Part shown: piece by piece, positions 1 through 33,901 of the stretch | Layout: every line of letters begins with the position of its first letter | How positions within the stretch are numbered: the first letter of the stretch is position 1 | Origin: Treponema sp. | GTDB lineage: Bacteria; Spirochaetota; Spirochaetia; Treponematales; Breznakiellaceae | Length of the DNA stretch: 33,901 nt | NCBI GenBank assembly: GCA_031255285.1 | Contig: JAIRSU010000070.1 | Location: 1 to 33,901 of the forward strand | Direction: 5' to 3' | The notes under the pieces: model-generated | Databases searched by the model: none | Told to the model about the DNA's origin: nothing | What the model saw: only the letters and a program-made list of their open reading frames with translations | Position numbers and translations under genes: made by a program

Positions 1-77
1 GAACTGCCGCAGGCCACAATGGCGGCGAACACAAGCGGCGCGAGCGCGGCGGCAAGAATAGTCGCAAATCTTTTCAT
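1..77 (-). CDS. Lipoprotein, 5' end only (truncated by window edge)
   Basis: Only the first 25 codons or so are present. They read as a lipoprotein signal peptide: MKRF, then a hydrophobic Ala/Leu-rich segment, then the lipobox I-V-A-C followed by Gly-Ser. The cysteine at about residue 23 would be lipidated after signal peptidase II cleavage, anchoring the mature protein in a membrane. AGGAG lies about 11 nt before the ATG. It follows the two TPR genes on the same strand but has its own promoter-like sequence. The mature domain is outside the window, so no function can be given. The lipobox makes the reading frame convincing despite the short length. Confidence 0.75.
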   Translation of the reverse strand, partial: MKRFATILAAALAPLVFAAIVACGS

Positions 78-107
78 TCTTATAAAAATTCTCCTTCTCG
101 TGAATGT

Positions 108-142
108 ATGATAAGCCTATCATGCTAAACACGATCTGTCAA
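108..142 (-). promoter_or_regulatory. Promoter with overlapping palindrome for the lipoprotein gene
   Basis: On the minus strand TTGACA (142-137) is followed after 17 nt by TAGGCT (119-114), a perfect -35 with a weak -10. A perfect inverted repeat, ATGATA-AGCC-TATCAT (108-123), covers the -10 box, as expected for a repressor operator or a leader hairpin. No regulator gene is nearby. Confidence 0.45.
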
Positions 143-164
143 ATGCGTTTGAAAATGCGTTTGA
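141..164. repeat. Tandem 12-bp direct repeat, two copies
   Basis: AAATGCGTTTGA occurs twice back to back, followed by the partly complementary AAACGCG. It sits just upstream of the promoter of the lipoprotein gene and downstream of the first TPR gene. Significance is unknown. Confidence 0.6.
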
Positions 165-217
165 AAAATAAACGCGAATAACGCGCTCTTGCGTTGCACG
201 ATACGTCTCCAGCCCGC

Positions 218-1966
218 CTAATAGCCTATGCTCCGCAGCCATTCAAGGCTCTGCCGCGCATAGGAGTCGCTGGGATTGAGCTGCAACGCCTTCTCCCAGT
301 CCGCGCGGGCGCGGGCGTAATCCTTTTTCATACTATAGATATAGCCCCGATTATTGTATGCGCTGGCGTTATTGGGGTCGAGCCGCAGGGCTTGGGTGTA
401 GTCCGCTATGGCGCGGTCATAGTCCCCCTTGTTCCGATAGGCGAGTCCCCGGCTCGTGTACACGGCCGTGTAACTGGGGTTGAGCCGCAGGGCTTGGGTG
501 TAGTCCGCAATAGCGTTGTCATGGTCCCCTTGGGCGGCGTAGGCGACGCCCCGTGCATAGTACGCATCGGTGTAATTAGGGTTGAGCCGTAGCGCCTGAT
601 TGTAGTCTGCAATGGCGCGGTCATTATCCCCTTTGTTCCGATAGGCGACGCCCCGTGCATAGTATGCGTTGACGTTATTGGGGTCGAGCCGCAACGCCTG
701 ATTGTAGTCTGCGATTGCGCGGTCATTATCCCCTTTGCCTCGGTAGGCGAGTCCACGTCCATAGTACGCATCAGTGTAATTGGGGTCGAGCCGCAACGCC
801 TCGGTGTAGTCCGCTATGGCGCGGTCGTTGTCCCCTTTGTTCCGATAGACGAGCCCCCGTGCATAGTATGCGTTGATGTAATTGGAGTTGGTCCGCAGGG
901 ACTGGGTATAGTCTGCGATCGCCTGGTCAAAGTCTCCTTTGTTCCGATAAGCGATGCCCCGTGCATAGTATGCCGTGGTGTAATTGGGATTGAGCCGTAT
1001 GGCTTGGTTGTAGTCCGCGATTGCCCGGTCATTGTCATTCTTGCCATACCGATAGGCGTTGCCACGGTTATAGTACGCGCCGCTGTCATTGGGGCTGAGC
1101 CGCAACACGCTATCCCAGTCTGCGATGGCGCGGTCATAATCCCCTTTGAGGTGGTAGGCGTTACCCCGGCAGTAGTACGTGTTGATATGGTCGGGGCTGA
1201 GCCGCAGCGCCTCGACGCAGTCCGCGATTGCCCGGTCATAGTCTTGCAGGTAGTAATACGCAAGCGCCCGGTAGCGCAGGGACGTTACATCGTCTCTCTT
1301 GACTTCAAGCGCGCGGGTAAAGTCCGCTACGGCCTCCGCGTACCGCTTGGCTTCGTAGTGTGTGAAGCCGGCGTTGAAGTACGCGGCGGCCAGAGACGGG
1401 TCAAGCTTTGTGGGAACCTTTGCGGACGGCGGTGGCGCTGTTTCAGTGGGCAGCATGAAGGACACGGTTCTGTCCCGCCTCACCGTTGCGGCAGGAGAGA
1501 CCCGCCTCACCGCAGTCTCTATGTCTATCGCGTTGAACCTGCACCGGTAGTTCCCGCCGATATCGGTCAGCCCGCCAGTAACAATGACCTGCGCACCCAG
1601 AAACTTCCCTATGCCTACCGCGCTCTCGTCGCTCACCTCCCCTGACATCTGGAAAGCCAGTTCGTCCCTCACCAGTTCCAGCCTGGACCGGTCCGTTACC
1701 ACGAGCTTCTTACCACCCGTCAGATAGCCTTGCAGTTCCTCCAGCACGAAGTCGCTGAACCGCGCGGACGGGGACTCGAAGTTCACAGCCGCGATGCGGG
1801 TCCCTTCGGGCAGTCCGTCCTCAATCTCCCGCGCTATCCGCGCTATGCCCTCGTCAAGGGACAGTCCACCCCCGGCGGCGGGCAAGTCCTGCCGAGCCGT
1901 CGAGGTTGTCGCGCAGGAAACAAAGCTAACCAGCGCAATCAACGCGATCATTCCTTTTACCTTCAT
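218..1966 (-). CDS. TPR lipoprotein with N-terminal CsgG/LpoB-like domain
   Basis: A 582-residue exported protein. Residues 1-18 form a signal peptide ending in a lipobox (F-V-S-C). Residues about 35-165 resemble the CsgG/LpoB-type fold found in spirochaetal lipoproteins: 'GTRIAAVNFESPS', 'DRSRLELVRDEL', 'VGIGKFLGAQVIVTGGL', 'RCRFNAIDIETA'. From about residue 190 there are eleven near-identical 34-residue tetratricopeptide repeats (consensus AYYARGxAYRNKGDxDRAIADY, then xQALRLxPN) and a short capping helix. TPRs build a superhelical protein-binding scaffold. By family analogy it could act in envelope assembly or secretion, but no partner is known. The start has a good ribosome site (AAGGAG). 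It is paralogous to the upstream gene at 2177-3685, which has nine repeats. Confidence 0.85.
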   Translation of the reverse strand: MKVKGMIALIALVSFVSCATTSTARQDLPAAGGGLSLDEGIARIAREIEDGLPEGTRIAAVNFESPSARFSDFVLEELQGYLTGGKKLVVTDRSRLELVRDELAFQMSGEVSDESAVGIGKFLGAQVIVTGGLTDIGGNYRCRFNAIDIETAVRRVSPAATVRRDRTVSFMLPTETAPPPSAKVPTKLDPSLAAAYFNAGFTHYEAKRYAEAVADFTRALEVKRDDVTSLRYRALAYYYLQDYDRAIADCVEALRLSPDHINTYYCRGNAYHLKGDYDRAIADWDSVLRLSPNDSGAYYNRGNAYRYGKNDNDRAIADYNQAIRLNPNYTTAYYARGIAYRNKGDFDQAIADYTQSLRTNSNYINAYYARGLVYRNKGDNDRAIADYTEALRLDPNYTDAYYGRGLAYRGKGDNDRAIADYNQALRLDPNNVNAYYARGVAYRNKGDNDRAIADYNQALRLNPNYTDAYYARGVAYAAQGDHDNAIADYTQALRLNPSYTAVYTSRGLAYRNKGDYDRAIADYTQALRLDPNNASAYNNRGYIYSMKKDYARARADWEKALQLNPSDSYARQSLEWLRSIGY

Positions 1967-1981
1967 ACTCTTTCTCCTTAG

Positions 1982-1998
1982 AACAGGCGAAGCCTGTT
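1982..1998. promoter_or_regulatory. Leader hairpin before the TPR lipoprotein gene
   Basis: AACAGGC-GAA-GCCTGTT is a perfect 7-bp stem with a 3-nt loop, about 15 nt before the start codon at 1966. The same core (CAGGCGAAGC-TTGTTA) recurs at 12284, so it is probably part of a dispersed repeat rather than a gene-specific control element. Confidence 0.5.
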
Positions 1999-2013
1999 AG
2001 ACAACTTCTTGAT

Positions 2014-2042
2014 GGTGACAGACACTTTCGGGCGCCAGACAC
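2014..2042. repeat. Dispersed short repeat, GTGTCTG-type, copy 1
   Basis: Two head-to-tail CAGACAC words separated by TTTCGG. A near copy lies at 3938-3965 (GGTGCCAGACACTTTCGG, then TGTCAGACAC). On the other strand these read GTGTCTGGCGCC and GTGTCTGTCACC, resembling the short palindromic extragenic repeats common in many bacterial genomes. Confidence 0.55.
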
Positions 2043-2060
2043 TTTTACTTACCCCGCGCA

Positions 2061-2172
2061 TGCAACAGAGCGTCTCCAGCACTTGGAGACGTGCGTCTCC
2101 AGCACTTGCAACAGAGCGTCTCCAGCACTTGGAGACGTGCGTCTCCAACACTTGCAACAGAGCGTCTCCAGC
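2061..2172. repeat. 46-bp tandem repeat, 2.4 copies, with internal hairpins
   Basis: Units start at 2061, 2107 and 2153, exactly 46 bp apart; the first two differ by a single base and the third stops after 20 bp. Each full unit contains CGTCTCC-AGCACTT-GGAGACG, a 7-bp perfect hairpin, then another CGTCTCC. The array lies immediately after the stop codon of the second TPR gene. The final CGTCTCCAGC and the following bases match the 3' flank of the first TPR gene (around 204-230), so the repeat appears to have expanded from a shared 3' end. On the minus strand it could act as a transcription terminator. Confidence 0.85.
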
Positions 2173-2176
2173 CTGC

Positions 2177-3685
2177 CTAATAGCCTATACCCCATAGCCA
2201 TTCAAGGCTCTGCCGCGCATAGGCGTTATTGGGCTCAATCTGTAGACTCCTCTCCCAGTCCGCACGGGCGCGGGCGTAATCCTTTTTCACACTGTAGATG
2301 TAGCCCCGCTCATTGTACGTGTAAGCGTCATTGGGATTGAGCCGCAGGGCTTGAGTGCAGTCCGCAATCGCCCGGTCATAGTCCCCTTTGTTCCGATACG
2401 CGAAGCCTCGGCTATAGTACGCCAGAGCGTAATTGGGGTTGATGCGTATTGCTTCGTTGCAGTCCGCAATCGCCCGGTCATAGTTCCCTTTGTCAGCATA
2501 GGCAAGTCCCCGGTTCGTGTACACGAGAGCCAAATCCGGGTTATTGAGCCGTATGGACTGGGTATAGTCCGCGATAGACCCGTCATAGTCCCCTTTGCTT
2601 CGGTAGGCGTTGCCCCGATTATTGTACGCCATCGCGTAATTGGGGTTGAGCCGCAGGGACTGATTGAAGTCCGCGATTGCACGGTTATAGTCCTCCTTAT
2701 GGTAATAGGCGAGTCCCCGATTATTGTACGCCAGCGAGTCATTGGGAGCAATCCGCAGGGCTTGATTGAAGTCCGCGATTGCACGGTCATACTGCTTTTT
2801 ACCATCCATGTAGGCGTTGCCCCGATTATTGTACGCCGCCGCATAATCAGGATTGAGCCGCAGGGCTTGATCGCAGTCTGCGATTGCTCTGTCATATTCT
2901 TTTATCTCATTGTATGCCGCGCTTCGGAGCACATAGTGGTCCGCGTTCTTCGGCTCAATCTGCGTCAAGCGGCTCGCGTCTGCAATGCTCCGCTCATAGT
3001 CTTGCAGGTTGTAATACGCAAGCCCTCGGTAACGCAGGGGCGCGGCGTCGCTTCCTTTCACCTCCAGCGCGCGGGTAAAGTCCGCTATCGCTTCAGCATA
3101 CCGCCCAGCCTCGTAGTGCGCGAAGCCTGCATTGAAGTACGCGGTCGCCAGAGACGGGTCAGGCTTTGCGGGAACCTGCGCGGGCAGGGGCGCGGTCCCG
3201 TCAGGCAGCATGAACGCTATCACACCGTCCCGTTGTATGGTTACCGCAGGCGATACTTTCCGCACCGCAGTCTCCACGTCTACCGCATTGAACCGACACC
3301 GGTAGTTCCCGCCGCCCAGGTCCGTCAGACTCCCGGTAATGAGCGCCTGTGCGCCGAGATATTTCCCTATGGATACCGCGCTCTCGTCGCTCACATACCC
3401 AGATATATGAAACTCAACCTCCTTGCGAAGGAGTTCTAGTTTAGACCGATCCATAACCTCAAGCCTGCGGTTGTTGACGAGTATACCTTGCAGTTCCTCC
3501 AACACATAGTCGCTGAACTTTGCGGAAGGGGACTCGAAGTTCACAGCCGCAATGCGGGTTCCTGCGGGCAGACCCGCCTCAATCTCCCGCGCTATCTGCG
3601 CCAGCCCTGCGTCCAACGACAGACCGCGGACCGAAACCGCAACGGTCACTGCGGCAATCAGCGCCAGTATTCCTATTCTCTTCAT
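2177..3685 (-). CDS. Exported TPR protein with CsgG/LpoB-like domain (paralogue)
   Basis: A 502-residue protein paralogous along its length to the one encoded at 218-1966. Residues 1-20 form a hydrophobic signal sequence, but there is no lipobox cysteine. It is therefore probably secreted to the periplasm or membrane-anchored by the signal, whereas its neighbour is a lipoprotein. The CsgG/LpoB-like region spans about residues 22-150 ('GTRIAAVNFESPS', 'DRSKLELLRKEV', 'SIGKYLGAQALITGSL'). Nine TPR units follow from about residue 178, one carrying an extra residue, plus a C-terminal cap ending SLEWLWGIGY (SLEWLRSIGY in the paralogue). AGGAGG sits about 7 nt before the ATG. The pair looks like a tandem duplication whose repeat number has since diverged. 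Confidence 0.85.
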   Translation of the reverse strand: MKRIGILALIAAVTVAVSVRGLSLDAGLAQIAREIEAGLPAGTRIAAVNFESPSAKFSDYVLEELQGILVNNRRLEVMDRSKLELLRKEVEFHISGYVSDESAVSIGKYLGAQALITGSLTDLGGGNYRCRFNAVDVETAVRKVSPAVTIQRDGVIAFMLPDGTAPLPAQVPAKPDPSLATAYFNAGFAHYEAGRYAEAIADFTRALEVKGSDAAPLRYRGLAYYNLQDYERSIADASRLTQIEPKNADHYVLRSAAYNEIKEYDRAIADCDQALRLNPDYAAAYNNRGNAYMDGKKQYDRAIADFNQALRIAPNDSLAYNNRGLAYYHKEDYNRAIADFNQSLRLNPNYAMAYNNRGNAYRSKGDYDGSIADYTQSIRLNNPDLALVYTNRGLAYADKGNYDRAIADCNEAIRINPNYALAYYSRGFAYRNKGDYDRAIADCTQALRLNPNDAYTYNERGYIYSVKKDYARARADWERSLQIEPNNAYARQSLEWLWGIGY

Positions 3686-3816
3686 GGCTCATCCTCCTAA
3701 TGCAATAATGCACCCCCGCCCTGCCTTCGTGAGGGGACGGCATACTCCGCGCCTGTCCACGTCTGCGCCGCGCAGTCATGGTTCACCGCGTTTTTGTATC
3801 CAGTGGGTATATGTTC

Positions 3817-3844
3817 ATTATAACAAAGTGTAGGATTTACGCAA
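3817..3844 (-). promoter_or_regulatory. Promoter for the tandem TPR genes
   Basis: On the minus strand TTGCGT (3844-3839), a 16-nt spacer and a perfect TATAAT (3822-3817). This predicts a leader of about 125 nt before the start at 3685. The first TPR gene is probably co-transcribed, since no stronger promoter is seen between them. Confidence 0.6.
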
Positions 3845-3876
3845 GTCTTTCTATTAGACGACTTCTCAGGTATAGC

Positions 3877-4030
3877 CTGTTCTAGGACTTCTTACGGGGT
3901 GTTGTCCAAACGGGCGCCGCGGTCTCTGTCCCCGTCAGGTGCCAGACACTTTCGGTGTCAGACACAGACTTCGTCTGTTCTAGGACTTCATACAGGGTGT
4001 TGTCCGAAAGCGAGCGCCGCTGTCCCCGTC
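3877..4030. repeat. Direct duplication of about 60 bp in non-coding DNA
   Basis: The segment starting CTGTTCTAGGACTTC at 3877 (to about 3936) recurs at 3975 (to about 4030), 98 bp downstream, with a few substitutions and a 4-bp gap. Between the copies lies the GTGTCTG-type repeat (3938-3965). The whole block is non-coding and appears built from dispersed repeats. It separates the TPR genes from the PTS operon. Confidence 0.7.
3938..3965. repeat. Dispersed short repeat, GTGTCTG-type, copy 2
   Basis: Near-identical to 2014-2042: GGTGCCAGACACTTTCGG followed by TGTCAGACAC. Two copies within 2 kb, both in intergenic DNA, indicate a dispersed family. Confidence 0.55.
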
Positions 4031-4047
4031 CGCCCGTTCTTGAAATC

Positions 4048-4070
4048 ATGGCACACCGCTTGTGTGCCAA
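4048..4070 (+). promoter_or_regulatory. Candidate MtlR operator upstream of the PTS operon
   Basis: ATGGCACA-CCGCTTG-TGTGCCAA is an inverted repeat resembling the MtlR operator described in Bacillus (TTGNCACA-N4-TGTGNCAA), but with a 7-nt rather than 4-nt centre. It ends 17 nt upstream of the predicted -35 box, the position expected for an activator. The operon encodes an MtlR-type activator (5882-7921), so autoregulation by this site is plausible. The spacer difference is the main reason for doubt. Confidence 0.5.
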
Positions 4071-4087
4071 TTCTGTGTATGTTTTCC

Positions 4088-4116
4088 TTGCGTCTTGGAA
4101 TCTTTCATGGTTTAAT
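4088..4116 (+). promoter_or_regulatory. Promoter of the PTS operon
   Basis: TTGCGT (4088-4093), 17-nt spacer, TTTAAT (4111-4116). The -35 is weak and the -10 matches 5 of 6, as expected for an activator-dependent promoter. The predicted leader of about 70 nt contains a hairpin GCTTCA-TCC-TGAAGC (4125-4139) and an inverted repeat CACTGT/ACAGTG (4144-4167). Confidence 0.5.
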
Positions 4117-4195
4117 AGTATCAAGCTTCATCCTGAAGCCCGACACTGTTAGAATGGTTTCACAGTGCCTACTTCTAATATAAGTGAGGAAGATT

Positions 4196-5590
4196 ATGGT
4201 CAAACAATCGGTACAGAAATTCGGACGTACCCTCTCGGCAATGGTCATGCCGAACATGGGCGCATTTATCGCGTGGGGGTTCATCACAGCTCTCTTCATC
4301 CCAACGGGATGGATACCCAACGAAAAACTGGGCGCAATGGTAGGACCCATGTTGTCGTACCTTTTGCCCCTGTTGATTGGGTATACAGGCGGCAGAATGA
4401 TCCACGGGGTCCGTGGCGGCGTGGTCGGCGGAATCGCCACAATCGGCGTCATAATGGGCGCAAGCATCCCCATGTTCATGGGCGCGATGATCGCAGGTCC
4501 CCTTGGCGGCTGGGTCATCAAGAAATTCGACGACGCAATCGAAGGGAAAATACCGGCTGGCTTTGAGATGCTGGTAAACAACTTCTCAGCGGGTATCTTG
4601 GGAGGCATTCTCTCCGTCATCTGCTACTTGGGCATCGGACCCATTGCGGAAAGCATCACCAATGCGTTCGGCGCGGGCGTGGGCTGGCTCGTCGATCATA
4701 AGTTGTTGCCCTTCGCGTCGATTATCGTTGAACCGGCGAAAGTACTGTTCCTGAACAACGCCATCAATCACGGTGTATTCACACCGCTCGGCGCTCAGCA
4801 GTCGGAGGCAATCGGACGTTCGATTTACTACATGATAGAGTCCAACCCCGGTCCGGGACTCGGACTCCTCTTGGCATACTGTCTGGCTGGCAAGGGCGCT
4901 GCAAAGTCAAGCGCTCCTGGCGCGATTATCATCCACTTCTTGGGCGGTATCCACGAAATCTATTTCCCCTATGTCCTGATGAACCCTATCCTCATCCTCG
5001 CCATGATGGGCGGCGGATTCGCGGGTGTATTAACGTTGAGCATCTTCGGCGGCGGTCTTATCGCTCCGGCGTCCCCTGGTTCTATCTTCGCCGAGCTTAT
5101 GATGACTCCGAAAGGGTCGTATATCGCTAATATCCTTGGTATCTTGATAGGCGGCGCTGTATCCTTCCTTCTGTCTATGGTACTGCTCAAGCTGTTTGGA
5201 AAAGAAGACGTTAGTCTTGAAGAAGCCCAGCAGCAAACTAAAACCAATAAAGCCGAAGCCAAAGGTCCCGGCGCGGCGGAAGTAAAGATGCCAGCCGCAG
5301 TGAGAAGCGGCAGGGTGAAAAAAATAGTGTTCGCCTGCGACGCCGGCATGGGTTCAAGCGCCATGGGTGCAACTAAACTGCGAAAGAAAATACAGGCTGC
5401 GGGTATCAAAGATATTACCGTTATCCACTCCCCAGTAGGCGAAGTCCCCAAAGACGTGGATCTAGTCATCTGCCACAAAGAATTGGGAGAACGAGCGCGG
5501 AATGCGTGTCCCAATGCTCGGCTGGTAACTATCACTGATTTCCTCAACGCGCCTGAATACGACGAAGTAGTCAACAGTCTGAGAGGATAA
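4196..5590 (+). CDS. mtlA: Mannitol-type PTS permease, EIICB component
   Basis: Imports a hexitol, most likely mannitol, across the inner membrane and phosphorylates it at C1. The multi-span EIIC domain (residues about 1-335) matches E. coli MtlA closely: 'MVMPNMGAFIAWG', 'GYTGGRM', 'NNFSAGILGG', 'EPAKVLFLNNAINHG' and the substrate motif 'GGIHEIYFPYVLMNP'. After a polar linker (about 335-372) comes EIIB, with phospho-accepting Cys381 in 'ACDAGMGSSAMGA', equivalent to Cys384 of E. coli. The protein stops after EIIB; EIIA is a separate gene at 7941. An in-frame GTG at 4184 exists, but the ATG at 4196 has GAGGAAG just upstream and aligns with the family start. First gene of a seven-gene operon, 10 nt before ptsH. 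Confidence 0.96.
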   Translation: MVKQSVQKFGRTLSAMVMPNMGAFIAWGFITALFIPTGWIPNEKLGAMVGPMLSYLLPLLIGYTGGRMIHGVRGGVVGGIATIGVIMGASIPMFMGAMIAGPLGGWVIKKFDDAIEGKIPAGFEMLVNNFSAGILGGILSVICYLGIGPIAESITNAFGAGVGWLVDHKLLPFASIIVEPAKVLFLNNAINHGVFTPLGAQQSEAIGRSIYYMIESNPGPGLGLLLAYCLAGKGAAKSSAPGAIIIHFLGGIHEIYFPYVLMNPILILAMMGGGFAGVLTLSIFGGGLIAPASPGSIFAELMMTPKGSYIANILGILIGGAVSFLLSMVLLKLFGKEDVSLEEAQQQTKTNKAEAKGPGAAEVKMPAAVRSGRVKKIVFACDAGMGSSAMGATKLRKKIQAAGIKDITVIHSPVGEVPKDVDLVICHKELGERARNACPNARLVTITDFLNAPEYDEVVNSLRG

Positions 5591-5600
5591 GGAGAAAGTT

Positions 5601-5858
5601 ATGCAGGAGTTTTCGTATACCATCACAGATCCAAGTGGGATTCATGCACGGCCTGCCGGATTGTTGGCGCAGAAAATGCAGGAGTTCAAAAGTGATATCA
5701 CCCTCAACCGGAATGGACAAAGCGCCGACGCTAAAAAAGTCATCGGTATGATGAAATTGCGTCCAAAATGTGGTCAGACTGTTATTGTCAGAGCCGAAGG
5801 CGAAGACGAAACGGCTGCTATAGAAGCGGCCCGAGAGTTCCTAACGGCGAATATGTAG
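5601..5858 (+). CDS. ptsH: Phosphocarrier protein HPr lacking the regulatory serine
   Basis: An 85-residue HPr that carries phosphate from enzyme I to the EIIA proteins in the cytoplasm. The phosphorylation site is His15 in 'GIHARPAG', placed exactly as in Bacillus and E. coli HPr. Aligned without gaps to Bacillus HPr, position 46, the serine phosphorylated by HPr kinase in many bacteria, is lysine here ('AKKVIGMMKL'). This HPr should therefore be unable to take part in Ser-46-dependent catabolite repression. It lies 10 nt after mtlA and 23 nt before the mtlR-like gene, so it is probably dedicated to this operon. Confidence 0.95.
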   Translation: MQEFSYTITDPSGIHARPAGLLAQKMQEFKSDITLNRNGQSADAKKVIGMMKLRPKCGQTVIVRAEGEDETAAIEAAREFLTANM

Positions 5859-5881
5859 GGCGTTATTAGAGGAGTACGGCG

Positions 5882-7921
5882 GTGGACAACATCATTCCTG
5901 TTGCCAAACTTTCTTCCCGTCTTGCGCGGTTGCTTGAGCACCTACTACAGTCCGATAACCCGGTAAAGGTCGATGTTCTTGCTTCCGCGCTCAGTACCAG
6001 TCGTCGGACGGTTTTCCGCGAGTTGGAAAATGCCGGGACCCTACTGTCTGCCTTTAATATCGAATTGGTTTCCGTCCCCGGTAAGGGTATCGCCTTATCA
6101 GGGGACGATGAAGCCTGCCAAAAACTACGGGAGGAATTGGCTGAATATGCCCCCCAACCCGTTTCAAAACGAATCAGACAACTCCGTCTGCTCATTAAAC
6201 TTATTACTAATGCAGGAGAAACACAAAAACTGTTTTACTACGCCAGCGCCCTTGAAACCAGCGAATCTACGGTAAGTCACGATCTGGACGAACTGGAGGC
6301 TTGGCTTGACGGTAGGGGTGTTACCGTGATACGCAAAAGTGGTCTGGGCATTCAATGCGAAGGAGCCGAAGAAAACCTCCGCGCCGCTCTTGTGAGCCGC
6401 TTCATGATTGATGAGGAGTCAGGCGGCAAAGCCTATACAGCGGTTTTTGATTTTCCCGGCGAAGATATAGAAATAGGGGTGCGGAATATTTTACGACGGA
6501 AAGCCGTCGTGATCGACTGGATGACTTCCGAATCCTTGTCTCTCATCGCTGTCTATCTCATGGTAATGGTCGAACGGGTCTATAATGAGAAAATAATCAC
6601 CGCAGCCCATGCGCCTGTGGGATATTTTCAAACTGCTCTCGCCGAAGAACTGGCGGCAGAAATCGGCAGAGAGTTTTCCCTTAAACTGCCTGAAACGGAA
6701 CGGCAAGCCTTGGCAGAGTGGATTCGGTCATGCCGCTCAAAACAAGACAGTCCTCCTGAAACGGGACCGGTGGAAAAGCAGGCTCTCATTCAGTACCTTA
6801 CATTGCAAATGATTGATCGCTTTGATCCGCCCATTGCCGCGATACTTAAAACGAATGATCAACTAGTGCAACTCCTATACCGCCACTTGGAATCGGCGTT
6901 GCCGCGGCTCAAGGGCGGCATTTATCTTCCTAATCCGCTGGAAAAGGATCTTATAAAGAATTATCCCGACGTGTACGAAAAGACTCGTGCTTCGACGAAG
7001 GTGCTTGAAGAAGCCCTTGGTATTTCTGTTCCCTCAAATGAAGTCTCATATATCCAAATACATTTCTTGGCGGCTCTCGCCGTCTTGGGAGAGCGGAACA
7101 CGAGGCGGCGAATCCCTAGGGCGGGTATCGTGTGCGCCTCCGGTATCGGTACGTCCTATATGCTGGCGTATCAGATACGTAAACGATTCAAGGGCGAACT
7201 GGAAGTTGAAGTCTCAGGCTGTGACGACCGCGTCTCATGGGCAAATGTGGATTTTCTCATCTCAACAATATCATTGGAAGAAACCAAAAAGCCTGTGGTG
7301 CTGGTACAAACCATACTGGGAGAAAAAGATTTTCAGAAGATACAGGAAGCTGTTACTGCCTTTGCCTTTACCGAGCGGAAAACAGAACAAGACGGACCGT
7401 CTCGTTCCCTTGAAAAACGGCTTGACAACATGATTGAGATTTTCATACAGTTAAGGAAACTGCTTGATAGTTTTTCTGTTGAGTCAATCAAAGCGGATTG
7501 CTCCTTTGATGAACTGGTTCGTTTTGCCGTAGCCCGCTTTGCGCCAGAAAACCAGGAAGCTGTCTACCATGCCCTTACCGCACGAGAAGCGATCGCGACC
7601 CAGGTTGTCGGCGAGTTGGGAATTATCTTGTTGCATACGCGGAGCGCATACCATATATCGCCGCTATTTGCGGTGATCGTTCCCGAAGGGAAGTTTTTTA
7701 CAGATGCTTATTTCAAGCAAACCAAAAGTTGCGTACTCATGCTGCTGCCCGAGAATGCGCCACGTAAAATGATAGACCTTATGGGCGGCATTTCCAGTGC
7801 GCTAATCGACTTGCCCTCGTTTCTTGAGGCGGTCCGTATGGGTAACAAGGAAGCCGTTCAGGCTGTTCTTGAAAAAGAAATATCAGAAACCATCGCCCAC
7901 TGCTGTGGCATGGAAAATTAA
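5882..7921 (+). CDS. mtlR: PTS-regulated transcriptional activator, MtlR type
   Basis: A 679-residue multidomain regulator whose activity is set by PTS phosphorylation. Order of domains: N-terminal winged helix (about 8-60, 'ALSTSRRTVFREL'), a second helix-turn-helix (about 95-160, 'LETSESTVSHDLDEL'), PRD1 (about 190-290), PRD2 (about 295-405, His335 in 'LYRHLESAL' and His394 in 'YIQIHFLAAL'), an EIIB-like domain (Cys418 in 'GIVCASGIGTS'), and a C-terminal EIIA-like domain (His585 in 'GIILLHTRS'). PRD1 lacks histidine at both usual positions. The residues correspond well to those that control MtlR of Geobacillus and Bacillus: HPr phosphorylates PRD2 and the EIIs control the B/A-like domains. 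GTG start with GAGGAG 7 nt upstream. Confidence 0.92.
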   Translation: MDNIIPVAKLSSRLARLLEHLLQSDNPVKVDVLASALSTSRRTVFRELENAGTLLSAFNIELVSVPGKGIALSGDDEACQKLREELAEYAPQPVSKRIRQLRLLIKLITNAGETQKLFYYASALETSESTVSHDLDELEAWLDGRGVTVIRKSGLGIQCEGAEENLRAALVSRFMIDEESGGKAYTAVFDFPGEDIEIGVRNILRRKAVVIDWMTSESLSLIAVYLMVMVERVYNEKIITAAHAPVGYFQTALAEELAAEIGREFSLKLPETERQALAEWIRSCRSKQDSPPETGPVEKQALIQYLTLQMIDRFDPPIAAILKTNDQLVQLLYRHLESALPRLKGGIYLPNPLEKDLIKNYPDVYEKTRASTKVLEEALGISVPSNEVSYIQIHFLAALAVLGERNTRRRIPRAGIVCASGIGTSYMLAYQIRKRFKGELEVEVSGCDDRVSWANVDFLISTISLEETKKPVVLVQTILGEKDFQKIQEAVTAFAFTERKTEQDGPSRSLEKRLDNMIEIFIQLRKLLDSFSVESIKADCSFDELVRFAVARFAPENQEAVYHALTAREAIATQVVGELGIILLHTRSAYHISPLFAVIVPEGKFFTDAYFKQTKSCVLMLLPENAPRKMIDLMGGISSALIDLPSFLEAVRMGNKEAVQAVLEKEISETIAHCCGMEN

Positions 7922-7940
7922 CATATAGAGGAGAAATATC

Positions 7941-8375
7941 ATGGCAAATATACTCAAGAAAGAGAATATTATTCTAGGACAACCAAAAGCGGATAGAGAA
8001 GCGGTTATCCGTCGTTGTGGGCGTATGCTGGTTGATTCCGGTTACGTCAATGAAAATTACATTGAGGGTATGATCAAGCGGGACAATTCTTTCAGCACAG
8101 GAATCGGCAATTTTATCGCCATTCCCCACGGGGAGGAAGCTTACAAAAAAGACATCACCAGTACCGGCATTGTAGTTCTGACCTACCCTGAAGGCATAGA
8201 CTGGCACGGAGCACCGGTGTATCTGGTGATTGGCATCGCCGCAAAAGGAGACGAACACCTTGACATCATGGGAAACGTGGTTGACCATCTTGAAACAGGG
8301 GACGATACAATCAACCTCGTCAAGAACGCCACGGTTGATAAAGTCTACCAAATGTTAAGCGGGACAGCGGCATGA
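7941..8375 (+). CDS. mtlF: Mannitol-type PTS EIIA component
   Basis: A 144-residue cytoplasmic EIIA of the mannitol/fructose family. It takes phosphate from HPr on His63 ('FIAIPHGEE') and passes it to Cys381 of the EIICB encoded at 4196. Other family features are 'GYVNENYIEGMIKRD' and 'VYLVIGIAAKGDEHLDIMGNV'. It corresponds to the detached C-terminal domain of E. coli MtlA. AGGAG lies about 8 nt before the ATG. Its stop overlaps the next start by 4 nt (ATGA), so translation of the kinase is probably coupled to it. Confidence 0.95.
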   Translation: MANILKKENIILGQPKADREAVIRRCGRMLVDSGYVNENYIEGMIKRDNSFSTGIGNFIAIPHGEEAYKKDITSTGIVVLTYPEGIDWHGAPVYLVIGIAAKGDEHLDIMGNVVDHLETGDDTINLVKNATVDKVYQMLSGTAA

Positions 8376-9322
8376 TCGTTACGGTAACGCTGAATCCTGC
8401 GCTGGATAAGACCGCTCGCATTGATGTGATGTGTCCCAATGCTTTGAACCGACTGCGAGATGTACAACTTGACGCCGGGGGAAAGGGTATCAATGTTTCC
8501 GCCATGATCCGCGCCTTGGGTGGGGAAAGCATTGCTGTTGGCTTCGCCGGTGGCGGTGCGGGCGCGGAGCTTCTATCCCGTATCGCCCAAAAAGGGTTGC
8601 ATACTGACTTTGTGCATATCGCCGCCGTAACCAGAACTAATCTGAAGGTGGTAGACAATGACGGCGCATTGACCGAACTCAACGAACCGGGTCCGTACAT
8701 CAGCGATGGTGAGTGGTTCGCTATGGAACGGAAACTTGTGGGTTTAGCGATAAAAGGTAATACCGTTGTGCTGTCGGGAAGCCTCCCTGCAGGGCTTGGC
8801 AAGGATACCTATAAAAGACTTTCTGCCATGCTGCGCAAGAATGGGGTGGCAGTATTTCTGGACGCAGACAGCGAGGCGTTCAAATTGGCTTTGGAAAACG
8901 AGCCAGAGGCGATTCCTGATTACGTCAAGCCGAACCGATTTGAACTGTTACAATACTTCGGTATCGTGGATGACGAGCGTATAACTGACGCCGAACTCGT
9001 GGCGCTCTGTCGATCTCTGCTTGACAAGGGCGTTAAACTCGTCGCCCTTTCAATGGGAGGAGATGGGGCGATGTTTGTAAACAGAAGCGGCGTCTGGCGT
9101 GCCCCGGGACTTCAGGTGCAGGTGCGTTCAACTGTGGGAGCAGGCGACGGTATGACCGGTGCATTAGTTTACGGTTTCGCAAATGCTTTACAGGACGAGC
9201 AGTGCTTTGCCTTGGCGATAGCAGCCTCGGCCGGGGCGTGTACCACCGAAGGTACCAATCCGCCTGATAGCGCATCAATTGATAAACTTTTGAAACTAAC
9301 GCGAATAGAGAAAATCGCGTAA
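8372..9322 (+). CDS. fruK: PfkB-family sugar-phosphate kinase, 1-phosphofructokinase-like
   Basis: A 316-residue ribokinase/PfkB-fold kinase. It opens with the FruK/LacC signature 'TVTLNPALDKTA', has the substrate-binding motif 'DAGGKGINVSAMI' (about 36-48) and the C-terminal 'STVGAGDGMTGALVYG', where Asp259 is the expected catalytic base. FruK converts fructose-1-phosphate to fructose-1,6-bisphosphate; relatives act on tagatose-6-phosphate or fructose-6-phosphate. Sequence alone cannot fix the substrate. Its place between EIIA and a SorE-like dehydrogenase suggests the dehydrogenase product is its substrate, which would be fructose-1-phosphate if mannitol-1-phosphate is oxidised next to the phosphate. 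Confidence 0.85.
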   Translation: MIVTVTLNPALDKTARIDVMCPNALNRLRDVQLDAGGKGINVSAMIRALGGESIAVGFAGGGAGAELLSRIAQKGLHTDFVHIAAVTRTNLKVVDNDGALTELNEPGPYISDGEWFAMERKLVGLAIKGNTVVLSGSLPAGLGKDTYKRLSAMLRKNGVAVFLDADSEAFKLALENEPEAIPDYVKPNRFELLQYFGIVDDERITDAELVALCRSLLDKGVKLVALSMGGDGAMFVNRSGVWRAPGLQVQVRSTVGAGDGMTGALVYGFANALQDEQCFALAIAASAGACTTEGTNPPDSASIDKLLKLTRIEKIA

Positions 9323-9335
9323 CAAGGAGAGAAAC

Positions 9336-10601
9336 GTGGGACAAAAAACAAAAGCGGTACGGCTCTACGGAGCCGATGATTTACGAATGGAAACATTTGA
9401 ACTTCCTGAAATCAAGGACGATGAGATACTTGTCAAAGTAGTAAGCGATAGTATCTGTATGTCAACTTATAAGTTGTTGAAACAAGGTAAAAAACACAAG
9501 CGCTGCCCTCAAAACGTTGATACTAATCCTATCATCATCGGACATGAATTCGCCGGAGATATTCTCAAGGTTGGCGCCAAATGGCAGCATGAATTCAAAG
9601 CAGGTGAAAAGTTCGCCCAGCAACCTGCTCTTAATTACAAGGGTAGCCTCGCCTCGCCCGGCTATTCGTATGAATTTTTCGGTGGCGACGCAACCTATTG
9701 TATCCTTCCTCACGAAGTGATGGAACTCGGTTGCCTTCTTCACTACAATGGAGACGCCTATTTCTACGCTTCGCTGGCAGAGCCGATGAGTTGCATCATC
9801 GGCGGCTATAACATTATGTATCACACCAACAAGCAGAATTACAATCATGCGATGGGAATAAAGAGCGGCGGCAATGTGCTTATCTTGGGCGGAGCCGGCC
9901 CTATGGGACTCGGCGCGGCTGAGTATCCTCTCTACGGCGGCAACCGTCCTTCGTGCATTGTCGTAACCGATGTGGATGATGGAAGGTTGCGCCGAGCAGA
10001 ACAACTCATCAATCCTGAACTAGCAAAGAAGCAAGGCGTGGAACTGCACTATATCAATCCTCGCAACTACGCGGACCAGTACGCCGCGCTGATGGACCTA
10101 ACCGGGGGCACAGGTTACGACGACGTGTTCATCTACGCCCCTATTCGGGAACTCGCCGAGCTGGGCGATAAACTCATGGCTTTTGATGGCTGCCTTAACT
10201 TTTTCGCTGGACCGGAGGACAAGAATTTTTCCGCCCTGATAAACCTCTATAACTGTCATTATACCAGTACCCATATCTTGGGAAGCACCGGCGGCAATAC
10301 CGACGACCTCAAGGAGGCACTACACCTTTCCTCAGAAAAGAAGATTCGCCCGGCAGTGATGATAACCCATATCTGTGGTCTCGACGCGGTCGCGGGAGCA
10401 GTGGCGAATTTGCCTACCCTACGGGCAGGGAAGATACTCACCTACACTCATATTAACCTACCCTTGACCGCATTGTCCGATTTCGCAAAGCTTGGGGCTC
10501 ATGACCCACTCTTTGCGAAACTTCACCAGAGCTGTGAGGCTCATCAAGGTTTGTGGAACGCTGAAGCGGAGACCTTCCTCTTGAATCATTTTGGAGTATA
10601 G
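9336..10601 (+). CDS. SorE-like medium-chain sugar-phosphate dehydrogenase
   Basis: A 421-residue zinc-dependent medium-chain dehydrogenase most like L-sorbose-1-phosphate reductase (SorE): 'RLYGADDLRMETFELPEIKDDEILVKVVSDSICMST' region at 9-44, 'NPIIIGHEFAGDIL' and 'CLNFFAGPEDKNFSA'. Cys41, His70 and Glu71 are candidate ligands of the catalytic zinc. 'LILGGAGPMGLGAAEY' is the nucleotide-binding Rossmann turn. SorE interconverts L-sorbose-1-P and D-glucitol-6-P, acting on the carbon next to the phosphate. In this operon the natural substrate is probably the PTS product. No classical mannitol-1-phosphate dehydrogenase (MtlD) is encoded in the window, so this gene likely replaces it. GTG start with AAGGAG at 7-8 nt. 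Confidence 0.85.
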   Translation: MGQKTKAVRLYGADDLRMETFELPEIKDDEILVKVVSDSICMSTYKLLKQGKKHKRCPQNVDTNPIIIGHEFAGDILKVGAKWQHEFKAGEKFAQQPALNYKGSLASPGYSYEFFGGDATYCILPHEVMELGCLLHYNGDAYFYASLAEPMSCIIGGYNIMYHTNKQNYNHAMGIKSGGNVLILGGAGPMGLGAAEYPLYGGNRPSCIVVTDVDDGRLRRAEQLINPELAKKQGVELHYINPRNYADQYAALMDLTGGTGYDDVFIYAPIRELAELGDKLMAFDGCLNFFAGPEDKNFSALINLYNCHYTSTHILGSTGGNTDDLKEALHLSSEKKIRPAVMITHICGLDAVAGAVANLPTLRAGKILTYTHINLPLTALSDFAKLGAHDPLFAKLHQSCEAHQGLWNAEAETFLLNHFGV

Positions 10602-10603
10602 CG

Positions 10604-12223
10604 ATGATTACATTACAAGGCAAAGGCGTCAGCGCTGGTGTAGCGAGAGGAAGGCTTTTCTTTCTCACGCGGACAAGCCTTTCTGTTGAAAAACGCCTTA
10701 TAAATGACACAAAGAAAGAAATTGAACGATTCAATATGGCGCGGCAAACGGCAGCGGAACAGCTTGATGTTTTAGCCGCGACAATGGTGGATAGAATCGG
10801 AGAAGAAAACGCTCTGTTGTTTGAAATCCACCGCATGATGTTAGAAGATACCGACTACTGTGATCCGATTATCGAGCTCATCAAAACAGAAAAAGTTTGT
10901 GCCGAATACGCCATCAATACAGCAGGTTCCCGTTTGGCCCAAGAGTTTGCCGACATGGACGATGAATATATGAAGGCGCGGGCAGTTGATGTATACGATA
11001 TTTCAAAACGAGTGATAGAAATACTATCTGGTGGAAAACAAGCCTTTGCCATGAGTGATGAGCCGGTAATTCTTGCCACCGATGATTTTACCCCTAGCGA
11101 AACCGCCCAGCTTGACCGTAACAAAGTGCTTGCTTTAGTATCCCGGCAAGGGGCGGCCAATTCCCACACGGCTATCTTTGCCCGTACTATGGGAATACCG
11201 GCCATTATCGGCTTCGGCGCTTTCCTTTCCAGCGATCTTTCCGGCAAAGAAGCGATACTAGATGGCGACACTGGCGTTTTGTACCTTGACCCGGAACCAG
11301 AAATCATCAAGAAACTAGAAGCGAAAAAAGAAGAGTTACAAAAGGAAAAAGAAAGACTTGAACAGATGCGAGGCAAGCCCACCATTACCAAGAGCGGGAA
11401 ATTATTGAAGCTCTACGCCAACATTGGTTCTGTCAGTGATGCCGACGCCGCTCTTGCCGGGGATGCCGAAGGCATAGGACTCTTCCGCAGCGAATTTCTC
11501 TATCTCGGAAGAAGTGATTATCCCGATGAGGACACCCAGTACGAAAGCTACCGGAAGGTGCTGGAGAAAATGGGAGACCGTCAGGTGGTAATCCGTACTC
11601 TAGACATCGGGGCGGACAAACAGGCCGATTACTTCGATCTCCCCAAAGAAGAAAATCCCGCCATGGGTATGCGGGCTATCCGCATCTGCCTCACCCGCTC
11701 GGATATTTTCAAAACCCAATTACGCGCCATTTACAGAGCATCCGTCCACGGCAACGCGGCTATCATGTTTCCCATGATAAACTCCCTTGATGAACTACGA
11801 AGGTCCAAAGAACTAGCAAAAGCTGTGCGAGAAGAGCTTGCCGCTAAAGACATCTCTTTCAAGGCTGATGTTCCAATCGGCATTATGATTGAAACCCCGG
11901 CATCGGCAGTTATAAGCGATATACTAGCAAAGGAGGCTGATTTCTTCAGTATCGGTACCAACGACCTCACCCAATATACCCTCGCTATAGACAGACAGAA
12001 CGATTCGATTTCTACTTTTTGTGATACTCACCACGAAGCAATACTGCGGCTCATCAAGCTGACTTGTGATAACGCGCATAATGCGGGGATTTGGTGTGGT
12101 ATCTGTGGCAGCTTGGGCGCTGATCCGACACTGACAAAAACTTTTGTTGAAATGGGATTAGATGAACTTTCTGTGGAACCATCACGTATACTCAAATTAC
12201 GTGCTTTGGTTTCCGAGTGTTAA
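10604..12223 (+). CDS. ptsI: PTS enzyme I (PEP-protein phosphotransferase)
   Basis: Enzyme I starts the phosphorelay by taking phosphate from PEP and giving it to HPr. At 539 residues it is a little shorter than E. coli EI (575). N-terminal HPr-binding domain, then the swivelling domain with phospho-His188 in 'GAANSHTAIFARTMGIPA', then the C-terminal PEP-binding barrel with 'GIGLFRSEFLYL', 'RTLDIGADK', 'NPAMGMRAIRICL', 'GIMIETPAS' and 'SIGTNDLTQYTLA'. The catalytic cysteine is Cys501 (E. coli Cys502) in 'GICGSLGADP'; the usual glutamate two residues later (CGE) is serine. It starts 2 nt after the dehydrogenase stop and is the last gene of the operon. Confidence 0.95.
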   Translation: MITLQGKGVSAGVARGRLFFLTRTSLSVEKRLINDTKKEIERFNMARQTAAEQLDVLAATMVDRIGEENALLFEIHRMMLEDTDYCDPIIELIKTEKVCAEYAINTAGSRLAQEFADMDDEYMKARAVDVYDISKRVIEILSGGKQAFAMSDEPVILATDDFTPSETAQLDRNKVLALVSRQGAANSHTAIFARTMGIPAIIGFGAFLSSDLSGKEAILDGDTGVLYLDPEPEIIKKLEAKKEELQKEKERLEQMRGKPTITKSGKLLKLYANIGSVSDADAALAGDAEGIGLFRSEFLYLGRSDYPDEDTQYESYRKVLEKMGDRQVVIRTLDIGADKQADYFDLPKEENPAMGMRAIRICLTRSDIFKTQLRAIYRASVHGNAAIMFPMINSLDELRRSKELAKAVREELAAKDISFKADVPIGIMIETPASAVISDILAKEADFFSIGTNDLTQYTLAIDRQNDSISTFCDTHHEAILRLIKLTCDNAHNAGIWCGICGSLGADPTLTKTFVEMGLDELSVEPSRILKLRALVSEC

Positions 12224-12283
12224 TTGTCGTTGCAACTGGAAAGAATATATGAATTGAAACTACAGAAAGTGGTCTTCCTTCTT

Positions 12284-12306
12284 CAGGCGAAGCTTTGTTA
12301 AACGGC
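12284..12306. repeat. Dispersed repeat, copy of the 1982-2004 element
   Basis: CAGGCGAAGCTTTGTTAAAC closely matches CAGGCGAAGCCTGTTAGAC at 1983-2001. It lies in the non-coding DNA after ptsI. The AAGC/GCTT pairing followed by TTTTTT (to 12311) could also serve as a weak terminator for the PTS operon. Confidence 0.4.
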
Positions 12307-12329
12307 TTTTTTACAAATAAGAGGTAGAG

Positions 12330-12560
12330 AGCGCTCTTTCAAAAGCGCTGAAGGATAAGAGAGTTTATGGACAGGTCTTCCCCTTATAGGGGAGACCCAT
12401 AACCATCAGGGTGGATTAGTGGAGCCTCTTCTCGGACAACCGACAACGAAGAGTTGCAACGTGAACCGACGGGGGACAATAAACAAGGCGCTGATACCGG
12501 AGGAGGAACCGCAGGAAAGAAATAGTTCATGACAAGGAGAAATATAGGAAACGAGGGCTG
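12330..12560 (+). ncRNA. Candidate structured non-coding RNA of unknown family
   Basis: This purine-rich stretch has no long ORF on either strand but contains a series of strong hairpins on the plus strand. P1 is AGCGCT-(8 nt)-AGCGCT (12330-12349). P2 is TTATG, bulge GACA, then GGTCTTCCCC pairing with GGGGAGACC and CATAA (12365-12402). P3 is CTCTTC-TCGG, loop ACAA, CCGA, bulge CAAC, GAAGAG (12426-12453). P2 and P3 both carry a 4-nt one-sided bulge between two helices. The rest is rich in GGA and GAA runs (12455-12560). I do not recognise RNase P RNA, tmRNA, SRP RNA, 6S RNA or a known riboswitch. The boundaries and strand are approximate. No clear promoter was found; it could be processed from the PTS transcript or be the leader of the small ORF at 12576. 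Confidence 0.5.
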
Positions 12561-12575
12561 ATAGAGGGGATGTTT

Positions 12576-12662
12576 ATGGATATGAAATTGATAATTCGTT
12601 ACAAGAAATCGAACATATACTTTTCGGGCTTTATTGCGTTTTTTAAGATACTCCTTCGCTAA
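12576..12662 (+). CDS. Possible small ORF, 28-residue cationic hydrophobic peptide
   Basis: ATG at 12576 is preceded by GAGGGG with 6-nt spacing. The peptide starts MDMKLIIRYKK and continues through an aromatic hydrophobic stretch (YFSGFIAFFKILL) to a terminal Arg. A short membrane-active peptide of this kind is reminiscent of type I toxin peptides, but there is no homologue I can name. It overlaps the convergent 3' end of the spsF-like gene by 20 nt. It could equally be chance coding in AT-rich DNA. Confidence 0.25.
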   Translation: MDMKLIIRYKKSNIYFSGFIAFFKILLR

Positions 12663-13341
12663 CAGCGTCTAGTAGGTGTCGGTATGCGGTGATGATAGTC
12701 TCACCGTTGTGCCGCGTAGATACCGAGGAGTCGAGTGCCGCGAACAGCGTCTTTGCCCATTCGTAATCTCCAGCTGTGTCGATCGTAACCCGGAAGAAAG
12801 AGCCTTGCCATTTGAGCGGCGCCAAGGGACGGTGCAGAAGAAATAGTTCCGGATGATGGTAGAGATAAGGGCAGACGTGTTCTCGTTCTTCAGGCAAATC
12901 AGCGTCTCTTTCGGCACGGAGCAGAGCTGATGCAGAGACGATTTCTACGCCCGCACCGTAAGGCAGACCTGCATAACCTGCATAATCCGCGCCAAGCGCA
13001 TCCGTTGCTCGCTCCAGCGTAAGTGCTGCATCTACAAACACGAAAGGGTTGTCGCCTGTAGCACGGATAAGTCGGTCTATAGCGAACTTCTTGATTGCTA
13101 CACAATAGCGCGCAAGCACATCGTCCTTTGCTCCGCCCATGACTTCAAAACCAATTTTTTCTGCAAATGGCGCAAAATCGGAAACACAGTCTTCAGGACA
13201 CGCCAGTACGTACTTATCAACAGGTATGTACTTGAGCGCCTCCATGATGCGAGATATAATGGGTTGCCCGCCCAAGGGTAATAGGGCTTTTCGTGGAAGC
13301 CGTGTGGAATCGAGTCTTGCCTGCAAAACTACCGCGGTCAT
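12643..13341 (-). CDS. SpsF-like cytidylyltransferase
   Basis: A 232-residue nucleotidyltransferase of the SpsF/CMP-sugar synthetase-like family. The N-terminal nucleotide-binding motif is 'VVLQARLDSTRLPRKAL' (about 4-20), followed by 'PLGGQPIISRIMEAL' and 'IRATGDNPFV'. Such enzymes usually make CMP-activated sugars for surface polysaccharides; the precise substrate is not evident. The frame starts at GTG 13344, but ATG 13341 overlaps the ispF stop (TGATG) and has AGGGG at 6 nt, so I prefer it. Translation is thus coupled to ispF. Because IspD, the partner of IspF in isoprenoid synthesis, is itself a cytidylyltransferase, a role there is conceivable, but the motif is not that of IspD. Confidence 0.8.
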   Translation of the reverse strand: MTAVVLQARLDSTRLPRKALLPLGGQPIISRIMEALKYIPVDKYVLACPEDCVSDFAPFAEKIGFEVMGGAKDDVLARYCVAIKKFAIDRLIRATGDNPFVFVDAALTLERATDALGADYAGYAGLPYGAGVEIVSASALLRAERDADLPEEREHVCPYLYHHPELFLLHRPLAPLKWQGSFFRVTIDTAGDYEWAKTLFAALDSSVSTRHNGETIITAYRHLLDAVSEGVS

Positions 13342-13868
13342 CACTGTCCCCTATGCATGACTAGCCGTTTTTTCCACCTGCTACGTGTAATCCGTACCGA
13401 TTCCAAAAGACACACCGCGATAACCTCCACCGCAAGCCCTCGTCCCATATGTCCGAGCCCTTCGCTAGTCTTGCCTTTCACCAGAATACATGACGACTCT
13501 ATTCCCAAAACAGCCGCAAGAGAAGAACGAATTCTTTCACGGTAAGGGAGGACTCTCGGTTTTTCACACACAACAACACAATCAAGATTGACAAGACGCC
13601 ACCCAGCACTTTTCACCTTATCAAAGGCGATTTGCAACAGAACGCGGGAGTCTGCATTCTTAAACGCCATATCAGACGGTGGAAACAATTCGCCCACGTC
13701 CCCAATGCCTGCGGCTCCAAGCAACGCATCCGTAACCGCGTGACAGAGAACGTCCCCATCAGAATGGGCAAGCTCGCCCTTGTCCGCGGGAAGCTCTACC
13801 CCGCCAAGCAGAAAACGCCTCCCTGCAACAAGCTGATGTTTATCCTGTCCCAAACCAACTCTAAACAT
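13341..13868 (-). CDS. ispF: 2-C-methyl-D-erythritol 2,4-cyclodiphosphate synthase
   Basis: Catalyses the ring-forming step of the MEP isoprenoid pathway, releasing CMP. The 175-residue protein starts 'FRVGLGQDKHQL', where Asp9 and His11 are expected metal ligands, and has 'LAHSDGDVLCHAVTDALLGAAGIGDVGELFP' across 39-70 and 'KGKTSEGLGHMGRG' near the end. The reading frame is open further upstream, but ATG 13868 aligns with the family start and has AGGGG at 8 nt. It overlaps the argF stop by one base and the spsF-like start by one. A basic C-terminal tail of about 15 residues extends beyond the usual end. Some treponemes have IspF fused to IspD; here it stands alone. Confidence 0.93.
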   Translation of the reverse strand: MFRVGLGQDKHQLVAGRRFLLGGVELPADKGELAHSDGDVLCHAVTDALLGAAGIGDVGELFPPSDMAFKNADSRVLLQIAFDKVKSAGWRLVNLDCVVVCEKPRVLPYRERIRSSLAAVLGIESSCILVKGKTSEGLGHMGRGLAVEVIAVCLLESVRITRSRWKKRLVMHRGQ

Positions 13869-14827
13869 CAAAATGTCCCCTGTTCCGACAGAGTGGCGAG
13901 CATAATAGCCTTGATAGTCCACTTGCGGTTCTCTGCCTGTTCCCAAGCGCGACTTTGGGGTCCGTCAATCACTTCAGTAGTAACCTCTTCACCTTTTATC
14001 GCAGGTAGACAGTGGAGGAATATCGTATCCTTGCGGAGAGTCTTGTCCATCAGGCTTTGATTGACCTGATAAGGCGAAAGAATGGCGACACGCTCGGGTC
14101 TTTTTGCGTCCTCGCCCATTGAGACCCACACATCAGTATAAATAGCGTCCGCGTCAACAACCTTCTGCAAATCTGTACCGATATGTATATCCGCACCGTG
14201 TTTCTTGGCTATTGGGTCACACAAGGTCAATAGATTCGCGTCGGGCATCAACGTGGGCGAAGTGATTATCGAAAAATTAACACCGAGTTTCGAGCATATA
14301 ACAAGAAGAGAACGGGCTACATTGTTACGCCCGTCTCCTACAAACACGAGCTTCTTCCCTTGGCAATCCCCGAAATTCTCCTCCAATGTAAGAATATCCG
14401 CCAACACTTGTGTTGGATGAAACAAGTCTGTCAGACCATTGTAGACCGGTACGCCAGAATAATTGGCGAGAGTTTCAACCGTCGATTGTTTAAAGCCACG
14501 AAATTGAATGGCGCTGAACATCCGTCCTAGTACGCGGGCCGTATCTTCAATCGATTCCTTCGCGCCCAACTGTATGTCGTCTGTAGAAAGGAACACTGGA
14601 TGTCCACCTTCTTCACCAAACGCAGTCTCAAACGCACACCGTGTACGGGTAGAACGTTTTTCAAAAAGCATTGCTAGGGTCTTACCCTTAAACCGTTCCT
14701 TTTTCTCGTCTTTTTCTGATTTTACCTGTTTGGAGAAATCCAAAAACAGCCTTATTTCCTCGCGCGTGAAATCAAGCCATTTCAATAGCGATCTTCCTTT
14801 CAAACTTGTTAGTTTTTGTGTGTTCAT
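13868..14827 (-). CDS. argF: Ornithine carbamoyltransferase
   Basis: Makes citrulline from ornithine and carbamoyl phosphate, or works in reverse in arginine fermentation. The 319-residue protein has the carbamoyl-phosphate loop 'STRTR' (59-63), 'FRGF', 'HPTQ', 'FVGDGRNNVARSL', 'DVWVSMGE' and the ornithine-site motif 'HCLPA'. The frame is open to 14923, but the extra N-terminal residues are AT-rich and Ile-rich and unlike the family; ATG 14827 is the natural start. There is no Shine-Dalgarno sequence, and the promoter places transcription start at or next to the ATG, so the mRNA is probably leaderless. First gene of argF-ispF-spsF, an odd combination. Whether it is anabolic or catabolic cannot be decided here. 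Confidence 0.95.
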   Translation of the reverse strand: MNTQKLTSLKGRSLLKWLDFTREEIRLFLDFSKQVKSEKDEKKERFKGKTLAMLFEKRSTRTRCAFETAFGEEGGHPVFLSTDDIQLGAKESIEDTARVLGRMFSAIQFRGFKQSTVETLANYSGVPVYNGLTDLFHPTQVLADILTLEENFGDCQGKKLVFVGDGRNNVARSLLVICSKLGVNFSIITSPTLMPDANLLTLCDPIAKKHGADIHIGTDLQKVVDADAIYTDVWVSMGEDAKRPERVAILSPYQVNQSLMDKTLRKDTIFLHCLPAIKGEEVTTEVIDGPQSRAWEQAENRKWTIKAIMLATLSEQGTF

Positions 14828-14834
14828 ATAAATT

Positions 14835-14863
14835 ATGATAATAATATTGGGAATATTAGTCAA
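14835..14863 (-). promoter_or_regulatory. argF promoter predicting a leaderless mRNA
   Basis: On the minus strand TTGACT (14863-14858), exactly 17 nt, TATCAT (14840-14835), then 7 nt to the ATG at 14827. Transcription would start at or within a base or two of the start codon. The spacer contains the inverted repeat AATATT-CCC-AATATT, a possible operator. Confidence 0.65.
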
Positions 14864-14932
14864 TATCTGAGAAAAAGTATAGGACAAACACCCCTTAATA
14901 TATTCAATCCTTTGCATCATCAATAATATCCC

Positions 14933-14961
14933 TAGACGAAACAGAAAAATTATTATATATT
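14933..14961 (+). promoter_or_regulatory. Promoter of the WbaP-like gene, also predicting a leaderless mRNA
   Basis: TAGACG (14933-14938), 17 nt, TATATT (14956-14961), then 7 nt to ATG 14969. No ribosome-binding site is present. The geometry is the same as the divergent argF promoter on the other side of this 141-bp intergenic region. Confidence 0.5.
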
Positions 14962-14968
14962 AAATTGT

Positions 14969-16411
14969 ATGTTATTGACTGAATTTGAGACATGGTACCG
15001 CAAACGGTACCGCAGAACGAGTTCTGCATTGACAACGGTAGCCTTTATTTTGGCTGACCTTATAGGTGTTATGCTTTCCTTTGGGGCTGGTTTTTTCCTT
15101 GTGAACGCTTACGATATGCAGTTGATAACATTTCGGGCATTTGTTACCTATTGGCCATACCTGCCGGTATTCATCTTATTCTTCCAATTCAATGGGCTCT
15201 ATCCAGGAGTCGCGCTTGCGCCAGCTGAGGAACTGCGACACTTTTCCATTAGTTCCCTGCTTGCTCATGGAAGTATTATTCTGTCTCGCTATGTTGAAGA
15301 CAAGGAATGGGACCCCATTTCCATAGCCTTCATCATCAGTTTTATCCTTTCTCATTTTATCCTGCTTATCTGTCGGGACAGCATGCGTTTCATCTTGGAC
15401 AAGACTAGATTAGGCGGTATACCGGCCGTCATATTTGGAAGCGGAGTTACTGGTAAGCTCATCGTCGATCAACTCTTGAAGAGTCGCAAGACAGGTTATA
15501 TACCGGTCCTCATTCTCAACAATGAGAAGAACATTGTGGATAGCTACCGCGGTGTGCCTATTATTCACGACACGAGCATCGCACAGGAAATTGTCGAACG
15601 TTTCAATATAAAAATGGCTATCATCGCTATGCAGAATGCGGATAAGGATGAGCTAAAACATCTCTTAAACGATTCTGTATCCGCCTTTCGTTACAGTGTG
15701 CTTATCCCTGACTTCTTCAACGTTACCAATATTTGGATGTCGGTACGCGATTTTGATGGAGTGCTAGGTTTTGTTTCTAGTCACCGTCTACGGATGTTTT
15801 GGAATTGGGGTGCAAAAAGATTCATGGATTTGACGCTTGTTTTTATCGGAGGAACGATACTTCTGCCTTTCCTTCTCATCATTGGGTTGTTGGTGAAGGC
15901 AACCTCTCCAGGACCAATTTTATACGGACATACGCGGCTTGGACTTAATGGGAAGAAGTTCAAGGCGTATAAGTTCCGGTCGATGGTTGTAGATTCGGAC
16001 GAGCATCTGAAAAGATTACTCGATTCCGATTTCCGTATACGCGAAGAATGGAACACTTCCCATAAATTAAAAGACGATCCAAGAATCACAAAGGTTGGAA
16101 GAATCCTCCGCAAATTGAGTTTCGATGAATTTCCCCAGCTTATCAATGTACTGAAGGGTGAAATGAGTCTGGTGGGACCTCGTCCTATAGTCGAAGACGA
16201 GGTTGAAAAGTATGGAGAAGATTTCAAGCGTATCTTTTCAGTAAAGCCAGGACTTACCGGGCTATGGCAGGTTTCCGGACGTTCAGATACCGATTATGCG
16301 GAGCGCATTTCTTTTGATGTCTATTACTTGCAAAGTTGGTCAATCTGGCTGGATTTATGGGTGCTTTATAAAACCGTAGGCGTCGTGGTTAAGGGGAAAG
16401 GCGCATATTAA
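14969..16411 (+). CDS. Undecaprenyl-phosphate sugar-1-phosphate transferase, WbaP type
   Basis: Starts assembly of a surface polysaccharide by transferring a sugar phosphate, typically galactose-1-P, to undecaprenyl phosphate at the inner membrane. The 480-residue protein has the full WbaP layout: an N-terminal multi-span domain (about 20-150), a central nucleotide-binding-like domain (about 150-275, 'AVIFGSGVTGKLIVDQLL'), a membrane segment (about 285-310), and the catalytic domain with 'TSPGPILYGHTRLGLNGK', 'FKAYKFRSM', 'LSFDEFPQLINVLKGEMSLVGPRP' and 'KPGLTGLWQVSGRSD'. The start lacks a ribosome site but is set by the promoter geometry. No other glycosyltransferase follows; the rest of the pathway must be elsewhere. 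Confidence 0.93.
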   Translation: MLLTEFETWYRKRYRRTSSALTTVAFILADLIGVMLSFGAGFFLVNAYDMQLITFRAFVTYWPYLPVFILFFQFNGLYPGVALAPAEELRHFSISSLLAHGSIILSRYVEDKEWDPISIAFIISFILSHFILLICRDSMRFILDKTRLGGIPAVIFGSGVTGKLIVDQLLKSRKTGYIPVLILNNEKNIVDSYRGVPIIHDTSIAQEIVERFNIKMAIIAMQNADKDELKHLLNDSVSAFRYSVLIPDFFNVTNIWMSVRDFDGVLGFVSSHRLRMFWNWGAKRFMDLTLVFIGGTILLPFLLIIGLLVKATSPGPILYGHTRLGLNGKKFKAYKFRSMVVDSDEHLKRLLDSDFRIREEWNTSHKLKDDPRITKVGRILRKLSFDEFPQLINVLKGEMSLVGPRPIVEDEVEKYGEDFKRIFSVKPGLTGLWQVSGRSDTDYAERISFDVYYLQSWSIWLDLWVLYKTVGVVVKGKGAY

Positions 16412-16525
16412 GAAGAGAGCATTACTAAACATTGTTAGAATACATACCGACAGCATTGGGTTATTTTACATTCAAGTCTCGTTTTTTGATAAAAATCATC
16501 TCTTCTAAAAATAAAGAGGAAAAGA

Positions 16526-17284
16526 ATGAAAAAGCTAATCTTGATATTATACGTCATTTATTTAACATTGCCGTCCTTCGGACAAGAGCGGGCATTGTCC
16601 GATGTGTTTCCGTACTTGGACACGAGACAAAAGACAGCTGTTTTTTCGAAAGATGGACTTGCCCTGTCAAGCAAAGAGGGTAAACTGTTTTTAAGTCCGG
16701 TTTCCGCTGGCTTAAATATGACAGAAGGTATTTCGCGAAGGAATTATCCCTATGTAACGGAATATCTCATTGTTCTGCCTTTTAAAGGCATCCGTCTTGT
16801 AGACATTTACAACGCACTCGGACGGATTCGGGACCTAAAAGGGCGGCTCTACCATTCTGCCACTAAAAACCAGGATATTCCTCTTTTTGAGGACGCTACT
16901 CGTATAATGAGTGACAAGAAAACGACACCTGTTCCTGACCCGGATAAAGTATTAGTTATGCCTAAGTCGGAGACAATCTTTATTAGATTGAAAGATTCGA
17001 ATTTCGGCAGTTCTTATTATCGTGCGGAAATTCTTACTAGTCAAGATTCTATAATATGTACATTGACTAACTTCAGAAGTCTCAACTTCTTCTTCGTACC
17101 TGTCATTAGAGAAAATAATTTTTCCGCACAACTTTATGTCGAGCCAGTGAGTGAAGGTATCCTGATTTACAGTATCGCGGGAACAAATGTGTCGGACTTT
17201 GTCGCTAAATACGTGGATATGAATTCTGCCATCAAAAAACGCCTAGATGTACTTGATGCATGGATAGTGGATGGTATCAAATAA
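16526..17284 (+). CDS. Exported protein of unknown function
   Basis: A 252-residue protein with a clear signal peptide (residues 1-19, likely cleavage after SFG before Gln). The mature part is mixed alpha/beta with no transmembrane segment and no enzyme motif I recognise. Features are 'YVTEYLIVLPFKGIRLVDIYNALGRIRDLKGRLYHSATK' across 72-110 and a C-terminal half rich in aromatic beta strands. It resembles conserved treponemal exported proteins of unknown function, but I cannot name a family with confidence. GAGG lies about 7-8 nt upstream of ATG. It stands between the WbaP-like and pepF genes with gaps of 114 and 59 nt. Confidence 0.8.
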   Translation: MKKLILILYVIYLTLPSFGQERALSDVFPYLDTRQKTAVFSKDGLALSSKEGKLFLSPVSAGLNMTEGISRRNYPYVTEYLIVLPFKGIRLVDIYNALGRIRDLKGRLYHSATKNQDIPLFEDATRIMSDKKTTPVPDPDKVLVMPKSETIFIRLKDSNFGSSYYRAEILTSQDSIICTLTNFRSLNFFFVPVIRENNFSAQLYVEPVSEGILIYSIAGTNVSDFVAKYVDMNSAIKKRLDVLDAWIVDGIK

Positions 17285-17343
17285 GTCTGTAGGTACAACA
17301 TTTTTGTAGATTCGTTGCGATTAATATACTAAAGAGGTAAATT

Positions 17344-19179
17344 ATGGGGAAAGAGAAAGTTATAAAGAGAATACCAGAACGGACAGAAATCGCCAAAGAG
17401 GATACATGGGATTTATCGAAACTATTCCAAGATGATAAGGAATGGGAGAAAGGGCTGGTAGAATATGTGGAAAAGACGGAAAGGATACCTGCTTTTCAGG
17501 GAACACTAGGGCAAAGCGCCGAAAAATTGGCGGATTGGCTTGATTTTTCCAAGGAATTTGGTATTCTGGAGGAACGTCTCGCCTATTACAGTGAGTTACG
17601 ACAGACCGAAGACGAAGGCAACGCGACAGCCCGTACTATGAGTGGCAAATTCCTTATCGTTGCGGCCAAGGCACAAGCCACGAGCGCGTGGTCTGCGTCT
17701 GAAATACAAGCCATACCAGATGATATAATGGCGCGATTTTTGGACCACCCTCGCATAGCCGAATATACCATTTACTTGAAAAGATTGATCCGCTACAAAC
17801 CATATATCTTAAGCGAAAAAGAAGAACGTCTGCTTGCTATGAAGAGTGAAGCTGAAACTGTGCCACGTACCGCATTCTCGATTCTTACCAACGTGGATAT
17901 TGACTTCGGCTTTGTGGATACACCGAAAGGTACAATGTCCTTATCTCAGTCAACATGGTCGGTTTTCATGGAAGACAAGGATAGATATCTACGCCGGCGG
18001 GCCTACGCCGCATTTTACCGACAGTTTGATGTACACAAGAATATACTCGCTACACTTTACGCGGGACAAGTTAAGCAAAACACAATCAATGCACGGATTC
18101 GAGGTTATCCGTCCGCCCGCGCTATGTCTCTCTTCGGCGACAACGTAGATGAAGTAGTCTACGACAATCTTGTTGACATCGTCTCCAAAAACCTCGCACC
18201 CTTGCACCACTATTATACCCTGCGGAAAAAAATGCTTGGGCTAACAGAGCTACGCCACTACGATGTTTATGTACCGATTGTGGATACGCCGAATGAAGGG
18301 GAAAAAAGAATGTGGGAACAGGCAGTTGATACGACATTAGCCGCACTTGCCCCACTCGGTGTGGAATACGTTAATATCCTACGTGAAGGGCTTTTAGGGC
18401 GTTGGGTCGATCGTTACGAGAATAAAGGCAAGCGTTCAGGAGCGTTTTCCGCAGGTAGTTATACTGCTGACCCGTATATCTTGATGAACTATAAAGACGA
18501 TTCTATCCGTGATATGTTTACTATGGCGCACGAGAGCGGCCATTCTATGCATTCATTTTATTCGGCGAAAAATAATCCATTTATGCATTACGGCTACACG
18601 ATTTTTGAAGCCGAGGTTGCATCTACGTTCAATGAAGAATTGCTTTTCCGCTATTTAAAAAACGATGCGGAAAAGAGGGGTGATCGGGCATTACTCACCT
18701 ACGTTGTGAACAAACGGGTTGATGATATCCTTGCTACGCTTTATCGACAGACCATGTTCGCTGAGTTTGAAAAGCGGATGCACGAGCTGGAAGAAGCTGG
18801 ATATCCACTCACTCTAGATGTTTTACGTACTGAATATCGTGTACTTTTGGAGAAATATTTCGGAGGTATGTGCGTTTTTGAGAAGGAGAGCGACCTTGAA
18901 GGTTTACGGATACCTCATTTCTATGGAGCGTTCTACGTCTATAAATATGCAACAGGTATTTCCGCGTCTCTGGCACTCGCGAAGCGAGTCCTTGAGGGTG
19001 GAAAAGCGGAACGAGATGATTACTTCACCTTTCTCGCGTCTGGCGGTTCGCGTTTTCCCATAGATAGTTTGAAAGTTGCAGGCGTGGATATGTCGACGCC
19101 CGCGCCGGTTGAATCAGCCTGTGTAGTCTTCAGCAGACTGGTCGAGGAATTGGAAACTTTATTGGAATCTCAAAAATAA
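17344..19179 (+). CDS. pepF: Oligoendopeptidase F (M3 family)
   Basis: A 611-residue cytoplasmic zinc peptidase that cleaves short peptides of roughly 7-17 residues. The zinc motif is His396-Glu-Ser-Gly-His400 in 'TMAHESGHSMHSF', with the third ligand probably Glu424 in 'FEAEVASTFNE'. Other M3B features are 'TWDLSKLFQDD' at the N terminus, 'YASARAMSLF'-like 'RGYPSARAMSLFGDNV', 'GKRSGAFSAGSYTADPYILMNY' (split across 370-391) and 'FYVYKYATGISAS' near the C terminus. No signal peptide. Length is normal for the family. Start ATG has AGAGG at 7-8 nt. Probably monocistronic. Confidence 0.95.
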   Translation: MGKEKVIKRIPERTEIAKEDTWDLSKLFQDDKEWEKGLVEYVEKTERIPAFQGTLGQSAEKLADWLDFSKEFGILEERLAYYSELRQTEDEGNATARTMSGKFLIVAAKAQATSAWSASEIQAIPDDIMARFLDHPRIAEYTIYLKRLIRYKPYILSEKEERLLAMKSEAETVPRTAFSILTNVDIDFGFVDTPKGTMSLSQSTWSVFMEDKDRYLRRRAYAAFYRQFDVHKNILATLYAGQVKQNTINARIRGYPSARAMSLFGDNVDEVVYDNLVDIVSKNLAPLHHYYTLRKKMLGLTELRHYDVYVPIVDTPNEGEKRMWEQAVDTTLAALAPLGVEYVNILREGLLGRWVDRYENKGKRSGAFSAGSYTADPYILMNYKDDSIRDMFTMAHESGHSMHSFYSAKNNPFMHYGYTIFEAEVASTFNEELLFRYLKNDAEKRGDRALLTYVVNKRVDDILATLYRQTMFAEFEKRMHELEEAGYPLTLDVLRTEYRVLLEKYFGGMCVFEKESDLEGLRIPHFYGAFYVYKYATGISASLALAKRVLEGGKAERDDYFTFLASGGSRFPIDSLKVAGVDMSTPAPVESACVVFSRLVEELETLLESQK

Positions 19180-19222
19180 TGAGGAATGAAAAGTTTCTTC
19201 TGGAATAATATCGCCAAGAATA

Positions 19223-19462
19223 CTAAAACAATCTGTTCCTTGTTGAATTATGTAGCCCGTTGATTCGCAGACTTTTATGCCCGAAGCCACCGTAAATCCA
19301 TAGTAAAACCATGGCATATAATAAAGACTCCGATTTCTCATAACGAATTGCCAGTCGATGGTTCTCTTTCAGTTTTCTAAATATCCCCTCTAACCACTCC
19401 TATTTCGTACTTTGCCATAGACTATTTCTTCCTTCCGGTTCTCTACAGTCTTTTACAAGTCG
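19223..19462 (-). pseudogene. Decayed IS5-like transposase, C-terminal remnant
   Basis: On the minus strand one frame reads 'KDCREPEGRNSLWQSTK', a TAG stop, then 'EWLEGIFRKLKENHRL' and 'AIRYEKSESLLYAMVLLWIY', ending at a stop at 19223. The pattern WLE-F-L-RRL-YE followed by a hydrophobic helix is the typical C-terminal end of DDE transposases of the IS5 group. The frame is broken by stops upstream (TGA near 19470, TAG near 19403), the catalytic core is gone, and no terminal inverted repeats are obvious. I read it as the leftover of an insertion sequence in the 460-bp gap before the sugar transporter operon. Confidence 0.6.
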
Positions 19463-19564
19463 AGTTCAGCGTACAAGGCAGGGAAACAGATCCCCGTGGT
19501 AGCGGTCCCGTGGGATTTCGTGTTTGTTTTTTTAATTTATCAACGCAAAAATGAAAAATAATTC

Positions 19565-19593
19565 TTGCAAAAAAAGAAAACTCCTATTATAAT
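19565..19593 (+). promoter_or_regulatory. Strong promoter of the sugar ABC transporter operon
   Basis: TTGCAA (19565-19570), 17 nt, perfect TATAAT (19588-19593). The upstream DNA is A/T-rich (19515-19564), which may serve as an UP-like element. Confidence 0.8.
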
Positions 19594-19599
19594 GTTTTA

Positions 19600-19615
19600 G
19601 TCTTTGTACAAAGAC
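19600..19615 (+). promoter_or_regulatory. Perfect palindromic operator at the transcription start
   Basis: GTCTTTGTACAAAGAC is a perfect 16-bp palindrome with no loop, spanning the predicted +1. A spacer-free palindrome at this position is typical of a repressor operator, for example of the LacI or ROK class, though no regulator gene is adjacent. As RNA it could also fold as a small hairpin just before the ribosome site (GGAGG at 19631-19635). Confidence 0.65.
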
Positions 19616-19641
19616 GCAGCTCTTATTTTTGGAGGAATTTT

Positions 19642-20721
19642 ATGAAAAAATTCTTGTTGTTGGGAATGGTTTTGTGCTTGAGCGCGACCATGGTATTTTC
19701 TTTGGGTAAAAAGGACACGAAAACCGGTAAATACAAAATCGGGGTTTCCATGCCCACACAGAGTCTTCAGCGTTGGAATCAGGATGGGGATAACATGAAG
19801 AAACAGCTTGAAACGGCCGGTTATGCTGTTGACCTGCAATACGCCGGAGACAACGACATCCCTACCCAAGTCAACCAAATCGAAAACATGATAATGGGTG
19901 GATGTAGCGCCTTGGTTATTGCGGCGATTGATGGTTCATCCCTTACCGAAGTGCTGAGAGGCGCAAAAGACAAGGGCATTCCAGTCATCGCCTATGACCG
20001 GCTCATCATGAATAGCGACGCGGTCAAATTCTACGCGACTTTTGATAACACCAAGGTCGGCACGATGCAAGGACAGTATATCGTGGACAAACTCGACCTC
20101 GCAAATGCGGAGGGTCCCTTTAATGTTGAACTTGTAACGGGCGATCCCGGAGACAACAATGTCAACTTCTTCTTCGGCGGTGCGATGTCAGTGCTGAAAC
20201 CCTATATCGACAGCGGCAAACTCGTGGTTAAATCAGGTCAGACTACCCAAGCTCAAGCTGCGACACCTAACTGGTCAACCGAAGAATCCCAAAAGCGATT
20301 TGAAAACATCATCACATCGGTCGGCTACGGACCTGACGGCGAGAAGCTCGACGCGGTCCTCTGCTCAAACGACTCGACGGCTAACGGCGTTACCAACGCT
20401 CTTGTCAATGCGGGTTACACTAAAGACAATTTCCCTATCCTTACTGGGCAAGACTGCGACAAACCTTCAGTCAAAAATATGAATGCTGGCATCCAAGCTA
20501 TGTCCATATTCAAGGACACCCGTACATTGGCATCCCGCGTCGTCTCCATGATTAACTCCCTTGCCAAGAATACTTCTCCGGAGGTCAATGACACCAAAAC
20601 GTACAACAACGGTACAGGCGTCATTCCTTCTTACCTCTGCGAACCCATAGTCGTGGAACCGAAAGATATCCAGAAAGCTCTGATTGACAGCGGTTACTAT
20701 AAACCATCGGATATTCAGTAA
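19642..20721 (+). CDS. Periplasmic sugar-binding protein, ChvE/XylF type
   Basis: The ligand-binding subunit of a sugar ABC importer. The 359-residue protein has a signal peptide (about 1-20, 'MVFS' before Leu-Gly-Lys-Lys) without a lipobox cysteine at the right place, so it is probably periplasmic. Fold-type features are 'KIGVSMPTQSLQRWNQDGDNM', split over 36-56, 'ALVIAAIDGSSL', 'IPVIAYDRLIMNSDAV', 'AVLCSNDSTANGV' and 'ILTGQDCDKPSVK', matching ChvE-like proteins that bind aldoses such as galactose, glucose, xylose or arabinose. The exact sugar cannot be told from sequence. GGAGG lies 6 nt before ATG. It heads the three-gene operon behind a strong promoter. Confidence 0.93.
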   Translation: MKKFLLLGMVLCLSATMVFSLGKKDTKTGKYKIGVSMPTQSLQRWNQDGDNMKKQLETAGYAVDLQYAGDNDIPTQVNQIENMIMGGCSALVIAAIDGSSLTEVLRGAKDKGIPVIAYDRLIMNSDAVKFYATFDNTKVGTMQGQYIVDKLDLANAEGPFNVELVTGDPGDNNVNFFFGGAMSVLKPYIDSGKLVVKSGQTTQAQAATPNWSTEESQKRFENIITSVGYGPDGEKLDAVLCSNDSTANGVTNALVNAGYTKDNFPILTGQDCDKPSVKNMNAGIQAMSIFKDTRTLASRVVSMINSLAKNTSPEVNDTKTYNNGTGVIPSYLCEPIVVEPKDIQKALIDSGYYKPSDIQ

Positions 20722-20725
20722 GCTG

Positions 20726-20802
20726 GGAAATCGGGAATCGAGAGCAGGTTTAGTGTCATAAAATTCTGTGGAATAAAAACCTACTCTCCTTTCTCAATTT
20801 CC
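20726..20802 (+). promoter_or_regulatory. Long imperfect intercistronic hairpin
   Basis: The left arm (20726-20751, ending GAGAGCAGGTTT) pairs with the right arm (20777-20802, starting AAACCTACTCTC) over about 26 positions with several mismatches. It separates the binding-protein gene from the ATPase gene. Such structures commonly stabilise the upstream message or terminate partially, giving more binding protein than membrane components. Confidence 0.65.
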
Positions 20803-20826
20803 TGTTCTCTCTAAAAAGGATTAGGC

Positions 20827-22365
20827 ATGACGAAAAATCTACTTGAGATGAGGGGTATAACCAAAACATTTTCGGGAGTCCCCGCGCTAAAAAACGTCAA
20901 CTTTGCCATAAAGAGTGGAGAAATCTATGGCATAGTCGGAGAGAATGGTGCGGGAAAATCAACCTTGATGAACGTTTTGAGCGGCGTCTATCCTTTCGGT
21001 GCATATTCAGGCGACATTATCTTTGGTAACGAAAAATGCGAGTTTCATTCCATAAAACAAAGCGAGAAAAAAGGTATCGTTATCATTCACCAAGAGTTAG
21101 CGCTCATACCCTACCTTTCCATCGGTGAAAACCTGTTTCTGGGCAATGAACGAGGAAAATACTTTCGCATAGCTTGGGACGAAACTTATGTCGAAGCCGT
21201 AAAATTACTGCAAAAAGTCGGACTCACCGAAAATCCCCATACCCTCGTCAAAGACATCGGTGTAGGTAAGCAACAACTCGTGGAGATCGCCAAAGCGCTC
21301 GCAAAAAACGTACGCCTGCTCATCCTTGATGAACCGACCGCTAGTCTCAATGAAACCGATTCCGCCCATCTTCTCAACCTTTTACGGGAACTACGGAAAT
21401 CTGGTGTTACCTCTATTCTCATTTCCCACAAACTCAACGAAGTAGCTTCCGTCGCGAATAAAATCACCGTCATTCGGGATGGCGAAGTTATCACCAGCTT
21501 GGACAAGAAAGCCAGCGCCTTCGACGAAGCGACTATCATCAGCGCAATGGTTGGACGCAGTCTCACGGACCGCTTCCCTAAGCGTCATCCAAAAATCGGA
21601 AAAATCGCATTTGAAGTGAAAAATTGGAACGTCTATCATCCACTCTATGAAGGACGGCTCGTGTGTAACAAGGTGAACTTCAACGTAAGAAAGGGCGAAG
21701 TGGTCGGTCTAAGCGGGCTTATGGGCTCGGGGCGTACGGAACTTGCCATGAGCATCTTTGGGAAAAGTTATGGGACCGATATAAGCGGTCAACTTTTTAT
21801 CAATGGTGAAGAAGTTCGGTTCAGAACCGTGAAGGATGCCATTGATAAAAAGTTAGCCTATGTTACGGAAGACCGAAAAAGCAATGGACTTATCCTCTCG
21901 AACCCTATCAGCAAGAATATAACCCTTGCCAAGATGTCCAAGGTGAGCAAAAACCTCGTCATTGACAATGACCTTGAAATACAGGTTTCTAACGAATACC
22001 GCGAAAAACTCAATACGAAAAGCTCAAGCGTCTTGCAAGAAGTTATCAGTCTTTCAGGTGGTAATCAACAAAAAGTGCTTTTAAGCAAATGGATGTTCGC
22101 GGACCCGGATATTCTTATCCTCGACGAACCGACTCGCGGGATCGACGTGGGGGCGAAATACGAAATCTATACGATTATTAACCAGCTTGTTTCCGAAGGA
22201 AAGAGCGTAGTGATGATTTCGTCCGAAATGCCGGAATTACTTGGTATGGCGGACCGTATCTACGTAATGAGCGAAGGACGCATAATAGCGGAATTATCAA
22301 AAAAAGAGGCGTCTCAAGAGAAAATCATGGAATTGATTCTACAATCCTATAAGGAAGGTGCATAA
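20827..22365 (+). CDS. Sugar ABC transporter, double ATPase subunit (MmsA/GguA type)
   Basis: A 512-residue tandem ATPase that energises sugar import. First half: Walker A 'GENGAGKST', the degenerate signature 'IGVGKQQLVEIAKAL', Walker B 'LLILDEPTASL'. Second half: a degenerate Walker A ('GLMGSGRTEL'), signature 'LSGGNQQKV' and Walker B 'ILILDEPTRGIDVG'. This asymmetry is usual for the RbsA/XylG/MmsA class, where one composite site is catalytically weak. It is followed directly by the permease: its TAA shares a base with the permease ATG (TAATG). Confidence 0.95.
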   Translation: MTKNLLEMRGITKTFSGVPALKNVNFAIKSGEIYGIVGENGAGKSTLMNVLSGVYPFGAYSGDIIFGNEKCEFHSIKQSEKKGIVIIHQELALIPYLSIGENLFLGNERGKYFRIAWDETYVEAVKLLQKVGLTENPHTLVKDIGVGKQQLVEIAKALAKNVRLLILDEPTASLNETDSAHLLNLLRELRKSGVTSILISHKLNEVASVANKITVIRDGEVITSLDKKASAFDEATIISAMVGRSLTDRFPKRHPKIGKIAFEVKNWNVYHPLYEGRLVCNKVNFNVRKGEVVGLSGLMGSGRTELAMSIFGKSYGTDISGQLFINGEEVRFRTVKDAIDKKLAYVTEDRKSNGLILSNPISKNITLAKMSKVSKNLVIDNDLEIQVSNEYREKLNTKSSSVLQEVISLSGGNQQKVLLSKWMFADPDILILDEPTRGIDVGAKYEIYTIINQLVSEGKSVVMISSEMPELLGMADRIYVMSEGRIIAELSKKEASQEKIMELILQSYKEGA

Positions 22366-23543
22366 TGGCAACTGCGGATATTAAAAATTCACTCAAGAAA
22401 AACACCATGTTCATAGTATTAGTGGTGGTAATGCTTTTTTTTCAGGTGGTTATTGTCGCAGCCGATAAAGGCTCGCTCTTCGCGCCTGCAAATATTTCTA
22501 ATTTGATCAGCCAGAACGCCTACGTAGTAGTGCTTGCTTCTGGTATGTTGCTCTGTATTTTAACTGGTGGAAACATTGATCTATCAGTAGGCTCCATCGT
22601 TGCGCTTGTCGGTGCCATAGCGGGAACCCTCATCGTCAATATGCATATCAACATCTATGTGGGTATGTTACTCTGTCTCCTGTGCGGACTCCTTATTGGT
22701 GCGTGGCAGGGCTTCTGGATAGCCTATATCCGTATACCGCCTTTTATCGTTACCCTAGCGGGAATGCTACTATGGCGCGGCGTTGCTCTGATCGTGTTGA
22801 ATGGTCTCACTATCTCGCCGTTTCCGGGAACTTATTTGCGCTATTTCACGAGCTTCTTGCCCATGTCTGACAATAAAACGCTTATTTTTGCGATAACACT
22901 CGTCATTGGCATGATTACAACACTAATCTATGTCATTAGCCAAGTCATGGATAGGCTAAAAAAGCAAAGAAAAGGCTATGAAACCGGTTCATCCACTATA
23001 TTTATTCTCAAACTCGCCATTACATCCGCGGTCGTCCTGTTTTTATTCTTCCTACTCGCCCAAAACAAAGGTATTCCTGTGGCGCTTATCATCATTGCGG
23101 TTATCGTGCTTGTCTACAGTTACTTCACCTCAAGCACAGTTCCTGGTCGCTACCTCTATGCTCTCGGTGGCAACGAGAAAGCCGCAAAAATGAGCGGTGT
23201 CAACACAAATAAAATGTTATTCTTTGCTTATGCAAATATGGGCTTTCTCTCTGGTGTAGCAGCTCTCATGTGCGTTGCTCGTTTCAACTCAGCCGCACCG
23301 TCCGCTGGTACCAATTATGAGCTCGATGCCATTGCTTCGTGTTTCATAGGAGGTGCTTCAGCTTACGGCGGCACAGGTACCATTAGCGGCGCGGTTATCG
23401 GTGCCATTTTTATGGGTGTTCTCAACAACGGTATGTCAATCATGGGTATAGACTCAAACTGGCAACGCGCAGTCAAGGGTTTAGTTCTGCTGGCCGCAGT
23501 TGTTTTTGACGTAGTGTCTAAAAATCGTAAGAAGAGCGTGTAG
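22365..23543 (+). CDS. Sugar ABC transporter permease (GguB/XylH type)
   Basis: A 392-residue inner-membrane permease with about ten hydrophobic segments. Diagnostic parts are 'LTGGNIDLSVGSIVALVGAIAG' across 67-88, 'IRIPPFIVTLAGMLLWRG', 'PGRYLYALGGNEKAAKMSGVN' (split at 265-285, the ATPase-coupling loop) and 'ASCFIGGASAYGGTGTISGAVIG' near the C terminus. An extra polar loop after about residue 190 ('DRLKKQRKGYETG') is typical of GguB/XylH permeases and distinguishes them from shorter RbsC types. One-base overlap with the ATPase gene suggests strict co-translation. It ends just before a bidirectional terminator. Confidence 0.95.
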   Translation: MATADIKNSLKKNTMFIVLVVVMLFFQVVIVAADKGSLFAPANISNLISQNAYVVVLASGMLLCILTGGNIDLSVGSIVALVGAIAGTLIVNMHINIYVGMLLCLLCGLLIGAWQGFWIAYIRIPPFIVTLAGMLLWRGVALIVLNGLTISPFPGTYLRYFTSFLPMSDNKTLIFAITLVIGMITTLIYVISQVMDRLKKQRKGYETGSSTIFILKLAITSAVVLFLFFLLAQNKGIPVALIIIAVIVLVYSYFTSSTVPGRYLYALGGNEKAAKMSGVNTNKMLFFAYANMGFLSGVAALMCVARFNSAAPSAGTNYELDAIASCFIGGASAYGGTGTISGAVIGAIFMGVLNNGMSIMGIDSNWQRAVKGLVLLAAVVFDVVSKNRKKSV

Positions 23544-23616
23544 TCTTTATTCATCATATAAGAGTTCCCCCATCGTTCAGAGAGAGTATAAGGGAATTAT
23601 AATAGTACCTACAATA

Positions 23617-23662
23617 CCCTAGAGGTCTGACTTGTTTTATAGAACAGGTCAGACCTCTAGGG
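23617..23662. terminator. Bidirectional terminator hairpin between convergent operons
   Basis: CCCTAGAGGTCTGAC (23617-23631) pairs perfectly with GTCAGACCTCTAGGG (23648-23662), and the stem extends by about five more pairs (TTGTT with AACAG) to a small TTAT-type loop. It ends one base before the stop codon of the minus-strand gene at 23663. A perfect 15-bp stem between two converging operons is best read as a shared terminator. Confidence 0.8.
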
Positions 23663-25153
23663 CTAAACCATAGCTTTTGTAAGCTGTTGCTTGCGATTCC
23701 CTGTGGAATTGTTGATGTTTTTCGTGATACGGCCGTCTCGCAAAACAAAAATCTCATCACAGAGCGGAATGAGATTATCAATATCCGTAGAAAAAACAAG
23801 AACCGCACCCCCATGCCTTGTAACAAAATTCAGTCTTTGAATAAGATAAGCGCAAGCTTGGGTATCCAATCCCCAGAAAGGCTCGGACAGCACGAGTAGT
23901 CCCGCGTTTTCAGCTAGTTCCCTTTCCAAAACAAACTGCTGAAGCTGCCCTCCTGAGAAAGATCGGGCTGTTTCTTTGGCGGAACGCCTTTCCTTTTCTT
24001 TTCCCCATTGTGTTTCTGTATTCTCCATGATAGTGGCTACCCAGTCATTCAAGAAGTTCTTGTCCAGAAAGAAACGGTTTTTCCGATGAGTATGTATGAC
24101 GAGGTTGTCCCACAGAGATAGGTTCGGCGCAAGACATATGCTCATTCGGTCGGCCGCCAAATATGCACCACCTGCACCCCGAAATGTTCGCGGATTCCCA
24201 TCCATTTCAACACCATTAAGGTAAATAATCCCTGAATTCCATTTCAAAAAACCGGTGAGAGCCAATTCCAATGTCTCAGTCCCGCTATCCCTGACCCCGG
24301 ACACACCTGCGATAGAACCGCGGGTAACGTTCATCGTAACATCCCGCAAAAAGGGTAATTCATCATTCCCAGTTATCACAAGATTCCGAACGCAAAGAAT
24401 CTTTTCCCTCTCTCCCGCCTTCACCTTCCAACCCTCAACTTTCAATTTTTCCCCAAACATTAATTCACTTAACGTTTTTACATTTGATTCCCTTGCACCG
24501 AAACTTGCAATGGTTTTACCTCTACGAAGAACAGTAACGCGGTCTGCAACGGAGAGAGTTTCGTCCAGTTTATGGGAGACGAGTGCGATACTCGCTCCGT
24601 TTTGTTTGAGTTGTCCGAGGAGCGTAAACAACCTCTCAATTTCGTATGGAGAAAGTACGGCCGTGACTTCGTCAAAGACAAATGCGGAACAACCATGCAG
24701 GAGAAGATATATCACCGCAACTGTCTGCCTTTGACTCGCGGTTAGAGAAGAGGAATCTCTATCCAAAGGCAGATGAAATCCCCATGCTTCACAAATAGAC
24801 TCCACTCGTGCACGAGTCTTCTCTGGAGTGAATAAGAAGCCATCTTCTGCTCCAAACGCGCAAACTGCCCATGTGGGGAATCCATCTGCAATTGAGGGAT
24901 GTTGTCTCACTATACCAATACCCGCACGGATTGCGTCCGCATAGCCTGAGAAGCACCTCTCCCTGCCGTCAACCACTATGATCCCGCGATCGGCTCTCAA
25001 AAAGCCGACAAGTACATGCATAAGCGTGGATTTACCTGCGCCATTCTCACCTAAAACTGCATGTATTTCACCCTTTTGAAGCTCTAGACTCGCTCCGTCA
25101 AGAGCTTTAACTCCGTTGGAAAATGTTTTCTCTATGCCGTCTAAGGCTATCAT
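23663..25153 (-). CDS. ABC transporter double ATPase subunit, sugar/nucleoside type
   Basis: A 496-residue tandem ATPase of the RbsA/YufO class. First half: Walker A 'GENGAGKST', 'GIGIVRQHPSIADGF', the non-standard signature 'LTASQRQTVAV', and Walker B 'FVFDEVTAVLSP', where the usual Pro after Asp-Glu is Val. Second half: a degenerate Walker A ('GVRDSGTETLELA'), signature 'FSGGQLQQFVLERELA' and an altered Walker B ('LLVLSEPFWGLD', Ser for Asp). The linkage to deoD and the resemblance to Bmp/nucleoside importers suggest nucleoside uptake, but no permease or binding-protein gene adjoins it. It starts 21 nt after deoD without a clear ribosome site. It may be divergent in activity; several canonical residues are changed. 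Confidence 0.85.
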   Translation of the reverse strand: MIALDGIEKTFSNGVKALDGASLELQKGEIHAVLGENGAGKSTLMHVLVGFLRADRGIIVVDGRERCFSGYADAIRAGIGIVRQHPSIADGFPTWAVCAFGAEDGFLFTPEKTRARVESICEAWGFHLPLDRDSSSLTASQRQTVAVIYLLLHGCSAFVFDEVTAVLSPYEIERLFTLLGQLKQNGASIALVSHKLDETLSVADRVTVLRRGKTIASFGARESNVKTLSELMFGEKLKVEGWKVKAGEREKILCVRNLVITGNDELPFLRDVTMNVTRGSIAGVSGVRDSGTETLELALTGFLKWNSGIIYLNGVEMDGNPRTFRGAGGAYLAADRMSICLAPNLSLWDNLVIHTHRKNRFFLDKNFLNDWVATIMENTETQWGKEKERRSAKETARSFSGGQLQQFVLERELAENAGLLVLSEPFWGLDTQACAYLIQRLNFVTRHGGAVLVFSTDIDNLIPLCDEIFVLRDGRITKNINNSTGNRKQQLTKAMV

Positions 25154-25174
25154 TTCAGAAAATACAGATAATTG

Positions 25175-25879
25175 TCACAAAACAGCTGTGTCCAAGGCAA
25201 TTTTTATCATGTTAATAAAGGTATTTTGTCGTTCTTCAGACGTGGTGGTTTGACCGGTGATGACATGGTCGGAAATGGTAAGCAAAGCCAGAGCCTCCCG
25301 TCTGTATTTAGCCGCAAGAGTATAGAGTTCCGCGGTCTCCATTTCTATCGCCAGACAGCCGAATTTCGCCCAGATTTTCCAATCGTCCGGGTCCTCGGTG
25401 TAAAACATATCTGAAGAAACCACAGTACCGACTTTCGGATCAAAACCTTTCTGAACTGCTATCTCATAAGCCGCTTTGAGCAGGAAAAAAGAAGCCGCAG
25501 GCGCGAAGTCTCTATCTCGAAAACGGATGTTGTTTGCCCCGTTGTCCGTTGACGCAGCCGTGGCAATGACTATGTCTCGAACTTTCATTTCAGGCTGAAT
25601 CGCGCCGGCCGTCCCTATACGGATTGCTCGCTTGACCCCATATTCGCGAAAAAGCTCATTTACGTAAATAGAAATTGACGGAATACCCATGCCGGTTCCT
25701 TGAACAGATACGGACTTACCTTTATAGAGTCCCGTATAACCGAATATATTCCGCACGCTCGTGTATTGATACGCATCTTCAAGAAACGTCTCAGCTATAA
25801 ATTTCGCTCGCAAAGGGTCTCCAGGTAGAAGAATCACATCCGCAATCTCGCCGCTTTTTGCCGTAATGTGTGTTGACAT
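25175..25879 (-). CDS. deoD: Purine nucleoside phosphorylase, DeoD type
   Basis: Splits purine (deoxy)nucleosides with phosphate to free base and (deoxy)ribose-1-phosphate. The 234-residue protein matches the bacterial hexameric type: '[18 protein letters not shown]' (13-30) with the phosphate-binding region, '[20 protein letters not shown]', 'RIGTAGAI', '[13 protein letters not shown]' (ribose-binding Met-Glu) and 'LLTISDHV', whose Asp corresponds to the catalytic Asp204 of E. coli. GGAGG sits about 5 nt before the ATG. Coupled with the downstream ABC ATPase, it points to a nucleoside salvage operon. Confidence 0.95.
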
Positions 25880-25912
25880 AAAACCTCCAAAGATTCTCTG
25901 TTTCTAGCTTTC

Positions 25913-25941
25913 ATAATAGCGAAACTCTTTGAAAGAGTCTA
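25913..25941 (-). promoter_or_regulatory. deoD promoter with operator inside the spacer
   Basis: On the minus strand TAGACT (25941-25936), 17 nt, TATTAT (25918-25913). The 15-bp palindrome ACTCTTTGAAAGAGT (25924-25938) lies between and overlaps the -35 box, a classical repressor position. It differs from the sugar operon operator at 19600, so a separate regulator, perhaps nucleoside-responsive, is expected. Confidence 0.6.
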
Positions 25942-25983
25942 GGTACATATTGAAGACATTTGCTAAATCTATAAATATTTCGC

Positions 25984-26012
25984 TTGACAAGAGTCGCCCG
26001 ATAAATCATAAT
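25984..26012 (+). promoter_or_regulatory. Promoter of the radC operon
   Basis: Perfect -35 TTGACA (25984-25989), 17 nt, CATAAT (26007-26012, 5 of 6). It predicts a leader of about 30 nt before ATG 26050. Divergent from the deoD promoter. Confidence 0.75.
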
Positions 26013-26049
26013 AAGAAATCAATTTTCATGGTAACGCTGTATTGTATGT

Positions 26050-26778
26050 ATGAATTATGGAGACAGAGTTTGGAAAAATGAATGTGGTGAAACGAACAAG
26101 ATACGAGATTCTGATAAGGAGAATCTGGTGCGGTTACCTTCTAAAGCTCGTCCACGAGAAAAGCTTATGGACAAGGGAGTGAACGCGCTTTCGGACCGGG
26201 AACTCCTCGCTATCCTGCTTAACACAGATATAAAAAGCAAAGAGGTTTGGACCATCGCTGGGGACCTGCTTGAACACCTTGATGTAAGAAAAGGTATACC
26301 TGACGTTAGAGAACTGGTAAAGATAACAGGACTCGGTGAAGGCAAATCTTGTTCTATTGTGGCAATGCTCGAATTCGGCAGAAGACAGTGGGGTATCGTA
26401 GGAATACGTGTACGTCAGCCCAAAGATGTTTTCAACATCATCAAACATTATGCTGATCGCAAACAAGAGCGCTTCATCTGCCTTTCCCTCAATGGCGCGC
26501 ATGAAGTTCTCGCGGTCCGTGTCGTTACCATAGGACTAGTGAATAAGACCATGGTGCATCCCAGAGAAGTGTTTGCCGATCCAATTCTGGATAGGGCAAG
26601 TGCGGTGATAGCGGCACATAACCACCCTTCGGGGCAGCTTGTTCCATCGTCGGAAGATAATGAAATAACTGAGCGGTTGCGGGCTGCGGCAGATGTTCTG
26701 GGATTGAACTTTCTTGATCATATCATCTTTTCAGAAACAGCCTATTTCAGTTACCAAAAAGATGGGAGGTTTACGTGA
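26050..26778 (+). CDS. radC: RadC family protein (JAMM/MPN+ domain)
   Basis: A 242-residue RadC-like protein. N-terminal helix-hairpin-helix-like part ('RPREKLMDKGVNALSDRELLAILL', split over 35-60, and 'ITGLGEGKSCSIVAMLEFGRR' later), then the JAMM metalloprotease-like domain with 'VHPREVFADPI' and the metal-binding signature 'AAHNHPSGQLVPSSED' (His-x-His, then Ser and Asp). Despite the name, a role in DNA repair is not well supported for this family and the biochemical activity is uncertain. There is no clear ribosome site at ATG 26050, so the exact start is open by several codons. Its stop overlaps the next gene by 4 nt (GTGA). Confidence 0.92.
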   Translation: MNYGDRVWKNECGETNKIRDSDKENLVRLPSKARPREKLMDKGVNALSDRELLAILLNTDIKSKEVWTIAGDLLEHLDVRKGIPDVRELVKITGLGEGKSCSIVAMLEFGRRQWGIVGIRVRQPKDVFNIIKHYADRKQERFICLSLNGAHEVLAVRVVTIGLVNKTMVHPREVFADPILDRASAVIAAHNHPSGQLVPSSEDNEITERLRAAADVLGLNFLDHIIFSETAYFSYQKDGRFT

Positions 26779-27716
26779 ATTCTTTTAAAAAAATTCTCTT
26801 TTTTTCACTTCTTTCCTTTTTAAGTACTACTCTTGTAAGTATTGTATTCGCGGACGAAACTGAGAAAATAAGAATGGGTACGGATTTGTCCCTCACTGTG
26901 TCCTCGAGACCCGAAGCGAAGTCCACATTAAGCCAGAGTTTCGTCATTCCCTTTTTGCAGGGCCAAAGTCAACTCTCTGCGGATAATAACGTTACAGCTG
27001 TTTTAAGGGTGGAATTCTCTCCTATTTCTATCAATGGAGTCGCTGAAATCACATGGACGCCTATTGCCTTCTTCCAACTAGTAACCGGCGGACGAATCGG
27101 TTCTGGTTGGAATATCAATCTCTTCGGTGGAGATATCTATGGCATAGGCATTGTACGGAAGAACGGAAGGGGTGTTGTAGTAGATGGAGACGGCTTCGAT
27201 GGGCTCTTGTGGAGTACAAAGGCAGGGGCGGTACTGCAATTCGATTTTGCCGCGGTTTTTCCCGGAGACTGGAATCATGTCGTGTTCCGTACTTACCACG
27301 AGATCAACTACGCAGGCTATTCGGTCGCAAAAGACGGTGAACCATGGTATTTTGAAAATGACGATGGTGAAAACATGAATGGCTGGAACTACTATGGCAA
27401 TTACTTGCTGGGTTACCAGACGCCTATATTCCTCAATATGGTGGGTTTCTTGGTGGAAACGGGTAATTATCTCTACACGACTGCGAACCGTGAAACATGG
27501 GGTGACGAATTGTCTCGATGGACATTTTCCCTCCTGTTTAATTTTACAGTAACGAAGCGGATTAGCATAGCGGCGCTTGCCCAACTTTGGACACGGCGGA
27601 CTTTCACGACAGAAACAGAAAACAACGCCTTTTATCAAGACCGTGTCGTGTCCGCAGAACCTATTCACCTCGAATTCTACCGCATTGCTGTCATAGCAAC
27701 CTTTAAGTTAAGGTAA
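26775..27716 (+). CDS. Putative outer-membrane beta-barrel protein
   Basis: A 313-residue exported protein. Signal peptide residues 1-26 (cleavage after VFA before Asp). The mature chain is made of alternating short strands with many aromatic and glycine residues ('WTPIAFFQLVTGGRIGSGWNINLFGG', read in parts over 94-119; 'LLGYQTPIFLNMVGFLVETGNYLY' near 210-233) and finishes with 'FYRIAVIATFKLR', a final strand of the sort found in barrels. Similar repertoire proteins occur in treponemes without known function. GTG start inside the radC stop (GTGA). Whether it is surface-exposed is not shown. Confidence 0.7.
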   Translation: MNSFKKILFFSLLSFLSTTLVSIVFADETEKIRMGTDLSLTVSSRPEAKSTLSQSFVIPFLQGQSQLSADNNVTAVLRVEFSPISINGVAEITWTPIAFFQLVTGGRIGSGWNINLFGGDIYGIGIVRKNGRGVVVDGDGFDGLLWSTKAGAVLQFDFAAVFPGDWNHVVFRTYHEINYAGYSVAKDGEPWYFENDDGENMNGWNYYGNYLLGYQTPIFLNMVGFLVETGNYLYTTANRETWGDELSRWTFSLLFNFTVTKRISIAALAQLWTRRTFTTETENNAFYQDRVVSAEPIHLEFYRIAVIATFKLR

Positions 27717-27719
27717 TAT

Positions 27720-28196
27720 ATGCGAAAAGCAGTTTTTGCAGGCTCTTTTGACCCGCCGACACTAGGACATATTGACATCATCAAAAGAGCCGCAGCTCTT
27801 TTTGATGAACTCCTTGTAGTTGCAGCTGAAAATAATCGGAAGAAGTCTCTCTTCTCTCTTGAAGAACGAGTCGAAATGCTCGAAAGATTGACAGAGCTTC
27901 TCAAGAATACACACGTTTTTGGATGGGATTCCCTCATGACCGATTTTATGAAGGCGCAAAACGCTCTGATTCTTGTCAGAGGGATGAGAATACAAGCCGA
28001 TTTTGCCTACGAAGCGGAAATTGCAACAGTTTACAAAAGTATTGACCCACGCATAGAGATCGTTTTTCTCCTATCTGACCCGAAATTTCTCACTGTTCAC
28101 TCATCAACCGTGAAGGAACTCGCGGCGTTTCACGTGGATGTCTCCTCAATGGTTCCCCCTTTGGTCGTAGAGGCGCTTTCTAAAAAGTTGTTGTGA
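27720..28196 (+). CDS. coaD: Phosphopantetheine adenylyltransferase
   Basis: Joins 4'-phosphopantetheine to AMP from ATP to give dephospho-CoA, the penultimate step of coenzyme A synthesis. The 158-residue protein is of standard length, with the N-terminal 'AGSFDPPTLGHIDII' (TxGH nucleotide-binding motif), 'RGMRIQADFAYE' and the C-terminal 'TVHSSTVKELAAF' (the ISSTxxR/K motif variant). It starts 3 nt after the beta-barrel gene stop, so it is the third cistron of radC-omp-coaD. Confidence 0.97.
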   Translation: MRKAVFAGSFDPPTLGHIDIIKRAAALFDELLVVAAENNRKKSLFSLEERVEMLERLTELLKNTHVFGWDSLMTDFMKAQNALILVRGMRIQADFAYEAEIATVYKSIDPRIEIVFLLSDPKFLTVHSSTVKELAAFHVDVSSMVPPLVVEALSKKLL

Positions 28197-28260
28197 ATAT
28201 ATATTCCCCATCCTTGTGAGGCGGGAAATTGATCGATCCTGCAAAGATTAAAGGCTATGG

Positions 28261-29121
28261 TCAATTAAGTGGGATAAACCTATAGCCATTTCCGTCAACC
28301 TTTACTCTGCCGAGAGCAGGAAAAGAGAGATGCATACCTGCCACTGGTGTATCGTTTCGAGCCGCCCATGCGAGTATTTGCTTGCGAACACCAGCCGCGG
28401 CAACAGGATCAGTATCGTATGTGACGGACACATCCGGTAGCGGAAACTGTATATCTTGCACATGCATCAGATCCCCCCAGATGAGCAATTGGTCGACAGA
28501 GTCGTTATTCCCAGATTCAATCAGGAAGACCGTATGCCCGGGTGTATGCCCAAACGCGGCGATAGCGTGTATGCCGGGCAGAATCTCGGTGCCACCCGTG
28601 TTGAGGCCGCTTGGATTAAAAGTTTCGGTCTTGCCCGCATAAGGTTTCAGTGCGTTTACCGCGCCTTGGTTTATATTGCTAGCAGTCCAGTACTGCATTT
28701 CCCGCGCCGAGAGATAGACTTTGGCTTTAGGAAAGAGCGCTTTGCCTTCTCTCGCCAACCCGCCGATGTGGTCCCCGTGAAGATGGGTGAGCAGAACTAC
28801 ATCAACATCCGCAGGACTTATCCTCAGTTTCTTCATACTGTCAAATATAGTCGATCCAAAGCCTGTATCAACCACTATCGTTCTTCCCATGCCTTTGATA
28901 AGAAAAGTATTAGTCTCCGCCTTGTACGTTCCACTCGGCAAGTAGCGATTCACATCGTCTTGCCCTGCGCCTATCAAAATGGATGGTACGGACTGTCGGT
29001 TGTTCTCAACTAGCATATAAACGTCAAACTGCCCAACCTTATAAGAAAAAATAAGGTCTTCTCCCGTAAGAATGCCGGTGATCGTCGTTCCCATAAGGAT
29101 ACCCCACGTTATATATTTCAT
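28261..29121 (-). CDS. Exported metallo-beta-lactamase-fold hydrolase
   Basis: A 286-residue metallohydrolase. The zinc motif is His113-x-His115-x-Asp117-His118 in 'LTHLHGDHIGG', followed by 'GHTPGHT', the bridging Asp in 'WGDLMH' and a final His in 'GMHLSFPALG'. Residues 1-19 are hydrophobic and look like a signal peptide or membrane anchor. The overall pattern is that of lactonase/arylsulfatase-like members often annotated as MBL-fold or quorum-quenching lactonases; the substrate is unknown. The frame is open to 29235, but ATG 29121 has GAGG at 8 nt and precedes the signal sequence. It is convergent with coaD and has its own promoter. Confidence 0.88.
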   Translation of the reverse strand: MKYITWGILMGTTITGILTGEDLIFSYKVGQFDVYMLVENNRQSVPSILIGAGQDDVNRYLPSGTYKAETNTFLIKGMGRTIVVDTGFGSTIFDSMKKLRISPADVDVVLLTHLHGDHIGGLAREGKALFPKAKVYLSAREMQYWTASNINQGAVNALKPYAGKTETFNPSGLNTGGTEILPGIHAIAAFGHTPGHTVFLIESGNNDSVDQLLIWGDLMHVQDIQFPLPDVSVTYDTDPVAAAGVRKQILAWAARNDTPVAGMHLSFPALGRVKVDGNGYRFIPLN

Positions 29122-29146
29122 AAGAATGCCTCTTTCATTGTGGTAA

Positions 29147-29175
29147 ATTATACGTACCGTCAACGGTTTAGACAA
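29147..29175 (-). promoter_or_regulatory. Promoter of the metallohydrolase gene
   Basis: On the minus strand TTGTCT (29175-29170), 17 nt, perfect TATAAT (29152-29147), about 25 nt before the chosen start at 29121. This also supports the shorter start over the upstream one at 29235, which lies before the promoter. Confidence 0.65.
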
Positions 29176-29315
29176 GAGTATCTTTCTAGTTTTGTTTCCA
29201 CCGCAAATGTAGTCCATTGTCTTCCCCAGAAACAATAGAATCTTTCTCTGATATATGGAAAAATATGATTCAATGTGATAAACTCTAAAATAATGGAGTC
29301 GTTTTAAAAAGTTAG

Positions 29316-29321
29316 TATAAT
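29316..29321 (+). promoter_or_regulatory. -10 box for the exported protein gene at 29369
   Basis: A perfect TATAAT with no convincing -35 at 16-18 nt upstream; the region is A/T-rich. It predicts a leader of about 40 nt ahead of GGAGG and ATG 29369. Confidence 0.45.
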
Positions 29322-29368
29322 ACTTTTCGAGATGACATCCCCATCTTAAGACTTATGGAGGCTTAGAA

Positions 29369-30187
29369 ATGAGTAAATTGAAAAAGGCGATCGCTGTTCT
29401 GCTTTATATGGTGCTTACTGCAAGTTGGTCATTGTTTAGTCAGGATTTTGGGCTTGGCGGGCTTGGGGATTTCGTCGGTCAAGGACTCTCTGCGGACGAG
29501 GAAGCGGGAATTCGAGCGAGAATGATGCTCATGGAATTGGACGGAGTCATTCCTATGCGTTTCGCTAACGCGCTTGATGGTAAACCCATTGCAGGTGCTG
29601 TCGTAGATATTCCCGGAATTGGCAGATTTCAGACCAATGGCCAAGGTATCAGCGCATTTCCTAAACATGCTGACGGCGTTTTCACCATGACTGTTTCCAA
29701 GAAGGGCTTTATCACCACACCGATTGATTTTAGTATCCAGCTAGGACGAGTGTTGTTTAACTGGTATTCTCTCTCGCCGGACATGGAGGGAGACTTCCGC
29801 TTTATCTTGGATTGGGGTGAAAAACCGGATGACTTGGACCTGCACTTTGAAAAGAGCGGAGTATATCATGTCTCATGGCGGAATATGCATGACTTCTCCA
29901 GCGAACTGGTCAAGCTCGACCGTGACGACGTAAAAAGCTATGGTCCTGAAACCATCACTGCCGAAAAAATCAAGAGCTCCGGCAATTACCGGGTTTTCGT
30001 ACATGACTTTACCAATCGCGGTGCACGTTCTTCTCAGTCGCTTGCAGAATCCGGCGCGACTATCCGAGTTTATAGCCATAATCGGCTTGTCAATACTTTC
30101 TCAGTACCCCAAGGCGTAGTCCATACGTGGAATGTCTTCAATATCATTAACGGCCAAGTCGTCCCGGTTCAAACACTCGGAAATTGA
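29369..30187 (+). CDS. Exported protein with YfaP/DUF2135-like C-terminal domain
   Basis: A 272-residue protein with a signal peptide (about 1-24, cleavage before Gln-Asp-Phe-Gly). Residues about 60-135 look like a carboxypeptidase-regulatory-type beta sandwich ('GKPIAGAVVDIPGIGRFQTNG' in parts, 'FTMTVSKKGFITTPIDF'). Residues about 150-260 have 'RFILDWGEKPDDLDLHF', 'GPETITAEKIKSSGNYRVFVHD', 'SGATIRVYSHNRLVNTFSVP' and 'HTWNVFNI', a pattern seen in YfaP/DUF2135-type extracellular domains. Function is unknown; a structural or ligand-binding role at the cell envelope is likely. Followed by a terminator hairpin at 30259. Confidence 0.75.
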   Translation: MSKLKKAIAVLLYMVLTASWSLFSQDFGLGGLGDFVGQGLSADEEAGIRARMMLMELDGVIPMRFANALDGKPIAGAVVDIPGIGRFQTNGQGISAFPKHADGVFTMTVSKKGFITTPIDFSIQLGRVLFNWYSLSPDMEGDFRFILDWGEKPDDLDLHFEKSGVYHVSWRNMHDFSSELVKLDRDDVKSYGPETITAEKIKSSGNYRVFVHDFTNRGARSSQSLAESGATIRVYSHNRLVNTFSVPQGVVHTWNVFNIINGQVVPVQTLGN

Positions 30188-30258
30188 ACTGGTCATTCAC
30201 TATTAACAGTACTCGGACTCGTTAAAGATCTGTAAAAGAGAGATAGTAAGATGGTCCG

Positions 30259-30305
30259 CTGATTATACAGATTTCTGTATCAGGACATGAAATCTGTATA
30301 ATCAG
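30259..30305. terminator. Bidirectional terminator hairpin
   Basis: CTGATTATACAGATTTC (30259-30275) pairs perfectly with GAAATCTGTATAATCAG (30289-30305), a 17-bp stem with a 13-nt loop, followed by GTTTTTAG on the plus strand. It lies between two converging genes (29369 plus and 30346 minus). Confidence 0.8.
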
Positions 30306-30345
30306 TAGCGTTTTTAGATTCCTCGAATTATGATAGACGCCTTTC

Positions 30346-31050
30346 TTAAATCCGCTCCCCTAATATCAACAGGGTTCGCGGGTCCAGTTTTAGTATCAGT
30401 GGGTCAGGTGGGTAATAGTCTCTGTCCTTGGAAACGGATAGCTCGATGTGGGAAGCTTTTTGCTCAAGCATGATGACGACTTCAGCGATTTCCTGAAATG
30501 GTTTAAGTACCAACGGGATTCTACGCTTGTCAAATGCAGAATCGTTCACCGAACAGCTGTACCAGATGGAAAATTTTGACTCTCTAGCAAAAGACTTGAG
30601 CTTGGACAGTCTTTCTTCATCAGCGCGCGAGAAGTCAAAACCGTCAATAATGAGTGCGTCCGCTTTGAAACCACCCTCGACAATCAATGCGCGCAGACTC
30701 GCGAGAATCTGGAGACTTGTTGTGCCTTCTTGGTTGAAATTCATCAATACGCGGTTACGCACGATGTTATCCCTGACTTCAGCTGCGTTTTCAAGATTTT
30801 TTTTCTGGATGAATTCATCGAAGAGGTCTTCGTACCATGCGAGAACGTGGTCAGTATGTTTATTGAATGATACATGAATCACCCTTTGCCCCTGTAGCAG
30901 CTTATAGAGCGCTATCTGTACCAGCACTGAAGTCTTACCTATACCGTTTGGCGCTGCGATCACACCGATTTCTCCGCCTTTCAGCCCTCCATGTATAGAA
31001 TTTTCAAAAATCTTTATGGGACTGCGCTGAACAAGATCTTCTTTTAACAC
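30346..31050 (-). CDS. RecA/DnaB-like P-loop ATPase
   Basis: A 234-residue soluble ATPase. Walker A is 'AAPNGIGKTSV' (about 32-42) after the RecA-like 'SIHGGLKGGEIGVIA'; Walker B is 'ADALIIDGFDF'. The architecture (ATPase core only, no zinc finger or helicase N-terminal domain) resembles KaiC/RadA/DnaB C-terminal-type domains. No specific function can be assigned. GTG start with AAGGAG about 8 nt upstream, 18 nt after the EF-G gene, so the two are co-transcribed. Confidence 0.75.
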   Translation of the reverse strand: MLKEDLVQRSPIKIFENSIHGGLKGGEIGVIAAPNGIGKTSVLVQIALYKLLQGQRVIHVSFNKHTDHVLAWYEDLFDEFIQKKNLENAAEVRDNIVRNRVLMNFNQEGTTSLQILASLRALIVEGGFKADALIIDGFDFSRADEERLSKLKSFARESKFSIWYSCSVNDSAFDKRRIPLVLKPFQEIAEVVIMLEQKASHIELSVSKDRDYYPPDPLILKLDPRTLLILGERI

Positions 31051-31068
31051 TTATTTCTCCTTTTGTTC

Positions 31069-33141
31069 CTATTTTCTCTTTTCCATGAAATCTTTGATGA
31101 GTGCATCCGAAATACTTACGGGCGCTTTGCTGTATTTCTCGAACTCCATGGAGAACTCGGCTTTCCCTTGTGTCATACCGCGAAGTGCGGTTGAATAACC
31201 GAACATTTCGCTTAACGGTACCTCTGCATCCACACGAGAGAAGGTTCCGTCTTCAGTTGAAGATACGATAACGCCTCGCCTCTGGTTGATTGATGCGAAG
31301 ATATTACCCTGAAACTCGGTGGGACCCTCGACCGATACCTTCATTATTGGTTCCAGAATACAAGGTTTAGCTTTGTTATAGGCTTCACGAAATGCTCCAA
31401 TAGAGGCCAACTGGAATGCGATATCCGACGAGTCCACCGGATGGGATTGCCCATCATTGATGAGACACCGTATATTGACCACCGGAAATCCGATAAGCGA
31501 ACCTTTTTTGACTGCCTCGCGGAATCCTTTATCGCAACTGGGGATGAATTCTGTGGGAATTGCACCGCCTTTGATATTATCTACGAACTCATAATCCCCT
31601 TCGGTCCACGGCTCCATATAACCTGCAACTCGACCGTATTGTCCAGAGCCGCCGGTTTGTTTCTTGTGTGTGTAGTTAAATTCTGCGCGTTGGGTAATGG
31701 TCTCGCGGTATGCGACCTGAGGTACGCCGGTTTCCACGACGCAGTTGTATTCGCGGAGCATTCGCGTAAGGTAAACGTCCAAATGTAATTCACCCATACC
31801 TCTAATGATGGTCTGGTTGGACTCCGGGTCAACGAAAGTCTGGAACGTAGGATCTTCCTTTGTGAAGCGCCCCAGCGCCTTTGCCATCTGGTCCGCTGAC
31901 TTCTTGTCTTTCGGAGTAATGGCGAGTGATATGACAGGTTCAGGCACGAACATCGACGACATAGTATAATTCAGGTCCCCGCCGCAGAACGTATCGCCCG
32001 AAGCGCAGTCAACGCCGAACAGCGCCACAATATCGCCCGGTGCGCCTTCGGTAATATCTTCCATGTTATTAGCATGCATCCGTACGAGCCGTCCGACTTT
32101 GAATCTCTTGCGTGAGCGCGTGTTGAGTAATTCGTCGCCTTTTTTTAACTGTCCCTGATAGATGCGGACATAAGTGAGCTGTCCATATTTGCCGTCCTCC
32201 AGCTTAAAGCCAAGCGCGACCGTAGGTTTGCCCCCGTCCACAAAAAGTTCGACCTGTTCCTCATTTCGTTCCAGATCGAGCGCAAAATTCCTGACCTCCA
32301 TAGGATTCGGCAAGTAGTACGTAACTCCATCAAGCAAGGGCTGTACACCCTTGTTCTTGTATGCCGAGCCGAGCATAACCGGCACAAGCTTTTCCTCTAA
32401 TGTGCCTTTACGAATAGTCATACGGATGAGGTCTTCGGGGATGGGACTTTCTTCCAAAAGCAATTCGGTGAGTTCATCCGAAAATTCTGAAATCACATCA
32501 AGCATTTCCTCGCGATATTTTTCTGCGTCCGCCTTGAGGTGCGGGGGGATTTCCGCAACGCGGACGATTTCGCCGTTATCCCCGTCGAAGTACAGAGCCC
32601 GCATACAAACTAGGTCTACAACACCTTCAAGTTTATCTTCCAAACCAATGGGAATCTGTATAAGAATCGCGTTGAGTCCCAATTTCTCGCACAGTTGGTT
32701 CCTCACTTTGAACGGGTTCGCGCCCGCCCGGTCGCATTTGTTGATAAACGCAATGCGCGGTACGTGATAACGCTTGAGTTGGCGGTCAACCGTGATAGAT
32801 TGAGACTGCACGCCGCCTACTGCACACAGCACCAGAACCGCTCCATCAAGCACGCGGAGAGACCGCTCGACTTCCATGGTAAAATCTACGTGTCCGGGCG
32901 TGTCAATCAGGTTGACGACATGATCCTTCCATTCGACTTGAGTAGCCGCACTCTGTATAGTGATGCCCCGCTCTTTTTCCAGCTCCATCGAGTCCATAGT
33001 CGCGCCTGCGCCGTCTTTGCCCCGCACTTCTCGGATAATATGTATCTTATTGCTATAAAACAAAACGCGTTCAGAGAGCGTCGTCTTTCCAGAGTCGATA
33101 TGCGCACTGATTCCAATATTCCGCATTTTACTGACGTCCAT
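31069..33141 (-). CDS. fusA: Elongation factor G, spirochaete/mitochondrial EF-G1-like
   Basis: A 690-residue translational GTPase that moves tRNAs and mRNA through the ribosome. G1 motif '[10 protein letters not shown]' (14-23; the usual Ala is Ser), G2 '[10 protein letters not shown]', G3 'DTPGHVDF', G4 'NKCD', then the EF-G domains II-V ('GSGQYGRV', '[12 protein letters not shown]', '[21 protein letters not shown]'). The segment '[20 protein letters not shown]' closely resembles mitochondrial EF-G1 and the corresponding spirochaete, planctomycete and deltaproteobacterial type (spdEFG). Treponemes normally also carry a second EF-G, and this one is expected to be the translocase form. AAGGAG lies 5-6 nt before ATG 33141. 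Confidence 0.95.
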
Positions 33142-33335
33142 AAAATCTCCTTAAATCATGTTGCTGAGTCGTTAATTTCTCGTATGAACATACACAGCGC
33201 AGACGCTCCCTTGATTCACAGAAACGGAAACAAGGCGATGCGAAAGCGGGCGCGTCCCATGAAACGTGAAATTCGCCGACCGTATATAGCGTCGTACAAA
33301 GGCGCTCACCCGTAAACGCTTATAAACATTGTTAT

Positions 33336-33364
33336 AATATAGTAAAGTTTGTAATAAATTGCAA
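33336..33364 (-). promoter_or_regulatory. Promoter of the EF-G operon
   Basis: On the minus strand TTGCAA (33364-33359), 17 nt, TATATT (33341-33336), giving a long leader of about 190 nt before the start at 33141. The leader contains tiny ORFs (MFISVYG) but no recognised riboswitch. Confidence 0.65.
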
Positions 33365-33448
33365 GAGGGAGAGAGAAAAAGCGGCTTCTCTTCCGTTTGA
33401 TTGTACTAATCCCGCGTCCGCAGCCGTCCATATTTTGACGGACCTGGT

Positions 33449-33463
33449 CTTTGCTATGCAAAG
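33449..33463. other. Small perfect hairpin in non-coding DNA
   Basis: CTTTGC-TAT-GCAAAG, a 6-bp stem with a 3-nt loop. It lies in the 33365-33624 interval, where I see no convincing gene. Another weak stem, CCGTC/GACGG, precedes it at 33424-33441. Confidence 0.4.
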
Positions 33464-33624
33464 CCTTTGTTCGGGTAGTCAAAGCGTTGAAAGCAGACTC
33501 TGCGAAAGTGAACCGACAACTTTCCAACATACGGGGCAGTTTTGGGCGGTCCTCCATCTACGCCATAATGCACGTCGACTGCCCTCCCCTCTTTGAAAAA
33601 AAGAAAGATTCATCGAGAATCTCC

Positions 33625-33653
33625 TTGCAATTTTTGTAGCGCCTCTGTATAAT
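33625..33653 (+). promoter_or_regulatory. Consensus-like promoter before the poly-C ORF
   Basis: TTGCAA (33625-33630), 17 nt, perfect TATAAT (33648-33653). Same architecture as the sugar operon promoter at 19565. Only 6 nt separate it from ATG 33660, so a transcript would again be leaderless, or translation starts further downstream. Confidence 0.65.
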
Positions 33654-33659
33654 AGACGC

Positions 33660-33785
33660 ATGATGAAACAGAACTGGAAGCGTTCGACAAACTATACACT
33701 CGCTGGCTCGGATTGCGCAGGCAATACGAGTGGTTCTACCCCCCCCCCCGTAAATATAGGTACAGATATACACCATATCGCATAG
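33660..33785 (+). CDS. Short ORF interrupted by an 11-C tract, possibly phase-variable
   Basis: From ATG 33660 the frame gives a 41-residue peptide (MMKQNWKRSTNYTLAG... ending at TAG 33783-33785). It contains 11 consecutive C residues at 33739-33749, coding Thr-Pro-Pro-Pro. With one extra C the frame would stay open to the end of the window (50 more codons) with no stop; with one fewer it stops at once (TAA). Homopolymer C/G tracts near promoters are classical slipped-strand phase-variation sites, also in Treponema. The downstream translation is very basic and I recognise no domain, so this may be a non-coding or decayed locus. Confidence 0.3.
   Translation: MMKQNWKRSTNYTLAGSDCAGNTSGSTPPPVNIGTDIHHIA
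33739..33749. repeat. Poly-C homopolymer tract (11 C)
   Basis: Eleven consecutive C residues, the longest homopolymer I noticed in the window, 86 nt downstream of a strong promoter. It is a candidate slippage site; length in the read data could also be a sequencing uncertainty. Confidence 0.85.
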
Positions 33786-33901
33786 CGCCTCATACAAAAG
33801 GCGCGCTCACGCCCGCCCGCTTGAGATGCAATGAGAGGGTGGCGGCAAGCTCTGCGCTGGAACCTATATCATCATGTAAACATTTAAACAAGTTCACAGT
33901 A

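Follow-up and report, generated by a model that had tools for sequence, protein, structure and literature searches.

A stretch of 33,901 nt of Treponema DNA (hereafter the window), which makes up the entire contig C78 of the source genome G000, ends inside a repeated unit in which a promoter is followed closely by a short open reading frame that carries a tract of 11 C. As judged from the DNA itself, this frame is likely to be a phase-variable, probably leaderless leader ORF that would gate translation towards an operon by its frame. In the mechanism that we propose, the promoter would start the transcript at or next to the AUG, ribosomes would begin on the leaderless message, and they would read a short leader without a fixed sequence up to the C tract, whose length would set the frame from there on. 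At closed lengths, a stop shortly past the tract would release the ribosome, while at open lengths the frame would extend up to or into the start of the next gene, or slightly past it; that gene often encodes a protein with HU-DNA_bdg/DUF4469 domains and sometimes a lipoprotein-like protein or a member of a 221-residue family. The operon would then be switched on through ribosome-covered RNA that escapes polarity, through ribosome restart at the gene or, in some cases, through fusion of the leader to it. Polarity, coupling and fusion at some loci each require an open leader.

Anatomy of the Leader and Its C Tract

The repeated unit (promoter, leader, tract and tail) occupies positions 33592-33901 of the plus strand and runs off the contig end. 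Its sigma70-like promoter (TTGCAA-17-TATAAT; 33625-33653, plus strand) agrees with the consensus at 10 of 12 positions, as expected from the initial annotation, which had called it near-consensus. The leader begins with an ATG at 33660, 6 nt past the -10 box, followed by a second in-frame ATG at 33663, and contains the frame-setting element, an exact 11-C tract at 33739-33749 of the plus strand, which starts 85 nt 3' of the -10 box. At the present, closed length the leader ORF comprises 41 codons and a stop (33660-33785, plus strand), and translation returns the 41-residue peptide that had been announced. The A+T-rich stretch past the tract (33750-33782, plus strand) closes both the present and the -1 frames, with stops at +33 and +1, respectively. 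Indeed, one C fewer, which is equivalent to the frame of two added, brings in a stop that starts 1 base past the tract, and one C more gives a frame without a stop through all 152 bases to 33901 (33750-33901, plus strand), so that 11 C is closed and 12 C open, exactly as the initial annotation had it. Since the window edge is the contig end, the +1 frame is traceable in this assembly as far as 33901.

The promoter on its own was rejected as evidence, since such sites are too common (4 promoter-like sites in 1.9 kb, against 2.6 per shuffle). The C tract, on the other hand, exceeds chance: all four overlapping C8 matches fall inside the 11-C run, while shuffles hold 0.60 each and only 1 in 100 reaches four. 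Slipped-strand phase variation is a well-known process, and the window has two features of such a locus, namely a slip-prone homopolymer beyond chance and a tract length that moves the ORF between closed and open, the open frame being followed here to the contig end. As for the surroundings, the neighbouring gene on the minus strand (31069-33141) presumably encodes elongation factor G. At the other end of the window (218-3685, minus strand), two adjoining paralogous genes of 582 and 502 residues contain many tandem repeats that by eye resemble TPR units.

Copies of the Unit in the Source Genome and in a Genus-Mate

The unit recurs in the source genome. A copy on contig C40 matches window positions 33592-33850 with 93% identity and carries 12 C, and one on C31 matches 33624-33826 with 97% identity and carries 11 C. 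Two other matches are partial: C1 has the tail only (33780-33897, 77% identity), and C124 a short promoter piece (33624-33669, 83% identity) with an interrupted C tract. The sequence 5' of the promoter differs among the copies. Contigs C78, C40 and C31 end 152, 102 and 77 bases past the tract, respectively, as expected if the assembly breaks within the repeat, and the window's own sequence past 33901 is continued by none of the four other genome matches. The C40 tail has a 1-base deletion relative to the window that would shift the frame beyond it.

Whether the +1 frame leads to a gene, a point raised by the initial annotation, could be followed through these homologues. The C1 tail runs through 21-base repeats to a gene that is preceded by a Shine-Dalgarno (SD) sequence and encodes a 221-residue protein; the +1 frame of the window aligns with the open frame of C1 (ALEPISSxKHLxKFT), which extends beyond the start of that gene. 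The gene downstream of the window, beyond the contig, probably belongs to the same 221-residue family. In the genus-mate G011, a promoter and leader similar to those of the window (71%) lie 366 nt 5' of a gene of this family, and in this copy (L176) the tract has decayed to CCCCC and the leader is closed. A second G011 copy (L275) has 12 C and, by reading, a +1 frame that spans about 50 codons, with no gene evident behind it on that strand. The 221-residue family has no match in Pfam, and in NCBIfam two matches only, for one member and far below the cut-off. The suggestion that the window edge holds a phase-variable locus is thus strengthened by a recurring unit whose near-identical copies carry 11, 11 and 12 C, and is amended in one respect, as the tract-bearing ORF looks like a leader ahead of a gene and not like the gene itself.

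C Tracts and Leader Layout across Genomes

The source assembly, a fragmented MAG of 131 contigs and 78.9% completeness, contains 60 runs of at least 9 C genome-wide. Of these, 48 are at least 11 C long, where a first-order model fitted to retrieved stretches of the same genome predicts 0.42. Eleven genus-mates have between 36 and 180 C runs per genome. Within the one genus, modal tract length differs by genome, being 11 C in G000 (28/50), 12 C in G010 (14/29) and 14-15 C in G003 (18/25). Two C-rich contig ends, at L070 (1-160) and L081, contain runs of 18-34 C that resemble assembly artefacts and inflate the count of long runs. A short palindromic word like GTGTCTGACACC / GTGTCTGGCACC was also seen many times in the non-coding DNA of these genomes (L275 after 735; L064; L088).

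The layout of the window is shared by many of these tracts. A promoter with at least 9 of 12 consensus positions, followed after 5-9 nt by an ATG with a stop-free frame up to the tract, was found at 14 of 50 usable tracts in G000 (0.09 in shuffles), at 5 of 29 in G010 (0.08) and at 5 of 25 in G003 (0.02). Usable tracts, which are those left after excluding duplicates, tracts with less than 120 nt upstream and those adjoining another C or G run, were 50 of the 60 in G000, 29 from the first 30 of 118 loci in G010 and 25 from the first 30 of 100 loci in G003. The 14 own cases amount to about 11 independent ones, as they include near-copies (C78/C40/C31 and C26/C109). With looser promoter scoring, the layout can be read at 15 of the 60 tracts of G000. 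With the -10 box this near, the transcript is expected to start at the AUG or right next to it, and the 6-9 nt from -10 box to ATG at the 14 tracts of G000 would predict leaderless translation.

A scan of 84,980 species genomes with the forward pattern only (TTGACA-N17-TANNNT-N6..8-ATG-N38..68-C10), returned 82 stretches; among the 80 listed, 43 come from one Gastranaerophilales genome, 30 from Treponema/Spirochaetaceae MAGs and 7 from elsewhere. Within the window's own family, a similar pattern was present in 42 of 145 genomes, compared with 7 for a reversed control. The Gastranaerophilales genome, Candidatus Gastranaerophilales Lapin-014__bin53 (L091-L168), belongs to an unrelated phylum and holds at least 43 similar, mutually related copies with a promoter, an ATG 6-8 nt further on, a leader about 16 codons long and C10-13. 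Its leaders are open in 43 of 43 cases (9.5 expected), and an open frame reaches a gene in 2 of 20 (0.35 expected). Treponema of the G010/G011 type were presumably isolated from termite guts. Breznakiellaceae, the family of the window, is described as that of most termite-gut spirochaetes (PMC13067680). The layout may extend beyond termites, as the isolate name of L118, one of the 30 treponeme loci of the pattern scan, suggests a mouth sample.

These counts raise the wider possibility, which we hold somewhat less probable than its opposite, of a family-wide class in which many operons are headed by leaderless, sequence-free leader ORFs, the like layout of Gastranaerophilales, with its at least 43 copies, having arisen separately. 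Under that same tentative reading, the leader would serve solely to let the ribosome continue or fall off, as dictated by C-tract length, and the translation of a throw-away peptide would itself be the randomly switched signal.

Reading Frames before and after the Tract

The frame of the leader is kept open up to the tract more often than expected, both at the Treponema/Spirochaetaceae loci of the pattern scan (27/30, 11.4 expected) and at the family loci (26/30, 14.0 expected). Past the tract, one or two of the three frames reach the next gene with SD and ATG, and the remaining frames mostly stop within a few dozen bases. In particular, a frame reaches the gene at 6 of 7 own loci (1.15 expected), at 5 of 6 loci of G010 and G003 taken together (0.92 expected), at 13 of 22 treponeme loci of the pattern scan (4.17 expected, sd 1.31) and at 8 of 15 family loci (3.3 expected, sd 1.3), about six of which overlap the earlier sets and two of which (L242 and L243) reach the gene with a closed leader. 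This count covers loci with an SD gene within 700 nt, which leaves aside 7 of 14 own loci, 4 of 10 in G010/G003 and 8 of 30 in the pattern scan; for six of the seven own loci so excluded the sequence ends within 300 nt past the tract, and for the remaining one, C109, at 553 nt. A gene-reaching frame is absent at one of the seven own loci (L085), at one G003 locus (L229), at 9 of 22 pattern-scan loci, at 7 of 15 family loci and, by reading, at 5 of 9 additional loci of the genus. Two of the three frames reach the gene at L042 and L052, which leaves a single closed length class there. All of these loci, like the C40 deletion and the two G011 copies, count against the proposed reading. Consensus lengths are open to the gene at C1, C5 and C38 and closed at C85, C123 and C130. 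Where no gene is visible, the frame at consensus length runs open to the contig end at C40 and C109 and is closed in the window and at C31, C26 and C68.

The way in which the open frame meets the gene varies. Among 23 reached loci (L160, whose gene is only 52 nt away, was left out), a fused in-frame reading is possible in 10, and the other 13 overlap the gene solely out of frame; the genes counted carry their own SD and ATG by selection. Out-of-frame readings end within 26 nt past the gene start in 16 of 19 cases, against 89 of 162 controls (p 0.015). ATGA/TAATG overlaps were considered as proof of coupling and rejected, as they are equally common in operon controls (7/19 against 49/162, p 0.60). 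Between tract and gene, tandem repeats with units of about 21 bases, or 7 codons, occur at L040 (after 229), L072, L045, L080, L177 and L203 and keep one frame free of stops despite the A+T-rich DNA.

The Leader as a Putative Translated Element and the Genes Behind It

In homologous sets, differences fall almost evenly on the three codon positions, both in leaders (18/22/24) and in tails (98/100/119), which suggests that the openness of the frame is kept and not the peptide sequence. A conserved leader peptide as the product was therefore rejected, given the lack of a third-position excess, and the pattern fits a sequence-free open leader whose translation, rather than its product, would matter. 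Two further ways in which the leader could act were also set aside. Intrinsic terminators between tract and gene are not enriched (11 of 51 intervals, 9.95 in shuffles), which speaks against them as a general gate, and occlusion of the SD in the closed state was rejected with a median SD accessibility of 0.40 compared with 0.43 in controls (p 0.26).

Ten downstream genes were searched against profiles. Four of them (L042, L052, L067 and L196) encode HU-DNA_bdg together with DUF4469, L087 has Big_3 repeats, L195 is a methyltransferase, and the gene of L085 has a List_Bact_rpt match below the curated cut-off. The remaining three gave no match, two of them belonging to the 221-residue family. By eye, lipoprotein-like genes also lie downstream in several operons.

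Alternative Explanations

The same tracts could reflect ordinary intragenic phase variation, with the tract in the 5' coding part of a surface gene and the open length fusing the leader to it. The loci that permit a fused reading (e.g., L080, L062, L195, L213 and L230) agree with this, as do tracts of G000 placed within lipoprotein-like ORFs just past the signal region. In the latter (L056 2027-, L066 2005+ and L074 517+, on contigs C52, C76 and C115), the tract lies slightly past a lipobox-like Cys and its length shifts the frame of the lipoprotein-like protein itself; L056 at its present length reads into a 431-residue protein. We nevertheless regard this explanation as unlikely, because 13 of 23 reached loci overlap the gene out of frame alone, the counted genes having their own SD and ATG by selection, and because the leader sequence lacks codon-position conservation. 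Decay offers a less probable account still, in which the unit spread by copying together with a gene family and now controls nothing at many of its sites, that of the window included. The tract without an evident gene at L275, the tract lost at L176 and the interrupted one of C124 are what it would predict, whereas many loci still have frames that stay open for hundreds of bases and the window unit retains an intact promoter, an open leader and its tract.

Mechanisms that act on the RNA fare worse. Ribosome-driven attenuation, in which ribosomes on an open frame would suppress an intrinsic terminator that lies past the tract and before the gene, would suit the strong hairpins with a T-run at L052 (-11.5), L062 (-19.1), L144 (-17.3) and L113 (-19.1), and yet few loci have a terminator at all, at the frequency of shuffles given above, so that we consider it very improbable. 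Slippage of RNA polymerase or of the ribosome, by which both frames would be made at a fixed ratio with no heritable switch, could account for tract lengths that cluster by genome, as these could reflect a set length; it appears just as improbable, since near-identical copies in the same genome differ by one C, as slippage of DNA predicts, and since the consensus length is an open one at some loci and a closed one at others. The idea that C runs and contig ends produce an artefact of assembly or sequencing draws on the fragmented MAG and on the artificial-looking C-rich ends of L070 and L081, and we give it the least credit of all, because many tracts of the class are internal to their contigs and flanked by unique sequence (C123, C128 and C130) and the architecture recurs in other genomes. 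The reading that we favour is that of a leader ORF whose tract length would decide whether translation is carried towards the operon.

Relation to Known Switches

In Helicobacter pylori, the G-repeat in the leader of tlpB is reportedly read by the small RNA RepG. The likeness is that of a length-variable homopolymer in an mRNA leader that affects the genes behind it; tlpB is said to act via the small RNA in an untranslated leader, whereas the window tract sits in a reading frame. The closest system in logic is the G-tract switch of sortase pili in Bifidobacterium breve (bbr_0113, bbr_1889), in which a tract of the wrong length causes premature termination of translation and, as its authors infer, polarity on the genes that follow (PMC9187656). 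There, too, a strongly transcribed ORF carries the homopolymer close to its start (PMC9187656). That switch is fusion-based, its second ORF having no SD and being joined to the first when the tract has the right length (PMC9187656), whereas 13 of the 23 reached treponeme loci have no fusing frame and overlap an SD-led gene only out of frame, which sets the class apart from the intragenic type of bbr_0113; moreover, the treponeme leader is non-conserved and probably leaderless.

The initial annotation had also invoked homopolymer switches known in Treponema, a precedent that holds in part. Treponema pallidum, a related spirochaete, shares homopolymer phase variation of surface genes, with lengths of 7 to 11, and the poly-G tracts of tprE/G/J, tprL and tp0126 act in the promoter on transcription, while poly-G tracts inside ORFs are tabulated as well (PMC7864442). 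The window tract lies inside the leader ORF, 85 nt past the -10 box, and thus is not of the promoter-spacing type of tpr, tp0126 and porA. Nor do the loci as a class resemble a ribosome-mediated attenuator with an intrinsic terminator, given the 11 of 51 intervals against 9.95. Finally, Escherichia coli has short uORFs that, as here, precede an SD-led gene and that begin with an AUG at the mRNA 5' terminus (e.g., ptrB), and some uORF mutations alter downstream expression (PMC4965119); they are described with neither repeat tract nor phase variation, unlike the treponeme leaders (PMC4965119). In the open-access literature, we found no account of a leader that is leaderless and non-conserved, contains a C tract and serves as a repeated gate.

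Significance

If this reading is correct, phase control would be exerted on the translation of a leader, in a manner distinct from both the promoter-spacing and the in-gene types, and it would follow a rule that can be scanned for in genomes: a promoter, 6-9 nt, an ATG, an open leader, a C tract and one open frame to the gene. It would also account for assemblies that break at such units, and it would make possible a clean reporter comparison of polarity and coupling. All in all, uncultured spirochaetes, which are probably gut symbionts, would hold a genome-wide random switchboard of surface operons.
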